Positions 1 through 64,000 of a stretch of DNA of 64,000 nt are shown piece by piece. The notes under the pieces were generated by a model. The model was given only the letters and a program-made list of their open reading frames with translations, had not been told where the DNA came from and did not search any database. The position numbers were made by a program, and so were the translations under genes. The stretch comes from Trichocoleus sp. FACHB-40 (lineage in GTDB: Bacteria > Cyanobacteriota > Cyanobacteriia > Cyanobacteriales > FACHB-T130), in assembly GCF_014695915.1 (NCBI RefSeq), contig NZ_JACJPF010000068.1:1-64000 (forward strand). Direction: 5' to 3'. The stretch's first letter is position 1. Every line of letters begins with the position of its first letter.

Positions 1-1
1 G

Positions 2-289
2 GCTGTGACTGACCTCGAGGTCATGGACATCTACCGATGCCGTTGGGGAATTGAGTTGTTATGGAAATTTTTGAAGATGCACTTGAAACTCGATAAACTG
101 ATTACCAAAAATCTCAACGGAATTGCTATACAGATTTATGCAACATTAATTGCTTATTTGATACTACAAGTTATAGAAATTCCTCAACAATGGGGGCAAA
201 AGCTACTTGATAAACTTCGCTATCTTCAGGCGTGTATGTGTCAAGAAATCAGCTATGTACACTGGATGACTAAGTTAACTAAATGTTAA
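2..289 (+). mobile_element. IS4-family DDE transposase, C-terminal part (cut by window edge)
   Basis: The reading frame is open to the left edge, so this is only the C-terminal ~95 residues of a longer transposase. Near its start it has the string YRCRWGIELLWKFLK, matching the Y-x2-R-x3-E-x6-K signature of IS4-type DDE transposases, where the Glu is the last catalytic acid. The tail is hydrophobic and helical, as in that group. I could not find the right terminal inverted repeat between 290 and 420. Whether the element is intact upstream cannot be seen. Confidence 0.8.
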
Positions 290-419
290 CTCAAAGCTCT
301 TAGATAGGAAGAGTCTATTCGACTATGTAAAGTTTTGTATCTAGATTCAACATTTCTGGGTAATTACCTTTGTCTAAGTGCACTGAGATTATTAGGACTT
401 AGGCAACTAGCTACGATAT

Positions 420-596
420 CTAGTAGATGCAAGGAAATTCCTGAATTCCCTTGCATCTAGTGTGAGAATTCAGCCAATCCTTGCGTTCTCGCAGAGCAAA
501 GTTCCAGACTTTCCGGCACACCGTTAAGGTGTGTTCAATCATCTCGACTTGTTCTGGCGTTGGAATCGCCTTGTACTCGAATGTCAGACTTAACAC
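420..596 (-). pseudogene. TnpB (IS200/IS605 accessory nuclease), N-terminal remnant
   Basis: Reading the minus strand from a GTG at 596, preceded by a strong GGAGGTG ribosome site (603-609), gives 58 codons. They begin VLSLTFEYKAIPTPEQVE and include CRKVWNFALRERKDWLNS, the conserved N-terminal helix region of TnpB proteins. The homology stops at about residue 45 and the frame closes at TAG (420-422), so the RuvC and zinc-ribbon parts are gone. The truncation point coincides with the palindrome at 424-459. Flanking stretches 290-419 and 597-796 show no gene. Confidence 0.75.
424..459. repeat. Near-perfect inverted repeat at the TnpB break point
   Basis: Arms AGATGCAAGGAAATTC (425-440) and GAATTCCCTTGCATCT (443-458) pair with one mismatch and can extend by one T-A pair. 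It lies at the truncated end of the TnpB remnant. It may be a scar of element insertion/excision or a hairpin terminator; there is no T-run after it. Confidence 0.6.
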
Positions 597-796
597 GTTA
601 ACTCACCTCCTACAAAGAATTTCGACTCCGCGATCGCTACGGCACAGCATTAGGTAGAGGAGTTCGCCAGTTCTGCCGAAGAAGCGGCGATCATTGGTTA
701 TCTGAGTGCCACTGATCTACAGCCCACATACTAAGGTGAAAACCTTTGAGTATTCAGTTTCTAGGGTGTATCTTGAGAATCATTTAGTAAATTCAG

Positions 797-1048
797 TTAA
801 TCCTTATAACCGTTTCTTTTGACGTAATCATCAATGTCCATTGCGTTGTAAATCTCCTTGATCGCAACAATGGTTTTAGCTGTGCCGTGAACTGGATTCC
901 GCCACAGCTTATATCTGCGATGCCATGTTTCAAACACCCTGCCAGTGAGGTCTTTAACTTGAATTGTGTTTTTGTCGCAGCCTCGCGTGTTACGAAGAGT
1001 TATTACAGTTAGGGTGTAGTCCAATCCCTGAATATCTCTAACATTCAT
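797..1048 (-). CDS. Small hypothetical protein
   Basis: I do not recognise this 83-residue protein. The start at 1048 (MNVRDIQG) is preferred over one at 1081 because it has a GGGGAG ribosome site seven bases upstream and begins four bases after the stop of the gene before it. It is basic and tyrosine/tryptophan-rich in the middle (TWHRRYKLWRN), with no signal peptide or membrane segment. It forms a two-gene unit with the gene at 1053-1238, divergent from the HTH-HNH gene at 1350. Confidence 0.5.
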   Translation of the reverse strand: MNVRDIQGLDYTLTVITLRNTRGCDKNTIQVKDLTGRVFETWHRRYKLWRNPVHGTAKTIVAIKEIYNAMDIDDYVKRNGYKD

Positions 1049-1052
1049 AGCC

Positions 1053-1238
1053 TTACTCCCCTCTACTGGCAGAAACATCAAATATGATGATGAATTTCTC
1101 TGTAGGAGAGAGACGACGAAGGACTCTCAAGCACTCATCAGCATCATTCCGGCAGCGAAATCGCTTCACCACGAGATTCTGCATATTCGGAAGCTGACGA
1201 ATGATTACCCAAGGATAAAGAAGTGTTGCGTAGCTCAT
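1053..1238 (-). CDS. Small conserved-looking hypothetical protein
   Basis: A 61-residue protein with an ATG at 1238 and a GGGAG ribosome site about ten bases upstream. The pattern YPWVIIRQLPNMQNLVVKRF followed by a stretch of arginines and LRVLRRL resembles short cyanobacterial proteins of unknown function that begin with YPW and carry an RFRRRNDAE-like motif; this is from memory, not a search. It is the first gene of a likely pair with 797-1048. Its upstream region (1239-1349) is shared with the divergent HTH-HNH gene and holds the operator-like repeat at 1263-1309. Confidence 0.6.
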   Translation of the reverse strand: MSYATLLYPWVIIRQLPNMQNLVVKRFRCRNDADECLRVLRRLSPTEKFIIIFDVSASRGE

Positions 1239-1262
1239 CGAGTTCGACTCCCTGACACTGGG

Positions 1263-1309
1263 AACTAATTGGCTGACAAATATTATACAGTGATGGAAGC
1301 CAATTAGTT
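1263..1309. promoter_or_regulatory. Operator-like 12-bp perfect inverted repeat around a -10 box
   Basis: AACTAATTGGCT (1263-1274) and its exact complement AGCCAATTAGTT (1298-1309) flank TATTATACAG, a -10-like sequence. Arm centres are about 35 bp apart. The gene directly downstream encodes an HTH protein, so autoregulation is a natural reading. An RNA hairpin is the alternative. Confidence 0.6.
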
Positions 1310-1323
1310 GCCATTTACACTTT

Positions 1324-1352
1324 CATGCTTCTCTGACACGATCAGAAGCATG
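1324..1352 (+). promoter_or_regulatory. Hairpin covering the start codon of the HTH-HNH gene
   Basis: CATGCTTCT (1324-1332) pairs perfectly with AGAAGCATG (1344-1352), and the last three bases of the second arm are the likely ATG. In mRNA the 11-base loop hairpin would hide the start codon. No good ribosome site precedes this ATG. Confidence 0.5.
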
Positions 1353-2831
1353 GGAAAAGCAGGTAAAGTTTTAGGGCAAGTCTTAGCGAGCTATGGCATC
1401 AGCCAAGGCAACTTAGCGGCTGCGCTTGGCATAGCACGATCTAACGTTCATCGATGGGTGAATGAGGTTAGAGATCCAAACTCGGAAACTGTGCAAGGCA
1501 TTATTACGGCGCTTCAAGCAATCAACCCTGATGCAGCCGAAGAGTTTATCAGCTTGTATGCTTCAGATTTAGCTCTAGGACAAAATTCTGTATCTTCTGT
1601 CAGTTCACAAGACATATCGGTTAATCCTGTTCGCGTAGGATTTGGACGGCTACCTGAAACAGCAGGTTTGAATGTTGCTGCTTTGTCTAGACTTTTTGAT
1701 AAGACTACAACTTCTTATAAGTACGTCTTCTTCCTGTCATTACTAGACATTTTGAGAAAACGGAATTTTGATGCTGCTTCTCCGATTAGCCTCAGAGAAC
1801 TGGTTATTGAAATGTTGGTTAATGCTTGGTATCCGCACACTTATTTTAAGTTGTCGTTTGGCAGAGAAGATAAGATCACTACTAAGCTAGACTCTTTAGA
1901 ATTAGACCTTGATGAACCAGCTTTTGATGAATCGGAAAAGGAAGCACTTAGAGAAGAAATATCAAAGCGAAACCTAGAAAGTGTGTTGGTCGGTAAGGAA
2001 TCCTTAATGAGATATGTCCCTTTTCGATTGATTACACCTTTTCTATCGCAGGAACTGAAAGCCTATAAAAGCCAAAACAGAGGTACTCCAAGAAATGATG
2101 ATCTTGAAAATGAGCTCATAATTCTTTTGGCTGAACGATATTTTGATACAGTTAAGCCTCTATATAAATTTGATGGAGATTCCCCTAAATCTTGTAAGTC
2201 CATCTACTTATGCTCTCAATGGGTTTCCTACATCGGGGTTAACTATTCCATAGTAAGAGGCTGGGTTGCTTGGGAATGGTTACAGTATATGCAAAGCCGT
2301 AACCCTAATACTCCGGCTATCTCAAATAAATTGTTTCCTCAAATTAGAAGAAATGCGCTGACATCACACACAAAGTATTGGCAGGTAGTTCTAGAACATA
2401 CCACTGAGATTAGCTGTATCTATTCAAACCGACCTTTAACAGTAGATTCTAAAATTTCCCTTGATCACTATCTTCCCTGGTCATTTATTGCACACGATCA
2501 AATCTGGAATTTAGTTCCAACCTTTGGTGATATTAATTCATCAAAATCAAAAATTATACCCTCATCTATATATTTTGATTCTTTTGTGAGGGTACATTAT
2601 CTCGGCTTAAAAGTTTGGAAAGAAAAAATGAGTAGAAGTGGAGAATGGAATAAATTTATTGATGCCTATATTTCTGATCTTAGACTGCATACACGAGATG
2701 ATTTGACCGACTTTGAGACACTGAGTAAAGCCTTTAATTCTACATTTCAACCTCTAATCTCTTTAGCTACGAGCTTAGGTTTTGAAGCAGGTTGGATCTA
2801 CTCTCAAAGTTGTGGGAATCCGATCGGGTAA
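1350..2831 (+). CDS. HTH domain-HNH endonuclease fusion
   Basis: A 493-residue protein from ATG 1350; a TTG at 1308 in the same frame would add 14 residues but lies in the inverted repeat. Residues 1-60 form an XRE/Cro-type helix-turn-helix (YGISQGNLAAALGIARSNVH). The middle has a conserved-looking FDKTTTSYKYVFFLSLLD segment that I recall from HNH proteins. Around residues 355-405 is an HNH-type site: DHYLPWSF, WNLVP and NSSKSK supply the His, Asn and Lys/Asn positions, although the zinc-binding Cys pairs of classical HNH proteins are absent. The protein probably cuts DNA and controls its own promoter. Its position between transposon remnants suggests a defence or mobile role. Confidence 0.75.
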   Translation: MGKAGKVLGQVLASYGISQGNLAAALGIARSNVHRWVNEVRDPNSETVQGIITALQAINPDAAEEFISLYASDLALGQNSVSSVSSQDISVNPVRVGFGRLPETAGLNVAALSRLFDKTTTSYKYVFFLSLLDILRKRNFDAASPISLRELVIEMLVNAWYPHTYFKLSFGREDKITTKLDSLELDLDEPAFDESEKEALREEISKRNLESVLVGKESLMRYVPFRLITPFLSQELKAYKSQNRGTPRNDDLENELIILLAERYFDTVKPLYKFDGDSPKSCKSIYLCSQWVSYIGVNYSIVRGWVAWEWLQYMQSRNPNTPAISNKLFPQIRRNALTSHTKYWQVVLEHTTEISCIYSNRPLTVDSKISLDHYLPWSFIAHDQIWNLVPTFGDINSSKSKIIPSSIYFDSFVRVHYLGLKVWKEKMSRSGEWNKFIDAYISDLRLHTRDDLTDFETLSKAFNSTFQPLISLATSLGFEAGWIYSQSCGNPIG

Positions 2832-3248
2832 CTGAGCATCCATCCAGTAGGCAATCAGTCCATCATAGCTGGCAATTGAACACCGTAACTCTGTCAAATT
2901 GGTCAAGCTATCTACAAATCACTGCTCAAAATAACGCAATGTCCCTGTCGTCGTGTAGTGACGCTCAGCTACTAGCGGCTTCAAAGGACGAATTGCTGAA
3001 AGTAACTCAGCCAGAGGAGTTCGCTCCGGCTCGATAAACGAGTAGATAGCAGCTTCAACGTTAAAGTCCGAACCTTCCCAAATCCGTAACTCATCAAGCT
3101 GGCTTCGGTACGTAATCAGCCCATTCTGTTGGAGCTTTTTAATGATGTCTTGCCAGTGCTTCTGCTCCGTCTGGTCGTCTGCTCGGTTACACAGTGCCAA
3201 TGTTACAAACTGAGGCGTGGCTCGCAGAACACCTGTAGACGTGACCAA
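2832..3248 (-). pseudogene. Fragment of a large protein, broken by an in-frame TGA
   Basis: The minus-strand frame from 3248 reads about 109 residues, including LRIWEGSDFNVEAAI and RHYTTTGTLRYFEQ, then a TGA (2919-2921). It goes on in the same frame with FVDSLTNLTELRCS and DGLIAYWMD towards the end of the HNH gene. The sequence on both sides of the TGA looks equally coding, so one CGA-to-TGA change may have killed it. There is no proper start: an in-frame stop lies at 3264-3266. The motifs recall large ATP-binding proteins seen in defence islands, but I cannot name the family. Confidence 0.5.
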
Positions 3249-3382
3249 GTAGTAGCTTCTGGTTTATCCGAGAAGTCATGCAGTATGCGCCAGACTGTGT
3301 GGTGGTGTCGCCGGAGCCCGTGCGCGAACGAGTAAAGGAGGAATTGCGATCGCTCTTGGAACAGTACGATATGCAAATATAA
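3245..3382 (+). pseudogene. WYL-domain transcriptional regulator, C-terminal remnant
   Basis: The plus-strand frame ending at TAA 3380-3382 reads FWFIREVMQYAPDCVVVSPE followed by PVRERVKEELRSLLEQYD. This is the usual end of WYL-domain regulators, whose last helix follows a V-x-V/L-x-P-P/E-x-x-R motif. An in-frame TGA at 3242-3244 and the lack of any HTH or WYL core upstream show it is a fragment. WYL regulators often control phage-defence operons, which fits the neighbouring debris. Confidence 0.65.
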
Positions 3383-3385
3383 CCT

Positions 3386-4126
3386 TTACTTTAACCGCCG
3401 CCGCCACACACCGATCGCGATCGCTACGACAAGCGTCAACAAAGCGATCGCGATTGGTGTATGCAGGTCAGCGCTACTCCCCCCTTCTTTATCTGCCAAG
3501 CTATTCTGGGCAACTTGCTGCGTTGTCTGTTGACTAACTTTTGGCACCTTTGCCCCAGCTGCCACGGTGACGGTAAACTTCAGCTCAAACGGTTTAAAAT
3601 CTGCCCCAGATGCTGGTGTTCCACTCAGTTGCAACTGATAAGCCCCAGGAGATGGGAAGACAACAGAAGCACCAGGAATCCCTTGATAACCTTCTGTTGA
3701 AATGGCTTTTAGTGGTGGTGAAAGTAACGGCGTTGTCTGTTGGGTGCGGGGTTGCGAGTATACGGACAATTTGCAATTACACTCTTGCAAAGGGATGACT
3801 TGACCGCCTTTGCGTGTAAGCGCCACCCAAGCTAGAGATGGTTCGCCAGCTTTGGGGTTGTCGTTGGGTTCGATATGGAGAGTACCACCCACATCTTCTG
3901 CTATCTGTACTTTATGGGCAGATGCGGGTGTAATCAGCAACGTTAGGAGTATTAGTGTTTCCGCAATTGTTGGCAACAACCTTTGATTCCCCCTGGGAAT
4001 GCCTACTATGAGGTGCCTCAATTCCTGGGCTTTGTTAGCTATTGTAGGTGCCTCCAGAATTCGTTCCCAATCTCTGACTGGGAACGAGGAAGCGAGACTT
4101 TTATCGGGATTGGCTAGGGGGGACAT
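3386..4126 (-). CDS. Exported, C-terminally anchored protein of unknown function
   Basis: The mature part begins near HKVQIAEDVGGTLHIEP after a hydrophobic segment (TLILLTLLITPASA), runs through a beta-rich ~120-residue region, and ends in a membrane helix with a basic tail (IAIALLTLVVAIAIGVWRRRLK), so it is probably held outside the membrane. The first ~45 codons coincide with a dispersed palindromic repeat (3990-4090). The true start may therefore be one of two TTG codons near 3976-3979 rather than the ATG at 4126 that overlaps the upstream gene by 26 bases. It follows the TauE/SafE-like gene directly and is likely cotranscribed; metal handling is a guess. Confidence 0.6.
   Translation of the reverse strand: MSPLANPDKSLASSFPVRDWERILEAPTIANKAQELRHLIVGIPRGNQRLLPTIAETLILLTLLITPASAHKVQIAEDVGGTLHIEPNDNPKAGEPSLAWVALTRKGGQVIPLQECNCKLSVYSQPRTQQTTPLLSPPLKAISTEGYQGIPGASVVFPSPGAYQLQLSGTPASGADFKPFELKFTVTVAAGAKVPKVSQQTTQQVAQNSLADKEGGSSADLHTPIAIALLTLVVAIAIGVWRRRLK
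3990..4090. repeat. Dispersed cyanobacterial repeat with palindrome
   Basis: It contains CGTTCCCA (4062-4069) and TGGGAACG (4079-4086), a typical interspersed palindrome of filamentous cyanobacteria. Two imperfect copies of a GGTGCCTC-ending unit precede it. A related, decayed copy lies at 17774-17800. Confidence 0.55.
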
Positions 4127-5330
4127 ATAATTTTTCTAGAGATAAAAGTGACCAAATCCCACGGTAGCGCAGCAGCAAAACCAAGAGCGTCACAACTCCC
4201 AGTAGCACTGTCAGCAGTTTGTTACTCCAAATTTGTTGCATTCCGCCAAGGTAATGAGAACCAATTAGCACTGCATGAACTGCACACAGGAGAAAAGCTG
4301 GAAGGCTTAACAGATGAATTTGTCGCCAGCGTTTCCCTAAAAGCTGCTGCATCCGGTCAAAACTGGTGAGTGCAGCTGGAGTCATCAATACTAAACCTAC
4401 TGCTCCTGCACTCATTCCCAGTTGATGCGTCGGCAGCATAAAAGGTATCGCTTGAAAATTCCAGTTCAGAGTATGCTCTAGCATATGTGCCGTATGAGCC
4501 AAAGCCAGCACGTATGCGCCTACTCCCAAGACACGACGATAACGTAATGGGGCGCTAAAGAAGCGGCTGATGGGGCGCGCAATCAGCGCTAAGATTAAAC
4601 ACAGCAATGCCGCGTGTCCAGTGTAATCTACCATTGTGTCGCCAGTTCGCAGCAGCGCGATCGCTCCAATGGTGAGTGTCACCCAACCGCCCAACCGAAA
4701 CAACTGGCTGCGTTTATCAGCACTAACTCGGTTGGCAAAAACGCCGACACCGAGCATTATTGGTAGCGTTCCCAGTCCAAACGCCAACATAGTTGTCGCA
4801 CCTTGAACAAGATTTCCGGTTTCAGCTGCCTTGATTTGGGCAGCATACAGAAAACCGCAGGGAATTAAACCCCAGACCAGTCCTAATAAAGCTGGTGTCA
4901 AAAAGTTAGATTTCAGCGACAGCTTCATCATCGCCGCACTGAGTCGATTGTGCAAGCCGCCTTCTTTGAGGGGGTGTAACACTGGCAGACGTGGCAGGAA
5001 ATCTGGTTTTATTTGCACTAAGCCAAACCAAATCAGCATGATTCCGGTGAAAATAGCGATCGCTCTTCGCAAGTCACTCCCAATTCCCGCCAGCTGTCCC
5101 CCAGCAATTAACATCGAACCCATACCGCCCAGAAATGCACCTGTCAAGGCATAACTTGCAATTCGCCCCAAGTTCAGCAAGATGTGAAAATAAAATTGTT
5201 GTCGCCAGTTAGCAGGAGTCTGTTGCTGATGTCCAAGGGAAAATGCCACGGTAAGAGGGCCACACATTCCCGCGCAGTGACCAAAACTCCCAAGGAATCC
5301 CAAAGCCATGATTAGCAACAAATCCAGCAT
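4101..5330 (-). CDS. TauE/SafE (DsbD_2-like) membrane protein fused to ferric-reductase-like domain
   Basis: A 409-residue polytopic membrane protein. The N-terminal half starts with LGSFGHCAGMCGPLTVAF, the Cys-x3-Cys signature of DsbD_2/UreH-type TauE/SafE proteins that are linked to metal or thiol transport, and contains further helices (LLGLVWGLIPCGFLYA). The C-terminal ~170 residues carry spaced histidines in helices (ALAHTAHMLEH, RWRQIHLL, LLCAVHAVLIGSHYLG), as in the haem-binding ferric-reductase/YedZ-like domain. The two parts together suggest transmembrane electron flow to a metal or thiol partner. The next gene (exported protein) overlaps its 3' end. Confidence 0.7.
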   Translation of the reverse strand: MLDLLLIMALGFLGSFGHCAGMCGPLTVAFSLGHQQQTPANWRQQFYFHILLNLGRIASYALTGAFLGGMGSMLIAGGQLAGIGSDLRRAIAIFTGIMLIWFGLVQIKPDFLPRLPVLHPLKEGGLHNRLSAAMMKLSLKSNFLTPALLGLVWGLIPCGFLYAAQIKAAETGNLVQGATTMLAFGLGTLPIMLGVGVFANRVSADKRSQLFRLGGWVTLTIGAIALLRTGDTMVDYTGHAALLCLILALIARPISRFFSAPLRYRRVLGVGAYVLALAHTAHMLEHTLNWNFQAIPFMLPTHQLGMSAGAVGLVLMTPAALTSFDRMQQLLGKRWRQIHLLSLPAFLLCAVHAVLIGSHYLGGMQQIWSNKLLTVLLGVVTLLVLLLRYRGIWSLLSLEKLYVPPSQSR

Positions 5331-5468
5331 TTTTTAATTATTAGTCCTTAGTCCGAACGGGCGGGACACCTGTGAATTCCCAATTCTCAGCAGTCAGTCT
5401 CCCTCAGTCGTTATTGTAGGACTGGAACGGGGGTGGTGATAAAGGAATGGAAATTTAAGGTACAAAAA

Positions 5469-6512
5469 ATGAGGAAATGGATATTTTCGGTGGTTTTGGC
5501 GCTGTTAGCGATCGCAGTAGTATTAAGTAGCAGCAAATTTTTCCAGCCGCGTCCGGAGCTAGTAACTAAAAGCTCTGTGGAGAACATTAGCGAACCGCCG
5601 ACTCGTTTCAATGTGGCGGTAGCATCTGAAGAACCAGTCAACGCTCCTGATGTAGACTCAAAGCGACTAATGGCGCACGTTCAGGCGTTGAACTATCAGC
5701 GGTATACACAACAAGAACGCGATCGCGCCAAAAATTACCTCACCCAATCCCTGCAAAAACTGGGATGGTCGCCAAATTTACAACAATTCGAGGGCGGGGT
5801 CAACATCCTTGCAACTCGCCAAGGCACCGACAAACAAGCCGGAACAATTATCGTAGCCGCGCACTACGACAGCGTTCCCGTCTCCCCTGGTGCCGATGAC
5901 AACGCCAGCGGAGTTGCCGTAGTTCTGGAACTGGCGCGTCTTTTCGCCTCCCGTCCCACACCCCGCACCTTGCAGCTAGTCTTCTTTGACCAGGAGGAGG
6001 CAGGACTCCGGGGCAGTATTGCCTTTACCACTAATAAAGCAAATTTGCAAAACCTGCACGGTGTCATTGTCATGGACATGGTAGGTTACGCTTGCTACAC
6101 CGCAGGTTGTCAAAAATACCCGCCCGGATTGCCTGTCACCCCGCCTACCGACAAAGGGGACTTTCTGGCGGTAGTTGGCGACATAGAACACTTGCCATTG
6201 CTAAATGTCTTTCAAAAACCGGGTAAGCCTGGTTTGCCAACCGTTGTGACGTTGCCAATTCCCCTGAAAGGAATGCTGACACCTGACGTTTTACGCAGCG
6301 ATCATGCGCCATTCTGGTATCAGGGAGTAGGCGCGGTACTCGTCACCGATACGGCAAATCTGCGTACACCCCACTACCATCAGCCCAGCGATACCCCAGA
6401 AAATCTCGATCGCTCGTTTTTCCAAGGAGCCGCCCAGATTGTGATAAATACGACCACAGCGCTGCTGGAAAGCCGAGAACTTTTAAAGTCACCTCCATCA
6501 ACCACTCCATAG
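5469..6512 (+). CDS. M28-family zinc aminopeptidase, exported
   Basis: A 347-residue protein. ATG 5469 (MRKWIFSVVLALLAIAVVLSS) is chosen because it starts directly at an N-terminal signal/anchor helix; an upstream start at 5433 only adds a short tail. Metal and catalytic motifs of family M28 are present in order: HYDSVPVSPGADDNASG (His and Asp ligands), FFDQEEAGLRGS (catalytic and ligand Glu), MDMVGYA (Asp) and RSDHAPFW (last His). It should release N-terminal residues from peptides outside the cytoplasm or in the periplasm. It is divergent from the TauE/SafE gene and has no clear operon partner. Confidence 0.85.
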   Translation: MRKWIFSVVLALLAIAVVLSSSKFFQPRPELVTKSSVENISEPPTRFNVAVASEEPVNAPDVDSKRLMAHVQALNYQRYTQQERDRAKNYLTQSLQKLGWSPNLQQFEGGVNILATRQGTDKQAGTIIVAAHYDSVPVSPGADDNASGVAVVLELARLFASRPTPRTLQLVFFDQEEAGLRGSIAFTTNKANLQNLHGVIVMDMVGYACYTAGCQKYPPGLPVTPPTDKGDFLAVVGDIEHLPLLNVFQKPGKPGLPTVVTLPIPLKGMLTPDVLRSDHAPFWYQGVGAVLVTDTANLRTPHYHQPSDTPENLDRSFFQGAAQIVINTTTALLESRELLKSPPSTTP

Positions 6513-6572
6513 TTAGTGAAAAAAGCAGCAATTGGCATTTCCTGATGCCGACTCTATTAAGGACTGTGCCTC

Positions 6573-6610
6573 TATAAGAATATAAATTTTGCGAAATTTA
6601 TATTCTTATA
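6573..6610. terminator. Perfect 17-bp AT-rich hairpin
   Basis: Arms TATAAGAATATAAATTT (6573-6589) and its exact complement (6594-6610) enclose a TGCG loop, 60 bases after the M28 gene. There is no T-run, so it may protect the transcript 3' end or be a protein-binding site. Confidence 0.55.
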
Positions 6611-6719
6611 TCCAAAACCAGCTAATCCAAAGATTGGGTACACAAACTAACCTATAATCATCTATCTAAAGGGTGAATAAAACCCCAAGCCTCCATAAAA
6701 GCTTAGCCGGGTAGAACTT

Positions 6720-7133
6720 ATGAGTCAGTTGAGCGTGGAAAATATGGGTGTTGATGAACTTGTCAGACTATATGCAGCCGGACAAAGAAATTTTCATCGG
6801 GCAAAGTTGGTTGGGGTAGACCTGAGAGGCTTAAACCTGCGTGGAGTAGATTTAAGTGGAGCCAACCTAATTGCGGCAAACTTGGCTGGAGCTGATTTGA
6901 GCGAGGCAAACCTAAGCCAAGCAAACCTGACTTTGACAGATATGAGTCGGGCGCACCTGAATCAGGCAAACCTGTGCGATGCACACTTGAGCGCTACAAA
7001 TCTGAGCCGAGCCAACTTGAGTGGAGCCGACTTGCGTGGAGCAACTCTCAGCCGTGTAGACCTGAATGGTGCAAATTTAACTGGGGCGCAAATGCCTGAG
7101 AGAAAACTTGTAACGTTCTCCCCCGCTAGTTAG
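6720..7133 (+). CDS. Pentapeptide repeat protein
   Basis: A 137-residue protein. After a ~30-residue leader (VDELVRLYAAGQRNF) it is built of A(D/N)Lxx units from about residue 34 to 125, for example LIAANLAGADLSEANLSQAN. Such repeats fold into a right-handed quadrilateral beta helix; Ala and Leu/Phe fill the core. The family is very common in cyanobacteria and its role is mostly unknown. No signal peptide or membrane helix is seen, so it is probably cytoplasmic. It appears monocistronic, with hairpins before and after. Confidence 0.9.
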   Translation: MSQLSVENMGVDELVRLYAAGQRNFHRAKLVGVDLRGLNLRGVDLSGANLIAANLAGADLSEANLSQANLTLTDMSRAHLNQANLCDAHLSATNLSRANLSGADLRGATLSRVDLNGANLTGAQMPERKLVTFSPAS

Positions 7134-7145
7134 CTATGACGGGGG
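7120..7145 (+). terminator. GC-rich hairpin at the end of the pentapeptide gene
   Basis: CCCCCG (7120-7125) pairs with CGGGGG (7140-7145) and straddles the stop codon. The gene at 7173 converges from the other side, so it could serve both. Confidence 0.5.
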
Positions 7146-7172
7146 TGATTAGTTTCTGGCTGTATTTCCAGT

Positions 7173-7751
7173 CTAAGCTGAGCGCAGAGATTGGGAAAGC
7201 CAATGGCGCTGTTGTAGCTGGTACATATGGTTAAACAACTGCCAGCAATATTGTTCTGGGAGTCCGCAGGTTAAGGCACCGCGCAGAACAACGTTGAAGT
7301 ACCAGTCGTTGGGCGCGAGTTCTTCTGTTAATTTGTTGACGACGACGTAAGTACGGACACTTGTGTAACTCTGTCCCTGACAAGAAACATTTACCATTTC
7401 CTGACGGTAGCCGCCTTGGGGTACTTCTTCGCGTTCATCTAAGCGATCGCTTAATCTCCAGGGTAATCTATACAAGACCCCTTCCACTGAGGCTGATGAA
7501 TCTTTTACCATATCGAGTACGCCACAGTCTCGAAGAGCTGAACGACGATAAAAGCCTAGTCTATACCCCTTGAGTGTTGCATTACCAACCACATAAACAT
7601 GGGTATTCTCGCCCAGCGTCCGCTTCAAATCCACTGGACACATACAAGAGCCATAGGCAAAGTAGTAAAACTCAGGCTCGGCTTTGCTTCTAGCAATTTC
7701 CAGAGAAGCTTGTGTCGGTAAATCTTGTAAGTGTTCAGACTGAACGCTCAT
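7173..7751 (-). CDS. Gamma-glutamylcyclotransferase-like (AIG2/GGCT fold) protein
   Basis: A 192-residue protein with the fold's marker YYFAYGSCMCPVDLKR near residue 30, which corresponds to the YGSLM-like loop binding the gamma-glutamyl group. It also has GYRLGFYRRSA, GVLYRLPW and LDEREEVPQGGYRQEMV, where the Glu in EREE/EVPQGGY is at the usual catalytic position. The family cleaves gamma-glutamyl amino acids or gamma-glutamylamines to 5-oxoproline, but the exact substrate here is not deducible. No signal sequence is present. It stands alone and converges on the pentapeptide gene. Confidence 0.8.
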   Translation of the reverse strand: MSVQSEHLQDLPTQASLEIARSKAEPEFYYFAYGSCMCPVDLKRTLGENTHVYVVGNATLKGYRLGFYRRSALRDCGVLDMVKDSSASVEGVLYRLPWRLSDRLDEREEVPQGGYRQEMVNVSCQGQSYTSVRTYVVVNKLTEELAPNDWYFNVVLRGALTCGLPEQYCWQLFNHMYQLQQRHWLSQSLRSA

Positions 7752-7847
7752 GAATTGCCTTCAAATGCTACTTGTTGTCTATTGACTAGGCATTCTAGCA
7801 AAGTTACTTGTAGAATACAACATATCCCGATAGGGAAACCGTAGATT

Positions 7848-7954
7848 AGGGACTGGGGACTGGGGATTGGGGATTGGGGATTGGGGATTGGGGAAAAGGA
7901 AGGCGGTGATGGTAGTTGATATCAAAGGGATTGGGGACTGGGGACTGGGGATTG
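7848..7954. repeat. STRR-type heptamer repeats and a 25-bp direct repeat
   Basis: GGGGATT/GGGGACT heptamers occur in tandem at 7848-7894 and 7926-7954, with complementary ones at 8148-8191. An exact 25-bp unit (7902-7926) recurs at 7966-7990. The 439-base gap 7752-8190 holds these repeats and the MITE-like element and no gene. Confidence 0.8.
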
Positions 7955-7982
7955 AAGAAGAGGGCGGCGGTGATGGTAGTTG

Positions 7983-8122
7983 ATATCAAATCCGGTTGAT
8001 TGCCCATAATATAAAGAACCCTAAGAGAGCCACAGCCGCAGGCGGTGGCTCTCCTCTAGGTTCTTCGGGGAAGGGCTGGGGTGAGCTGAGTCTTAATTGT
8101 GGGTAATTACCGAATTTGATAT
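7983..8122. mobile_element. MITE-like element with imperfect terminal inverted repeats
   Basis: The first 24 bases (7983-8006, starting ATATCAAATCCGG) match the complement of the last 23 (8100-8122) at about 20 positions. Inside is a long hairpin pairing GAGAGCCAC with GTGGCTCTC (about 8030-8053). It has no coding capacity, and its 140-bp length fits a non-autonomous element. Confidence 0.5.
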
Positions 8123-8190
8123 GACTTGTCTCAGGTTTGGATTCTTTCCCAATCCCCAATCCCCAGTCCCCAATCCCCAGCCTCCAATCC

Positions 8191-9642
8191 CTAAGCTCTG
8201 ATGATTTGGTTCCAACCTTGGATGACTTCCTTTAAAGGCTCAGGCAAACGGTCTTGTACCATATCCACATAGCGGGTTGTACCTTGCTTGCTGGAGATGG
8301 TGACGGTGATATAGTCAGCAGCACCTTGGGAAGCAGGGTAACTGAGTTGGTTGAACTTCGCTAATTGCGCCTGATTGAGTATCTGTTGAAACTGTTGCAG
8401 TTCGCGGCGGGAAATTTGGTATTTTTGTTCCGCAGAGGTAGCGCCATTGGAGCTAACCTGTTGGCGAATCATCCGCCCATCATTAAATAGAATAGTTTGA
8501 TAGGTGCGACCAGTTATACCGCCACTAGAGATGGTGCGAAAGAGGACATCTTTCCCCAAAGAGGGTGGTAGTTCGCTTGTAGAAATCTTTGTCGGATTGA
8601 TGGTGTTAGCATTGCCTATCTGGCTAGCAGCTCTATTCAACCGGACGGTAGTAGCATCTTGATTAGCGTGATAAACCAAGATTTGTTGACCTGCTTCTAC
8701 AGTTACCTGCCAACCGCGTATTAGGATTCTAGGACAAGCTACATTGCGATCGCCCAAACCTAGACAACCATCCCAATTCTTTTGTTCAGCCTTGAGTACG
8801 CGCAGTTGAGAAACTGACAACCTGGTTTGTCGGGAAGCCCTCTGCAACACAGCATCTTTAACCGGGTTTGGCAAACTAGCTGTCTGATCAAGCTTGACGA
8901 TAGAACCACTGGAATTAGTACGATAAAACCAGCGTTGTTGATTGGCTTCTACAATCACCTGCCAACCTTCTACAGTTGCTTGAGAACAGAGAATGTTAGG
9001 CTCATATAGGCCTAGACAGCCATCAGACCATGTTTTCTTGTCAGCCTGGACGATACGGACTTGATCGGTTGTCAAATTTAACCGCTTGGCTGCGTCCTGT
9101 TTTACAGGGGTGGCAACGGATTGGGGTAAATTTGCAGGTAAGTTGGTGACAGGAGAAGTGGAGTTTTCTTGGCGTATAGTTCTTCCGGTGTTATCGGTGC
9201 GATAAACCCAAGTTTTGCTACCGTCAGTCACAACAACGCGCCAACCTGGGACTATAACTGCGGCACATAATTCAGCGGCAGTGCCAAGTCCCAAACAGCC
9301 ATCTGTCCACTTCTGGCGACTAGACTCTTTAATGCTGAATTTTTGAACATTAATGCCAGTTTGACGCGACAAATCGACAAGGACAGCATTGGCGACGCGG
9401 GGGGGTAAGCGATCGCTTTGTTGCTGCTTGAGAAAAGCTTCCCCGCCAGATAAGCTTTGGGCGAGGCTAACATCTTTCACTTTGACGAGTTTAGCGCTAG
9501 ACTCAGAAAGTGTTGCTGGAGCAGCAAAAGCTGCTTGCAACAGCGTCATACTAGCGCCCAAGGACAAAATGCCAGTTAGCACCATAGCAAGTGTTTGACT
9601 TCTGGTTACTGGTATGGAGTGATTTTGGAAAATGCGTTTCAT
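8191..9642 (-). CDS. Secreted protein with three DGCLGLG repeats
   Basis: A 483-residue protein with a signal peptide (residues 1-42, hydrophobic core then AFAAPA). Three repeats of ~85 residues follow, each with a helix (AVLVDLSRQTG-like), W-x-DGCLGLG, a second Cys a few residues on, GW-x-V-x-V and a YRT/YHA strand; they begin near residues 85, 165 and 250. Two Cys per repeat suggest a disulphide. The last ~120 residues are a separate alpha/beta region (LFNDGRMIRQQ and ITVTISSKQGTTRYVDM). I know similar exported cyanobacterial proteins but no assigned function. It stands alone between repeats and rdgB. Confidence 0.75.
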   Translation of the reverse strand: MKRIFQNHSIPVTRSQTLAMVLTGILSLGASMTLLQAAFAAPATLSESSAKLVKVKDVSLAQSLSGGEAFLKQQQSDRLPPRVANAVLVDLSRQTGINVQKFSIKESSRQKWTDGCLGLGTAAELCAAVIVPGWRVVVTDGSKTWVYRTDNTGRTIRQENSTSPVTNLPANLPQSVATPVKQDAAKRLNLTTDQVRIVQADKKTWSDGCLGLYEPNILCSQATVEGWQVIVEANQQRWFYRTNSSGSIVKLDQTASLPNPVKDAVLQRASRQTRLSVSQLRVLKAEQKNWDGCLGLGDRNVACPRILIRGWQVTVEAGQQILVYHANQDATTVRLNRAASQIGNANTINPTKISTSELPPSLGKDVLFRTISSGGITGRTYQTILFNDGRMIRQQVSSNGATSAEQKYQISRRELQQFQQILNQAQLAKFNQLSYPASQGAADYITVTISSKQGTTRYVDMVQDRLPEPLKEVIQGWNQIIRA

Positions 9643-9808
9643 CAGAACCTCAAAAATTTTCTAATTCCATTGGAGAGCGCACTAATTGAAACGAGCGGCA
9701 CTCCAAGGGTTATTTGTTGCGTGTAGCAGACAATAGGCTAGACGCTGCTATCCTGCTATTTAGTTCCAGGCTTGGCAGTAATAGCTTGCTTATAGAGAAT
9801 TAAGGAAT

Positions 9809-10384
9809 ATGACTTTGTTAGTAGTCGCTACGGGAAATCCAGGCAAGCTGCGGGAGATGCAGACATATCTAGCTGGATTGGACTGGGAATTGACGCTGAA
9901 GCCCGATGAATTAGAGATTGAGGAGACGGGCGACACCTTCATGGCTAATGCTTGCCTGAAGGCTTCCCAGGTGGCACTCGCTACTGGGGAATGGGCGATC
10001 GCAGATGATTCTGGTTTGGAAGTGGATGCCTTAGATGGCGCACCGGGTATCTATTCGGCTCGTTATGGAAAAACTGACCCAGAGCGAATTGAACGCTTGC
10101 TCAACGAGTTAGGTAATGAACTGAATCGGGAAGCTCAATTTGCTTGCGCGATCGCCATTGCTCGTCCTGATGGTGCGATTGCGATCGCTAGCGAGGGTGT
10201 TTGCCGGGGCGAAATCCTCCACTCCCCCCGCGGTACTGGTGGTTTCGGCTACGATCCGATTTTCTTCGTCCCACAAGAACAAATGACTTTTGCAGAAATG
10301 TCCCCAGATTTGAAGCGTCACTGGAGTCATCGGGGACAAGCCTTTAAAATTTTGTTACCCCAGCTTCAAGATATTAAATTTTAG
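9809..10384 (+). CDS. rdgB: XTP/dITP diphosphatase (non-canonical purine NTP pyrophosphatase)
   Basis: A 191-residue protein of full family length. The N-terminal VATGNPGKLREMQ is the triphosphate-binding signature. EETGDTFMANACLKA, ADDSGLEVDALDGAPGIYSARY and the C-terminal HRGQAFK complete the RdgB/HAM1 pattern; the Asp pair in ADDSGL binds metal and is catalytic. The enzyme removes ITP, XTP and their deoxy forms by hydrolysis to the monophosphate, keeping deaminated purines out of DNA and RNA. It is cytoplasmic, appears monocistronic and converges on glnB. Confidence 0.95.
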   Translation: MTLLVVATGNPGKLREMQTYLAGLDWELTLKPDELEIEETGDTFMANACLKASQVALATGEWAIADDSGLEVDALDGAPGIYSARYGKTDPERIERLLNELGNELNREAQFACAIAIARPDGAIAIASEGVCRGEILHSPRGTGGFGYDPIFFVPQEQMTFAEMSPDLKRHWSHRGQAFKILLPQLQDIKF

Positions 10385-10390
10385 ATTTTG

Positions 10391-10449
10391 CGGAGGCGAA
10401 GCAGTTTCCCCGCCTCCGATGATTTTAGATTCAAGAACAATCTAAAATC
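10391..10449. terminator. Two hairpins between convergent rdgB and glnB
   Basis: CGGAGGCG (10391-10398) pairs with CGCCTCCG (10411-10418). GATTTTAGATT (10421-10431) pairs exactly with AATCTAAAATC (10439-10449). Their place just after rdgB and before the end of glnB suggests termination in both directions. Confidence 0.6.
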
Positions 10450-10555
10450 ACGCGATATTTTGGGAAGAACGGGAGGTTGGGGGAAGAACCAGTAATGGTT
10501 CAACTCCCTCATCAATCTCCCCAAAAATCGCTTCAAAATCCAAAATCCAAAATCG

Positions 10556-10906
<351 letters not shown>

Positions 10907-11007
10907 TCAGTTTGTTGTGAATTTCGTGTATCTGTACAACCAATTTGTACAACCAAAAGTATCAGTGTGCGGCGGCTATTTTTTATCACTGCTCAAACAA
11001 AGATTTT

Positions 11008-11021
11008 GTATTCTATGATAC
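11008..11021 (-). promoter_or_regulatory. NtcA-binding box upstream of glnB
   Basis: GTA-N8-TAC in exact form, 114 bases before the glnB start. On the glnB strand an A-rich TAAAAA sequence begins 22 bases after the box, the usual spacing to the -10 element of NtcA-activated promoters. The rest of the 10895-11289 gap contains two TGTACAACC direct repeats (about 10933-10954) and no gene. Confidence 0.65.
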
Positions 11022-11289
11022 ATATGTTTGGGAGCGATTGTTCTGAGAAACAATCGTGCTGTAGCGGCTGCTTTGCCGCGAAGCGATGGCTGTGAGTGTA
11101 GTAGTATTTCGGCACAGAGCTTTTTTAACCTGTTAATCCCCAACCCCCATGACTTAGGAGCTACGATATCGGGTTAAAAAAGAGCAATGTTCCTTTAACC
11201 TCTAACCTCAATGCACACTTTATCAAAACAGGTAGATTTTTCTCAATGTCCGCCCATTACAAACTAAAGGGTGAATTGGCGATGCAAGC

Positions 11290-11901
11290 TTAACGACTAT
11301 TATTATTTAGAAGCGGGCGCACAATCAAAAAGCCCGTACCAAATGCCGTCGCCACGATGAGAAAAATGACCAGCAATAACCACCACCCACTAACATCTGG
11401 GGAACGTTCTGGTGGGGTTGGGCGACGATACCTACCTTCTTCGTGTTCTATAACCAAGTTTTCAGGAAAGGTGGATGAGATTGGTTCAGATTTGGGAGGA
11501 GGTAAGACTTCCACGGATCTCTCCACCCCAGCAGGACGAGGAGGACGCGGTTGCGAACGCCGCTTAGGTGATTTTTCGTCTCTAGTCCGAACTTCCGGTT
11601 CGACTAGAGGCGGAATGAAATCAACTCGGTTCCCGGTGGAAAGGGAATCTACCACCTGTTGCGCGTGCAAAGAAACTTGGGCAACTTTTTCTATTTCTTG
11701 TCGCAGTTGTTGATTTTCTTGGGCTAACTGCTGATTTTGGGTATTCAGCGAGTCTAGCATCGCTTGCGCTGCTTGCAACTCAGCGGAGAGTTCCTTGTAA
11801 ACAGAAATTGGCACAGACGGGCGATAGGCTGTGGATGGATGGGAGGCCTGCTCTGGGAAATGAGCAGTTTGCATGGGCGATCTGGTAGTAGGATTGGACA
11901 T
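11290..11901 (-). CDS. Coiled-coil membrane-anchored protein, cyanobacterial hypothetical
   Basis: A 203-residue protein with three parts. Residues 30-85 are a Gln/Leu-rich coiled coil (LDSLNTQNQQLAQENQQLRQ). Residues 95-170 are a basic, proline-rich linker. A single C-terminal membrane helix (SGWWLLLVIFLIVATAFGTG) is followed by a short basic end. With no signal peptide it is probably a tail-anchored protein with its body in the cytoplasm. I do not know its function. Neighbours give no clue: glnB upstream in the map and thiD behind it are separate units. Confidence 0.65.
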   Translation of the reverse strand: MSNPTTRSPMQTAHFPEQASHPSTAYRPSVPISVYKELSAELQAAQAMLDSLNTQNQQLAQENQQLRQEIEKVAQVSLHAQQVVDSLSTGNRVDFIPPLVEPEVRTRDEKSPKRRSQPRPPRPAGVERSVEVLPPPKSEPISSTFPENLVIEHEEGRYRRPTPPERSPDVSGWWLLLVIFLIVATAFGTGFLIVRPLLNNNSR

Positions 11902-12048
11902 TATTGGTTTAGCCTAAGTTCTGTAAGGCAACAATAGTGTAAAATTGCGCGACTCTGACAGCCATTTTTTAACAAATTTGCTCTAGTTACAACCACACAA
12001 GCCTGTAAATTTAGAAATTTTAGATTGTCAACCCGAAAGTGTCTAGAC

Positions 12049-12876
12049 TCAGGGTGTCTTTCCTTGCAGGAGGGGAAAAAAGTGTCCTACGGGGCCCTGA
12101 CCTTGACCAATGGCTAAAGAGTATCTTAATGCAGTGGTGACGTAATCTTTGGCTTTTTGTACCGCAGATAAGCGATCGCACCCTAGAGCTAGATTAGCAG
12201 CGATCGCAGCTGCCAGAGTACAACCCGTCCCATGAGTATTGCTGGTATCCACCACCGCTGTTTTCAAAGTTTCCAATTTGTGACCATCAAACCAAACATC
12301 AACGCCGCGTAAATTTCCCTCCATTGCTCCTCCCTTGACCAATACAGCCTTTGCTCCCAGCTGATGGATGCGTTGGGCAGCAGCCCGCATATCATCTAGA
12401 GTATGAAGCTGCAAACCGCTTAATAGTTGAGCCTCGTAGCGGTTCGGTGTCACAATCGTTGCCTTGGGGATCAAGACATTCTGTAAAGTTGCTACAGCCT
12501 CATCGTTAATCAACACAGCGCCCGTGCGCGATACCATTACCGGATCTACCACTAAATTATTAAGTTTCAGAACTTCTACCTGCTGTGCCACAGCCGCGAT
12601 AATTTCCGCTGTGAGCAACATTCCCGTTTTCACTGCTTGCACGCCGATATCCGTCACCACAGCCTCAATCTGAGCGACAACCGCATCTACTGGTAGAGCA
12701 TCAACCCGCGTCACCAAGACCGTATTCTGAGCCGTCACGCAAGTTATAGCACTGGTGCCATGAACGCAGTGAAAGGCAAACGTTCGTAAATCAGCTTGAA
12801 TACCCGCACCGCCGCCGCTATCGGAACCAGCGATGGTGAGAGCAACAGGAACGCTTGATTTGTCTATAACACTCAT
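12049..12876 (-). CDS. thiD: Hydroxymethylpyrimidine/phosphomethylpyrimidine kinase
   Basis: I chose the start at 12876 (MSVIDKSSVPVALTIAGSDS), giving 275 residues, the family size; a start at 12942 would add 22 residues encoded by an STRR-like repeat. AGSDSGGGAGIQADL is the HMP-binding N-terminal motif, DPVMVSRTGAVLI lies in the middle, and DTSNTHGTGCTLAAAIA holds the ribokinase-fold catalytic Cys/Gly loop. It phosphorylates HMP and then HMP-P to HMP-PP for thiamine synthesis. It is not clustered with other thi genes. Confidence 0.93.
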   Translation of the reverse strand: MSVIDKSSVPVALTIAGSDSGGGAGIQADLRTFAFHCVHGTSAITCVTAQNTVLVTRVDALPVDAVVAQIEAVVTDIGVQAVKTGMLLTAEIIAAVAQQVEVLKLNNLVVDPVMVSRTGAVLINDEAVATLQNVLIPKATIVTPNRYEAQLLSGLQLHTLDDMRAAAQRIHQLGAKAVLVKGGAMEGNLRGVDVWFDGHKLETLKTAVVDTSNTHGTGCTLAAAIAANLALGCDRLSAVQKAKDYVTTALRYSLAIGQGQGPVGHFFPLLQGKTP

Positions 12877-12879
12877 ATT

Positions 12880-13155
12880 AGAAATTGGTAATTGGTAAAT
12901 AAGGTAATTGGGGCAATCAAGTACATCGTAAGTAGCATTCATTACCTGTTACCTATTACTTGTTACCTCATATTGCAATTAAATTGACCCGATTTCGCCT
13001 AAAAATATAGATTGTGCAAATAGCTAAACCTACAGCGCTCTTGGCAGTGTCCAAGAATGCCGCATCCTGCTAATAAATTTCCCACCAATTATTAAAAATT
13101 AAAAATTAAAGATTAAAAATTTTTCATTTTTAATGCTTTATTTTTAATTTTTAAT
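12880..13155. repeat. AT-rich heptamer repeats between thiD and ftsZ
   Basis: ATTGGTA-like units lie at 12890-12915, complementary TTACCTATTACTTGTTACC at 12947-12965, and ATTAAAA heptamers with their complements at 13090-13155. The last set can fold into a long AT hairpin just after ftsZ. No gene is seen here. Confidence 0.65.
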
Positions 13156-13159
13156 TCCT

Positions 13160-14437
13160 CTAACGTTGTGGTGGACGGCGTCTGCGGAGAAAGTCTGGAA
13201 TATCCAATCCGGAGCCAGCTTCTGGTCTAGGTTCATAAATAGGCGCGGGTGGAGGAACTGGTGTTGGTGCAACTGGGCGCTGTTGTTGTCTGGGGGTGCG
13301 CGTTTCTCTCGCTGCTGGTGTGGACTGAACTTCTCCACTAAATCCCGTAGCAATAACGGTAATTCTCACCTCGCCTTGCAGCCTGTCATCAATCACTGCT
13401 CCAAAGATGATATTAGCGTTGGGATCGACAACCTCATAGATTGTTTCCGCTGCGGCGTTCACCTCGTGTAGCGTCAAGTCGCTGCCGCCTGTAATGTTAA
13501 ATACTACACCTCTAGCTCCTTCAATCGAGGACTCTAGCAAGGGGGAAGAAATTGCGGCAACTGCGGCTTCTCTGGCTCTTGATTTCCCAGAGCCAACACC
13601 GATTCCCATCATCGCCGATCCCGCATCTGCCATCACTGCGCGCACATCGGCAAAGTCAACATTTACTAGGCCGGGGATAGTAATAATATCAGATATCCCT
13701 TGCACACCCTGGCGCAGGATGTCATCTGCCATTAAAAAGGCTTCTTGTACTGGGGTTTGTTCTTGAATTACCGACAACAGCTTATTGTTGGGGATCACGA
13801 TTAGGGTGTCTACCCGACTTTGCAAAGCGGCAATGCCTTCATCTGCCTGAGAAGTGCGGCGGCGTCCCTCGAAGGTGAAAGGACGAGTGACAACACCCAC
13901 CGTCAATGCTCCCATTTCTTTAGCCACTTCCGCGACAACCGGGGCGGCACCAGTACCGGTACCGCCGCCCATACCAGCGGTGATGAACACTAAATCGGTG
14001 TTTTCTAGGGCATGAGCGATTTCGTCCCGCGATTCTTCTGCTGCCTTTTGCCCGATGGCAGGATTGCCACCAGCACCCAAACCTCGTGTCAATTTTTGTC
14101 CCATTTGCAAGCGTCTGGGGGCTAACGAGTGCGATAGTGACTGGGCATCTGTATTGATTGACCAAAACTCAACGCCACTTACATCACTGGCGATCATGCG
14201 ATTAACCGCATTGCCTCCACCCCCACCAACACCAATCACTTTAATTTTGGCGACGCTACCTGGCACGATGTTGTCACTCCTGGTTTCTTCCTTGGGTGTC
14301 TTGCTGGCATCGTGTTGACCTAAATGTAACCCAGCGTTGTTAAACGGGTTGGCGTTGTCCACGGAGAGTGGACGAAGAGCGTTTCCTGTGGTGTGTGAGC
14401 TTTGATTGTCAAGCCCTGGTTTACTATTGAGCGTCAT
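13160..14437 (-). CDS. ftsZ: Cell division GTPase FtsZ
   Basis: A 425-residue tubulin homologue. A ~65-residue N-terminal extension, common in cyanobacteria, precedes [33 protein letters not shown] is the GTP-binding tubulin signature, and [14 protein letters not shown] includes the synergy-loop Asp that completes the GTPase site between subunits. A Pro/Arg-rich linker leads to the C-terminal tail [12 protein letters not shown], which binds SepF/ZipN-type partners. It polymerises into the Z-ring. It lies downstream of ftsQ on the same strand with a 234-base gap, so it may have its own promoter as well. Confidence 0.97.
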
Positions 14438-14671
14438 TGCAAATAGGAAGGGTCAATAAACAGCTTTTTCAGTTTAGGGAAGCGATATGAGTCAACTATA
14501 GGGTAAGTTGACCCTTAAAACCAACGAGTGTTATAGGTGCATTGACGTTCCTAAAGAGGTCTGGCGGCAACTGTCTGAAGGCTGATGCTGTTCTTAAAAT
14601 GCAGTATAAAGAATTAATTAATTTCGGGGGACGATTTCTGGGTTAAGCATGAGTTAGTTGTACCTATGATT

Positions 14672-15535
14672 TTAAGGGTTGTTGGTTGTCACCGGGGCGG
14701 TGACTTTTTTCATTTGAATGGCTGGAGAATCCGGGTTTTTCAGGTCGATATAGGCAATTTGGCTAGTGGAAAGATGGGCTGGCAAATCGCGCATTCGATC
14801 GAGGACAGCCAGCTGATAGGCAAATCGGGAACTATAAGAACCAAAATGTACCATTCCTTGCTCAGTACGAAGAATTAAATTGGCTGGTTGTTGCCAATTT
14901 ATCTCAAAAACTTTGACTGGGGAGCGGCTTACTGCATGGTAAAGTGCTGACCAGTAGGGGCGATATTCATCTCTATAGCCAATGATTTTTAAGGTGGGTA
15001 AGGGAAGAGTTGGCTTTAGTCCGGCGTAGCTTTCTAAGGGCATCCAGACGCCATCTTCGTCCAACAAACCAGCTGATAAGGGCTGGGGCGGCGATCCCGC
15101 ACGAGGTGTTGTTTTGGTTGGGGAAGAAGTGCGGGCTAAAAGAGCGATCGCTACCGGATGTCTCTCTTTAACTTGTACAGTCAAACTGGGCGGGAACAGT
15201 TGCCGGGTAACGGTGGCTTGTTCTATGGCTGGCTGCAATTCCAACTTTTCGGCAATGACTTCCGGTTGCAGGCGCAGCAAATACTGCGGGTAGGAAAGCG
15301 ATAGCAGCGACTGAATCGCTTGTTTTGAGAGAATTTTATTGCCTTCAATCTCAATTTGATCTGGTTTTAGGATCACCCAGGCGGGTAAAGTCGTTACCCA
15401 AACTAAACCGCCAGCCAATCCAGCGATGAATAGACTTCGCCAAACCGCCTGAAAAGATTTCATCCGTCGTTGGCGACGTAATTTTTGCCGTCTTTGGGTC
15501 AATTCTGTCTGAGATACTGATGCGATGCTTGTCAT
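14672..15535 (-). CDS. ftsQ: Cell division protein FtsQ-type (POTRA domain)
   Basis: A 287-residue bitopic protein. A basic cytoplasmic N-terminus (RRQKLRRQRRMKSFQ) is followed by one membrane helix (SLFIAGLAGGLVWVTTLPAW), then a POTRA domain at ~70-145 (IEIEGNKILSKQAIQSLL and ATVTRQLFPPSLTVQVKERHP), and an FtsQ C-terminal region (LLDEDGVWMPLESY). It links early and late divisome proteins at the septum. Its place before ftsZ matches the ftsQ-ftsZ order of cyanobacteria. Confidence 0.9.
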   Translation of the reverse strand: MTSIASVSQTELTQRRQKLRRQRRMKSFQAVWRSLFIAGLAGGLVWVTTLPAWVILKPDQIEIEGNKILSKQAIQSLLSLSYPQYLLRLQPEVIAEKLELQPAIEQATVTRQLFPPSLTVQVKERHPVAIALLARTSSPTKTTPRAGSPPQPLSAGLLDEDGVWMPLESYAGLKPTLPLPTLKIIGYRDEYRPYWSALYHAVSRSPVKVFEINWQQPANLILRTEQGMVHFGSYSSRFAYQLAVLDRMRDLPAHLSTSQIAYIDLKNPDSPAIQMKKVTAPVTTNNP

Positions 15536-16293
15536 CCTAACTTCTCAATCGGAGTTTTTGGTGCGCCAGACGTACTGCACTTAACAAAAAAAATTCTGTT
15601 TGGGGAGTTATCAAGCTTGATAACCCTACGTAACTTTAACCGAGATATCAGGAGTCGATCCCATTCCCACCTGAGAGGGAGATATCGCGGCACAAGTATC
15701 TGACCGTTGGCAAAAAATAACGATCACATAACCCATGTAATCCCAGCTTACATCTAGGTGATGTGAATCTTTTTCACCTTTCAACACGGGCCGTCAGGAA
15801 GTGTAGCGGAATATTACAACGTCTAAATATTAACGTGTGACAGCCATCATGGAATCACTTTAGGAAGATTATCAAGAAAATTTTGGATTGATCCCCAGAC
15901 AAAATCCTTTTTTCTTCTTTTGCTTGCGGTACCAGAGGGGAACTGGGAACTGGGGTAGGTATGCAAATTCACCCGATTGTCCTCTCACGCCAGCCTCTTG
16001 CCGATGCCCAAAGAGTAAGTAGCAAAAAAGACAAACTTTGTCTTTCCGGCTGGAGGATAAAAGCGATCGCGTTTAAACTTCGCCCCGCCATTCCTATCTC
16101 TAATAAGTAATCCGCTCTCATAGAAAGGGCATATATCATACATTTTATACGCAAAAAGAATACCAGAACGAACACATTTATGTGCAGGGGGGTGCTACCC
16201 TCCAACCCATAGAGGGGAAATTTAAGGGAAGCTATCCGGTAGAAGTAGAAGGGAGGTACCCAGAGGGATGCCCTTAACATAACAGAGGTCTAA
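15536..16293. other. Long intergenic region, no gene supported
   Basis: This 758-base stretch lies between divergent ftsQ and the P-loop ATPase. It holds an 18-bp perfect palindrome GTTATCAAGCTTGATAAC (15607-15624), 72 bases before ftsQ, which could be an operator. An open frame at 15969-16280 on the minus strand has no coding character. Confidence 0.5.
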
Positions 16294-17643
16294 ATGAAAC
16301 TGGACTTAATTAGATTTTATAAAGCCTGTAACCCAGCCAAGACCCTAATCTTCTCGAAGCCGGAGGATCGTTCGTACTATATCGATTTTTCCTCTGTACG
16401 GGGCGGAAAAATCATTGAGGCAATTGGGCGAACCATTACCCGAATTTCGCCCGACGATCCCACCAGCCAGATGTTTACAGGACATATCGGCTGTGGGAAA
16501 TCTACAGAACTGTTTCGCCTGAAAGCTGACTTGGAGGCACAGAAATTTCATGTAGTTTATTTCGAGTCTGGTCAAGAACTAGACATGGCGGATGTAGATA
16601 TCAGCGATATTTTACTGGCGATCGCGCGTCAAGTCAGCGAAAGCCTCGAAGAAATTCAGATTCGGCTAAAACCCAGTTACTTTGCCAATCTGTTCACGGA
16701 AATTAAAGATATCTTACAGACCCCCATCGACGTTTCAGCCGAAGCCGAGTTATCCATCGGTATTGGCAGAATTACCGCCAAAACCAAAGACAGTCCCAAA
16801 CTCCGGGATCAATTGCGCCAGTATCTGGAACCTCGAACCGAAGGCTTTTTGAAAGCTATCAACGAAGAATTGCTAAAACGGGCGAACGAGGAACTGAAGC
16901 GACGCGGTAAAAAAGGGTTGGTGGTGATTATCGATAACTTGGATCGCCTGGACAATACTCGCCCCTTAGCAGGTTCGCAAAAACTTTTGCCAGAGTACCT
17001 GTTTATCGACCGAGGCGGACAGTTACGCCGCCTGAATTGCCATGTAGTTTACACAATACCCCTGGCATTAATTTTTTCAAACGATTACGAAACCCTGAAA
17101 AATCGTCTGGGGGGTGGAGTTGCTCCCAAAGTATTGCCAATGGTACCAGTGCGAAACCGAGATGGTAGTGACTGCGAACCGGGAATGACTTTGCTGCGAA
17201 AAATGGTGATGGCGCGTGCTTTTCCAGAGGTAGCGCCAGAGCAGCATCATTTGCTAATAACAGAGATTTTCGATTCTCCGGAAACCCTTGCCCGATTGTG
17301 TCGCGTCAGTGGCGGTCATGTGCGAAACCTTCTGGGATTGCTCTATAGTTGCCTTCAGCAGGAAGATCCGCCATTTTCGCGCAGCTGTTTAGAGAACGTG
17401 ATTAAAGAGTATCGCGATGACTTGGTGCTGGCCATTGATGAAGAGGAGTGGGATTTGTTGTTTCAAGTGGTGCAACTGCAAACTCTTAAGGGTGAGAAAG
17501 AATACCAGAGTCTGCTTAGAAGTATGTTTGTCTTTGAATATCGCGACGAGCAGGGGCGCTGGTTTGGGCTGAATCCGGCTTTGACAGAAACGCCCAAATT
17601 CATGTCTTTCGCGACTATGAATGAGTTGCAGTTCCAAAAATAA
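16294..17643 (+). CDS. P-loop ATPase, cyanobacterial family of unknown role
   Basis: A 449-residue protein. Residues 1-60 have the motif KPEDRSYYIDFSSVRGGKII typical of a cyanobacterial ATPase group I recall. Walker A is GHIGCGKST (about 63-71), and Walker B is GLVVIIDNLDRLD (about 208-220), of the NACHT/STAND-like type with two acidic residues spaced as in VIIDNLD. A helical region with SGGHVRNLLGLL follows as the likely sensor/winged-helix part. It has no membrane helix or fused effector. It may be a regulatory or defence ATPase; nothing nearby decides. A strong terminator follows. Confidence 0.7.
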   Translation: MKLDLIRFYKACNPAKTLIFSKPEDRSYYIDFSSVRGGKIIEAIGRTITRISPDDPTSQMFTGHIGCGKSTELFRLKADLEAQKFHVVYFESGQELDMADVDISDILLAIARQVSESLEEIQIRLKPSYFANLFTEIKDILQTPIDVSAEAELSIGIGRITAKTKDSPKLRDQLRQYLEPRTEGFLKAINEELLKRANEELKRRGKKGLVVIIDNLDRLDNTRPLAGSQKLLPEYLFIDRGGQLRRLNCHVVYTIPLALIFSNDYETLKNRLGGGVAPKVLPMVPVRNRDGSDCEPGMTLLRKMVMARAFPEVAPEQHHLLITEIFDSPETLARLCRVSGGHVRNLLGLLYSCLQQEDPPFSRSCLENVIKEYRDDLVLAIDEEEWDLLFQVVQLQTLKGEKEYQSLLRSMFVFEYRDEQGRWFGLNPALTETPKFMSFATMNELQFQK

Positions 17644-17692
17644 AAAGGCAAAAAAAGAATTTCTTCTCTCCTTCCAGTCTCAGACGGGGAAT

Positions 17693-17739
17693 GCCTAATG
17701 TGTTAGCTTCGCTTAACATATTAGGCGTCAGTTTTTTTT
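17693..17739 (+). terminator. Rho-independent terminator
   Basis: A 13-bp stem (GCCTAATGTGTTA with TAACATATTAGGC, one mismatch) has a GCTTCGCT-type loop, and eight T residues follow at 17732-17739. It ends the ATPase gene at 17643. Past it, 17740-17880 holds a decayed dispersed palindrome repeat only. Confidence 0.85.
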
Positions 17740-17887
17740 GGCTGTAAGAGGGGAGGCGTAGCCATGCTGCATCCGTTCCCAGTCGGAGGCTGGAAGAATA
17801 CGAGGATAACAGTATCTGGATTCGGAGCGCGGTAAACTCTTTAAACTGGCTTGTAACCCAAAAGCCCCTGATAGTTAAAGAGATACC

Positions 17888-19215
17888 GCTTTGACATCCT
17901 TCCCGCACCTAAAAGGTACGGGAATTCCAAGAATCACTTCTTAGACCTTTCTGCTTCATAGCAACCGCCATCAGACTTATGTCTATCCGGTCTTACGTTC
18001 GCTCCACAGACTTTCACCGCAAGCCCTGCGGCAAGAATGTTGTTGGCAGCATTTACATCTCGGTCGTGATGGGTGCCGCATTCTGGACATTCCCAAGACC
18101 GGATATTGAGCGGCAACTTTTCAACGATGTAACCACAATGCCCACAGCGTTTAGAACTCGGAAACCATCGGTCAATCTTGAAGAGACTGCGACCATACCA
18201 CTCACACTTGTACTCAAGCTGCCTGACCAATTCACCCCAACTCGCATCACTGATGGAAAGGGCAAGTTTCCGGTTCTTCACCATGTTCTTCACAGCCAAA
18301 TCTTCGACGGCAATGGTTTGGTTTTCACGCACCAATCGAGTTGTCAACTTGTGAAGGAAATCGTTTCGAGCGTCGCTAATTTCAGCATAGACTTTAGCGA
18401 CTTTAAGACGGGCTTTGTAGCTATTACTAGAACCCTTCTGCTTGCGGCTCAACGCCTTCTGCGCTTTTCGCAGTTTGCGACGCTTAATAGCAAACCCTTT
18501 AGGATTAGAAACTTTTTCGCCCGTACTCAGAGCAATCAAGCTCGTGATGCCCAAATCAATCCCAATTTGATTAGGAGATTCGGGCAATGGCTCAATCTCG
18601 ACATTCACCAACAAAGAAACAGTCCATCGTCCCGATGGCGAGAGCTTTACCGTAATGGTGGATGGTTCGCACATATGAGGGAGTTGTCTGCTCCAACGTA
18701 TGTTGAGTGGTTCAGAACACTTAGCCAAGTAAATTTGACCATCACGCCATTTGAAGGCGGATTTAGTGAATTCTGCATTACCACCGTTTCGTTTCTTCTT
18801 AAAAGTTGGGTATTTTGTCCGTCCTTCAAAGAAGTTGGAGAACGCTTTTTGGAGATGCCTCAATCCTTGTTGAAGTGGAACACAACTGACTTCGTGGAGA
18901 AAGACAAGATTTTCATCTTTCTTCCACTCAGTCAGCATCGCAGAAGTCTCGTTATACCCGACTCGTTTCTTGTGTTCATACCAAGCTTCAGTCCGAAGGG
19001 CAAGGGCGCGGTTATACACAAGACGAGTACAGCCTATCGTTCTCCTCAACAAGGTTTCTTGTTCAGGTGTTGGATAGAAACGGTACTTAAAGGCTTTGTG
19101 TTTCATGCCTCACATAATAATTATCTTGTAAAGTATGTAAATTATATTGGCAATTCCGCGGCATTGAGCCACTCAATTGCCGCTCCTATCCCTCCCTGCC
19201 CTAGAACGGCAGGGT
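17888..19215 (-). mobile_element. IS200/IS605-type element carrying tnpB only
   Basis: The right end, past the tnpB stop, has a hairpin CCCGCACCT/AGGTACGGG (17902-17922) next to TTTGACATCCTT, the usual flank in IS605-type elements. The left end, beyond the tnpB start, has CCCTGCC/GGCAGGG (19194-19214). No tnpA (Y1 transposase) is present, so the element would need help in trans to move. Exact ends are not fixed. Confidence 0.7.
17934..19106 (-). CDS. tnpB: TnpB RNA-guided nuclease (IS200/IS605 family)
   Basis: A 390-residue, apparently intact TnpB. The N-terminus (FKYRFYPTPEQETLLRRTIG) and the helical recognition region are complete. The RuvC catalytic residues are all there: Asp184 in QIGIDLGITS, Glu268 in IAVEDLAV and Asp350 in HHDRDVNAAN. 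A four-cysteine zinc ribbon (RCGHCGYIV and WECPECG) lies before the last motif. Proteins of this family cut DNA next to a target-adjacent motif with a guide RNA read from the tnpB 3' end and right element end, here expected around 17888-18050. The protein probably helps keep the element in place. Confidence 0.93.
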   Translation of the reverse strand: MKHKAFKYRFYPTPEQETLLRRTIGCTRLVYNRALALRTEAWYEHKKRVGYNETSAMLTEWKKDENLVFLHEVSCVPLQQGLRHLQKAFSNFFEGRTKYPTFKKKRNGGNAEFTKSAFKWRDGQIYLAKCSEPLNIRWSRQLPHMCEPSTITVKLSPSGRWTVSLLVNVEIEPLPESPNQIGIDLGITSLIALSTGEKVSNPKGFAIKRRKLRKAQKALSRKQKGSSNSYKARLKVAKVYAEISDARNDFLHKLTTRLVRENQTIAVEDLAVKNMVKNRKLALSISDASWGELVRQLEYKCEWYGRSLFKIDRWFPSSKRCGHCGYIVEKLPLNIRSWECPECGTHHDRDVNAANNILAAGLAVKVCGANVRPDRHKSDGGCYEAERSKK

Positions 19216-19231
19216 TTCTCGGAGGTTTCTG

Positions 19232-21409
19232 ATGAGTACGTTTTTATTGGAAGTTGGTACAGAAGAATTACCTGCAAGCTTTGTCGATAAGGCGATCGCG
19301 CAGTGGCGATCGCGCATTCCTACAAGTCTTACTGAAAATAGCCTCACTAGCGAGAAAATTGAAGTTTACGCCACCCCCCGGCGTTTAGCGGTGCTAATTG
19401 CAGGTTTGCCGACGCAGCAACCGGATCGGGAAGAAGAAGTTAAAGGGCCACCAGCACAGGCGGCGTTTAAAGATGGCAAACCCACCAAGGCAGCAGAAGG
19501 GTTTGCGCGTAAGCTGGGGGTGGAACTCGATCAGTTGGAAATTCGCCCCACCGATAAAGGGGATTTTGTCTTTGTTCGCCAAACCATCCCCGGACGACCA
19601 ACCGTGGACATTCTCACGCAGCTGGTTTGGCAATGGATTTTCGGATTAGAAGGGAAGCGGTTTATGCGCTGGGGGGATGGGGATCTGAAGTTTCCCCGTC
19701 CGATTGGCTGGTTGGTGGCTTTGTGGGATGACCAAGTGCTGCCAATTGAGATTGTAAATGGTTCCGAGACGATTAAGAGCGATCGCACAACCCGCGCTCA
19801 TCGCGTCTTGCATCCGGAACTCGTGACAATTTCCCAAGCTTCAGATTATGTCAATGGTCTACGTTCTGCCTTTGTGGAAGTTGACCCCCAGGCGCGGAAA
19901 ACCAAAATTCAAGAACAAGTTCAGGCTGCTGCTAAAAAGCTCAATGGCTACTGTGAAATATACCCGGATTTGCTGCAAGAAGTCACTAATTTAGCTGAAT
20001 TGCCTACAGCAGTTATTGGTAACTTTGACCCAGAATTCTTGAGTTTACCGCCAGAAGTAATTACTACTGTCATGGTGACTCATCAGCGTTATTTTCCAGT
20101 ATTTAAAGATGAGAACAAAGCCGAGCTAATTCCCTATTTTATCACCATTTCTAATGGCGATCCAGCAAAATCAGACATTATTGCTGAAGGCAATGGTCGA
20201 GTGATTCGCGCCCGTTTAGCTGATGGTCAGTATTTCTACAAAACTGATTTATCTCAGCCTTTAGAAAGTTATTTACCGAAGCTGGAAAAAGTTACTTTTC
20301 AAGAAGATTTGGGTTCGGTACGGGAAAAGGTGGAACGGCTGGGCAAAATTGCCAGCAGCATTAGCGAACAACTGCAATTATCAGAAGATGAGCGACAGAA
20401 TATCCAACGCGCCGCCTTACTTTGTAAAGCTGACCTTGTGACTCAGATGGTGGGAGAATTTCCAGAATTGCAAGGTGTAATGGGCCAAAAATATGCTTTG
20501 GCTAGTGGCGAATCAGAAGCGGTAGCAGCAGCAATTTTTGAGCATTATTTGCCACGGGGAGCCGGGGATAAACTTCCTCAAAATCTAACAAGTCAAGTTG
20601 TGGGCTTGGCAGACAGGTTGGATACTTTGGTGAGTATCTTTGGACTGGGAATGTTACCAACAGGTTCTTCAGATCCGTTTGCTCTGCGTCGGGCGGCAAA
20701 TGCTGTTCTTAACATTACTTGGGCGGCAGATTTAGCTAACATTACTTGGGCGGCAGATTTAGCTATTAATTTGCATCAATTGCTGCAAGGAGCTGTGGCA
20801 GATTTTGTGGTAAAACATCCGAAAAATCAAGGTGAGAAGTTGTTACGTAATTTGCAGGAATTCTTTTTACAGCGCATCCGCAACTTGCTACAAGATGAGC
20901 GAAATATTGACTATGACTTGGTGAATGCGGTACTGGGAGAAAACGATCCGGAGTATACAGAACGGGCGTTAAAGGATTTATTGGATGTACGCGATCGCGC
21001 TCTATTTCTCCAAAGTATCCGCAATAATGGCAAGCTAGATGAAATCTACGAAACTGTCAACCGCTCTACTCGTCTCGCTTCCCAAGGCGATTTAGATAAA
21101 GTTGAGTTGTCACCATCGGCTGTGGTGCGTCCAGAATTATTTCAAAAATCATCGGAGCAAGCTTTCTACGATGCAATTGTGCAGCTAGTTCCCGAAACTA
21201 AAGCATCTCAAGAGCAGCGAAATTATCAGCAGCTAGTAGATGCTTTAAGTAAGATAGCTCCTACTGTTAGCGCTTTCTTTGATGGTGCTGAAAGTGTTTT
21301 GGTGATGGATGCGGATTTGGAAATCCGCAAGAATCGTTTGAATTTGTTGGGGTTATTGCGGAATCATGCGCGGGTTCTGGCAGATTTTGGCGCAATTGTG
21401 AAGAGTTAG
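19232..21409 (+). CDS. glyS: Glycyl-tRNA synthetase beta subunit
   Basis: A 725-residue protein. The N-terminus [18 protein letters not shown] and the blocks [61 protein letters not shown] and [12 protein letters not shown] are characteristic of the beta chain, which binds tRNA-Gly beside the catalytic alpha chain (not in this window). The ribosome site GGAGG (19221-19225) sits six bases before the ATG, at or just outside the end of the TnpB element. A 27-base exact tandem duplication at 20711-20764 repeats NITWAADLA. Confidence 0.96.
20711..20764 (+). repeat. Exact 27-bp tandem duplication inside glyS
   Basis: Two adjacent identical 27-base units (20711-20737 and 20738-20764) keep the frame and add nine residues, NITWAADLA, in the helical part of the beta subunit. 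Identity of the copies points to a recent slippage event. Confidence 0.9.
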
Positions 21410-21448
21410 TAGGGGAAAAAAGAACCGCGTTGGCGTAGCCTGCGTTTT

Positions 21449-21467
21449 GCGCTTAGACGCTAAGCGC
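21449..21467 (+). terminator. Small hairpin after glyS
   Basis: GCGCTTAG and CTAAGCGC pair around ACG, 40 bases beyond the glyS stop. There is no T-run; it is a possible terminator or part of a dispersed GC-rich repeat. Confidence 0.35.
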
Positions 21468-21579
21468 GCGAAGTTAAGAAAAAGAAGGAAGTTATTGGAG
21501 GGAAAGAGGTTTTTAAATACGATTATTGCGGTATGATGAGGGGTTGCGAAACTAGGGAATTTGTACGGCCAAGTTAGCT

Positions 21580-22929
21580 ATGCCCATCGCTCATATTATC
21601 GGTTTGGGAAAGTCGGGAATTGCTGCTGCACGATTGTTAAAACGCGAAGGTTACTCGGTGACGGTAAGCGATCGCAATACCGCCGAAAGCCTGCAAGAAC
21701 AGCAACAACAGCTTGAGGATGAGGGAATTACTGTTAAGCTTGGCTATTCCCTGGAACTGGTTGATACCTTACCCCAGATGATCGTCGTCAGTCCTGGCGT
21801 ACCTTGGGATGCACCTTTATTAGTCCAGGCTAGAGAGTTGGGGATCGAGACAATTGGAGAAATGGAACTGGCGTGGCGATATCTCCAGTCTTGTCCTTGG
21901 GTGGGAATTACTGGTACTAACGGCAAAACTACGACAACGGCTTTGATTGCGGCGATTTTTCAAGCCGCTGGTTTTCATGCTCCGGCTTGCGGTAACATCG
22001 GCTATGCTGCCTGCGAACTGGCGTTATCCCAAACTCCTCCCGACTGGGTAATTGCTGAAGTTAGCAGTTATCAAATTGAGTCTTCTAATTCTATTGCTCC
22101 TAGAATTGGCATTTGGACGACTTTTACACCAGATCACCTTAGCCGCCATAAAACTTTAGAGAATTACTACAACATTAAAGCGCGTCTGTTGCGTCAGGCG
22201 CGCCAGCAAGTAATCAACGGCGACGATGCTTATTTGCGAAAGAATGCACCCGATAGCTTTCCCAATGCTTGCTGGACGAGTGTGAAAGGCAAAGCTAAAC
22301 TAATTGGCGATCGTGATGGGGGAGTTTACATTGAGGATGGTTGGGTGGTCGCTGATGGCGAACAAATTGTGATGACATCAGCTTTAAGAATGGTGGGAGA
22401 ACACAATCAGCAAAATCTGTTGATGGCGGTAGCAGCAGCAAGATTGGCGGGGATTGAGAAAGAGGCAATTGCGATCGCGATCGCTAATTTCCCCGGCGTT
22501 CCTCATCGTCTAGAATACATCCGCACTCTGGCGGGAGTTGACTTTATCAACGACAGCAAAGCTACCAACTACGATGCTGCACAAGTCGGGTTAGCTTCTG
22601 TCAACTATCCCGCCATCCTCATTGCTGGTGGTGAAGCCAAAGCTGGAGATGATACCAGTTGGATAGAGACAATTCAAGCTAAAGCCGCCGCTGTGTTACT
22701 AATTGGTAGCGCCGCAGATACCTTTGCAAAAGCGTTGGCTAGAGTTGACTATTCCAGCTACGAAATTGTAGAAACTATGGAGAGAGCTGTACTCAGAGGT
22801 GCAGAATTAGCCGAGCAGCATGGTGCTAAAGTTGTTCTACTTTCTCCTGCTTGTGCTAGTTTCGACCAATATCAAAACTTTGAGGAAAGAGGCGACCATT
22901 TCCGACAACTTTGTCAGCAGCTACTTTAG
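21580..22929 (+). CDS. murD: UDP-N-acetylmuramoyl-L-alanine:D-glutamate ligase
   Basis: A 449-residue cytoplasmic Mur ligase. Residues 1-95 form the UDP-binding Rossmann domain ([15 protein letters not shown]). The central ATPase has [17 protein letters not shown] (P-loop near residue 110), EVSSYQIE and TPDHLSRH. The C-terminal domain begins near [23 protein letters not shown], with the MurD DSKATN motif, and ends in [22 protein letters not shown], a MurD hallmark. It adds D-glutamate to UDP-MurNAc-L-Ala in peptidoglycan synthesis. It does not sit in a dcw cluster here, as is usual in cyanobacteria. Confidence 0.96.
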
Positions 22930-22937
22930 TTAAATTA

Positions 22938-24629
22938 TCACCTTAAAAACCGTCGCACTGAGGCGCTGATTAAATCTACCGAAAAAGTGAGAACGAGAAA
23001 GACAATTAAAGTGGTGAGAAGTCCTTTGTAGTCAAAGCTACTCAGTTGTTCCGCCAGCAAACGCCCTAATCCGCCAGCACCTACTAACCCGACAATGACG
23101 GTAGAACGGATGCAGACTTCCCAACGGTAAAGGATGTAGGCGACAAATCGGGGGAGGGTGCGGGGTAAGATGCCATAGAGGAAGACTTGGGAATCAGTAG
23201 CGCCCAATGCTTTAAGGGAGGTTATTGGACGCTGTTCTAAATTTTCTACCACTTCCGCCATCAGACGACCTAGTATACCCAGGTTGTGCAGGGAAAGCGC
23301 GATCGCTCCCGGCAAAATCCCCGGAAACAACACAAATAGAAAGATTAATGCCCAAATGGGTTCGGGGACAGCACGAGCAACTAACAGCAGGAATCGGGTA
23401 ACAAACAGCACAACGTTTCCCCGGAGCTCCCCCCTTGCCCCCGACAACAGGAAATTATTTGCTGCTGGGAAAGAAAGAAAAATTCCTCCTAATCCAGCCC
23501 CAGCCATTGCCAGAATAGACATAGCCAGCGTTTTAGCAGAAAGCTCGAATAGCTGACTCAGCTGGCTGAAATCGGGTGGCAAAGCATCCTGAAACACTCC
23601 TGCCAAAAGTTGAAAGGTTCGCGGCGAGTAAAGTTTAGAATAATCAGCTTGGACGTACCAGAAGGAGAATATTGCTAAAACCACGGTACCCAGAAATGAC
23701 ACCTTCACCACTGGGTCATTTTGGTAGAGAGGCTTTTTGCGCCCAGAAAGATTTAAGACGTTCAAATCTAGGCGAGAAGGCGCACCCAAGCGGCGACGCA
23801 GCATCGCACTCCAGAAATCGGTAGCACCAGTTAGTAAAATTAAGGCAATTAAAAACGTCCACATCTGTTCATAGCGTAGGGATTGGAGGCTGAGAAAAAT
23901 TTGATACCCCAATCCACCAGCACCGATAATTCCCAGTACGGCGGCGGAACGAATCGAACACTCGAACCTGTAGAAAGCGTAGGAAAGCAAATTTAGAAAA
24001 GCTTGGAGAATCAGGCTATAAATAAAAGCATTCAGAGGTGGAACGCCGCTATTGAGGAGTGCCATTAGTGGCTGGCGAGGCGTTTCGTCTAGAATTTCTG
24101 AAAATACTTTTGCAGTTATAGCACCAAAAGGAATAGCGATCGCTAGCACCGCCACCAGGGGATCTAGTCCAAAAATATTGACGAAAAACAATCCCCAAAT
24201 TAACTCGTGAATTGCTCTTGGAATCGCCAAAACTCCTCTTACCACCAGCCAAGGCGATTGAGTTATTAGCTTCCTTTTTTGAGTTTTGAGTACAGATTCC
24301 CACCAAACTTCAGAGGAAAGAATACCAGCAACCAAACCGATCAATACGCTGAAGAAGGTGCCGCAAACCGCGTAAGCTAGTGTTTTAAAAGTGGCATCCA
24401 AAGTAAGTTGGAGAAATTCCGGGCTGAAGTCGGGATGGACAGCAGCAACCAGAAAACGCCAAACCAGGTTCCAGCCTCCTTCGTTGATTAAATCTCGCTC
24501 AAATACGCCAGCTGAGTGCAACGACCAAACGAAAGATGCTAAAAATAGCAATCCCCACAAAGTACGCCAGTTAAAAATGGAAGGGCGCTTGGGGAGGGTA
24601 GTTGGTTTGCGATTTAAAGTTTTTTTCAT
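22938..24629 (-). CDS. phnE: ABC transporter permease, tandem PhnE-type domains
   Basis: From ATG 24629 (MKKTLNRKPTTLPKRPS) this is 563 residues; a start at 24677 adds 16. It holds two copies of the PhnE-type permease domain, each with a coupling-helix-like segment near GVPPLNAFIYS or GATDSQVFLYGILP and the strings IGAGGLGYQIF and VGAGGLGRLLAEQL. One chain can thus form the whole membrane pore that normally needs two. It matches the binding protein at 29513 and ATPase at 28285 but is cut off from them by a three-gene insert on the other strand, so it now needs its own promoter. Confidence 0.85.
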   Translation of the reverse strand: MKKTLNRKPTTLPKRPSIFNWRTLWGLLFLASFVWSLHSAGVFERDLINEGGWNLVWRFLVAAVHPDFSPEFLQLTLDATFKTLAYAVCGTFFSVLIGLVAGILSSEVWWESVLKTQKRKLITQSPWLVVRGVLAIPRAIHELIWGLFFVNIFGLDPLVAVLAIAIPFGAITAKVFSEILDETPRQPLMALLNSGVPPLNAFIYSLILQAFLNLLSYAFYRFECSIRSAAVLGIIGAGGLGYQIFLSLQSLRYEQMWTFLIALILLTGATDFWSAMLRRRLGAPSRLDLNVLNLSGRKKPLYQNDPVVKVSFLGTVVLAIFSFWYVQADYSKLYSPRTFQLLAGVFQDALPPDFSQLSQLFELSAKTLAMSILAMAGAGLGGIFLSFPAANNFLLSGARGELRGNVVLFVTRFLLLVARAVPEPIWALIFLFVLFPGILPGAIALSLHNLGILGRLMAEVVENLEQRPITSLKALGATDSQVFLYGILPRTLPRFVAYILYRWEVCIRSTVIVGLVGAGGLGRLLAEQLSSFDYKGLLTTLIVFLVLTFSVDLISASVRRFLR

Positions 24630-25067
24630 ATCAAATCCAAGAACCCTCTCTTGTTTAAATGGAACTGACATAACCACAAGTCTTGTGTTATAACCTCAGT
24701 AAATCTGTAGCTGAAGCTATATAATTCCCCCGTAAGTCAATACCATTCCTCTGTCAATACCATGTATTTAACTTATAAGCTTTGTATCAAAATTATGAAT
24801 TTTGTTATTCCTAATTTTGAGGTTTGTTGGTTTAGGTAAAAGTTAGGTATTTTGCTCTATTGCCCATCTTGATACCTCGTGCATCGATCTAAGCCTTCAG
24901 GGCGTTGAGTATAATAAATATGTAGAGTCCTCTTAGAGCATATTTTGCAGTGCCTGGGTCACAGGTTCGTTCTTCCGAACCACGTAGCCATTGGTAAAGA
25001 CGTGGAATTGGTTGTACTCTGCACAAACTTAACTACACAGAACTTCGTCATAATTAGCTTAACAATC
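24630..25067. other. Intergenic region between phnE and the McrB-like gene
   Basis: No gene is supported. It holds an inverted repeat near 24670-24691 (ACAAGTCTTGT core), two direct ATGGTATTGAC units on the minus strand (24736-24746, 24753-24763), and TATAAT at 24910-24915 facing the McrB-like gene. One edge of the insertion that split the transporter operon must lie here. Confidence 0.5.
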
Positions 25068-26123
25068 GTGAAACTTCCCATTCAGAAAATCCTCTTCGGT
25101 AGCCCCGGAACCGGGAAAAGCTACAAAATTGATCACGAAATTATCCCGAATGATTTAGAAATAAATAAATTGCTAAATCCAGAGAATATTATAAAAACAG
25201 TTTTTCATCCAGAATATACCTACGGTGATTTTATGGGGAAACTGGTGCCAATAACTAAATTTGGAGGAAAACCTGAATATAATTTTTATGAGGGACATTT
25301 TCTAAAAGCTTTAGGACAGGCTTACAAAAATATTCAGATAACAAAGCCAAAATTTTTTGAGCAAATTAACTGGGATGATGTTAATAATGTCGCTTTAGTT
25401 ATTGATGAAATTAATCGAGGCAACTCTGCTTCAATCTTTGGTGTTTGTTTTCAATTGCTTGATAGAGAAGAGACAGGATGGTCAAGCTATAGTGTAAATC
25501 TTACAGAAATTGAATTTTATAAATTTATCGAGTTGATAGGAGTAAAAATATCTCTAGTCGATGGCAACCTCAAATTTCAGTTTCCCGGCGACAGTCATTT
25601 TGTTTTTTTCGATGCTTTAAAAGACAAATTTACCCCATTAGGAGTAAATACAGAGACTAAGACAATAATGCTCCCGCCAAATCTGTCAATCCTTGCCAGT
25701 ATGAACACCTCCGACAACTCCATTTACTTTATGGACAGTGCCTTCAAGCGGCGTTGGGATTGGGAATTTATTAACTGGGATGGTAGTAAGCCTCCTACTG
25801 CCACATACGGAAAAGGGGGAACTTTAGAGGAGAAGGACTGGAGAAAACTAATCAAAAACCTTAACGGCTTCATAAAAAGTCATCACGCCTCCGTCCGTGG
25901 GATTGAGGACAAGCAGGTTGGTTATTATTTCATCAAACAGCCCGTAACGGCTGAACAGATACAAAATAAACTAATGTTCTTCTTGTGGGATAGCGTTTTT
26001 AATCGGGATAAAAAACCACTTGAAGAGCTTCTTAAGGTAAAAAGAGATGAACTTGTCACATTCGGAGATTTCACTAAATTACATAATATTTTTATTGAAA
26101 GTATTATGAATCTCAAAAGTTGA
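25068..26123 (+). CDS. McrB-like AAA+ NTPase
   Basis: From GTG 25068 (VKLPIQKILFGSPGTGKS) the protein has 351 residues; longer reads from 24945 have no coding look. Walker A is GSPGTGKS (11-18). ALVIDEINRGN (109-119) is the Walker B of McrB proteins, with the Asn-Arg-Gly-Asn tail. ASMNTSDNSIYFMDSAFKRR contains the sensor Asn and arginine finger region. Such proteins form hexamers that move DNA and drive an McrC nuclease. Unlike E. coli McrB it has no N-terminal DNA-binding domain, so target recognition must lie in a partner. The nuclease gene follows after 52 bases. Confidence 0.85.
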   Translation: MKLPIQKILFGSPGTGKSYKIDHEIIPNDLEINKLLNPENIIKTVFHPEYTYGDFMGKLVPITKFGGKPEYNFYEGHFLKALGQAYKNIQITKPKFFEQINWDDVNNVALVIDEINRGNSASIFGVCFQLLDREETGWSSYSVNLTEIEFYKFIELIGVKISLVDGNLKFQFPGDSHFVFFDALKDKFTPLGVNTETKTIMLPPNLSILASMNTSDNSIYFMDSAFKRRWDWEFINWDGSKPPTATYGKGGTLEEKDWRKLIKNLNGFIKSHHASVRGIEDKQVGYYFIKQPVTAEQIQNKLMFFLWDSVFNRDKKPLEELLKVKRDELVTFGDFTKLHNIFIESIMNLKS

Positions 26124-26175
26124 TTTCCCTCAATGTTGTCAATCGAAAATACTAGGTTTTATTCTTTTATGAGCC

Positions 26176-27735
26176 GTGTTTGACTTTAATAGCCTTAAGC
26201 TGATAAAAGGTTCCAATGATTTTTTTGTTGGCATCCGTAAGTCTGTATCCGGGGATGGTTTTGAGTTTTGTCTGCCAAACGGCTTTGATAACTTTCCGGA
26301 GGGGGATTTCGACGAGGTGCGAGATTTATTTTTCAAGATGTACCGCACGTTTCGCAAGTTTGAGCGCCACAATAAAGACACCAATCGATTCAAGATAAAC
26401 ACATCTGAATATCAGCGAGATCAAGATCAGACAACCCTTTCCTCCGGCGGAATTAGTATGCAGACTGAGGAAGGAGAAGTTTGTGTGCTATACAGCAAGA
26501 TCAAGATGATCGAGCAGGTGCTGGAAGCCTACGATGACCTTGCTATCAACTCGATCCAAAAGAAAGTTAGGCGCAGTGAGGACATTGACTATTTTCAGAT
26601 TCACAAATACTTAGATCGTGCTATCTACCTAGATAACGATGCACTTTACGTCGATGTGATGGATTTGCCGCGTCCGACGTTACGCTATGAAAGCACTGAC
26701 ATAGTGAATCTGTATTGTTACATTCTTGATGAGATTGTACAGCAGTTGCAGGCCGATGTATCGGAGAACATTAAAGCACACAGTCAGGATATTCGCTTTC
26801 TTGCCCAGCGCTTCAAGGACAACTACTTGACTAGCAATCAGTCTATTTTTGACAAAGACACTTTCGTAGAGACCATCAACATCCTTAAGGAAACGTTCGA
26901 CAACATAGACAAGAACACTTATTACAAGGACGCTGACTATTGGGGACTTTACGAAGCCATTGAGATATTCTTGTACGGCGAAATCAATCCCAACCAGAAC
27001 GATGGTAACTATTGGGGAATGAGAGGATTTTCCCTACTGTGGGAGGATATGTGCCACACCTACTTCTTTAAAAAACACCGCGACGAAATCTGCTATGCGG
27101 ATACGGATATACCTTTGGAAAATCCTCCAAATCCCTCACCTAAGAGGCAAAGCGAAGAATTGAAACGGGTTGGTAATTACCAAAACCATCATGGGAATGG
27201 GTTTGGTAATCAATGGATTTATCGGACAGAATCGAATATTCCATACCCCAAAAAAGTAGGAAAATTTGGATGGAATGAACTACTTTGTATTGAATTTGAT
27301 ACCCAACCAGGAACTTGGGTTTACTCAAGTCCCAAGTATAATGAGTTACAGCACCGAGATAGAAGTCAAGCTTTACGTCGTTTTCCGCGTCCTGACTTGG
27401 TTTTAAGAACTGATCCAGAAAATGATTTTCAGTTAAAAATAGTTGATTATAAAGATGTACCACTTGATTTTTATGTCCATCCTAAATCATCACCAAAATC
27501 TGCGAAGAAATATAGAGATGATATTATCAAACAGCTAACCTATGAATTCGCATTGCAGCAAAAACATAACATATTAGAAAACGTGTTTTTAATTCCTTAT
27601 TATTACGAATCAGATTCAATTCGTGAGCCTTTGGGAGAATTTGAGGCGCTTGAAGACCAAAAGCTTAGAGGAATCAAGATATTCAAAGCCAATTTTTTGC
27701 TAATTCAAAAAATATATTTAGATAAAAATCCATGA
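26176..27735 (+). CDS. McrC/LlaJI-like PD-(D/E)XK restriction nuclease
   Basis: A 519-residue protein with a GTG start (26176); an in-frame TGA just upstream rules out a longer form. The N-terminal half is poorly conserved and may contact the ATPase and DNA. FSLLWEDMC (about 282-290) corresponds to the block before the nuclease core in McrC/LlaJI proteins. The catalytic site is RPDLVL with Asp407 and VDYKD with Asp424 and Lys426, a PD-(D/E)XK pattern. It should cut DNA when driven by the McrB-like protein. No methyltransferase gene is nearby, favouring a modification-dependent (type IV-like) system. The third gene overlaps its stop codon by four bases. Confidence 0.75.
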   Translation: MFDFNSLKLIKGSNDFFVGIRKSVSGDGFEFCLPNGFDNFPEGDFDEVRDLFFKMYRTFRKFERHNKDTNRFKINTSEYQRDQDQTTLSSGGISMQTEEGEVCVLYSKIKMIEQVLEAYDDLAINSIQKKVRRSEDIDYFQIHKYLDRAIYLDNDALYVDVMDLPRPTLRYESTDIVNLYCYILDEIVQQLQADVSENIKAHSQDIRFLAQRFKDNYLTSNQSIFDKDTFVETINILKETFDNIDKNTYYKDADYWGLYEAIEIFLYGEINPNQNDGNYWGMRGFSLLWEDMCHTYFFKKHRDEICYADTDIPLENPPNPSPKRQSEELKRVGNYQNHHGNGFGNQWIYRTESNIPYPKKVGKFGWNELLCIEFDTQPGTWVYSSPKYNELQHRDRSQALRRFPRPDLVLRTDPENDFQLKIVDYKDVPLDFYVHPKSSPKSAKKYRDDIIKQLTYEFALQQKHNILENVFLIPYYYESDSIREPLGEFEALEDQKLRGIKIFKANFLLIQKIYLDKNP

Positions 27736-28253
27736 ATTCCGAAGCAGACATTATTGGAATATCCTCAAACCATTTAAACTTTCAGAGTAAATATGTTCCT
27801 TTTCTATCCTTTACGAACCAAGACCAAAAAATAGTAGCCGAAAATTACATTTATCAAGAAGTATCTGCTTTTTTTGAAAAAATATTACCCGGCCAAGCTG
27901 TAATCCCAATTGCTTATGCCAAACTCATCACAGAAGCAGACTTTAAAAAAATTGAAATTAGCTATTTTTATGAAAATCTATTCCACGACTTAGAGCGCAA
28001 ACCTAACGGTCAATTAGAACCAAAAATTAGATGGGTCCTTACTTTCGACGAAAAATGCGCTCCACTTCAGCTAGCATCGACTCCTCTAAACCATACGGGT
28101 TATAAAAAGCCTAGTCTATTGTATAAGGATACAAAAGGTCGCCCGCATCGACGATTTGGCACTATAGATATCAATGGAACTCCAGTTTTTTACTACATTT
28201 ACTTCACACTTCAAGAAATCTTGGATGTTATTAAAGGACTACCAAGATATTGA
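27732..28253 (+). CDS. Uncharacterised third protein of the McrBC-like cassette
   Basis: A 173-residue protein I do not recognise. Its ATG overlaps the stop of the nuclease gene as ATGA, so translation is probably coupled. It is soluble, acidic at the start (MNSEADIIGISSNHL), with a helix around AENYIYQEVSAFFEKIL, a strand-rich middle (IRWVLTFDEK) and a C-terminal half with KGRPHRRFGTIDI and VFYYIYFTLQEI. No catalytic motif is evident. Given the missing DNA-binding domain of the McrB-like partner, it may supply target recognition or regulation; that is inference only. Confidence 0.7.
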   Translation: MNSEADIIGISSNHLNFQSKYVPFLSFTNQDQKIVAENYIYQEVSAFFEKILPGQAVIPIAYAKLITEADFKKIEISYFYENLFHDLERKPNGQLEPKIRWVLTFDEKCAPLQLASTPLNHTGYKKPSLLYKDTKGRPHRRFGTIDINGTPVFYYIYFTLQEILDVIKGLPRY

Positions 28254-28284
28254 ATTCACTTTATCTCATCCCAGGAGTTTTATT

Positions 28285-29067
28285 CTATATAGAACTCAGG
28301 TTGTACAATTCCTCAATCATTGCGTCGGACAGTGCTGCTGCTTGTGTATCAAATAGAATACGCCCCTGTCGCAAACCGATAATTCGCTGATAATGACTGC
28401 GGGCAAATTCTATCGCGTGAACACTGGTAACTAAAGTTTTCCCCGTTTCTACACTCAACTGGCGCAATAAGTCCATAATCTCGCGGCTGCGTTCGGGGTC
28501 GAGGCTGGAAATTGGTTCATCGGCAAGAATAGCGGTAGGATTTTGCACGAGGACGCGCGCGATCGCTACCCGTTGCTGTTGACCGCCAGAAAGTTTATCT
28601 GTGCGTTCATAAAGCTTTTCAGGAATACCCACCTGTGCTAGTGCTTTTACCGCTGTCTCGACTTCCATTGGATAAATCAGCGAAGCCGCAGCTTTTAGAA
28701 ATGACCAGCGCCCCAGATGCCCTGCATTGACATTATGAATCACCCGCAAATTATCCACCAGATGAAATTGCTGGTAAATCGTACCAATTTGGCGCTGAAC
28801 CTGACGCAACAATTTTGGGCGAAGCTGGGCGAGGTTGCGACCAAGTACCCAAACTTCTCCTTGAGTGGGTAACTGGGTGCCGTTCAGCAAGCTAATCAGG
28901 GTGCTTTTCCCCGCGCCACTGGAACCAACCAGCGCCACGCGATCGCCTGCACGAATCTGCAAGTTAATCTCAGCGAGAGATTCAAAGCGTCCAAATTGCT
29001 TAGAAACGTTTTTCAGTTCAAATACTGGCGCAGATGAGTTCATTTCTCTGCTTAGTTTGCTATCCAT
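28285..29067 (-). CDS. phnC: ABC transporter ATPase, PhnC type
   Basis: A 260-residue ATPase with all motifs: Walker A GSSGAGKST, Q-loop (GTIYQQFHLVDN), signature LSGGQQQRVAIARVL, Walker B AILADEPISSLDPE and the H-loop VTSVHAIEFA. GTIYQQFHLVDNL is typical of PhnC-like phosphonate ATPases. The start may be 29067 (overlapping the GNAT gene by 16 bases) or ATG 29043. It energises import by the binding protein at 29513 and permease at 22938. The permease gene would be expected next, but the McrBC-like cassette intervenes. Confidence 0.9.
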   Translation of the reverse strand: MDSKLSREMNSSAPVFELKNVSKQFGRFESLAEINLQIRAGDRVALVGSSGAGKSTLISLLNGTQLPTQGEVWVLGRNLAQLRPKLLRQVQRQIGTIYQQFHLVDNLRVIHNVNAGHLGRWSFLKAAASLIYPMEVETAVKALAQVGIPEKLYERTDKLSGGQQQRVAIARVLVQNPTAILADEPISSLDPERSREIMDLLRQLSVETGKTLVTSVHAIEFARSHYQRIIGLRQGRILFDTQAAALSDAMIEELYNLSSI

Positions 29068-29507
29068 TTAGTCATAAGATAGCGATCGTGATCTTTAAAA
29101 CCAACCTTCCGATATAAGTTTTGTGCTGCTGTATTTTTCTGCTCAACTTCTAAATGAAGTGCTTGAATTCCCAGAGAAGGGCAAACAGCTTCTATAAACT
29201 GTATTACGTTCATGCCTACCCCTTGCCCCCGATAACTTTCTCGAATATAGAGTTCATCAATAAAGGCATCGCGCCCTCGAAATTCCAAACTGTAGCCAAA
29301 GGTAAGGACAACGTAGCCAATCGCTTCGTCGCCATGCTGGATCAGCCACACTCGTCCTAGAGAATCATCATGCAAAATATTCGCCAACGCTGTGCGAACA
29401 ATGGATTCATCAAACTTTAGGTGTTCAAACTCGTAGAACTCTTGTATAAACTCCACAAGAGTTTCAGTATCTGATCTTTCTGCAATTTTAAAGTTTGTTT
29501 TTGTCAT
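29052..29507 (-). CDS. GNAT-family N-acetyltransferase
   Basis: A 151-residue single-domain acetyltransferase. LYIRESYRGQGVGMNVIQFIE holds the acetyl-CoA-binding R/Q-x-x-G-x-G/A loop, and ALHLEVEQKNTAAQNLYRKVGFKDHDRYLM is, in two blocks, the usual C-terminal strand and helix (N-x-x-A-x-x-L-Y). It lies six bases after the binding-protein gene and overlaps the ATPase gene, so it is part of the importer operon. I recall GNAT genes in putative selenate/phosphonate transporter clusters; the substrate here is unknown. Confidence 0.88.
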   Translation of the reverse strand: MTKTNFKIAERSDTETLVEFIQEFYEFEHLKFDESIVRTALANILHDDSLGRVWLIQHGDEAIGYVVLTFGYSLEFRGRDAFIDELYIRESYRGQGVGMNVIQFIEAVCPSLGIQALHLEVEQKNTAAQNLYRKVGFKDHDRYLMTKWIAN

Positions 29508-29512
29508 TTACA

Positions 29513-30424
29513 TCACTTTATTTTGCCAATTTTCCGACCAATATCCTCAATTTGAGCATAGTTGGAGTTTTGGGTAGGAATAAATTTAGTTGCTTGTAAA
29601 AGGTCGAGAATTTCTTTTTGCTCTGGTACGTTGGGGTCTAGTTTTAAAAAGGCGTTTTGCACTTTTTTAACAAAATCCTCGCCATAGCGCTGTTTGACAT
29701 CGGGGTGAATTACCCAGTGATAGTCGTAGTAGGCGGGTGTCTGCCAAAGGACTTCTACTTTGTTCAAATCTACTTCTTTCGCATCAACTCGCTTTTTCCA
29801 GACGCTTTCGTTGACAGCACCAGCATCAAAACTACCTACTTCCACTAATTTTATTGTCTTATCGTGGTCGCCGGAAAAGCCAACTTCACCTTTAAAATCT
29901 TCCAGTTTCAAACCTGCTTGTTGCAGGAAATATTGCGGCATCAAACGCCCCGATGTGGAGGATTCGCTGCCGAAGGTTAAAGTACGACCTTTGAGTTGTT
30001 TTAAATCAGAAATATCTTTAAATGGCTTCAGCCCGGTTTTTTTGTTAGCGATGAAGAGACTATGGAATTTCTCGTCAATATCGCGTTGCGCGATCGCTGC
30101 CGCACCTGGTACTTGCAACCGTGCTTGCACCCCAGTCAATCCGCCAAACCAAACTAAATCTAAATCCCCCACTTTAAATGCGGTGACAGCTGCGGTATAG
30201 TCTGTGACAGGCTTATATTCTACTGGCACACCCAATTCTTTCTCTAAATAGGTGGCTAACTTGTCATATTGACGCTGCAACTTTTGCGGATCTTGATCTG
30301 GAATTGCCCCAATTTCTAGAGCTTGTTTTGCCTGATTTGAGCCAGTCGCCACTGTTCCAGATGGGGAGGGCGAACAAGCCCCTAGAGACAGCACCAACAA
30401 ACCTGACAACAAGACTTTTTTCAT
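29513..30424 (-). CDS. Phosphonate/selenate-type ABC transporter binding lipoprotein
   Basis: From ATG 30424 (MKKVLLSGLLVLSLGACSPS) this is a 303-residue lipoprotein with the lipobox LSLGAC. GAIPDQDPQKLQRQYDKLATY, VPVEYKPVTDYTAAVTAF and DLVWFGGLTGVQAR are PhnD-superfamily blocks. The wording GAIPDQDP and FGGLTGVQAR matches what I remember of proteins annotated as putative selenate ABC binding proteins, so selenate or a phosphonate/phosphite are the candidate ligands. It is the first gene of the importer operon with the GNAT, ATPase and (separated) permease. Confidence 0.85.
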   Translation of the reverse strand: MKKVLLSGLLVLSLGACSPSPSGTVATGSNQAKQALEIGAIPDQDPQKLQRQYDKLATYLEKELGVPVEYKPVTDYTAAVTAFKVGDLDLVWFGGLTGVQARLQVPGAAAIAQRDIDEKFHSLFIANKKTGLKPFKDISDLKQLKGRTLTFGSESSTSGRLMPQYFLQQAGLKLEDFKGEVGFSGDHDKTIKLVEVGSFDAGAVNESVWKKRVDAKEVDLNKVEVLWQTPAYYDYHWVIHPDVKQRYGEDFVKKVQNAFLKLDPNVPEQKEILDLLQATKFIPTQNSNYAQIEDIGRKIGKIK

Positions 30425-30480
30425 ATCTGATTTGAACTTCACTCTTTGCCAGAAGATAGTGTAAACGATGCTGGTAGCTT

Positions 30481-30559
30481 TATGCCAAGATTAACCCAAG
30501 TGTTCCCATACTTTAGTGTTTTTTTAGGGCAGGCAGTATGCCAAAATTAACCCAAGTGT
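30481..30559 (+). promoter_or_regulatory. Pair of 23-bp direct repeats before the kinase gene
   Basis: 30481-30503 and 30537-30559 agree at 22 of 23 positions (core ATTAACCCAAGTGT) with a 56-base period. They lie between the divergent binding-protein and kinase genes. They could be regulator sites or a simple duplication. Confidence 0.5.
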
Positions 30560-30573
30560 CACAGATTTAAGCA

Positions 30574-31953
30574 ATGGTTTGGGCAGATGGGCATCTGTTG
30601 CATGGCGGGCGATATATTATCAAGCGGGTGCTGGGAGAAGGTGGCTGTGGCATCACTTATTTGGCTAGGGATAAAAAAGGGAATGCTGTCGTCATCAAGA
30701 CGCTGAACGATAGAGTATTAAATAAACGCCAATTTACGGCGTATCAAGACAAGTTCAATCGAGATTTTGAGAAAGAAGCGCTACGCCTAGCCGTGTGCAG
30801 ACACCCGCACATTGTACGGATTGAAAATGCTTTTTCTGAGGGGCAACTGCCTTGCATAGTGATGGAGTATGTTCAGGGAGAAGATTTATGGCAGCGCGTT
30901 AGTCAGCAAGGCGTGCTGTCGGAAACCGAAGCATTAAAATATATTCGGCAAATTGGTGAGGCGCTAACTTTCATTCACGATAGAGGCTTTTTACATCGGG
31001 ATGTGAAGCCGTCTAATATTATGGTGCGTACTGGAAAACTAGAAGCGGTGCTAATTGATTTTGGCATTGCACGAGAATTTATTCCAAATTTGACGCAGAC
31101 TCAGACGCAAACTTTTACTCCCGGTTTTGCACCTATCGAACAGTATGCACTGCAAGCGAGACGTGGAGAGTATTCGGATGTTTATGCACTCGCGGGAACG
31201 CTTTACTATCTGCTTACCCAAGAAGTGCCGCTACCTGCTCCCGCTAGGGCTGCTGGCATTCCCTTGGATGCACCGCAGCAAATAAATCCCAATATTAGTA
31301 ATATAGTTAATCGGGCGATTCTTCAAGGTTTGGAGTTTCAGCCAGAAAATCGTCCTCAGTCAGTGCAGGAGTGGATAGAATTGCTGACTTTAAATACTCC
31401 TACTTCTGGACAACAATTATCAAATATTAGCCCAATTTTAAGACAATCCAAAGCAAGTTACACGCCTACTAATCAGAATATTCTCACTCACAGGCAAGGT
31501 TCATCGTCCGGGATAGATTACCGTAATTTACAAGCTCATTTAGCGCTAGGAAAGTGGAAAGAAGCCGATGAGGAAACTGCGGCACTCATGCTAAAAATAG
31601 CTTGTAGAGAAAAGGAAGGCTGGCTGAGAGTTGAAGATATTAAAATGTTTCCCTCAAAAGACCTTCGTTTAATTGACACTCTTTGGATAAAGCACAGTAA
31701 GGGACGCTTTGGTTTTAGCGTACAAAAGCATATTTGGGAAAGTATAGGCGGGACGAAAAATGCCAATTATGAAATTATGTGTAATTTAGGCGATCGCTTG
31801 CAATGGCGGATAAACTGTTGTTGGGTTGACTACGAGCAATTTATGTTTGATTGCGCTCTAGCTCCTTTGGGACACCTCCCCAGTGGCTATGTTTTTTGTG
31901 AGGTTGGTTGGTGGGTGGGTTTGCTAAATCTTTTTTATCGTCTTAGTTCTTAG
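30574..31953 (+). CDS. Serine/threonine protein kinase with C-terminal GUN4 domain
   Basis: A 459-residue protein. The kinase domain (about 10-270) has the glycine loop VLGEGGCGITYLA, VVIKTLN (ATP Lys), FLHRDVKPSNIM (catalytic Asp), LIDFGIAREF (DFG) and APIEQYA, all intact. After a ~45-residue linker, residues ~315-445 form a GUN4 domain: YRNLQAHLALGKWKEADEET, GWLRVEDIKMFPSKDLRLID and RFGFSVQKHIWES. GUN4 domains bind porphyrins such as Mg-protoporphyrin, so the kinase may respond to tetrapyrroles. There is no membrane segment. Confidence 0.9.
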   Translation: MVWADGHLLHGGRYIIKRVLGEGGCGITYLARDKKGNAVVIKTLNDRVLNKRQFTAYQDKFNRDFEKEALRLAVCRHPHIVRIENAFSEGQLPCIVMEYVQGEDLWQRVSQQGVLSETEALKYIRQIGEALTFIHDRGFLHRDVKPSNIMVRTGKLEAVLIDFGIAREFIPNLTQTQTQTFTPGFAPIEQYALQARRGEYSDVYALAGTLYYLLTQEVPLPAPARAAGIPLDAPQQINPNISNIVNRAILQGLEFQPENRPQSVQEWIELLTLNTPTSGQQLSNISPILRQSKASYTPTNQNILTHRQGSSSGIDYRNLQAHLALGKWKEADEETAALMLKIACREKEGWLRVEDIKMFPSKDLRLIDTLWIKHSKGRFGFSVQKHIWESIGGTKNANYEIMCNLGDRLQWRINCCWVDYEQFMFDCALAPLGHLPSGYVFCEVGWWVGLLNLFYRLSS

Positions 31954-32005
31954 TCAATTGTCTAATTCCCACTCTATTTTGCCGTTGAGGGAGGAATGAA
32001 AAAGG

Positions 32006-32165
32006 GGTGCATCCCAGTTTGGCAAAAATACCGGGCGATTGGAAATCGCGGCTACACAAACTAAGTCCGCCTGCGCGGACTCAATTCAGGCTGGGTCAGT
32101 AGGCTTTGTTTGTGGAGCATCGAGACTTTCAGCCTGTAGGCGATTTGCAAATACGGGATGCTCCC
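32006..32165. repeat. Dispersed palindromic repeat with imperfect terminal repeats
   Basis: GCATCCC near the left end matches GGGATGC at the right end, with about 18 bp of imperfect terminal pairing. Inside are AGTCCGCCTGCGCGGACT (hairpin) and GGCTTTGTTTGT followed by CGAGACTT. Parts recur at 56440-56530 and 62475-62500. No gene lies in 31954-32232. Confidence 0.55.
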
Positions 32166-32232
32166 TGAAAAAGGAAGGTTGTGGTTTGTTCCTTGTCAGT
32201 TTAAAAAGTTGAAACATAACAACGTTTGATGA

Positions 32233-33504
32233 CTAATAACTAATAATAAAATCAAACAAATAGTGAGCCATCTGTAATTTACTACAAGGCTCAATTTCTA
32301 CTTTGCGTCCTTGGTTGTCTAGAAATATAGCTTGATTCTTGTCGCTGCCAAAACCACTATCCGGTTTATCGATAGGATTGGCAACAATGGCATCTAATTT
32401 TTTCTTGTGCAACTTTTCCAAAGCTGGCGTTACAATATCTCCAGTTTGAGCCGCAAACCCAATTAACTTTTGATGCGGCTTTTTAAGAGTTGCCAATTCT
32501 GCGACGATATCCGGTACGGGTTGGAGAGGTAAGTTTGTTGGAAGTAAACGTTTCGGCAATTTCTCTGCACTATACTCGGCTGGTTTCACATCCGCCACAG
32601 CTGCCGACATTATTATTACATCGGCATTGGAAAAATGCGATCGCATTTCCTGTTCCATCTCTTTTGCACTGGTGACAGAAATCGCTTGCACCCCCAATGG
32701 TACATCCCAAGCGGCGGGTGCGCGAACCAGTGTCACCACTGCGCCTCGATGCAGTGCAGCTTGTGCCAATGCTAATCCCATTTTGCCAGTGGAGGGATTG
32801 CCGATGAAGCGCACCGGATCTAAATGTTCTCGTGTTCCCCCAGCACTAATTAAAACTCGCTTCCCGGCTAAATCTCGCTTGCCTTTTGCGTGTAATAATG
32901 ATGCAATTGTCGGCAAAATTTCCGCAGGTTCTGCCATCCGCCCAGCACCAACGCGATCGCAAGCCAAAAGTCCGGCACCAGGCCCCACACTGTGATAACG
33001 TTTATCTGTCAACAACTGTTGCCAATTGCGTTGCACCGAAAGTTGTTCCCACATATCCGTATTCATTGCAGGTGCCAATAGCACGGGACAAGTGGAAGCT
33101 AACACGGTATTGGTGAGTAAGTTGTCAGCTAAACCATAAGCCAACTTACCTAAAGTATTAGCTGTCAGGGGAGCAATAAGAAAAACCTCTGCCCATTCCC
33201 CCAACTCAATATGCAAGGGGCGTTTGTGTGGTTGCCAAAAGTCCTCATCTGTATAAGCAGGATGACGAGACAGGGTTGCCACTGTCAAGGGCGTGATAAA
33301 TTGACAAGCAGCATCAGTGAGAATTGCTCGAACTTCCACCCCAGACTTAGCAAGCGTTGAGATAACCTCACAAACTTTATAGGCGGCGATACCGCCGCCT
33401 ATACCAATTAGAACCCGTCTACCTGACAATTTTGGATTTTGGATACTCTCCTTATCCAGGGGGGATAGGGGAGGATCAGATTTGGGATTGTCGGGCGATT
33501 CCAT
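32233..33504 (-). CDS. coaBC: Bifunctional CoaBC (phosphopantothenoylcysteine synthetase/decarboxylase)
   Basis: A 423-residue protein with both halves. The decarboxylase half has [20 protein letters not shown] (FMN-binding flavoprotein start), the active-site region around [13 protein letters not shown] and APAMNTDMW. The synthetase half begins near [20 protein letters not shown] and contains [11 protein letters not shown] and [15 protein letters not shown]. It makes phosphopantothenoylcysteine from phosphopantothenate and cysteine and decarboxylates it, on the way to coenzyme A. The first ~25 residues are rich in Pro/Ser and may not be translated. It stands alone. Confidence 0.94.
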
Positions 33505-33586
33505 TTTGGATTAGACAAAGGTACGACGTTAACGGCGATTATCTTTGTGATGACCATCCAACCCCACAATCTAAAATCTAAAATTG

Positions 33587-33799
33587 TTAAGCTTCATCGT
33601 AGGGTTGTAAATCCAAGAGGTAGATGTATGGTTCAATTAACTCTGGACGCTGAAATGCGATCGCTCGCAGCAAATGCCAATCATCCAACCCTTCAAAAGG
33701 ATTGTTGTATTCATCTCGCTCCAAACGGACAGCCAGTTGTTCCACGTCTGTCGTCGTCAGAGCCGAAATTTCCCGTTCAGAAATGCTAACAGTTGCCAT
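33587..33799 (-). CDS. DUF2555 small cyanobacterial protein
   Basis: From ATG 33799 (MATVSISEREISALTTTDVE) it has 70 residues; a longer read to 33895 has no ribosome site. RLERDEYNNPFEGLDDWHLLRAIAF is, in pieces, the DUF2555 signature, and PELIEPYIYLLDLQPYDEA ends the protein. The family is confined to cyanobacteria and plastid-bearing lineages as far as I recall, and its function is unclear. It is soluble and acidic. It lies between coaBC and the esterase on the same strand but with gaps on both sides. Confidence 0.75.
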   Translation of the reverse strand: MATVSISEREISALTTTDVEQLAVRLERDEYNNPFEGLDDWHLLRAIAFQRPELIEPYIYLLDLQPYDEA

Positions 33800-33908
33800 T
33801 GACCGCGCCTCCCTCAACTTACACCTGTATTCGCATTGTACAGATGAAACATCCCATTTTATCTTAACGCTCTTACGTATTATTGACAGATGCAACGAAA
33901 CTTCAAGT

Positions 33909-34535
33909 TTAAGAAACCAACGACGATTGGGTATTTGTTGTCACAAAATTTCGGACAACGCCTAAGACTTCCGGTAGAATTACGTGTCCCATGTTAAATT
34001 CATGATATTGCACGGATACGCCCAGTGCTGTTAAAGTATCCCGCGCTTTCTGGGCAGCACTCAGAGGCACTACCATATCTTTTGTACCATGCACAATTAA
34101 TACTGGTGGATAACCTTGTTTAGATGGTTGAGAAATGGGATGTAAATATCCACTTAGAACCACCAAACCAGCCAAAGGCAAATTGAGTCCCACATCCAGC
34201 GTCATTGCGCCACCCTGAGAAAAACCCATCAAAATCGTGCGCGACAGGGGAACGCCAGTGGTACTCTCAAGAGATTTCAACCAGTCAGTTAGCTGCGTCT
34301 TGCTTTGCTCTAAGCCGTTCTGCTGCTCTTGGAAATAGTACCAAGCTCTCCCCGATGACATTTGGGGATGAGTAGAGGGAGCATTGGGAACCAAAAACTG
34401 ATAAGAAGGTAAATTCAACAACGGGGTTAAAGATGCCAACTCTTGGGCATTACCACCGAAGCCATGCAAAACGACAATCAACCCAGCTGGTTGCTGTCCC
34501 TGAGATGAGGGAACGGAAATTACTGATAAAGACAG
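33909..34535 (-). CDS. Carboxylesterase/phospholipase-type alpha/beta hydrolase
   Basis: The core has LIVVLHGFGGNAQELASL (oxyanion loop), MGFSQGGAMT with the nucleophile Ser, HGTKDMVVPLSAAQKA (Asp) and NMGHVILPEV (His), the set for COG0400 esterases. Coding continues upstream of the first in-frame TTG at 34481: residues LSLSVISVPSSQGQQPAG fit the family N-terminus. A ribosome site AGGAG (34543-34547) precedes a CTG (34535) and ATT (34538) but no ATG, so a rare start codon is likely. I give the CTG. The Crp-like gene lies just upstream. Confidence 0.75.
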   Translation of the reverse strand: MSLSVISVPSSQGQQPAGLIVVLHGFGGNAQELASLTPLLNLPSYQFLVPNAPSTHPQMSSGRAWYYFQEQQNGLEQSKTQLTDWLKSLESTTGVPLSRTILMGFSQGGAMTLDVGLNLPLAGLVVLSGYLHPISQPSKQGYPPVLIVHGTKDMVVPLSAAQKARDTLTALGVSVQYHEFNMGHVILPEVLGVVRNFVTTNTQSSLVS

Positions 34536-34563
34536 AATCTTACTCCTAAAAAAATGCGACCGA

Positions 34564-35223
34564 TCAATCCGAGATGCCAGCGAAGCTCTCTTCTTTTAGG
34601 ATAATGTGGCGATCGCAATCTAGGCTAATCCATCCTTGACCCTGGAGTTTGCTAAGGAGTCGCGTAATCGTGACTCTAGTAGTACCGATAGCACTGGCAA
34701 TATTTTGATGTGTCAGGCGGACAGATAGACGAGTTCCGCCAGCTACAGGTTGCCCGACTTCCTGTTTCAATAACAGTAGTAGCCGATGCAAGCGATCCTC
34801 TACACGCCGATGTCCGACTATGGCTAAAAGCGCCTCTGTCTGTTGCATCCGTCGTACCATTTGCGGCAAAATTATCTGAGCCAAACGCCCCGAAGCTTCT
34901 ATCTCTAGAATAGAAAACCACTTCAGGTAAACATCGGATAGGGCGTGGTATATTATTGCCGCGTTTGGTTGAGCTAAGGGATGAATTCCTTTCAGGGATT
35001 GAAATACCCACTGACCAAAGAACATGGAAGGTGCTGCCCAACCCAGCAGCACTTCGTCACCGTTAGCGCAAATTGTACTCATCTGCACCAATCCCCGATC
35101 TACTTGCCAGATACCCTGCGGCACTAGGGGAATTTCTTCATTTTTGGAGTAAAAATGCAACCGACGGGTTTCGTTCGGGTCGTATTGGTCTATTTCTAGA
35201 ACTGAAGAAGAAAATGGGGGCAT
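34564..35223 (-). CDS. Crp/Fnr-family transcriptional regulator
   Basis: A 219-residue protein: an N-terminal cyclic-nucleotide-binding-like beta roll (residues 10-110, e.g. EEIPLVPQGIWQVDRGLVQMS), a long dimer helix, and a C-terminal winged helix with RLTHQNIASAIGTTRVTITR as the helix-turn-helix. The recognition helix resembles that of NtcA, but the N-terminal half does not look like NtcA, so it is more likely a paralogue. The ligand is unknown. It precedes the esterase gene by 28 bases and may be cotranscribed with it. Confidence 0.85.
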   Translation of the reverse strand: MPPFSSSVLEIDQYDPNETRRLHFYSKNEEIPLVPQGIWQVDRGLVQMSTICANGDEVLLGWAAPSMFFGQWVFQSLKGIHPLAQPNAAIIYHALSDVYLKWFSILEIEASGRLAQIILPQMVRRMQQTEALLAIVGHRRVEDRLHRLLLLLKQEVGQPVAGGTRLSVRLTHQNIASAIGTTRVTITRLLSKLQGQGWISLDCDRHIILKEESFAGISD

Positions 35224-35360
35224 GGCTGCAAGAATCTCCAGCTATGAAAAACTGGCGTATTATAGCCAGCCCCACTCTAACCCCTGAAGGTAAAGATTAA
35301 GTAATGACGAGATTAAGTTAATGGCTAATTGTTTAACAATTAGCCATTAGCTATTAGCCA

Positions 35361-37235
35361 TTAGATTTTGGTGCCGCAATCGGGACAGAATTTGTTGCTG
35401 GCGATGTTTTTGGCACCGCAGCCGCTACAGTAAATTAATTCTGTAGCTTTTTCCAATTTGCGGAGTTCTGGCAAGCCAATCATCTGAGCATTGCTCTTGC
35501 CAGGAGCTACCATTGGGTAACAGTTTTCGTCCTTTTTGACTCGGACATCCAAGAGAACTGGGCCGTTGTGGGCGAGCATTTCGGCGATCGCATCTTTCAA
35601 TTCATCTCGACTACGAACAACCATCCCCTTAATCCCGAAAGCCTGCGCCAGCAGCACAAAATCTGGCATCCCCACTTGCATATTCGAGGACGAGTAACGC
35701 TCTCCATAGAAAGCTTCCTGCCACTGACGCACCATCCCCTGCCAGCCATTATTGATAATTACTGTCTTGACATTTATGTGATGTTGTGCAAGGGTTCCCA
35801 ATTCCTGTAAATTCATCTGGAAACTGGCATCGCCGCTGATACAGATGACTTCATCATTTGGCAGAGCTACCTTGACACCCATCGCGGCAGGCATCCCGAA
35901 ACCCATCGTGCCTAAACCAGCGCTAGAAATCCACTTACGCGGGCCATTCTTCAAGAATTGCGCCGACCACATTTGGTGCTGTCCAACGTCTGTGGTGTAG
36001 TAGGCATCTGGAGCCTGACGAGTTAGTTCCACAATCACTTCCTGCGGTGCCAGACTATCGGGATATTGGGGGACAATTAGGGGATAGTCTTCCCGCCAGC
36101 GATTAATCCGTTCTAGCCATGCTTGCGTCTGGATTGGGGTTCCGGTATCTGTTTCCTGACATCGGCGCAGCAAGTCAATCAAGACATTCCGCACATCGCC
36201 CACAATTGGCACTTCCGGAGCGCGGTTTTTCCCGACTTCAGCGGGGTCAATATCAATATGGATAACTTTAGCGCGGGAGGCAAACTCATCCAATTTGCCC
36301 GTCACGCGGTCATCAAACCTGGCTCCCACTGCTATCAACAAGTCGCACTCGCTCACCGCAAAGTTAGCGTAGGCGGTGCCGTGCATCCCCAACATTCCCA
36401 GTGCTAGGGGATGGTTTTCGTCAAATGAACCTTTGCCCATCAGGGTTGTGGTGACGGGGATTTGGAAACTTTGTGCTAGCTGTTGAATTTCTGGATGAGC
36501 GCCAGCTGCGATCGCGCCTCCTCCCACATACAATAAGGGCTGTTTGGCTTCCCGAATTAAATTTACCGCCGCATTGATTTGGCGAGGATTTCCCTTGACA
36601 GTGGGACGGTATCCCGGCAACTTCACTGAATTCGGCTCTACTGGATAATAGTCAAATTGCCCTAATGCAACATCTTTCGGCACATCAATCAAAACTGGCC
36701 CCGGCCGCCCGGTAGTGGCGATGTGGAACGCTTCTGCCACAATCCGCGCCATGTCTTTTTGATCGCGCACTACATAGGAGTGCTTTACAATTGGCAGCGT
36801 AATTCCGTAGATATCTGTTTCCTGAAACGCATCGGTGCCAATTGCTGCTAGAGCCACCTGACCCGTGACCACCACCATTGGAATCGAATCCATGTGAGCG
36901 GTGGCAATACCTGTCACCAAGTTGGTTGCCCCAGGGCCAGATGTTGCAAAACAGACACCCACCTGCCCCGTAGCACGAGCATAGCCATCGGCGGCGTGTG
37001 ACGCACCTTGCTCGTGTCTTACCAAGATGTGCTGAATACCACCTCTAGCTTCTGCCCGATATAACTCGTCGTAAATCGGCAGAATTGCACCACCTGGATA
37101 GCCAAAAATATGCTTTACACCGTGGCGCATCAAGCTGTCAATCAAGGCATATGCACCTGTTTGACGGTTGTTGCTCATTTGACGTGTGGCTTCTTTTTCC
37201 GAGATGCTTTGCGATCGCACTTGTAGACCTCTCAC
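35361..37235 (-). CDS. ilvB: Acetolactate synthase large subunit with C-terminal zinc ribbon
   Basis: A 624-residue ThDP enzyme. [17 protein letters not shown] with the catalytic Glu in [25 protein letters not shown] (FAD region) and [14 protein letters not shown] with [11 protein letters not shown] (ThDP/Mg site) define AHAS. It condenses pyruvate (or with 2-ketobutyrate) in valine, leucine and isoleucine synthesis. After the normal end the chain runs on to [20 protein letters not shown], a two-CxxC zinc ribbon at about 598-622. The start is GTG 37235; ATG 37178 is an alternative. The small subunit is not in the window. Confidence 0.93.
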
Positions 37236-37412
37236 TATAACTAACTGGTTTTTCTTAACTCTCGTATCTTTTGTATTTAATGAATGATGCCAACTTGGGG
37301 GTTAATTCTTAAGTCTAATTCCTTCTATCAGTTCCTGTCGAGCGATCTCTCAAAGTTGGGCATTGGGGAGGAGGTGACTAGGGACTGGGTAAGACTTATT
37401 TCCAATTCCCAT

Positions 37413-37536
37413 CTTGCATAAGCAACCAATAAGTCAGTATTTCAGCTGAAGACATTAGGTAATCGGTAATTAGCCAACTTCATTACTCCCTACCTTGCAC
37501 AAACAACTAATAAGTCAGTATTTCAGCTGAAGACAT
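37413..37536. repeat. Pair of 43-bp direct repeats upstream of ilvB
   Basis: 37413-37455 and 37494-37536 differ at three positions; both end in GTATTTCAGCTGAAGACAT, which holds the palindrome TTCAGCTGAA. The period is 81 bases. They lie in the ~500-base gap between divergent ilvB and the GGDEF-EAL gene, which otherwise shows no gene. Confidence 0.75.
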
Positions 37537-37738
37537 GAGGACTCTGCTTAGAATAATCTGCGCGAATCGGCTGAATTTTGGTAGAAGCAACAAACATTAA
37601 GTCGCCTAGTATACAAAAGAACAATCCCTAAATGCTAAGTTGTGTTACAAAGCATACAGAGCAGATAAAACATCCTTGACAAAGAGAATTGCTATCAGCT
37701 CCAGAAACAGCAATGAATGACACCAGAAAATAAGCTCA

Positions 37739-40495
37739 ATGCTGGAATATATCACAAAACCTTTATTTTTAATCCAATTTATCCCCCATGGCCATTGCTA
37801 TCTCTGGAAGCCTGGGTTGGTATCGCTGCATATAGCCTCCGACTTACTGATAGCGATGGCGTATTATTCAATACCCCTGATGCTAGTATATTTCGTTAAA
37901 CAGCGTCGGGATATACCGTTTAACTGGATATTCCTGCTCTTTGGTGCCTTTATTGTTGCCTGCGGCACCGGACATTTGATAGAAGTGTGGACGTTATGGC
38001 ACCCGGATTACTGGGTTTCGGGATTTGTGAAAGCGACAACAGCAGGAGTTTCCGTTTATACAGCTATGGAGCTAGTACCGTTAATTCCGCAAGCGCTGGC
38101 TCTCCCCAGTGCCGCACAACTAGAGGTAGCCAACCACAAACTACAAAGGGAAATCAATGAGCGCCAGCAGGCCGAGTCAAAAATCCGCTTTCAGGCGCGA
38201 CTGTTGAATGCAGTGCAGCAGGCAGTAATTGCTACCGATATAGATGGAACAATTACTTATTGGAACCGTTTTGCACAAACGCTTTACGGCTGGTCAGAAG
38301 CAGAGGTAATAGGTAGTAAAATCGCGGAAATTATCGCACCGCCCTGTGTGCGATCGCAAGCACTTGAGATTAGATCCAGCCTCCGCACTGGCGAAAGTTG
38401 GTCTGGAGAATTTTTGATGCAGCGCCGAGACGGTAGTACCTTCCCGGCAATGGTGACAGACTCGCCAATTTATAACGATAAAGGTGAATTGATTGGAATT
38501 ATTGGCATTTCCACAGACATCACCTATCGCGTACAGGCAGAAGAGGCATTGCGCGAAAGCGAACAACGCTACCGGACACTTGCCGAAAACAACACCGTGG
38601 GAGTCTGGCATCTTAGCGAAGATGGCTCCACAATTTACATCAATCCCACAATGTGTTCCCTGCTGGAGATAGAGGAAGCGGGAGAACTGGCAGGCAAAAC
38701 CTTCCACGACTTCTTCACCCCTGAAAGCCTGGAGAAAATGGCGAACAAACACAGCAAAAGCCTGCAAGGACAACCCTCCAGCTACGAAGTGGACATCATT
38801 GGGAAAAATGGTTGCCAGCGCACAACCGCCTTCTCTTGTGCGCCCCTGTTCTCAGCAACTGGTCAATTGCAAAGCTTTATTGGAGCCTTCACTGATATCA
38901 CTGAGCAAAAGTGGGCAGAAGCACAACTGCGACGGAATGTTTTTTATGACAGCCTCACAAACCTGCCTAATCGAGCTTTGTTGATATCTCGTCTGAAAGA
39001 TTTAATTGAGACTGCAAAGGGGCGTCCTGACTATCGATTCGCTGTACTATTTCTGGATTTGGATCGCTTCAAACTTGTGAACGACTGTTTGGGACACTTC
39101 CTGGGGGATCAACTGCTAAAAGCGGTTGCTCAACGGCTGCAAGAGTGTCTGCGCCCGATTGATACAGTGTCACGTTTTGGCGGGGATGAGTTTGCAATTC
39201 TCCAAGACAACATCCAAGATGTCAGCGAAGCCGTCCACCTTGCTGAGCAAATTCACTCGGCGTTAGCATCACCATTTTACCTGGATGGACATGAAGTATT
39301 CACCTCCGCCAGCATTGGCATTGCCATAAATAGAGCTGGGGTAAAAAAACTGACGATGCAAGCAGGCTTGAGAACTTCAGGAGTGGTAGCGCAGCGGTAC
39401 GAAGTACAGACCCAGTTAGAAAATAGCGGCCCGATACTTAAAAATTCCTCTAGTTCCTCTTCACTCAACCCTCAGCCCAGCCTCTGGGAAGGCGAAGCGT
39501 CTACATTACTTAGCACTCCTCTGCTTAGAACTGAATACAATCAGCCAGAAGACTTTCTCCGGGATGCTGATATCGCCATGTACCGCGCTAAGGGAGAAGG
39601 TAAAGCGTGCCACGTTGTGTTTGACTCAACTATGCACGAGAGAGCGATCGCTCACTTGCAGCTGGAGACGGATCTGCGACGGGCAGTTGAGCAATTAGCA
39701 CTCGATCAACAACTGAGTGACAGGCCAGATGCGTATCTTACTAACTGCCAATTCCAGATTCACTACCAGCCAATTGTATTGCTCTCTACGGGTAAGCTGG
39801 CTGGTTTCGAGGCGTTGGTGCGCTGGATTCACCCAACACAAGGCATGATTTCTCCAGTCGAGTTCATCCCCATTGCCGAAGAAACTGGTCTGATTGTACC
39901 CCTTGGCTGGTGGATACTGCGCGAAGCCTGTCATCAGATGCGGACATGGCAGCAGGCAAATGGCAATAGTTGCAACTCCCTAACTATCAGCGTTAATCTT
40001 TCCGGTAAACAGTTTCTGCAACCAGATTTAGTTGAGCAAATTGACCAAATTCTCAAGGATACTGGTTTGCAAGCAAGCTGTTTGAAGCTGGAAATTACTG
40101 AAAGCGTTCTCATTGAAAATGCGGAAGCTGCAACTGTTAGTTTAGAGCAACTGCGATCGCGTCAGATTGAACTATCCTTGGATGACTTCGGTACAGGATA
40201 CTCTTCCTTGAGCTATCTGCACCGTTTTCCCATCAATACCTTGAAAATTGACCGTTCTTTCGTAAGTAGACTGAGGACATCTGGCAATAGCAGACAGGCA
40301 AGACTGCCTCTACAGATTGTCCAAACAATTGTAACCCTTGCCCATAATTTGGGAATGGATGTAGTCGCCGAGGGAATAGAAACTCCTCTTGAGTTAGAGC
40401 AATTGCGACTTCTTGGCTGCGAACATGGACAAGGATATCTTTTCTCTAAGCCACTCAATGCCGTAGCAGCAGAAAAGTTCATTGATTTTAGATGA
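37739..40495 (+). CDS. Ethylene-receptor-like membrane domain fused to PAS-PAS-GGDEF-EAL
   Basis: A 918-residue sensor. Three membrane helices at residues ~30-125 match the copper/ethylene-binding domain of plant ETR1: Asp35, Tyr42 (SDLLIAMAYYSIPL) and Cys75, His79 (FGAFIVACGTGHLIEVW) sit at the ligand positions. Two PAS domains (about 150-270 and 275-395) follow. The GGDEF domain has RFGGDEFAIL (481-485 is GGDEF) but carries an extra ~60-residue Ser/Pro-rich stretch at 533-600. The EAL domain has FEALVRW, EITESVLIENAE, DDFGTGYSSLSYL and KIDRSF, so it looks active. It should make and/or break cyclic di-GMP. Confidence 0.88.
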   Translation: MLEYITKPLFLIQFIPHGHCYLWKPGLVSLHIASDLLIAMAYYSIPLMLVYFVKQRRDIPFNWIFLLFGAFIVACGTGHLIEVWTLWHPDYWVSGFVKATTAGVSVYTAMELVPLIPQALALPSAAQLEVANHKLQREINERQQAESKIRFQARLLNAVQQAVIATDIDGTITYWNRFAQTLYGWSEAEVIGSKIAEIIAPPCVRSQALEIRSSLRTGESWSGEFLMQRRDGSTFPAMVTDSPIYNDKGELIGIIGISTDITYRVQAEEALRESEQRYRTLAENNTVGVWHLSEDGSTIYINPTMCSLLEIEEAGELAGKTFHDFFTPESLEKMANKHSKSLQGQPSSYEVDIIGKNGCQRTTAFSCAPLFSATGQLQSFIGAFTDITEQKWAEAQLRRNVFYDSLTNLPNRALLISRLKDLIETAKGRPDYRFAVLFLDLDRFKLVNDCLGHFLGDQLLKAVAQRLQECLRPIDTVSRFGGDEFAILQDNIQDVSEAVHLAEQIHSALASPFYLDGHEVFTSASIGIAINRAGVKKLTMQAGLRTSGVVAQRYEVQTQLENSGPILKNSSSSSSLNPQPSLWEGEASTLLSTPLLRTEYNQPEDFLRDADIAMYRAKGEGKACHVVFDSTMHERAIAHLQLETDLRRAVEQLALDQQLSDRPDAYLTNCQFQIHYQPIVLLSTGKLAGFEALVRWIHPTQGMISPVEFIPIAEETGLIVPLGWWILREACHQMRTWQQANGNSCNSLTISVNLSGKQFLQPDLVEQIDQILKDTGLQASCLKLEITESVLIENAEAATVSLEQLRSRQIELSLDDFGTGYSSLSYLHRFPINTLKIDRSFVSRLRTSGNSRQARLPLQIVQTIVTLAHNLGMDVVAEGIETPLELEQLRLLGCEHGQGYLFSKPLNAVAAEKFIDFR

Positions 40496-40499
40496 GGGG

Positions 40500-40620
40500 C
40501 TGGGGACTGGGGGCTAGGGACTAGGAACAAGGGACTAGGGACTGGGTACTAGGAACAAGGGACTGGGTAAGAATCCTCCCAATCCCTAATCCCCAATCCC
40601 CAATCCCCAATCCCCAATCC
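40500..40620. repeat. STRR heptamer block
   Basis: Tandem GGGACT/GGGGACTG-type units on the plus strand turn into CCCCAATC units, filling the whole gap between the convergent sensor and MFS genes. The two halves are complementary and could fold into one hairpin. Confidence 0.8.
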
Positions 40621-41874
40621 CTAAATCGCATCTTTCAAAACATTGCGGGTATTTTGCCACGCCCAAATGCCCACTACACTAACAACGATACTCATTGCCA
40701 GAAGAACGCCTCGCAGACCAAATTTATCCGTCAGAGGGCCTGCGATCGCTAACGGCAAACTTAGAGCAATATTAACCACATTATTCTGAAACCCAAAAAC
40801 TTTACCCCGCATCGATTCCGATGTTTGCTGGTGAATCAAAGTTTGCATCGGTACGCCGATTAAAGATGCCCCTAAACCCAACAAAGCACTCAGCCCTAAA
40901 CCCAGCCAAAGTCGGTGTGTAAAGCTAAACACACCCAAAACAAACGCCATACTGAGAAAACCAAACAATGGTAACGGTTTTTGGTGAAAGCGATCGCCCC
41001 AGTGTCCCAATATCCCCGCACCTAATACCATCCCCACCCCAGCAGATGCCAACAGAAAGCCAAACTGTTCTGATTTCAGTCCTAGCTTCTCGGAAAGATC
41101 GATCGCCAGCACCGTTAACGCCGCAAACACTGAATACAAAATCACCAACTGGAACATTGCATTCCTAACCAGGCGGTTTTGCCACAGATAACGCAACCCC
41201 GCTTTCAAGTCGCTTATCGGATTAATTGCTGCCTGTGGATTGATAACCGCAGGATCTTTAATCTTAACGAACATACTAATAATCGCCGCTAACAGGTAGA
41301 ATCCGCCAACCAAAAATTCTTGACTAGATTCTCCACCCAAACTTCTAGCCAAACTCAACACAGGTTCCCCGACAGCGAACCCCACAATCAAAGAACCCAT
41401 CATCGTCGTGGTGAACAGCGCATTAGCCGTCATCAAATTTTCGCGCCGCACCATTAACGGAATAGCCGCCTGTTCTGCTGGGGCAAAAAATTGAGTTACC
41501 GCAGAACTCAAAAACGTAATTACCAACAAGATGCTAAACTTCTGTGGCAATAAGGGAATTAATATTGTCAAGCCAAAGCGCAGCAGATCGGAAGCAACCA
41601 TAACTTTCTTCTTAGGAAAGCGATCCACAAACACGCCAGCAGCTGAGCCAAACAGAATCGCGGGTAGCGTAAAAGCGACCATCAGAGCTGATCGCATGGA
41701 ATTTTCCATTTCGGGAGCGAACTGATATTCGCTCAGCAAAGCAATCAGCAAAACGAAGAATACTTTATCTGCTATTTGGGACAATATCTGCCCAACCCAC
41801 AGCACCATAAAGGGTCGGTTCTTCAACAGAGCGTGAAATCCGCTCCCAGATGGAGGGGGGTCAGATGGAAACAT
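40621..41874 (-). CDS. Major facilitator superfamily transporter
   Basis: A 417-residue protein with about 12 hydrophobic helices. FMVLWVGQILSQIADKVFFVLL is the first helix, GVFVDRFPKKKVMVASDLLRFG is the loop 2-3 MFS motif, and PMQTLIHQQTSESMRGKVFGFQN resembles the MFS_3 (EntS-like exporter) group. The substrate cannot be told. It sits in the inner membrane. No linked gene points to a drug, metal or siderophore; the gene is single. Confidence 0.85.
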   Translation of the reverse strand: MFPSDPPPSGSGFHALLKNRPFMVLWVGQILSQIADKVFFVLLIALLSEYQFAPEMENSMRSALMVAFTLPAILFGSAAGVFVDRFPKKKVMVASDLLRFGLTILIPLLPQKFSILLVITFLSSAVTQFFAPAEQAAIPLMVRRENLMTANALFTTTMMGSLIVGFAVGEPVLSLARSLGGESSQEFLVGGFYLLAAIISMFVKIKDPAVINPQAAINPISDLKAGLRYLWQNRLVRNAMFQLVILYSVFAALTVLAIDLSEKLGLKSEQFGFLLASAGVGMVLGAGILGHWGDRFHQKPLPLFGFLSMAFVLGVFSFTHRLWLGLGLSALLGLGASLIGVPMQTLIHQQTSESMRGKVFGFQNNVVNIALSLPLAIAGPLTDKFGLRGVLLAMSIVVSVVGIWAWQNTRNVLKDAI

Positions 41875-42333
41875 AGCAATTGTTCAGGAGCTTCTTATCT
41901 ACAACCCTAGTTTGCGCTCTAGAAGGTAAATTGTGCCACTCTAGTAGACACTTTTTGCTTAATTTAAAAAATTTCACAGACTCGCCAAGCATTTGCCTAA
42001 GTTTATATGCTACATGGTGCGTGACACCTTCACGGCTGGCACAGCTCATTGGGAGGCACTGCATCTATAACAGTTGGAACCGGATCTAACTGAAGTTGTT
42101 GCTTTATGTATAAATTCTTATTAATTTACCAATAATTGTCACTTCCTAAATTACGCAATCCTGCCCTTGACAAACTTCATGCTGTTTTAACTTTTCAATA
42201 AATACCTGAAGCCCGATCCTATGTTAAGTTAGTCACTGGGAATTTAATTCGGCTGAGCGAGTTTGTTGTCTTACATTGACAGGCATCTCTCCGAATCGAA
42301 GTCTCTACACCATCTGATGAAGTGAGATACTCC
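41875..42333. other. Intergenic region and long leader of the RNA-binding protein gene
   Basis: I see no gene in these 459 bases. The part before 42334 is likely a long 5' leader, as is common for cold-induced RNA-binding protein genes in cyanobacteria, but no specific thermosensor fold is evident. Confidence 0.4.
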
Positions 42334-42639
42334 ATGTCAATCTATGTAGGCAACCTATCCTACGATGTCACGCAAGAAGACCTCAGCCAAGTTTTTGCTG
42401 AATATGGAACTGTTAAGCGTGTTCAACTACCTACCGACCGAGAAACTGGTCGTCCACGCGGCTTTGGTTTCGTAGAAATGGAAACTGACGCTGAAGAAAC
42501 TGCTGCTATTGAAGCTCTCGATGGAGCTGAGTGGATGGGCCGCGATCTAAAAGTCAACAAAGCCAAGCCTCGTGAAGATAGAGGGCCCTCCGGCGGTGGC
42601 AACCGCAGGCCTAGTGGTGGCTTCTCTCGCCGTTACTAA
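42334..42639 (+). CDS. RRM-type RNA-binding protein
   Basis: A 101-residue protein from ATG 42334 (MSIYVGNLSYDVTQEDLSQV). One RRM: RNP-2 is IYVGNLSY and RNP-1 is RGFGFVEM, both with the aromatic residues that stack on RNA. A short Gly/Arg/Ser tail (GGGNRRPSGGFSRRY) follows. This is the cyanobacterial Rbp family, often cold-induced; some members help place photosystem mRNAs near thylakoids. It is monocistronic and ends at a strong hairpin. Confidence 0.95.
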   Translation: MSIYVGNLSYDVTQEDLSQVFAEYGTVKRVQLPTDRETGRPRGFGFVEMETDAEETAAIEALDGAEWMGRDLKVNKAKPREDRGPSGGGNRRPSGGFSRRY

Positions 42640-42857
42640 ATCTTGAAATTAAGAATTTAACTCGGCTAGTCTCCCACAGATTGGCGCTTCCACTGCTAAA
42701 GGCTCTCCTTGGATCTTCTCAGGATAAACATTTTGGCAGTGGATTTTTTCTTGACACACTATTAACCTTAACAACCAGATTATTATCTCTAAGTTGGAGA
42801 AGGAACTATCAACCTTCTTTAGTTTCCGGTTTGGTTTCTTGTTTAAATTAATATTAG

Positions 42858-42891
42858 AATCCGGTGCAGACTTCGTGTCTTGCACCGGATT
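42858..42891. terminator. Strong hairpin between convergent genes
   Basis: AATCCGGTGCA (42858-42868) pairs exactly with TGCACCGGATT (42881-42891), with extra GAC/GTC pairing in the loop and TTTAATATT after it. It serves the RNA-binding protein gene and possibly the large minus-strand gene ending at 42898. Confidence 0.8.
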
Positions 42892-42897
42892 TTAATA

Positions 42898-45756
42898 TTA
42901 GTCAGAACGCGGTGGTAGTTCAGAGGGTGAAAGGGAATCAGGATCGCTTAGTGAGGGGGAACCAGGGGCGGGTGATGCGGCGGCACCTGGAGCGGCAGGT
43001 GAGACGGCGGCACTCGGAGCGGCAGGTGAGACGGCGGCACCAGGGGCAGGAGGAGGGGGAGATCCTGCACCAGTATTCCCAGCTGACGCACCCGCAGCAG
43101 GGGGTGGAGCAATCGGTAGCGGTGGTGGAATGGGTGGAGCTGGGACTAACGTTGGTGCGGTTGAACCTTTAGCGCCTGGAGCCGGAATTAAAGGTGGAGG
43201 AGCTGGAGGAGGCGGCGGCTCAAAGGTTTCAATAGTAACTGCGCGACTAATTTGTTCGCCAGCAGCATTTGTTACTTGCAAGGTAAGAGTTTCGCTACCA
43301 GGTTTTTGGCTGATGGTGTAGGGGAGACTACCAGAAGTCGGGACGTTTCCAGGTGAGGGAAGCAGCTGCACTTTTATATCTTTGCCGCCTTCTACTTTCC
43401 AAGAAATTCTAAAGATTCCCCCAGGTTTGTTCTTATTAATTGGAACAAGATATTTCGCCAGAGCCTCTTGATTATTGATTTTAAATTCTACAATTTTGGA
43501 GGGCTGAGCTTGAATTTTAATAGCATCAGTTTTTTTGGTATCTGATGGTTCCTCTTGTCCGTTGTTGGGAATTACTGCGAGTTCAAAAATGTAGTCTCCA
43601 GGTTTACGGGCATCTGTAGGTACATTTTTGCATAAGAGTCCAACTTCGATGGAACAATATTTCTTCAAACCTACAGCAATCCCTTCGCTGAAGTTATAAC
43701 GCTTCAAAACACTTGTGACTTCACCTTCAGGCGATCGCCCGATTAGCTGTAATTCTTTAATTTGATCTCTGTTGATAATTCTCCAGTTGAGGAGGATTTT
43801 ATCGTTGGGTGTGTTATTTGGTGGAACTGCTAATCTTTCTTGGTAGACAGGTAGGCTAGAGGAAAACTCGACAATTTTTGGAGGAGCTATCGGCTCGATT
43901 TTAATTACGTTAGTTTTTAAAATATTAGATGCTATGTCTTTATTATTCTTGGGAAATGTTTTTAGTTCAAAAACATAGTCACCAGGTTTGCGGGCATCTG
44001 TACGCACATTTTTGCAGATTAGTATCTGCCGAATAGCGCAGAAGGACTTAAGCTGATCTGGGACTCCTCGACTAAAATCATAAGATATTGGTTCAAGGGC
44101 AGCTGTACCATCAGGTGATTGACCAGTGATGGTTAGCGAGTTTAGTTGTTGCGGGTTGCGAATTTGCCAAGAGAGGCGGATAAAATCACCTTCAGCGGCT
44201 TGATAGAAATTGTCTTGAGAGCCGAATTCAATAACTTTTGGTGATGGCTTTGGCTTAAAGAATAGCAACCAAACGAGGAATGCGATCGCAGCGACAGTTC
44301 CCAACACAGTGAGCAACACCAGCAAAAACTGCCACCAAGGACGCGGCTCCCAATACAAAGTCCCCTGCGGCGCATCATTAATTAAAGGCAACTGCTGCGT
44401 ATCTTCAATTTCAACGCCGAAGTTGATCAGCCGTCCGCCCCCATAGATTGGGCGACGCCACCACTTGAGCGGTTTTACCTTAATTTCCGCCGTAGCTAAG
44501 GAAAAAGGCGCTATCCGCAGCATAGTCGGCAACACTGTGTAACTACACACATCCTCCTCATCTAAACTTTTAGCTCGTACAATGACTTCCCGCGATATGT
44601 TACCCGAATTGTTCAACCTAACCTCATACAGCCCGGCTAAACGCCGCACCTTGCCCACCAAGCTGCGAAATTCTACAGTCAGCAGGTAAGTCGGGAGAAT
44701 TTGTAAGTACACCACATCCAGCAACACCAAGTCTGGATTGTTCGCAGAATATAGCCGCACGGTGGGAAAGTAAGTTCCCGCCACAGCGTCCATTGGCGGA
44801 TTCAAAAACAGGAGGATGTCGCCCTTCTCTCCGGGGTTAAGGTCTAATGCAGTGGCAGTTGTTACTAATCCAGGTGAATTTAAACCCTCTGGATAGCGCA
44901 CGGTATACCATTTTTCATTGAGTTCAGGACACGTCAGCCGAAAACGGTCTACTCGGTCAGAGCGGTTATGTATGCTCACCGCAACTTGCAACAGCGCTCC
45001 GGGTTGCAGAAGGGCAGGTGCAGCAGAACTCGTAGGCGGCGAAAGACTGAAAGTAGGGTCGCTGACTCGGATAGCAGCCTCAACTGGCGGCAAAACCTGA
45101 AGTCGGCTGTTATGTCGAATCGGAGTATCTTCTGGGTAGTGCAGTGGCGCATCAACCACTAACAGGTAGTTGTAAGTGTTGGGTTTAGCCTCCAGCGGCA
45201 CCTCAAACTGAAATATAACCTCACTGGTGGAGTTGGCACCCAAAGCCAGCCGCTCATGGGGATTAATACACCAGTTGCGGGGATAGGATACTTCATCGAT
45301 AAAAATATCAATTAAGGCGCTCTGATTGCCCTTGTTACTTACGGTGACGCACAGATCGAAGTTACTCCCGGCTACGAGGGCATAATCTCCACTGGGATTG
45401 AGGATAACTGAGAGGGGATTACCAGGAGCCAAAGCCTGTTGAATGGTCTGCTGCTGGGTTCCTCTTTTGGCAGCAAGACGAATCCGGTAGCGTGCCTCGC
45501 CTGCAATTTGCATTTCTTGCACGAAGCCTTGATCTACCAACTCATCCATAATAGCGATCGCATCTGACTGTGTGAAGTCAATGCGCTCTGCTACCTCAGC
45601 CAAGCTGACATCTGATTTTTTTCGCATCATCCATTGGACAACCTGCCGCTGCTCCTCCGGCAGCGTCAGTATATCCACCACATTCAGACCGCCGGAGCCT
45701 TCCGGCTCTTGTCTCCCCGTCTCTGCCCCAGAAGGGTTTAAGTGCTGCCTCGTCAT
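42898..45756 (-). CDS. Large membrane protein: winged-helix start, Ig-like repeats, Pro/Ala-rich tail
   Basis: A 952-residue protein. Residues ~30-90 look like a winged helix ([29 protein letters not shown]). Two or three Ig-like (NEW3-type) domains follow up to ~460 (for example [20 protein letters not shown] and [17 protein letters not shown]). A membrane helix lies at ~472-499 ([20 protein letters not shown]). The distal side has two related beta domains ([18 protein letters not shown] and [13 protein letters not shown]) and a ~100-residue Pro/Ala-rich tail. It is the last gene of the contractile-injection-system block and may tether the baseplate to a membrane. Confidence 0.75.
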
Positions 45757-45780
45757 GTTTCCCCCTCTACAAAAAAGTAG

Positions 45781-45870
45781 CGATTGGGGGCTAGGGACTG
45801 GGGACTAGGGATTCCCAATTCCCAATCCCCAATTCCCAATTCCCAATCCCCAATCCCCAATCCCCAATCC
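45781..45870. repeat. STRR heptamer block inside the injection-system gene cluster
   Basis: GGGGACT units followed by many CCCAATT/CCCCAAT units fill the gap between two large genes of the same strand. Confidence 0.8.
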
Positions 45871-48042
45871 CTATTCCTGGTTCCCGCACTGCGCGTTACG
45901 TGGTCGCTCCACACGGTCTAATTTCACCTCATGATCATCGCTTCCACTAGCCACTAAAATATATTTCCCTGTCTGCTTAATATCAACACTATTGATCTTT
46001 TCAGACTCCTTCAAAGACTGATCGATTTTTTTCCCTTTCGAGAATTGCGGATCGCGCTTACCTTCAGCCGTCAGATACCAAAGCATCACTTTTCCATCAT
46101 CCCCGCCACTTGCTAGGTAGCAACCATTAGCGCTTAGAGCCACCGAACGAACTGGTTTGCCGCCGTGACCATCAGACCATTCATCTAAAACCTCACAAAG
46201 CCCCTTTTCGGCAAGGCATTGTTGCATATTCCACAAGGTAATGTAGCCTTGGTTATCAGCAGTTACCAAAAGATTAGGGTTGTATTCAGCACTATCCAAG
46301 CTGACAATATAATCTTCCTGACCGCCTTTGCGGGGATAGGACACCCGCCCCCATTTGTCTTTTTCTAAGTTCCACGCTACCAATTGGTTATACCGTCCGC
46401 CAATCATCAGGTTTTTACCTGCTTTCCCCACCAGCGCTAAAGAATTCACCGCAAAGTCAAATTTCTTGCCCCGAAGAGGTTGATTGTTAGGCGTGTTAAT
46501 GTTGGTGCGTTCCACATCCCACACCAACACCAAACCGCTACCGTGACCACTGAATAGATAGCGCGAGTCTTTCGAGAACTCTAAAGCCAAAACCCGGTCA
46601 TCTTTTTGGTAGGAGAAAGAACTTATCGGGTCTTTCCCATTACCCAACACATCCCACAGTTTTATTTCCCCATTTTCCAATCCTGCCGCCATCAGATCGT
46701 TGTCTACAGGTTTATAACGAACAGTTCGCACTCCCTTTTCGTTTCTCCCAATTACTCCCATCTGTTGGTTGATTAATGGATTGAAAAAGCCTGCACTCAG
46801 CCATCTAATCGTAGTTTGGTCATTAGAACCGCTGACAACTTGTTCGCCTACTCCATTGAATTGCACAGAAGTAACAGCTTCCTTATGACCCCAAAATGGG
46901 TTTTTAGGGTTAAGCCACGAGAGCCACCAGAGCAGGAATAATAATAAAAACCCACCTACCAACTGCATCCAAATTGGTACAACAGCTAAAACACGCAATT
47001 TCAGGATTTGAGTGTCGTTGCGTACATCCAATCTATCGTCCGATACCACAGCCTTGACTTCAAACAAAAATCTTTGCGGCAATATCCCCAACCAGCGCCG
47101 CCGCTTCTTGTTAGCCACCAGCAACAACTCGGTTGTCTCACCCGGAGCTATTTGCGAACTTTCAGGAATCACCTCTAACTTAAAGGCACGCGGCTCTTCT
47201 GCGTGGACTTCAACACTCACCTGCTGAGTTAAATTGCTGGCGTTGTCGAATTGAATTTTATAAGTTGCAGCGTTTGATTTCCAGTTTTTAAGTTGCCAGC
47301 GGTTGCCAATGGGTATCTGATGTAAAGCTGGGGTACAAAGGAAGTCCATAAACCCCCCAGGAGCAACCATTATCGCCCCTTGGATACTAGATGAGGGGCC
47401 GTTTACCTGTTGGCATTCGATGGTAAAAGGGTATGTTCCACTGGGAGCGAGTCCGGCGCTCGGTAATTGGCATAAGAAAATTGTCTCTGTTTTGGTGGCA
47501 GCAGGAACTAGCAATTTTCGGTCAGTTCCCTCTATCAACCAGCTGCGTTCTACACCTAACAAATGCAGTACAACATTCGCGGGTGATTGACTGGGATTAT
47601 AAACGCGGACCTGTATTTCTAGCAGGTCTGTCGGATGAGTTTTAAATTCTCGGACTGGCAGTTCCAGCTGCATGGGTATAGAGCCGATTCCCTGCTCAAC
47701 CGCCAGACGCAAAAGTTGTCTTTCTTCCTCCCGCAGTTCTAGGGAGAAAATGCGTACTGTGATGTTCATTTTGCCGACAAACCCCGGAACAGGTGTATCG
47801 GTAATAGTTACATAAAACTTTGTACTATCTCCTGGCGGTTTTTTAGCGCTTATTCCTGGTGAAAGGTTGTACCAGCGAGAACCTAAGTTACCATCGGTAC
47901 CAGCGGCTATAAGCTCTACTTGAAAAGTAGCAAACTGTTCGCTTTCATTAGTAACACTTACTTCAAATGAAGCTGTGTTTCCTCCTGGTTTTAATCGGAG
48001 TACCTGTGTGGAGATACTTGCACTAATAAGACTCTTTGCCAT
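45871..48042 (-). CDS. Membrane protein with Ig-like domains and WD40 propeller
   Basis: A 723-residue protein. Residues 1-350 are Ig-like (NEW3-type) beta domains ([20 protein letters not shown] and [20 protein letters not shown]). A membrane helix follows at ~356-376 ([19 protein letters not shown]). The rest is a seven-bladed-type WD40 propeller: [62 protein letters not shown] and [13 protein letters not shown]. There is no signal peptide. It shares the Ig-like part with the genes on both sides of the cluster, so it is likely an anchor or scaffold of the injection apparatus. Confidence 0.8.
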
Positions 48043-48106
48043 AGTTCTTTGTTAGTAAGAATTGCCTAATAACTCAGGCAACCTGCCAGGGTTATTTATG
48101 ATTAAT

Positions 48107-49351
48107 TTAAAATTGGAGTTTGTCAAAAATAGCTTGCTTTGTAGAAACAGGCGTTTCCGGAGCGATCGCTACTACACTTCCTGCTTTTATTAACTGCGTC
48201 ATTTGTCTTCGAGCTTGGGCAAAATGTAGCAGGTTAATTCCTAGCTCTTGGGCGGTACGGATGGTTTCTCGCGACAGGAGAAGCTTGTCATCTAATCCCC
48301 AAGCTGGTGACAGTTCGCCAATTACTAAAATGATTCCTCCCCCATAACCCATTTGAATTTGCTGATTATTCAGTGTGGGTAGCGCTGCAAATAAAAAAGG
48401 CTTGGTGCGTAAAGGGTGATTTCGACTCAGGCGTTTGATATCTTCTAGAGGTGTTCCTAGTTGTTGGGTGATAGCCATGACACTTTCTATCAGATTTATG
48501 GCATCTGTAGGAGCATCTACTAGCAGAATACCGCCTGTATCTAAATAATTTCTCAAAGCTTCAAATTCTTGTTGGTTCAGATTAAGAGATCGCTTACCAG
48601 CTAGGTAAAGTAGGTCATAATCTGAAATTTTAGAGTCTGCTAAAGTTACTCGTCCAATTGTGTCTTCTCCCTGTAAACTTGGGTAAAGAGCAGCAACAGC
48701 ATCTACCAGGTAGGAAAGATTAGTAAAACTGCGCTCGTCGGCGGGTTGCGATCGCATTATATGGGCAACTCGGACAACTGCTGCTGGACGCGATCGCGCA
48801 ACTGTTCGGTAGCGCAAATCTAAACTATTAACTGTGGGGAAAAATACATCCTTGGGATTCTCTAATTGTTCCGCCTCTGGTTGCAAGAGAATTCGACACA
48901 ATTCAACTTCCAAATCACTTGGCGGAGTCATTTTTTCGTCAATTCTAAAAGTTTCCCTTTCAAATTCACGCGACTCTTTCCGGCGCAATTTCTCTGGATC
49001 TACATAACTAACCACCAAATAAACCATTTGGGGATTTTGTGCCATCTCACCCGACACCCGAAATTCAATTGGTTCGGGAACTACAATCGGATTTCCCATT
49101 AAATCTATGGCAATTCCCGGCTGAATTTGCAGCCAACGTCCATCCCGAAATTGCGGCGCGACATCTGCTGGTGGTGAAATCAAATGTACCCCTAAACCAG
49201 AGACAATTCCTGGCTGATTCAAAGACTGATAATGAATATTTTGGCGTTGTCGATGGTACTCATGCGATCGCCGCCAGCGGTCGGCGTTCATTAGTAGACC
49301 GTCAGTGACGTGTAAGCGCTCTAAAGGGTTGGTGGATGGTGGGGGAAACAT
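48107..49351 (-). CDS. DUF4159-containing protein of the injection-system cluster
   Basis: A 414-residue soluble protein. The N-terminal part (LHVTDGLLMNADRWRRSHEYH, then GIVSGLGVHLI) resembles proteins encoded next to phage-like baseplate genes. The C-terminal half (DYDLLYLAGKRSLNLNQQEF and NYLDTGGILLVDAP) is a DUF4159 domain, an alpha/beta fold similar to glutamine-amidotransferase-like proteins. Catalytic residues are not evident. It is between the tail protein I-like and WD40 genes and so probably acts with the baseplate. Confidence 0.7.
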   Translation of the reverse strand: MFPPPSTNPLERLHVTDGLLMNADRWRRSHEYHRQRQNIHYQSLNQPGIVSGLGVHLISPPADVAPQFRDGRWLQIQPGIAIDLMGNPIVVPEPIEFRVSGEMAQNPQMVYLVVSYVDPEKLRRKESREFERETFRIDEKMTPPSDLEVELCRILLQPEAEQLENPKDVFFPTVNSLDLRYRTVARSRPAAVVRVAHIMRSQPADERSFTNLSYLVDAVAALYPSLQGEDTIGRVTLADSKISDYDLLYLAGKRSLNLNQQEFEALRNYLDTGGILLVDAPTDAINLIESVMAITQQLGTPLEDIKRLSRNHPLRTKPFLFAALPTLNNQQIQMGYGGGIILVIGELSPAWGLDDKLLLSRETIRTAQELGINLLHFAQARRQMTQLIKAGSVVAIAPETPVSTKQAIFDKLQF

Positions 49352-49352
49352 A

Positions 49353-49408
49353 GTTGCTAAATTGCTAGTTGCTAATTGCTAATTGCTAATTGCTAATTGC
49401 TAATTGCT
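49353..49408. repeat. STRR heptamer tract (CTAATTG)n
   Basis: At least five tandem CTAATTG units lie in the gap between two injection-system genes. On the coding strand they read CAATTAG. Confidence 0.85.
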
Positions 49409-49441
49409 TTTTTATTACCATTAGCCATTAGTAATTAGCGA

Positions 49442-50479
49442 TTAACCTGTTTCGATAGTAAGTTCGTAAGTACAAAAAGCTGGCTTTTCCTGTTCAATGA
49501 TGTGGCGCACTAATCCTTCATCAATTTGTTCGGGTCGGTCAGAACGCAGACGTACAACAAAGTGATAGGGTCGCCCGCCGCCTAGCATAGAATCTTCGCT
49601 AAGGTGTGTTTCTCCTAATACAAAACCTCTACCAAAGATTTCTTCAATACAAATATGTTTCTCAGCTTCTTGGGGTATGTGGTCGTCTAAGGGCAAATCT
49701 GTGTAGAGATGCAGATAGTGCCGCAAACCTCGCCTTGTCCCGCGCCAGCGGTAAAGTTCCACAGCTTGTCGAATTAGATAACGCTGCCTGCTTAAACTCC
49801 AGCGGGGGTTCATGGGCCAAGCTACCCAATGGGCGAGAAAGGGCAGCATCGCCGCAGGCGCAGTCAAGGGGTCTAGGTAAGCCCACAGAGCATCCATAGA
49901 CTGCACTGCGGGTTCAAAAGTCTCCTCAAAAATTTTCAAGAAGCGACCAATAAAGTCTACTTCTTGATAGAGTGCTGGCAAAAAATTCAGGTAGAGACTG
50001 CGGGGACGTATATAAAGGTTAAAGGCTGCGGATTCAATTTGTTGCCTGCCACTACCTTCTTCTACGTAGTAAACATAAAGACGACTCTGATAATCAACTA
50101 CCAGGGTTTCATCGGTCGCCAAAGATTCATTATTTTCAAAGAAGTTTGCTGGAACTTGGAAGTATAAAACTGCATCCATCTGCTGACCGGGAGCAATTTC
50201 GTGTCCTTCCATACCGATGCGACACCACTGTGGCGGGAAGCCCTCAATTTGCAGGTTCACTTGTAAGTTACGCCTTCCCAAGTTTTCTAGCTGCACAACC
50301 ATTTCACTTGGTTCTTTGGGATGCACAACCAGATCGCAACTGGTAAGCCTGCTATTTACGCCGCCACTCATCAACTGCGGACGATCAAAAGCATTTCCCA
50401 CGGGCGCGATCGCTTGACTGATCTGCATGGGGGTGAGTTGCAGGCGGAGAATTTTACTGTGGGAAGTGCTTTGAGTCAT
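49442..50479 (-). CDS. Baseplate/tail protein I-like with N-terminal Ig-like domain
   Basis: A 345-residue protein. Residues ~40-145 form an Ig-like domain (MVVQLENLGRRNLQVNLQIEG) like those in the two membrane proteins of the cluster. From ~165 it is a phage tail protein I/TIGR02242-type domain: FLPALYQEVDFIGRFLKIFE, YLDPLTAPAAMLPFLAHWV and LYRWRGTRRGLRHYLHLYTD. In contractile injection systems this protein (Afp12-like) closes the wedge of the baseplate. Cytoplasmic. It follows the baseplate J-like gene. Confidence 0.85.
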   Translation of the reverse strand: MTQSTSHSKILRLQLTPMQISQAIAPVGNAFDRPQLMSGGVNSRLTSCDLVVHPKEPSEMVVQLENLGRRNLQVNLQIEGFPPQWCRIGMEGHEIAPGQQMDAVLYFQVPANFFENNESLATDETLVVDYQSRLYVYYVEEGSGRQQIESAAFNLYIRPRSLYLNFLPALYQEVDFIGRFLKIFEETFEPAVQSMDALWAYLDPLTAPAAMLPFLAHWVAWPMNPRWSLSRQRYLIRQAVELYRWRGTRRGLRHYLHLYTDLPLDDHIPQEAEKHICIEEIFGRGFVLGETHLSEDSMLGGGRPYHFVVRLRSDRPEQIDEGLVRHIIEQEKPAFCTYELTIETG

Positions 50480-50650
50480 GGTCAGAACTGAGTAAGGAGG
50501 AGTGAGGACTGAGTGAAATAGTACAAGGGTGAGGAATAAGTATAAATTTCGATTTTTTTACTTTTTCCTGTGTTGCTTTTAACTTTCCTTGTTCATACTC
50601 ATTCCTCATTTCTGATACCTTAATCCTCTTTGCACTATAAGTTGAGGTAT

Positions 50651-52882
50651 TTACTGGATAATATTAACAACGTGACCAGAGCGCAGTAGATTATTCTGCC
50701 AAGAACAGGCTAAACCAAGGGGGCCTGGATCGATGACTGGGTTTTGGGGTAATGTTCGCACCCAAGTTTGTTGCTGCTTACGCAACTCAAACAGCTGGAC
50801 AACACCTAAATAACGCACACCGGCGATTTGCTGGAATAAGGTGACAATATCTGAAGGATAGACGGGACGACCGAAAGGCCAGCCTGTGCCATCCATGCCT
50901 CCGGTAAGTGGATTTAAAAAGCGGTACAAAGCGACGCGCAATTTTAAGAGAATGTCTTCTTGGGCGCGGGGATTTTTGTATTCTGGCTCTAGTGCGACTT
51001 CGGTTTGAACTGCAACTCCGACATATTCGGGTGCTTGCAATTGTACATGGACTCCCAGTAGTCGGCGTTCGTCCAGGTAAGCGTGAATTTGTTCTTTGAG
51101 TTGGGGAGTGAGGGAAAGTAAATCGGGGTGAATGCCAACGCCTTGCGCGATCGCATCTGTATTTGCTTGCGGCACCAGCAGCATCCGTACTGTCCCGGCT
51201 TGTTCGCTGGTACTTGGTGGCAAGCACAGGGTGCGGGCAACGGCACCGCCACCAGCTTGTAGCGTCAGTACCTCGAAGTCTTCTGGGGTAACGGCGCGAT
51301 CGCGAGTTCGGAGCATTGCAGGCACTCTGATTACCGCATCTTCCAAAGATTCGGCATCGGCTCCGTTGCGGGCGGGTGTATGATTTATTACTCTGGCAAC
51401 GTAGGGAAGCGCTGACTTGGGTACGGTAATTGTCCCCCGTTGGACATTTCCTTTGCGACCGCCGCCTGTGCGATATGCAACCATGCGAATCACGGAACCT
51501 TTGGGAGGTACTGCGCCATATTGACGTTCTAGCGATCGCACGTCTGCGGGGATTGGGGTTTGGGCATTCAGCATTGGGGATTGGGAATTGATCGCAGCAC
51601 GTCCCCAGTCTCCAGGGGTCTGCGTTCTAGCACGCAACTGCGTCTGCTGCTGAAGGTGGGCTGGCTCTCGAATCAAGGGGCCAAACTGAACCAACCCGGT
51701 ACGCGAATCGATGGTGTAGTGCATATCCTGGGAACCAGATTCGGCAAAATCACTTACCTCTGTCCAAGTTTGGGGTAATGCTCCCGGCGGACTCACCAAA
51801 ATGTATTCATCTTCCCGGCGAGTCAAGATGGGAACCCCCTGCAATTGGAAAGTCTGACCGGGCGAACCGTCACTCTCTCCCAGAAGTTCATTTCTAATTA
51901 TTTCACTTTGAGAAGCGCCCACGCTGCCGCCAATCGCTCTGGCAGACAAACCCACAATTCGGGGGGAATTACTGTAACCTGGTTGCGTGGTGTCTATATG
52001 GCTGTATACGCAACGCAGCCACCGCCCCTGATAGGTGAGGAAGTGGGACACGGGCCAGCGCTGGGGCATATGCAGGACTACATCTGCGCTTTGGATGGGA
52101 TTGCTGCCAGTGCGATCGATTTCGCTAAAACTGAATCCTTTGGTGCTATCATCTGATTCCTGCAACAGAACCTGCTGCCAATAGGCACCATTCCAAGCTT
52201 CCCAGCGACGGGGGGGAGCCTCCGGGTTAATGCCAGTGGAGGTAGCGGCTTCGCCTTTGAATTTGAGTGCTAGAACATTACCTTCGCACTCGTCCTCTGG
52301 GTTGAACACCAGATAAAAGCAATTTCCCGGCTGGGGTTGGTCGTCAAAGATGGAGAGATTTGTACCCGCCCATTCGCCATTAGGTCGGAATGTCCAGAGA
52401 TTCGTGAAGCGATCGCGCAACATCTGGGGTGTATCTTCCACACTCTGCGCCGTCAGAAAGTGGCGGATGTTAGGCTTACCAATCACCAACGGACGATCGG
52501 TGCTGAAAACAATCGCCGGATCGGTTTCTGTCCGCAATGTTGCCAACTCCACCCCAGATGGAATAGTGTATGGATCGGGCAATGCAGCACTTAGGTAAAA
52601 AGTCAAGTCTGTCTGAGCCGGAACCGGAGCTTGCAGGCGAACCCCTAATAACTCTAGAAAAGCAACATAGTTGCGACGGGGAACCTGATTAAACCGCAGC
52701 AACATTTGGTCAGTCAGCCACGCAAATAGCTCAATCAGAGTAATTCCAGGGTCGCTGGGGTTGTAATTTGTCCACTCCGGACAGTAGCGAGGAATCCGCA
52801 GAATGCACTCATCTACTAAATCTTTGAATGTCCGATCGTCTAAATCGGACTTCGGTAACTTGGGTAAAAAATCAAAATCCAT
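50651..52882 (-). CDS. Baseplate assembly protein J-like (Afp11-type)
   Basis: A 743-residue protein. The N-terminus DRTFKDLVDECILRIPRYCPEWTNYNPSDPGITLIELFAWLTDQML, in pieces, is the conserved start of putative baseplate assembly proteins (TIGR02243). RYGAVPPKGSVIRMVAYRTGGGRKGNV and RTRDRAVTPEDFEVLTLQAGGG are the gpJ-type core. The C-terminal end (GWPFGRPVYPSDIVTLFQQIAGV) is also typical. It forms the wedges of the baseplate around the spike, with gp25 and the I-like protein encoded on either side. Confidence 0.92.
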   Translation of the reverse strand: MDFDFLPKLPKSDLDDRTFKDLVDECILRIPRYCPEWTNYNPSDPGITLIELFAWLTDQMLLRFNQVPRRNYVAFLELLGVRLQAPVPAQTDLTFYLSAALPDPYTIPSGVELATLRTETDPAIVFSTDRPLVIGKPNIRHFLTAQSVEDTPQMLRDRFTNLWTFRPNGEWAGTNLSIFDDQPQPGNCFYLVFNPEDECEGNVLALKFKGEAATSTGINPEAPPRRWEAWNGAYWQQVLLQESDDSTKGFSFSEIDRTGSNPIQSADVVLHMPQRWPVSHFLTYQGRWLRCVYSHIDTTQPGYSNSPRIVGLSARAIGGSVGASQSEIIRNELLGESDGSPGQTFQLQGVPILTRREDEYILVSPPGALPQTWTEVSDFAESGSQDMHYTIDSRTGLVQFGPLIREPAHLQQQTQLRARTQTPGDWGRAAINSQSPMLNAQTPIPADVRSLERQYGAVPPKGSVIRMVAYRTGGGRKGNVQRGTITVPKSALPYVARVINHTPARNGADAESLEDAVIRVPAMLRTRDRAVTPEDFEVLTLQAGGGAVARTLCLPPSTSEQAGTVRMLLVPQANTDAIAQGVGIHPDLLSLTPQLKEQIHAYLDERRLLGVHVQLQAPEYVGVAVQTEVALEPEYKNPRAQEDILLKLRVALYRFLNPLTGGMDGTGWPFGRPVYPSDIVTLFQQIAGVRYLGVVQLFELRKQQQTWVRTLPQNPVIDPGPLGLACSWQNNLLRSGHVVNIIQ

Positions 52883-52974
52883 TATTAATAATTAATAGGT
52901 AATAGGTAATTGCTAAAAGTTAAGAGGCGAGGAATTAACACTTAATTAGTTATTAATTCAAAAGTCCTCATCTC

Positions 52975-53391
52975 CTAACTATCATTTCCCCCGTTCAGGT
53001 AGAAAGGATAAACCAAGCTCCCACGATCGTAACTGCCCTTAGCGTGGTACTCAATAATAATATCCACGCGGCCGCGAATTGGATCGGGTTCAGTACGCAC
53101 CACGTCCAGAACTATGCGAGGCTCCCACATTTCCAGAGCTTCCTGTACGTGAAGGCGCAATAGCAGCAGGGTTTGGGTGTTCATGGGCGCAAAGACCATT
53201 TCCGACAGACGCGATCCAAAATTAGGTCGGTATACCCTTTCACCTATCTGAGTTTGCAGGATAATCCGAATCGACTCTTCGATGTTTCGCTCTGCCGAAC
53301 TGAGTTGAAGCCCTCCCTGTACGTTCACCCGTAGTGGGAAAGACCAGCCCGTACCCAGGTGGCTGTGCTGCCTATCAGTTCCTTCTGGCAT
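52975..53391 (-). CDS. gp25/GPW-like baseplate wedge protein
   Basis: A 138-residue protein. GTGWSFPLRVNVQGGLQLS, RNIEESIRIILQTQIGERVYRPNFGSRLSEMVF and ALEMWEPRIVLDVVRTEPD, read as blocks, define the gp25 family, including the E-x-R core motif (GERVYRP). The protein (Afp9-like) links the sheath to the baseplate. Its presence implies a contractile sheath encoded elsewhere. It precedes the J-like gene with an 92-base gap. Confidence 0.93.
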   Translation of the reverse strand: MPEGTDRQHSHLGTGWSFPLRVNVQGGLQLSSAERNIEESIRIILQTQIGERVYRPNFGSRLSEMVFAPMNTQTLLLLRLHVQEALEMWEPRIVLDVVRTEPDPIRGRVDIIIEYHAKGSYDRGSLVYPFYLNGGNDS

Positions 53392-53515
53392 ACAAGTGAC
53401 TTTTTGCCTAGCATCGCAGTCACTTTACTCTAGCTGCTCTTTCCAAGAGTATTCGCCAAAAGTCGAGTTACTCTTAACAAGGCTTCAGAATTACTAAGTT
53501 GTAGGTTGGGTCATT

Positions 53516-53550
53516 GGAACGAAACCGAACACAGTGCTGGGTTTCGTTCC
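53516..53550. repeat. Hairpin repeat GGAACGAAACC/GGTTTCGTTCC
   Basis: An 11-bp perfect stem preceded by TAGGTTGGGT, a pattern I recall as a common interspersed cyanobacterial repeat. It lies in the gap between the PAAR and gp25 genes and could act as an attenuator. Confidence 0.65.
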
Positions 53551-53598
53551 TTAAAAGGGGAAGTCAATACTTGGAAGAGAATAAATCGCAATCAGCGA

Positions 53599-53895
53599 TT
53601 AAGGGATAACTAATACGGTAGCTCCGGTGGCGATAACAGGTAAAGAAATGGGAACTGGAACGGGGGCGGGGGGAGTGACTCCCACAGCCATAGTACCCAT
53701 ATGAGCTACTGGACGACCGCAAGCCAGGACGGTGACAGAACAAGGCATAGCTAGAACGCCAGTGGCTATTGTCGGGCCTGCGACGGCATCTCCCATACAA
53801 GCTATAGGTCGTCCCATAACTAGCACGGTTGGTGCGCCGGGGCCAATAATGGGACTACCGCCAGCGACATCACCGATTACTGCTACTGGTAACAT
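53599..53895 (-). CDS. PAAR-domain spike-tip protein
   Basis: A 98-residue protein with the PAAR pattern: GSPIIGPGAPTVLVMGRPIACMGD and GRPVAHMGT give the repeated beta hairpins and the Cys/His residues that bind metal at the tip. The end is Pro/Val-rich. In contractile injection systems (Afp10-like) it caps the spike and pierces the target membrane. It lies just downstream of the spike gene at 54027. Confidence 0.88.
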   Translation of the reverse strand: MLPVAVIGDVAGGSPIIGPGAPTVLVMGRPIACMGDAVAGPTIATGVLAMPCSVTVLACGRPVAHMGTMAVGVTPPAPVPVPISLPVIATGATVLVIP

Positions 53896-54026
53896 GGCAA
53901 TCTTCCTTCTGCTAATGGGGCTAATTGCTATTTGGACGATTGTGGGGGAATTTTTTATGATTAGCCATTAGCCATTAGTAGCGATTAGTAGGGATTAGTA
54001 GCGATCGCTCACCATATCACACCATA

Positions 54027-56156
54027 TCAACAGTTCAGTCTAATTAAAGGCGCTGTCATACTAGCTGTGGCAGCTGCCACAATCGCCACCGCCGCACCCG
54101 CTTGCAGGCTCAGCGCCGCCGCAGACTGCACACTTACAGCCGCACCAGACTGCGCCGACAAAGCACCGCCAGATTGCAGCGACAAAGCCGCACCAGATTT
54201 CATAGTGGCAGCACCTCCAGACTTCAAGTCTAAGACTCCGCCTGCTTGAGCGCTTAACTTGGCTGCGGTTTGAAACTCTATGCCAGCAGGAGCCAGTTTT
54301 ATAGTGCTAGGGCCTGATTGCAGCAAAATCTCCATTGGTGCGGAAATACTAATTTTTTGCACCGCCTCCATTTTGATACTATTGGTCATGTCATTCATCA
54401 GCACCTTCTGACCGCCGGTGGTTGTGATATCTAACTTCTTACCTTGATCGTCTATGAGTATCTTGTGACCGCCCTTAGTCTTAATTTCGATCTTCTTATT
54501 CTGATCGTCTAAGCGCACATAATGACCGTCAGTGGTTTTAATTTCCACAAATTTGTCGCTGTCATTCATGTGTAATTTATGACCGCCTATAGTCTCGACA
54601 TAGACACCAGCTTTGCTGCTGTCTTTATCCTCTTCCACAAACTGCATTTTATGCCCGACACGGGTTTTAATCGTCCGTAAGCGTACCTTGCCTTCACCTG
54701 AGATACTGTTATCCACTGTTTCCGGCGGCGCATCCTTACCGTTCCAAACCCCACCAATCACATAAGGGCGATGGATGTCGCCGTGTTCAAAGGCTACCAG
54801 CACCTCGTCGTTAATCTCTGGCAGACAGTCGAAGCCGCGAGTGGTTCCTGCTCCCACCCCCACTACTCTCGCCCAGTTGCTTTCGTGGGCGCTGGCATTA
54901 TCTTCTGGAGTTAGGGTAGGAAACTTTACCCTAACGCGCCCCCATTTTTTCGGGTCTTTGTTATTGGTAACAATCCCCACTAACATAGTTTGTCCCGGTC
55001 GCAGCCGAGTTTGCGGAGATAGAGTTGTCAGCAAATCTCCTCCCCGCAAACCTCTGACACTAAACTCCGTACTGTAATAGCGGTCTTGATAGTTTTGACG
55101 AGTTTCGGTAACGTAATATTTGCCGCTATACTTTCCCATACCTGAGAGTTCTACTACCCGTCCCGGTCGAATTCGCGGATCTCCCTCAGCTTTTGCATCA
55201 GCATAGACAAATTCTCCGCTAAGCTCGTTATATAAGGCTTGAGCTATTTTATCGGCTTCCTTCTGACTGTAGACTGCTTGATCTACCACAATCATTTTCG
55301 GTGCCTGATTCTCCAGCCCAAATTTAGTGCTGGTGGTTTTACCTTTGCCGTGTTCGGTATCAGTAATTACTACATCTGATTGACTATTTTTACTCGATGT
55401 AATTGCTGTTTTGTTTTGGTAATCCCAACCCCTCACTTCTACAGCACTTACCTGTTCAGCACTGGTGACTCGTACCTGAAAACTATGTATTTCTTGCAAC
55501 CACTTAAGGGTTAAAGTATCGCCTGCTACAGGTTTGCGAAAATGTAGCTTACTATCTTGCACAAACAATTCAAAGCCATGCCGCGCCGCCCTTTCCCGCA
55601 GAAATTCCATGTTGGTTTGATTTTCTTGGAAAACATAGCCAACCGGATCGCCAAAACCATAAGGGCCGCCGCTCTCATCAATTGTGCCAGCGGTCATCCC
55701 CACTTCACCGATAATCTGCCGCACAATGTCAGTATCACTCATGTTTTGGAAAGAACGGTTGTAGCGTCCCCGGTGCAGGCGGTGGGATACGTCGTAACCG
55801 CGAATGATAACGGGTGCCTGAGATTGACTAGAAAAGTGAGTTTCGATCCCGGTAATTTCCCCTTTGAGAATATCTCCTCGCTGTGCCTCATCAAAGTCCA
55901 AATCTTCTGTGGTGCTGGAGGCTAAACCGAGCTGGACAGATTTACCAATCGTAAAGAGATTGTCGTACTTCCAAAGCTGCTCGGAGTCGCGACCTGGAAA
56001 GTAGTCATTGCGGACGACTAAAGTAAACATTGCCGGGAGATGGAGGCTTTCTTCGACGGAGATTTGAAGAATATCCTCTGCCAATCCCGCCGGAGCATCC
56101 TGTCCGTCAATTTTGATTTGGGGACGAGATATGTAACGAATGGTATTTTGTGGCAT
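54027..56156 (-). CDS. VgrG-like spike protein (gp27-gp5 type)
   Basis: A 709-residue protein and first gene of the cluster. Residues 1-370 resemble phage late control protein D (DILQISVEESLHLPAMFTLVV and FLRERAARHGFELFVQDSKL). Residues ~385-470 are the gp5-type OB fold (GIVTNNKDPKKWGRVRVKFP, INDEVLVAFEHGD, RPYVIGGVWNGKD). A repetitive needle follows (GGHKLHMNDSDKFVEIKTTDGH-like units, four copies). The last ~90 residues are very rich in Ala, Ser and Gly with repeated LSLQSGGA-like units. It forms the trimeric spike, with the PAAR tip encoded next. Confidence 0.93.
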   Translation of the reverse strand: MPQNTIRYISRPQIKIDGQDAPAGLAEDILQISVEESLHLPAMFTLVVRNDYFPGRDSEQLWKYDNLFTIGKSVQLGLASSTTEDLDFDEAQRGDILKGEITGIETHFSSQSQAPVIIRGYDVSHRLHRGRYNRSFQNMSDTDIVRQIIGEVGMTAGTIDESGGPYGFGDPVGYVFQENQTNMEFLRERAARHGFELFVQDSKLHFRKPVAGDTLTLKWLQEIHSFQVRVTSAEQVSAVEVRGWDYQNKTAITSSKNSQSDVVITDTEHGKGKTTSTKFGLENQAPKMIVVDQAVYSQKEADKIAQALYNELSGEFVYADAKAEGDPRIRPGRVVELSGMGKYSGKYYVTETRQNYQDRYYSTEFSVRGLRGGDLLTTLSPQTRLRPGQTMLVGIVTNNKDPKKWGRVRVKFPTLTPEDNASAHESNWARVVGVGAGTTRGFDCLPEINDEVLVAFEHGDIHRPYVIGGVWNGKDAPPETVDNSISGEGKVRLRTIKTRVGHKMQFVEEDKDSSKAGVYVETIGGHKLHMNDSDKFVEIKTTDGHYVRLDDQNKKIEIKTKGGHKILIDDQGKKLDITTTGGQKVLMNDMTNSIKMEAVQKISISAPMEILLQSGPSTIKLAPAGIEFQTAAKLSAQAGGVLDLKSGGAATMKSGAALSLQSGGALSAQSGAAVSVQSAAALSLQAGAAVAIVAAATASMTAPLIRLNC

Positions 56157-56400
56157 TTGTATACAAAGTGTAAATAATTTTTGATTTTAAATTTTTGATT
56201 TTGGATTTAAGGCTGAAGGGGAATTTTCTTATTTTGGTATTTGAACCTTCGGGGCGATATGAACTATTGTGGCTTAACCCGCACAGACATCAATCTAAAA
56301 TCTCAAATTCAAAAAAGGAGCTGAGAGCCAGCTTAAAAGAGTCTCTACGTCCTCGCCAATCCTCCAAAGGTCGAATCCAAAGCTTTTTTCTTGTGGTTCC

Positions 56401-56532
56401 GGAGGAAGCGATCGCTTCCTCCCAGCAAATATAAGCCCACAGGCTAGAAGCCTCGATACTCAAAGAACAAAGCCTACCAACGGTTGCGTTGGCTGGCTTT
56501 GTTTGTTCAGCCGAGACTTTAGTCGTCGGACA
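56401..56532. repeat. HIP1-centred palindrome and dispersed hairpin repeat
   Basis: 56401-56422 is a perfect 22-bp palindrome around GCGATCGC. 56440-56532 is a long imperfect hairpin with AACAAAGCC/GGCTTTGTT and CTCGATACT/GAGACTT arms, related to the repeat at 32006-32165. The gap 56157-56549 has no gene. Confidence 0.6.
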
Positions 56533-56549
56533 TTTTTACTACAGGACTG

Positions 56550-57569
56550 TTATCTTCGATACTCATCTCCACAGTCACCAATCGCCTGATACAAATCCCG
56601 CGACTGTCCCAGGACAGCATCAATCTGCTGATAATCTGAGTTATCTAACATCAAATTAAACACTCTGGCGTTGTCTTCTAAATGCTGCGACACGCTTAAC
56701 CGTGCGCCGACAATTACACCTGCGATCGCTGGCTGATCCAGAATGTAACGAACCGCCACATTAGCAATACTCACAGCGTGTTTTTGGGCAATTTGCTGGA
56801 GAGTTGAAAGTAGTTCTTGAAATAAACTCCAACCACCCCACGCATCTACCATGTTTTTATATTTCCTCAAACTAGCCGTGTTTAGTTCTCCCCCTCGCGG
56901 TTCCGGTTTTCCCGAATATTTTTCTGACAACAAGCCGCCGCAAAGCGTCCCGTAAGCAAATAGTTTGATATCGTTTTCTTGGCCAAACTGCACCATATTT
57001 ACTAAAGGACGGCGGTCAATTAGAGAAAACTGCACTTGATTGGAAACGATTTTGATTCCTGCATCAGTAATAATTTTTACGTGTTCCGTATCAAAGTTTG
57101 TTAAAGCCAAGTGCTTAATTTTACCTTCCTCTTGAAGTTGGGTCATGTACTTGAGCGCTTCCAAGTAGTTTTCATCCCGGTAATCCCACCAGTGAAACTG
57201 CATCAAGTCTAATGAATCAACTCCCATTCTTCGCAGGGAAATATTAATGTTATCTTCTACCAACTTGCGCGTCATTTTAGTTGGTCTTGGCACCCATTTT
57301 GTGAAAGCTTGCAAGTTAGGCAGCGCTTCGGTTCCACGGGTTTCCACCAATTGCCGCCGGAACTCGCCAATAAAGTCTTCTGCGGGGCCGTAATGGTCTG
57401 CCAAATCCCAAGTTGTAAAGCCTGCATCCATGTAGTCAAACATACTTTGGATGGCGGCTTTTGAGTTAATTCGTCCGTGAGCGCCTGATACTTGCCACAT
57501 ACCATTTAGTACGCGGCAGATATTCAAATCTGGGGTAAATTGCAGTCTGCTTGATTCGGGTAGATTCAT
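56550..57569 (-). CDS. Aldo/keto reductase
   Basis: A 339-residue soluble oxidoreductase. FTTWDLADHYGPAEDFIGEF includes the catalytic Asp and Tyr. KHLALTNFDTEHVKII and SNQVQFSLIDRR hold further barrel residues, and the NADPH-binding end is GVIVGARLSVSQHLEDN. The family reduces aldehydes and ketones with NADPH; the substrate is unknown. It appears single, next to the spike gene but separated by ~390 bases of repeats. Confidence 0.92.
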   Translation of the reverse strand: MNLPESSRLQFTPDLNICRVLNGMWQVSGAHGRINSKAAIQSMFDYMDAGFTTWDLADHYGPAEDFIGEFRRQLVETRGTEALPNLQAFTKWVPRPTKMTRKLVEDNINISLRRMGVDSLDLMQFHWWDYRDENYLEALKYMTQLQEEGKIKHLALTNFDTEHVKIITDAGIKIVSNQVQFSLIDRRPLVNMVQFGQENDIKLFAYGTLCGGLLSEKYSGKPEPRGGELNTASLRKYKNMVDAWGGWSLFQELLSTLQQIAQKHAVSIANVAVRYILDQPAIAGVIVGARLSVSQHLEDNARVFNLMLDNSDYQQIDAVLGQSRDLYQAIGDCGDEYRR

Positions 57570-57654
57570 TTTGACACTTTGTTATGTATAGATAAAATTA
57601 TTGCCTATAGTGTCAGAAGTTGGCTGCGATACACAAACTTAACCTCTCCCCAAA

Positions 57655-57704
57655 CCCCTCTCCTAGTAGGAGAGGGGCTTTCCCCCTTTCCTACTAGGGA
57701 AGGG
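57655..57704. repeat. Two GC-rich hairpins, dispersed repeat
   Basis: CCCCTCTCC/GGAGAGGGG (loop TAGTA) and CCCCTTTCC/GGGAAGGGG (loop TACTA) stand side by side, inside an outer AACC...GGTT pairing. This looks like the usual interspersed element of cyanobacteria and lies between the reductase and the LRR gene. Confidence 0.65.
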
Positions 57705-57835
57705 GCTAGGGGTTAGGTCTGTATTTTATTTAAGTAAGTAGTGCTACAAATCAATCTTTTTAAAATTAAACCACAAATAAATGCAGATAATTTATCAGTG
57801 TTTATCTGTGGTTAATAACTCTAAAAGGTTACTAT

Positions 57836-60013
57836 TCAGGTTTGCACGGAAAATTCTTCTGGATCGATGTCCCAATTGATCCAGCTAATCGCTGCACGAG
57901 CTGATGTAATGTCCGGTGGAACTCGCATAGCATGAATAAAACTTGTGCTAGGACAGGTCATTTTTAGCAAATGAATTGGCTCTTTTTGAGGAGCATCATC
58001 ATCATCATCAAAATCGTCAGGCTCGAAACCATCAATATCAGCATCAAGTTTTAGCAAAGTGTATTCTTGCCAGGAATCTAATTCAGTTGCTTGTAATTCT
58101 TGACAAATTCGTGCATAGCCAATCCCTTGAATTAGCACTCGCCTCAGCTCAGCGTTGTCTTCTTCTAAAAGCCATTGCGCCTGCCATTGATGAGGATGTA
58201 GTTTGCCATATTTTTCAGGCAATTTCACACCGTGATAATAATATCCTGTATGCCATCCATCGGCAAACTGAATCGCGGGTTCACCTTCGGCGTGGAGGCG
58301 GTTTTGGTTGTCGAGGGAGATTTTAGTAGGGCGATCGCATACGATACAAATCTTCTCAAACGGGAAAATCAAACCACAATGCTCGAAAAGCTGGTTCAGA
58401 CAGTCAAATGCTTCCCGTGTCTTTTGGTCGAGAGTGACACCTAACGAAGAAACATAAAATTCAGTTGCGTAGATTTGTGTAAAAAGGTCTGTAGGAGTTA
58501 CTGGATAAAAATCATCTGCATCAAAAGAGCTGGAATCAGCTCCGATGAGTTCTAGAGAATGATTAATTAATTCATCCAGCTCCCACCATCCTTCTTCGTC
58601 TCCTGCTGTCAGCTCTAGTTCTATCTGCTCTGGCGCTATTTCATTCCGGATATGATTCCACAGCGCTTGACACGGAAGTCCTTCCAAAAACCATTGGAGC
58701 TGCTTTGATAGTGACTCTCCCCACACGAGCAGGGATTTCAGCTTACCAAATCTTTGTTCTTCTGGTGTATTGTCTAGTTTGAGCAAGTTGAATAGTTGAG
58801 TACACCCCGCGTGTGGACTAGGGAAAAAAAGAACTTCTGGTGCTTCTTTGCCAATCCTTGCATACGCAGATTTGATAGCTTTTTTGGCTTCTTTAAAATC
58901 GATCGACTTCGTTAAGAGAGTGCACCGCTTCTGTAGAAGCGATCGCAACAAAGTTAGATTAAGGATTGGATTAACTCGGAGATTCAGTTTGGTAAGGTTG
59001 GTTAACTCAGAAAGCCCACTCAAGTCGCTAACTTGATTACTACTGAGACTCAGTTGGGTGAGGTTGGTTAACCCAGAAAGCGGACTCAATTTGGTAATTT
59101 GATTACCACCGAGTTTCAGATGGGTGAGGTTGGTTAACCCAGAAAGCGGACTCAATTCGGTAATTTGATTGTTGTAGAGATGCAGTTGGGTGAGGTTTAT
59201 TAACCCAGAAAGGGGACTCAATTCGGTAATTTGATTGCTATTTAGATGCAGTTGGGTGAGGTTTATTAACCCAGAAAGGGGACTCAATTCGGTAATTTGA
59301 TTGCTATTTAGATCCAGTTGGGTGAGGTTTATTAACCCAGAAAGGGGACTCAAATCGGTAATTTGATTACTATTTAGATCCAGTTGGGTGAGGTTGGTTA
59401 ACCCAGAAAGCGGACTCAAGTCGGTAATTTTATTGTAATAGAGATTCAGTTGGGTGAGGTTAGTTAACCCAGAAAGCGGACTCAAGTCGGTAATCGAATT
59501 GTTATGTAGATCCAGTTGGGTGAGGTTGGTTAACCCAGTAAGGGGACTCAAGTCGTTAATTTGATTACTACCGAGATCCAGTTGGGTGAGATTGGTTAAC
59601 CCAGAAAGTGGACTCAAATCGGTAATTTTATTGTAATAGAGATTCAGTTGGGTGAGGTTGGTTAACCCAGAAAGCGGACTCAAGTCATTAATATCTTCAC
59701 CAAGAGACAGTTGGGTGAGGTTGGTTAACCCAGAAAGCGGACTCAAGTCGGTAATCCAATTGTTATGTAGATACAGTTGGGTGAGGTTGGTTAACCCAGA
59801 AAGCGGATTCAAGTCGGTAATTTCATTACTGCTGAGATCCAGCTCCGTGCAGTATGAAAGTATCAGCTCCGCTTCATAGCAGTCCCAAGTGTCAGCTTCC
59901 TCTAACAGCACCTCAACTGTGTGTCTGGCTGCTTCTGAGAGGGTATTTTTGTGCAAACACCAGTCAGCAAAGCTGTTAAAAGTTGTATTTTTTATTTGCT
60001 GTGGTTCAAACAT
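57836..60013 (-). CDS. Leucine-rich repeat protein with C-terminal DUF6745
   Basis: A 725-residue protein. After ~50 residues come about 14 internalin-type LRRs of 22 residues (TNLTQLDLNSNQITDLSPLS pattern) up to ~360; two units (third and sixth) are identical over more than 20 residues and one is a residue short. The remaining ~360 residues are a globular domain with the wording RLHAEGEPAIQFADGWHTGY and RVLIQGIGYARICQEL, which I recognise as DUF6745 of cyanobacteria and some eukaryote-like proteins. An acidic stretch (DGFEPDDFDDDDDAPQ) is near the end. The LRR part probably binds a protein; the role is unknown. Confidence 0.85.
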   Translation of the reverse strand: MFEPQQIKNTTFNSFADWCLHKNTLSEAARHTVEVLLEEADTWDCYEAELILSYCTELDLSSNEITDLNPLSGLTNLTQLYLHNNWITDLSPLSGLTNLTQLSLGEDINDLSPLSGLTNLTQLNLYYNKITDLSPLSGLTNLTQLDLGSNQINDLSPLTGLTNLTQLDLHNNSITDLSPLSGLTNLTQLNLYYNKITDLSPLSGLTNLTQLDLNSNQITDLSPLSGLINLTQLDLNSNQITELSPLSGLINLTQLHLNSNQITELSPLSGLINLTQLHLYNNQITELSPLSGLTNLTHLKLGGNQITKLSPLSGLTNLTQLSLSSNQVSDLSGLSELTNLTKLNLRVNPILNLTLLRSLLQKRCTLLTKSIDFKEAKKAIKSAYARIGKEAPEVLFFPSPHAGCTQLFNLLKLDNTPEEQRFGKLKSLLVWGESLSKQLQWFLEGLPCQALWNHIRNEIAPEQIELELTAGDEEGWWELDELINHSLELIGADSSSFDADDFYPVTPTDLFTQIYATEFYVSSLGVTLDQKTREAFDCLNQLFEHCGLIFPFEKICIVCDRPTKISLDNQNRLHAEGEPAIQFADGWHTGYYYHGVKLPEKYGKLHPHQWQAQWLLEEDNAELRRVLIQGIGYARICQELQATELDSWQEYTLLKLDADIDGFEPDDFDDDDDAPQKEPIHLLKMTCPSTSFIHAMRVPPDITSARAAISWINWDIDPEEFSVQT
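59030..59840 (-). repeat. 66-bp tandem coding repeats of the LRR gene
   Basis: About twelve near-identical 66-base units encode the LRR array. Their high DNA identity, including silent positions, shows recent amplification or gene conversion. Confidence 0.9.
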
Positions 60014-60072
60014 TTATCACCTCTTAACTGAGATTTGTGTTTCTTAGTTAGGTGTCAGTAACCAGCAACTTG

Positions 60073-60414
60073 TTAAGAGCGCCAGTCTTTTTCAGCTTGT
60101 TCTAGCACGTAAGCGGAAACAGCTTGGATTTCTTGTTCGGTTAAGCGGTCTTTGTATGCCGACATATTGTTTTTGCCGTTAGCGACGATGGATGCGATCG
60201 CATCCGTTGAATCATATCCATTTTTTTTTAAAGCTTTTAGTTGCAGATTTTTCCCCCGTCTAATAATATTGCTGCCATTGATATGACAACCAGCACATTC
60301 GACGCTGAAAATTTTGGCACCATTAGCTATATCTGCCGCTAAAGCATTTGGAATAAATGCAATGGTCAGCATTACTACCATCAATATCGCGATTTTCACT
60401 AACTTATTCAACAT
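60073..60414 (-). CDS. petJ: Cytochrome c6 (c-553)
   Basis: A 113-residue exported haem protein. The signal peptide (VKIAILMVVMLTIAFIPNALA) ends at AA-DIANGAKIF. The haem site is CAGCH with the His ligand, and the Met ligand lies in NNMSAYKDRLT. TEQEIQAVSAYVLEQAEKDW is the usual C-terminal helix. It carries electrons from cytochrome b6f to photosystem I or cytochrome oxidase in the thylakoid lumen. NIIRRGKNLQL replaces the more usual NVI-type sequence, so it might be a c6-like paralogue. Confidence 0.88.
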   Translation of the reverse strand: MLNKLVKIAILMVVMLTIAFIPNALAADIANGAKIFSVECAGCHINGSNIIRRGKNLQLKALKKNGYDSTDAIASIVANGKNNMSAYKDRLTEQEIQAVSAYVLEQAEKDWRS

Positions 60415-60448
60415 TATTCCCCTAATCTTTAGCTAAATTAAACTACTT

Positions 60449-60718
60449 TTAATTATCCGTGCTTTCTCCATCAGATGATTCACTGTCTTCCATTGCTTCC
60501 TGAAGAAACAGCATAGCCAATCTGTTGTAGGTGCCAGCACCAATAAACTGCGGATAAGTGTGAGAACGGCTATATACCCATACCACATCTTCACCATCAA
60601 GAATTCGGATATCTTGAAACAAACTTTTGCACTTTGGTTGAAGAGACTTAGCGGTATTCAATGCGTCTGTCCATCTTTCAAACTCTTGAGAGAATCCCGG
60701 CGTTATTACTCTAAACAT
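60449..60718 (-). CDS. Small hypothetical protein
   Basis: An 89-residue acidic protein I cannot assign. It has a beta/alpha start (FRVITPGFSQEFERWTDALNTAKSL), a middle with DIRILDGEDVVWVYSRSHTYP and a disordered acidic end. It has no signal or membrane segment. It follows the 60756-60980 gene by 37 bases and precedes petJ on the same strand, so these three may be cotranscribed. Confidence 0.55.
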   Translation of the reverse strand: MFRVITPGFSQEFERWTDALNTAKSLQPKCKSLFQDIRILDGEDVVWVYSRSHTYPQFIGAGTYNRLAMLFLQEAMEDSESSDGESTDN

Positions 60719-60755
60719 AACTTTGTGCTGCTGGGCTTTCTTAGTTGGTCATTCC

Positions 60756-60980
60756 TCAAAGTGACTCAAAGGAAGCCGAAAATCCTTCCAGGGTTAAACT
60801 CTCGTCTTGGAAGGCTTCCGCGTCCCCCACATCTTCAACGTGGTATTCCATGAAACGCTTACCATCGGGCATTTTTTTGGAAGAAATACAAGTATTTTGA
60901 TACTTGTCTGCGATCGCTAAAAATTCTTTCCCATGTCGTTTCCAGCCATCGCCTGAGCAGGTGACAGTTAGCAGCCACAT
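60756..60980 (-). CDS. Small hypothetical protein
   Basis: A 74-residue protein starting MWLLTVTCSGDGWKRHGKEF, with a likely beta-strand start, a lysine-rich middle and an acidic end. I do not recognise a family. An AGATTAAAT leader precedes the ATG with no strong ribosome site. It is the first of a possible short operon with 60449-60718. Confidence 0.5.
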   Translation of the reverse strand: MWLLTVTCSGDGWKRHGKEFLAIADKYQNTCISSKKMPDGKRFMEYHVEDVGDAEAFQDESLTLEGFSASFESL

Positions 60981-61041
60981 AATTTAATCTCCATTAATAT
61001 TGTTCTGGTTGCAGTACACCCTGTAGATGTAAAAGGGTATT

Positions 61042-61338
61042 TTACTGCTGAGGTGCAATTACTTTGGCGCTGTTAGTGGAGTTATCCCAGACTATCCAAG
61101 CCAACTTATTGTCTAAATTATCGGAACTATTTGTGACCTTAAAATATATCTTTTCTCCGTTTCTAGGTTCAACCGCAAAGTCGGCTTTTTCAGCGTAGAC
61201 TACTTTAAAGCCTTTGTCTCTAAGACAATACATTGCCCACGCTTTTAGCGTGTGTTTTTCTGGCTCAAATTTTATCGGAGGCTTGGTAAATATTTCCTCG
61301 ATTACCTTAAATAGCTGCTGCACTGGTTTAACTCCCAT
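61042..61338 (-). CDS. Small hypothetical protein, possible nuclease-like fold
   Basis: A 98-residue protein. A helix (VQQLFKVIEEIFT) is followed by AWAMYCLRDKGFKVVYAEKADFAVEPRNGEKIYFKV. The D-x8-E-x-YFKV arrangement faintly recalls PD-(D/E)XK proteins, but the fit is weak and no function is claimed. It is a single gene upstream of the hypotheticals at 60449-60980. Confidence 0.5.
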   Translation of the reverse strand: MGVKPVQQLFKVIEEIFTKPPIKFEPEKHTLKAWAMYCLRDKGFKVVYAEKADFAVEPRNGEKIYFKVTNSSDNLDNKLAWIVWDNSTNSAKVIAPQQ

Positions 61339-61389
61339 CAGGCACTTTTCTTATCATCAGCGACAAAGGTAAGACTTTCAAGCTTAAAT

Positions 61390-61851
61390 TTATTCTGGAT
61401 CGCAGCGGATCTCGACGAGAAACCCATCTGGATCGTAGAAGTAAATGCCTCGTCCGGTAGGGCGACTAACGGGGCCATGATCGATCTGCACTTGATTTTG
61501 CTTTAGCACCTCGACGGCGCGGTCGAACAATTGCGGATCGATGTCAAAGGCAAGGTGATTGGCGCGGGTAAAGGCGCGATGGGGGTTTTCGTCTGGCGGT
61601 AACAGTTCCGGTTCCCAAAACAGATCGAGGACGGTGCCATCTGGGGTGACGAAGTTGGTCACTTTTCCATCTGTCACAAGCGATCGCAATGTGGCGGGAA
61701 CTTCTTCGCCTGTCAGTTCGTGTAAACCAAGTATAGCTCCGTAGAAGTGACGGGAAGCTTGCATATCTTGAACGTTCAAGGCTATGTGGTGTACTCGACG
61801 CAGATTACCTGGGGTAAGAGCAATATTCTGAGATTGAGGGCTAGAAAGCAT
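61390..61851 (-). CDS. VOC-family (glyoxalase/dioxygenase-like) protein
   Basis: A 153-residue protein with paired beta-alpha-beta-beta-beta modules. VHHIALNVQDMQASRHFYGAIL starts the first and ANHLAFDIDPQLFDRAVEVL the second; GIYFYDPDGFLVEIRC ends it with the metal-binding Glu. His residues in VHHIAL and NHLAF would be the other ligands. The family includes glyoxalase I, extradiol dioxygenases and resistance proteins; the substrate is unknown. Single gene. Confidence 0.88.
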   Translation of the reverse strand: MLSSPQSQNIALTPGNLRRVHHIALNVQDMQASRHFYGAILGLHELTGEEVPATLRSLVTDGKVTNFVTPDGTVLDLFWEPELLPPDENPHRAFTRANHLAFDIDPQLFDRAVEVLKQNQVQIDHGPVSRPTGRGIYFYDPDGFLVEIRCDPE

Positions 61852-61934
61852 GGTAGTAATCGCAACCTTTCATTACTTAAGATAGAAGCTAGACTTTTAT
61901 CTTTAATTCTATTATTTTAAATTAAAAATTAATT

Positions 61935-62429
61935 ATGCAGTTTGATTATTCTCTAGATTTTAAAAATATCAATTTTCGCGATCGCCCTGAACTTTATCGA
62001 GTTGGCAAGGGCGAACAGGGAGTGCTTTTGGTGGAGCCATACAAAGCCGAAATCCTTCCCCATTGGCGGTTTAAAACTCCGGATATCGCGAGGGAGTCTA
62101 GCGAAAAAATCTACCAAATGTTTCTTGACTATCTGGAGCAGGATGATTTTATTGGGGCGGATATGGCGCGGAAGTTTTTACAAATGGGTTATACGCGATC
62201 GCGCCGCTACGCCAATCATAAAAGTGGCAGAAAATATAAGTCAAATCCTCAAAAAGAAGATTCTAAAGAAGCCCAGGTTACAGCCAGAAAAGATATTTTA
62301 CCAAATGAAGTAGACCCGGTGAAAGCTGAATCGGCGGCAATATTCAAAGAAAAATGGATGCTAGCCAAGACAAATGAGAAGTATTTACAGCTTTTAGCAA
62401 ACCATAAACAGATGTACGAGCAAGGATGA
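61935..62429 (+). CDS. DUF4385 protein
   Basis: A 164-residue protein. MQFDYSLDFKNINFRDRPELYRVG, GVLLVEPYKAEILPHWRFK and FIGADMARKFLQMGYTRSRRYANHKSG, as successive blocks, are the DUF4385 pattern, whose role is unknown. The C-terminal ~50 residues are a charged tail (KEDSKEAQVTARK and AAIFKEKWMLAKTNEKYL) that likely forms helices. Divergent from the VOC gene across an 83-base AT-rich gap. Confidence 0.8.
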   Translation: MQFDYSLDFKNINFRDRPELYRVGKGEQGVLLVEPYKAEILPHWRFKTPDIARESSEKIYQMFLDYLEQDDFIGADMARKFLQMGYTRSRRYANHKSGRKYKSNPQKEDSKEAQVTARKDILPNEVDPVKAESAAIFKEKWMLAKTNEKYLQLLANHKQMYEQG

Positions 62430-62464
62430 AATAAAAACAAACCCCAGCGAATAGAATTCGCAAC

Positions 62465-62549
62465 CGCACCAACCAAGTCCGCCTGCGCGGGCTGTAGAGA
62501 CTCGTGTCCCTACAAATAGATTTAACACCTGTGTATGCAGGTTTTTTTT
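62465..62549 (+). terminator. Dispersed repeat fragment followed by a T-run terminator
   Basis: CCAAGTCCGCCTGCGCGG (about 62471-62490) is shared with the repeat at 32006-32165. ACCTG TGTATG CAGGT with eight T (62527-62549) is a small rho-independent terminator for the DUF4385 gene. The remaining gap to 62691 has no gene. Confidence 0.6.
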
Positions 62550-62691
62550 CTTCCAGGGCAATTCTAGTTTCCCCAAGGTAAAAGTTAATCCTTTATGTCA
62601 GTTCAAATATTGACACACAATCAACCGAACTTTTTCGGAACCGTTCTCTACATTGGTGTAGTACACAATTAGTTTAGCAACAACAATCAAA

Positions 62692-63579
62692 ATGCGTATT
62701 CATCGTCAATCAATGCTATTTGTCAGCTTATCTCTGACAACCTTGGGAACAATTACTTCGGCTAATCACGTCATAGCTTTATCCCAATCTTCTGCCTCAA
62801 GCCAAACAGTCACAACATCACAGAAAATCCTAGCCCAATCAACGCAACTTCCCTCTAAGTGTGTCTACGACACTAGAAAAACAGTGCAAACTGTGAAAAG
62901 TCAAAAGGGGAAGGTGACTCTGGTTGCTAACAATTATGTAATTGTTACCGAAGGCGTTAATGGAACAAGATTTGTTACTTGCAATCTTCCCGATGCTTTC
63001 AAAACGGAGGGGAAAACAATCGTATTCAGCGGTGAAGTAAAAGAAATCTATCCTAATGAACGTTTGGTGGCTACACCGTTTAAAATTACAGCGATCGCAT
63101 CCAGCACCCCAACCCCAACCCCAACCCCAACTCAGTCTATTCAAAGCTTACCCAATGGTGACTACAGATTTTGTAGCAAGTCGCCTTCAGCGGACACAGG
63201 TAACGGAGATACAGGCTATTGTTATGTATTCAATAAAAGAGGAAATCGCCTAGTCGGAGACTTTTACGATTCCAGGTCTTTGGGCGAAGTAAGCGCCTGT
63301 GTTAGTGGTACGCTCAACAATAAAACTGTTCGCGGCGAAGCTATAGAATTGGTAGGAGATATTGGGAACCGCAATATCCCGCCAAATTCACGAGGAAATA
63401 GGCTGGTTAATTGGGATAGCCAAGGTTATTTGAAAGTTGCGAGAGCCACTCAAATTGCCAGGAATGCTACCACCGGGAGTAGAAAAATTCGCTATCGCGA
63501 TGCTGTACTCAAATTAGATGGTTTTTATCGCTATAGCCAATCAGCAAAAGGCGCACCCACCAACTGTCTTAACCGCTAA
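62692..63579 (+). CDS. Secreted protein with PT-repeat linker
   Basis: A 295-residue protein with an N-terminal signal (MLFVSLSLTTLGTITSANHV). A first domain (about 50-135) has KCVYDTRKTVQTVKSQKGKV and FVTCNLPDAF, with two Cys. A PTPTPTPT linker (about 142-150) leads to a second domain with YRFCSKSP, GYCYVFNKRGNRLVGDFYD and APTNCLNR, whose Cys residues may pair. The second domain resembles regions of other exported cyanobacterial proteins, but I know no function. Followed by two hairpins. Confidence 0.75.
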   Translation: MRIHRQSMLFVSLSLTTLGTITSANHVIALSQSSASSQTVTTSQKILAQSTQLPSKCVYDTRKTVQTVKSQKGKVTLVANNYVIVTEGVNGTRFVTCNLPDAFKTEGKTIVFSGEVKEIYPNERLVATPFKITAIASSTPTPTPTPTQSIQSLPNGDYRFCSKSPSADTGNGDTGYCYVFNKRGNRLVGDFYDSRSLGEVSACVSGTLNNKTVRGEAIELVGDIGNRNIPPNSRGNRLVNWDSQGYLKVARATQIARNATTGSRKIRYRDAVLKLDGFYRYSQSAKGAPTNCLNR

Positions 63580-63637
63580 TCAAGGTTACTTGTAAAAGTA
63601 AGCGATTGAGAATGCGATCGCTGTAGGTTGAAACTTA

Positions 63638-63679
63638 CAACAAAACCCTACCATTGCTTAAAATGGTAGGATTTTGTTG
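63638..63679 (+). terminator. 18-bp hairpin after the secreted protein gene
   Basis: Arms starting CAACAAAACCCTACCATT (63638-63655) and ending ATTTTGTTG (63662-63679) pair with one mismatch around a six-base loop. It lies 58 bases after the stop. Confidence 0.7.
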
Positions 63680-63715
63680 CTTCAACCCCACCTAAACTTT
63701 TATTTTTTGACAAAT

Positions 63716-63751
63716 AAAAAGGAGGTACCGCAGCACAGGTACCTCCTTTTT
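63716..63751. terminator. Bidirectional rho-independent terminator
   Basis: AAAAAGGAGGTACC (63716-63729) pairs exactly with GGTACCTCCTTTTT (63738-63751), with A- and T-runs at the ends. It stands between the convergent secreted-protein and fasciclin genes and would stop both transcripts. Confidence 0.9.
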
Positions 63752-63780
63752 ATTTACTTAATCTGGTCAGGAGCGATCGC

Positions 63781-64000
63781 TTATCCTTGAGGTGGTAGCA
63801 AAACCATATCAACGACATGGATAACGCCATTGTCAGCTTCGATATCCGGTGTCACAACCATCGCCGCATTCACCTTGACTCCGCTAGAAGCATCAATGGT
63901 GAGGTCTGAACCTTGAACGGTTGTAGCTTTATCCAGATTGACCACATCAGAAGACATCACTTTGCCAGGGACAACGTGATAGGTCAGAATTTTGGTCAGT
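63781..64000 (-). CDS. Fasciclin-domain protein, C-terminal part (cut by window edge)
   Basis: The minus-strand frame from 64000 to the TAA at 63781-63783 reads TKILTYHVVPGKVMSSDVV, VQGSDLTIDASSGVKVN and IEADNGVIHVVDMVLLPPQG. These are the H-box (ILTYHVVPG) and YH/VIHVVD-type motifs at the end of FAS1 domains. FAS1 proteins act in adhesion outside the cell. The N-terminus, including any signal peptide, lies beyond the window. Confidence 0.93.
   Translation of the reverse strand, partial: LTKILTYHVVPGKVMSSDVVNLDKATTVQGSDLTIDASSGVKVNAAMVVTPDIEADNGVIHVVDMVLLPPQG

Follow-up and report, generated by a model that had tools for sequence, protein, structure and literature searches.

Results

A three-gene cassette interrupts an importer operon

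We analysed a 64-kb stretch (the window) of contig NZ_JACJPF010000068.1 from Trichocoleus sp. FACHB-40 (assembly GCF_014695915.1). Three plus-strand genes, here called B, C and X, interrupt a minus-strand importer operon between its ATPase and permease genes. The open reading frame coordinates given in an earlier note on this DNA are correct, and the features are as follows.

22938-24677, minus strand: importer permease, PhnE family (TIGR01097); the homology of relatives begins near the ATG at 24629
24678-25067: AT-rich divergent intergenic stretch from the permease start to B, single copy in the genome
25068-26123, plus strand: B, 351 aa, AAA+ NTPase of the McrB/LlaJI-R1 type; it starts with GTG and has no N-terminal recognition domain
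26176-27735, plus strand: C, LlaJI-R2/McrC-like protein, 519 aa, with PD-(D/E)xK residues P406, D407, D424 and K426
27732-28253, plus strand: X, 173 aa, a conserved third subunit; the window member matches no family or fold
28285-29067, minus strand: importer ATPase, PhnC-like
29052-29507, minus strand: importer-operon gene for a GNAT acetyltransferase, spanned by the homology to both empty-site genomes (see below)
29513-30442, minus strand: importer solute-binding protein, TIGR04553 (putative selenate)

The stop of C and the start of X overlap by 4 nt. The permease matches TIGR01097 (6.5e-107), and the best match of the ATPase is TIGR02315 (4.8e-77), where its 258.6 bits fall short of the cut-off of 266.1. 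Since the solute-binding protein exceeds the family cut-off of TIGR04553, annotated as putative selenate, "phn" is a loose name for this importer. The GC content of the cassette is 0.377 (37.7%), compared with a mean of 0.465 (sd 0.021) in 544 overlapping segments of the same length taken elsewhere. None of these (0/544) is as GC-poor, which bears out the earlier impression that the cassette is AT-richer than its flanks.

The earlier note had also claimed that the cassette was inserted into the operon. Consistent with this, we found an empty site at the ATPase-permease junction in two genomes of the same family as the host (G003 and G004), where the genes for the binding protein, GNAT protein, ATPase and permease run collinearly and 106 bp separate the stretches homologous to window positions 28313 and 24613. 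No importer gene was detected at E <= 1e-60 near the cassettes at 52 other loci, with flanks of up to 8 kb and often less. On the strength of the empty sites and of these importer-free flanks, we rejected an ancestral position of the cassette in the operon. None of the listed repeats forms a pair across the two insert ends; promoter-like sites are no more frequent than in shuffled sequences, and Rfam gave no match.

B and C are related to the LlaJI restriction proteins

B contains Walker A (GSPGTGKS), Walker B (LVIDEINRGN), NTSD (NxxD) and FKRRW motifs, and residues K17, D113, E114, N213, D216 and R228-R229 are invariant among 32 aligned B proteins. The GTG start at 25068 aligns with the ATG starts of relatives. 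Ten residues precede the Walker A glycine, G11, and the N-terminal modified-base-binding domain of type IV McrBC is missing. A profile of four plasmid proteins of the LlaJI R1 type aligned with the NTPase part of B at a probability of 100 (E 4e-61), and the B profile matched solved McrB at 1.1e-25. CoCoNuT systems are defined, in the description given in PMC11090510, by an NxD motif in the McrB-like GTPase; this motif is not in B, which has NxxD.

The residues P406, D407, D424 and K426 of C are invariant in 42/42 sequences. When C was compared with a profile built from four R2-type LlaJI proteins, the probability was 93.6 (E 2.1e-7), and the alignment takes in PD and DxK. RE_LlaJI was matched at E <= 0.1 by 3 of 37 C members (best 3.3e-9), and a match to it was found in B. 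subtilis. The window C had no match in Pfam, and a PF09563 search of the window's genome (G000) found nothing. The best fold match of C was the YdjA-YdiS entry 9a5m_A (Z 12.9, rmsd 10.4, 325 aligned); against TgMcrC, we obtained Z 7.2 and rmsd 11.8 with 278 aligned. McrC proteins are characterised by a GTPase-activating domain at the N-terminus and by PD-DxK. The C of L025 has an ambiguous base and was excluded from the fold alignment. We conclude from these sequences that B is an intact AAA+ NTPase of McrB type from the LlaJI R1 branch, and that C is probably a divergent PD-(D/E)xK nuclease of LlaJI/McrC-like layout, with its catalytic residues intact. The proteins had been called McrB/McrC-like on account of their NTPase motifs and nuclease residues, a description that these results support.

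The cassette resembles known restriction systems

LlaJI, from the Lactococcus plasmid pNP40, comprises an AAA+ protein (R1), a LlaJI nuclease (R2) and two m5C methylases. The cassette resembles it in the alignments of B with R1-type and C with R2-type proteins. Unlike the cassette, LlaJI is preceded immediately upstream by a pair of genes for cytosine methylases and lacks a third gene for restriction, and its R1 is described as having an N-terminal DNA-binding half (PMC1459862). By descent, given the matches of B and C, the earlier statement that the cassette is not LlaJI-type does not hold; it stands only for the missing methylase.

A LlaI-like operon on the Lactococcus plasmid pUCCL629C (L120), presumably LlaI itself, has the same order of AAA+ gene, LlaJI-family nuclease gene and third gene. 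Its AAA+ protein, being 337 aa long, has no N-terminal domain, as in B, to which it is 28% identical (E 3e-37). The nuclease was not recognised by the C profile (probability 1.6%), and the third protein, of 413 aa with a HECVH motif, has no recognisable relation to X (hhalign 0.04%). Pieces of an adenine methylase lie upstream, unlike in the cassette. In BsuM of Bacillus subtilis, ydiO/ydiP encode methylases and ydiR/ydiS are restriction genes, ydjA presumably being a further restriction gene; the YdjA-YdiS title of the best fold match links C to this system. Unlike the cassette, BsuM is described as having two methylases (PMC8156514). Like McrBC of E. coli and Thermococcus gammatolerans, the cassette has an NxxD McrB-type motor, a PD-DxK nuclease and no methylase; it differs in that B has no modified-base-binding domain, in the extra subunit X, and in that C and 36 relatives match no Pfam McrC model. 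With LlaI and BsuM as three-gene precedents, the cassette is a variation on a known kind of system.

X is inherited together with C

B-C-X recurs in Cyanobacteriota, Pseudomonadota and Bacteroidota. Profile searches placed X after C in 39/39 eligible loci, a locus being eligible if the match of C runs to the end of the profile and is followed by 600 nt or more (in L020 and L043, C was read in two pieces). The earlier note had suggested testing whether the three genes recur as a unit; they do, and for the B-C-X subtype we rejected the reading that the third gene is dispensable. A search of 386 genomes from the phylum of the host located the X core 12 times: 11 copies lie next to a C of nearly full length and one lies in a decayed B/C locus. 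Cassette copies on three plasmids all have X. Across 36 loci plus the window, each with B, C and X found once in full, the distances of the three proteins are correlated (Mantel r 0.82-0.92, 0/1000 permutations each); this set, used also for lengths and overlaps, excludes L012, L020, L026, L027, L036, L043, L051 and L085-L090. Judged by length, L040/L089 and L050/L090 are the same contigs, so that the sets of loci overlap. Thus, X and C are co-inherited.

A sister subtype with a longer C (frames of 606-700 aa) occupies 14 places in the 386 genomes, and 0/14 have an X core match; nor was X found by profile at L085 and L086, from these 14, or at the additional sister locus L087. B has no N-terminal domain at two of these three inspected loci (L086 and L087), and L085 has a split B with an N-terminal extension of ~158 aa. 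C had no match in 50,697 phage records and no confirmed match in viral contigs, which also gave no X; the search of viral contigs with B identified eight loci, none with X by profile.

The window X was not recognised as a member of any family in the copies of Pfam, NCBIfam, PADLOC and PHROGs used. Its residues S19, Y80, D106 and Y154 are conserved. Fold searches of X against PDB and viral structures gave nothing notable (best Foldseek E 0.73 and 0.53; best VIA Z 2.6), which is no proof of a novel fold. We compared X with LlaJI R2, sister C and the proteins of the LlaI-like operon, obtained no match, and rejected homology to them. Among 40 X proteins, Pfam Lcl_C and S1CSD-TOTE-2 were matched by two each, NCBIfam ShyC by eight (best 0.0049) and phrog_1735 by five (best 4e-17), and PADLOC PDC-M16B matched the C-terminal parts of X in L047 and L049; the window X has none of these.

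Several relatives carry C-terminal additions on X (Lcl_C, S1/CSD-like or others). In others, B bears an N-terminal domain and X is retained all the same: leucine-rich repeats in three tested Pseudomonadota loci (L029, L031 and L052) and Mrr_N in L029 and L035. The additions to X and the repeats on B would suit a trigger other than modified DNA, such as a phage protein, a DNA end or a structure, sensed by X or by domains fused to B or X, with the system acting as an abortive nuclease. We consider such a trigger unlikely, since the fusions are missing from the window, X has only 137-185 residues in 26 of 36 proteins, and the domains fused to B include Mrr_N, which is of the DNA-reader type.

No methylase is conserved beside the cassette

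The earlier note had seen no methyltransferase near the cassette, and our C5-methylase profile likewise had no match in the 64-kb window and a match near just 1 of 43 B-C-X loci. As a control, a C5 methylase was found near 7 of 8 LlaJI-like viral loci; 6 of 8 LlaJI-like plasmid loci that we read have one. Adenine methylases were sought by motif screen, with the short loci L003-L009 left out, and four scattered candidates were identified, one of them 0.9 kb from the L017 cassette. For the window's cassette, the motifs revealed no N-type methylase in the surrounding 19 kb. The L031 gene found by profile was missed by the C5 motifs of this screen.

We considered whether the cassette is an ordinary LlaJI-type restriction-modification system with its protective methylase elsewhere in the genome. 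In favour are the membership of B and C in the LlaJI branch, three C5-methylase matches that G000 has on other contigs, and the presence of at least one match in 27 of 30 cassette genomes (29 distinct, as the genome of L022 and G295 give identical places). However, the remaining 3 of 30 have no C5-methylase match, though two are MAGs; no methylase is conserved beside the cassette, whereas the viral and plasmid relatives of LlaJI keep theirs at the frequencies given above; and a pair split between two places would hardly move together across phyla. Hence, we regard a distant protective methylase as improbable.

Discussion

We propose that the cassette is probably a horizontally acquired, methyltransferase-free, three-subunit restriction system from the LlaJI branch within the McrBC family, in which X is obligate and docked on C. 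B would form an NTP-driven ring that moves DNA, and C would bridge B, stimulate it and cut. X would dock on C, since the two are fused in three genomes (G038, G121 and G264), and may contribute to recognising the target or to gating, given that B itself carries no recognition domain. That absence alone does not require X to be the reader, because B of the X-less loci L086 and L087 also has no such domain; with no homology or fold detectable for X, its role is proposed from linkage and fusion. An improbable alternative is that X is an antitoxin-like regulator or inhibitor of C outside the active complex: its gene follows C with overlapping frames in most loci, as is often so for regulators, and the window X has no nucleic-acid-binding signature, but the C-X fusions point to a fixed subunit, and the sister subtype without X would then need no inhibitor.

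For the three-subunit system that we favour, the target would most likely be something that host DNA lacks, for example a modified base or some other mark of invading DNA, since the cassette has no protective methylase as a constant neighbour and, in some hosts, none was detected anywhere in the genome. Modification-dependent cutting is plausible, and the cassette would presumably serve in phage defence. Possibly, and we offer this tentatively, such cassettes constitute a distinct methylase-free class of McrBC/LlaJI-type systems, in which sensing lies with a small nuclease-docked X whose interchangeable C-terminal sensor domains would respond to several invader marks.

According to PMC1459862, two exclusive modes have been proposed for McrBC-like enzymes: they work by themselves if the DNA is methylated, or together with methylases if it is not. 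This rule becomes directly testable with a LlaJI-branch system that lacks linked methylases and has a conserved third subunit whose fold is not recognised. X itself is a protein family brought to light here, kept by relatives in other bacterial phyla.

A three-gene cassette interrupts an ABC importer operon

The three plus-strand genes, which we call B, C and X, lie within a minus-strand importer operon that also includes a GNAT gene and a solute-binding protein gene:

22938-24677, minus strand: importer permease, flanking the cassette
25068-26123, plus strand: B, ORF of 351 aa, GTG start
26176-27735, plus strand: C, ORF of 519 aa, GTG start
27732-28253, plus strand: X, ORF of 173 aa, ATG start, overlapping the C stop by 4 nt
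28285-29067, minus strand: importer ATPase, flanking the cassette
29513-30442, minus-strand operon: importer solute-binding protein

The placing of the cassette between ATPase and permease in the earlier note stands; its phosphonate (phn) names are loose, because the binding protein matches TIGR04553 ("putative selenate") above cut-off. The cassette is an insertion into this operon. In two genomes of the host's family, G003 and G004, the binding-protein/GNAT/ATPase DNA is 85% and 87% identical to that of the window and runs on to the permease: at the ATPase-permease junction 106 bp separate the homologous stretches, as against 3.7 kb in the window; these are the empty sites that the insertion reading called for. 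The GNAT gene is a member of the operon in both. A search with the ATPase and permease covered 40 genomes, including the host's, and the same 11 encode both at the threshold used. Judging by where the matches fall, the pair also runs in one direction in G020 and G014, separated by 77 and 94 bp, respectively, and in G002 and G007, where the separation is 964 and 880 bp. G021 has them on opposite strands, and in G012, G017 and G032 they are distant from each other. In G002 and in G007, a single gene directed against the importer lies in the gap, and the junction therefore looks like a tolerant, recurrent insertion point. The G002 gene (L079:2958-3644) encodes a 228-aa protein and the G007 gene (L082:2460-3311) a 283-aa protein, which we take to resemble phytanoyl-CoA dioxygenase. 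A scan of 52 other loci detected no importer genes (threshold E <= 1e-60), and none of the repeats listed pairs both ends of the insert. The GC content of the cassette is 37.7%, compared with a mean of 46.5% (sd 2.1) for 544 overlapping windows of the same length elsewhere, none of which is as low, in agreement with the AT-richness noticed earlier.

B and C align with the LlaJI/McrBC branch

The reading of B as an McrB-like NTPase is well supported: Walker A, Walker B (IDEINRGN), NTSD and FKRRW are kept across 32 aligned sequences, and a B profile finds solved McrB at 1.1e-25. Searches with B itself gave AAA_5 only in Pfam (3e-4, under cut-off), McrB in NCBIfam (1.4e-7, far under cut-off) and "REase_II" in PADLOC (2.9e-30). 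In C, the PD-(D/E)XK residues P406, D407, D424 and K426 are invariant in 42/42 sequences. The window's C has no match in Pfam, NCBIfam or PADLOC; RE_LlaJI is matched by 3 of 37 C members (threshold E <= 0.1; best 3.3e-9), and the annotation of a homologue on a Nostoc plasmid reads "LlaJI family restriction endonuclease". By descent, the earlier contrast with LlaJI-type systems does not hold, since the B profile aligns with four plasmid proteins of the type of LlaJI R1, the AAA+ subunit (probability 100, E 4e-61), and C aligns with a profile of four proteins of the type of the nuclease, R2, across PD and DxK (probability 93.6, E 2.1e-7). It speaks against a LlaJI assignment of C that the single nuclease of an LlaI-like operon is unrecognised by the C profile (probability 1.6). 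For the predicted structure of C (pLDDT 72, pTM 0.76), the best fold match, over its length, is 9a5m, titled YdjA-YdiS (Z 12.9, rmsd 10.4, 325 aligned), and further matches include Thermococcus McrC (Z 7.2, rmsd 11.8, 278 aligned), the high rmsd calling for caution in both cases. The matched chain A could be YdjA or YdiS; ydjA is the third BsuM restriction gene.

Ten residues precede the Walker A glycine in the window's B, so the protein has no N-terminal recognition domain. We checked B of five relatives for N-terminal or extra domains. Mrr_N and leucine-rich repeats are fused to the McrB-type NTPase in L029 (6242-8005), leucine-rich repeats in L031 (5753-8005) and L052 (5285-7051), and Mrr_N is present in L035; neither was found in L016.

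X consistently accompanies one C subtype

Scanning genome contigs by pattern, we obtained 43 B-C-X loci, by title 19 from Cyanobacteriota, 17 from Pseudomonadota, 6 from Bacteroidota and one Flavobacterium-labelled. This last (L023, labelled as a MAG) agrees with a cyanobacterial locus, L022, in the lengths of all three proteins and is probably mis-binned. X follows C in 39/39 loci in which C reaches the profile end with at least 600 nt beyond, including L020 and L043, where C was read in two pieces; of the four other loci, three end at a contig end and L026 is broken. The genes thus recur as a unit, and for this subtype the alternative of a usually absent third gene is contradicted. Across 37 sets, the B, C and X distances vary together (Mantel r 0.85, 0.92 and 0.82; 0/1000 permutations each). 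A survey of 386 genomes from the host's phylum gave C-like matches in 26, fragments only in some, and the X core in 11. This core occurs at 12 places, of which 11 adjoin a near-full-length C and one lies in a decayed locus; in two further genomes the X profile match is confined to its C-terminal extension. No X core match was found at 14 places with a longer C. C and X form a single fused protein in G038, G121 and G264. From linkage, covariation, phylum survey and fusions, we conclude that X regularly accompanies one subtype of C, to which it is likely bound.

The longer C defines a sister two-gene subtype without X (L085-L087 and the 14 places); L085 has a split B with an N-terminal extension and a C5 methylase gene ~1.5 kb downstream. 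Two B-C-X loci are decayed: L026 (Crocosphaera watsonii; B interrupted, C truncated) and L134 (genome G416; B, C and X all in pieces). In L028, C and X are separated by a RelE-type toxin gene (Pfam) and a small gene for a putative antitoxin (9334-9973), with a similar arrangement in L031, L035, L039 and L052; the toxin starts MIETN, as does X in several loci. An additional gene between B and C, whose product has an apparent membrane helix, occurs in L028 (7317-7994; no Pfam match for this copy) and also in L030, L038 and L052.

The window's X has no match in Pfam, NCBIfam, PADLOC or PHROGs, no PDB sequence at E <= 10, and no fold match for its fair predicted model (pLDDT 80, pTM 0.76). S19, Y80, D106 and Y154 are invariant in 40 sequences. 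In 26 of the 36 loci measured, X is 137-185 residues long; C-terminal additions occur in other loci. An Lcl_C addition is shown in L030 and, by alignment, in L028; several long Bacteroidota and cyanobacterial X proteins share one without a Pfam match. An S1/CSD-like domain occurs in 2/40 X proteins, probably the two Moraxella members, whose C-terminal parts match PADLOC PDC-M16B.

B-C-X loci are rarely linked to a methylase

Using a C5-methylase profile derived from the gene near L085, we found no match in the whole 64-kb window, in line with the earlier note, which saw no methyltransferase near the cassette, and one candidate among the 43 loci (upstream in L031). As a control, the profile matches at least one gene in 7 of 8 LlaJI-like viral-contig loci, the eighth ending at a contig end. 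Eight LlaJI-like plasmid loci were inspected from 61 records, not counting three B-C-X plasmids: a cytosine methylase is annotated within the inspected stretch of six, an Eco57I-type methylase in that of one, and pieces of an adenine methylase in that of another. An N-type screen of the 43 loci gave four candidates by motif, one of them 0.9 kb from the L017 cassette. The host genome has three C5-methylase matches, all on other contigs, and a match somewhere was obtained for 27 of the 30 cassette genomes. The exceptions are a Saprospiraceae MAG, a Bacteroidales MAG and Adhaeribacter aerolatus; hence, unless those three assemblies are incomplete, some members do not need a C5 partner in trans.

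Relation to known systems and proposed mechanism

Sets of three restriction genes that include a short AAA+ subunit have precedents. LlaI is reportedly three genes in one operon with a methylase (title cited in PMC7680126). Like the cassette, an LlaI-like plasmid operon has three genes, with an AAA+ and a LlaJI nuclease, but its 413-aa third protein is not recognisably related to X. BsuM has two methylases and the restriction genes ydiR and ydiS (PMC8156514), a 2008 analysis groups LlaI, BsuMI and LlaJI as a methylase-accompanied McrBC branch (PMC2614495), and an McrBC census defers its branches with linked methylases to a subsequent publication (PMC11090510).

McrB rings are described as moving DNA with GTP, and McrC as binding, stimulating and cutting (PMC7680126; PMC11090510). 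By analogy, B would act as an McrB-type ring and C would bind, stimulate and cut; residues for these roles are kept. DNA recognition is assigned to the N-terminal half of LlaJI R1 (PMC1459862) and of McrB (PMC7680126). Since B has no such half, target recognition would sit in C, X or both. X on C as the putative recognition part is the simplest reading, although two X-less sister loci likewise have no N-terminal domain on B, so that the missing domain does not in itself require X as the reader.

The literature searched, which leaves out most subscription papers, yielded no account of a methylase-free system with B, C and X, nor of X, its conserved subunit. Judged from its genes, the cassette represents a mobile, methylase-free, three-subunit restriction system of the LlaJI/McrBC branch, with a putative role in phage defence and putative modification dependence.
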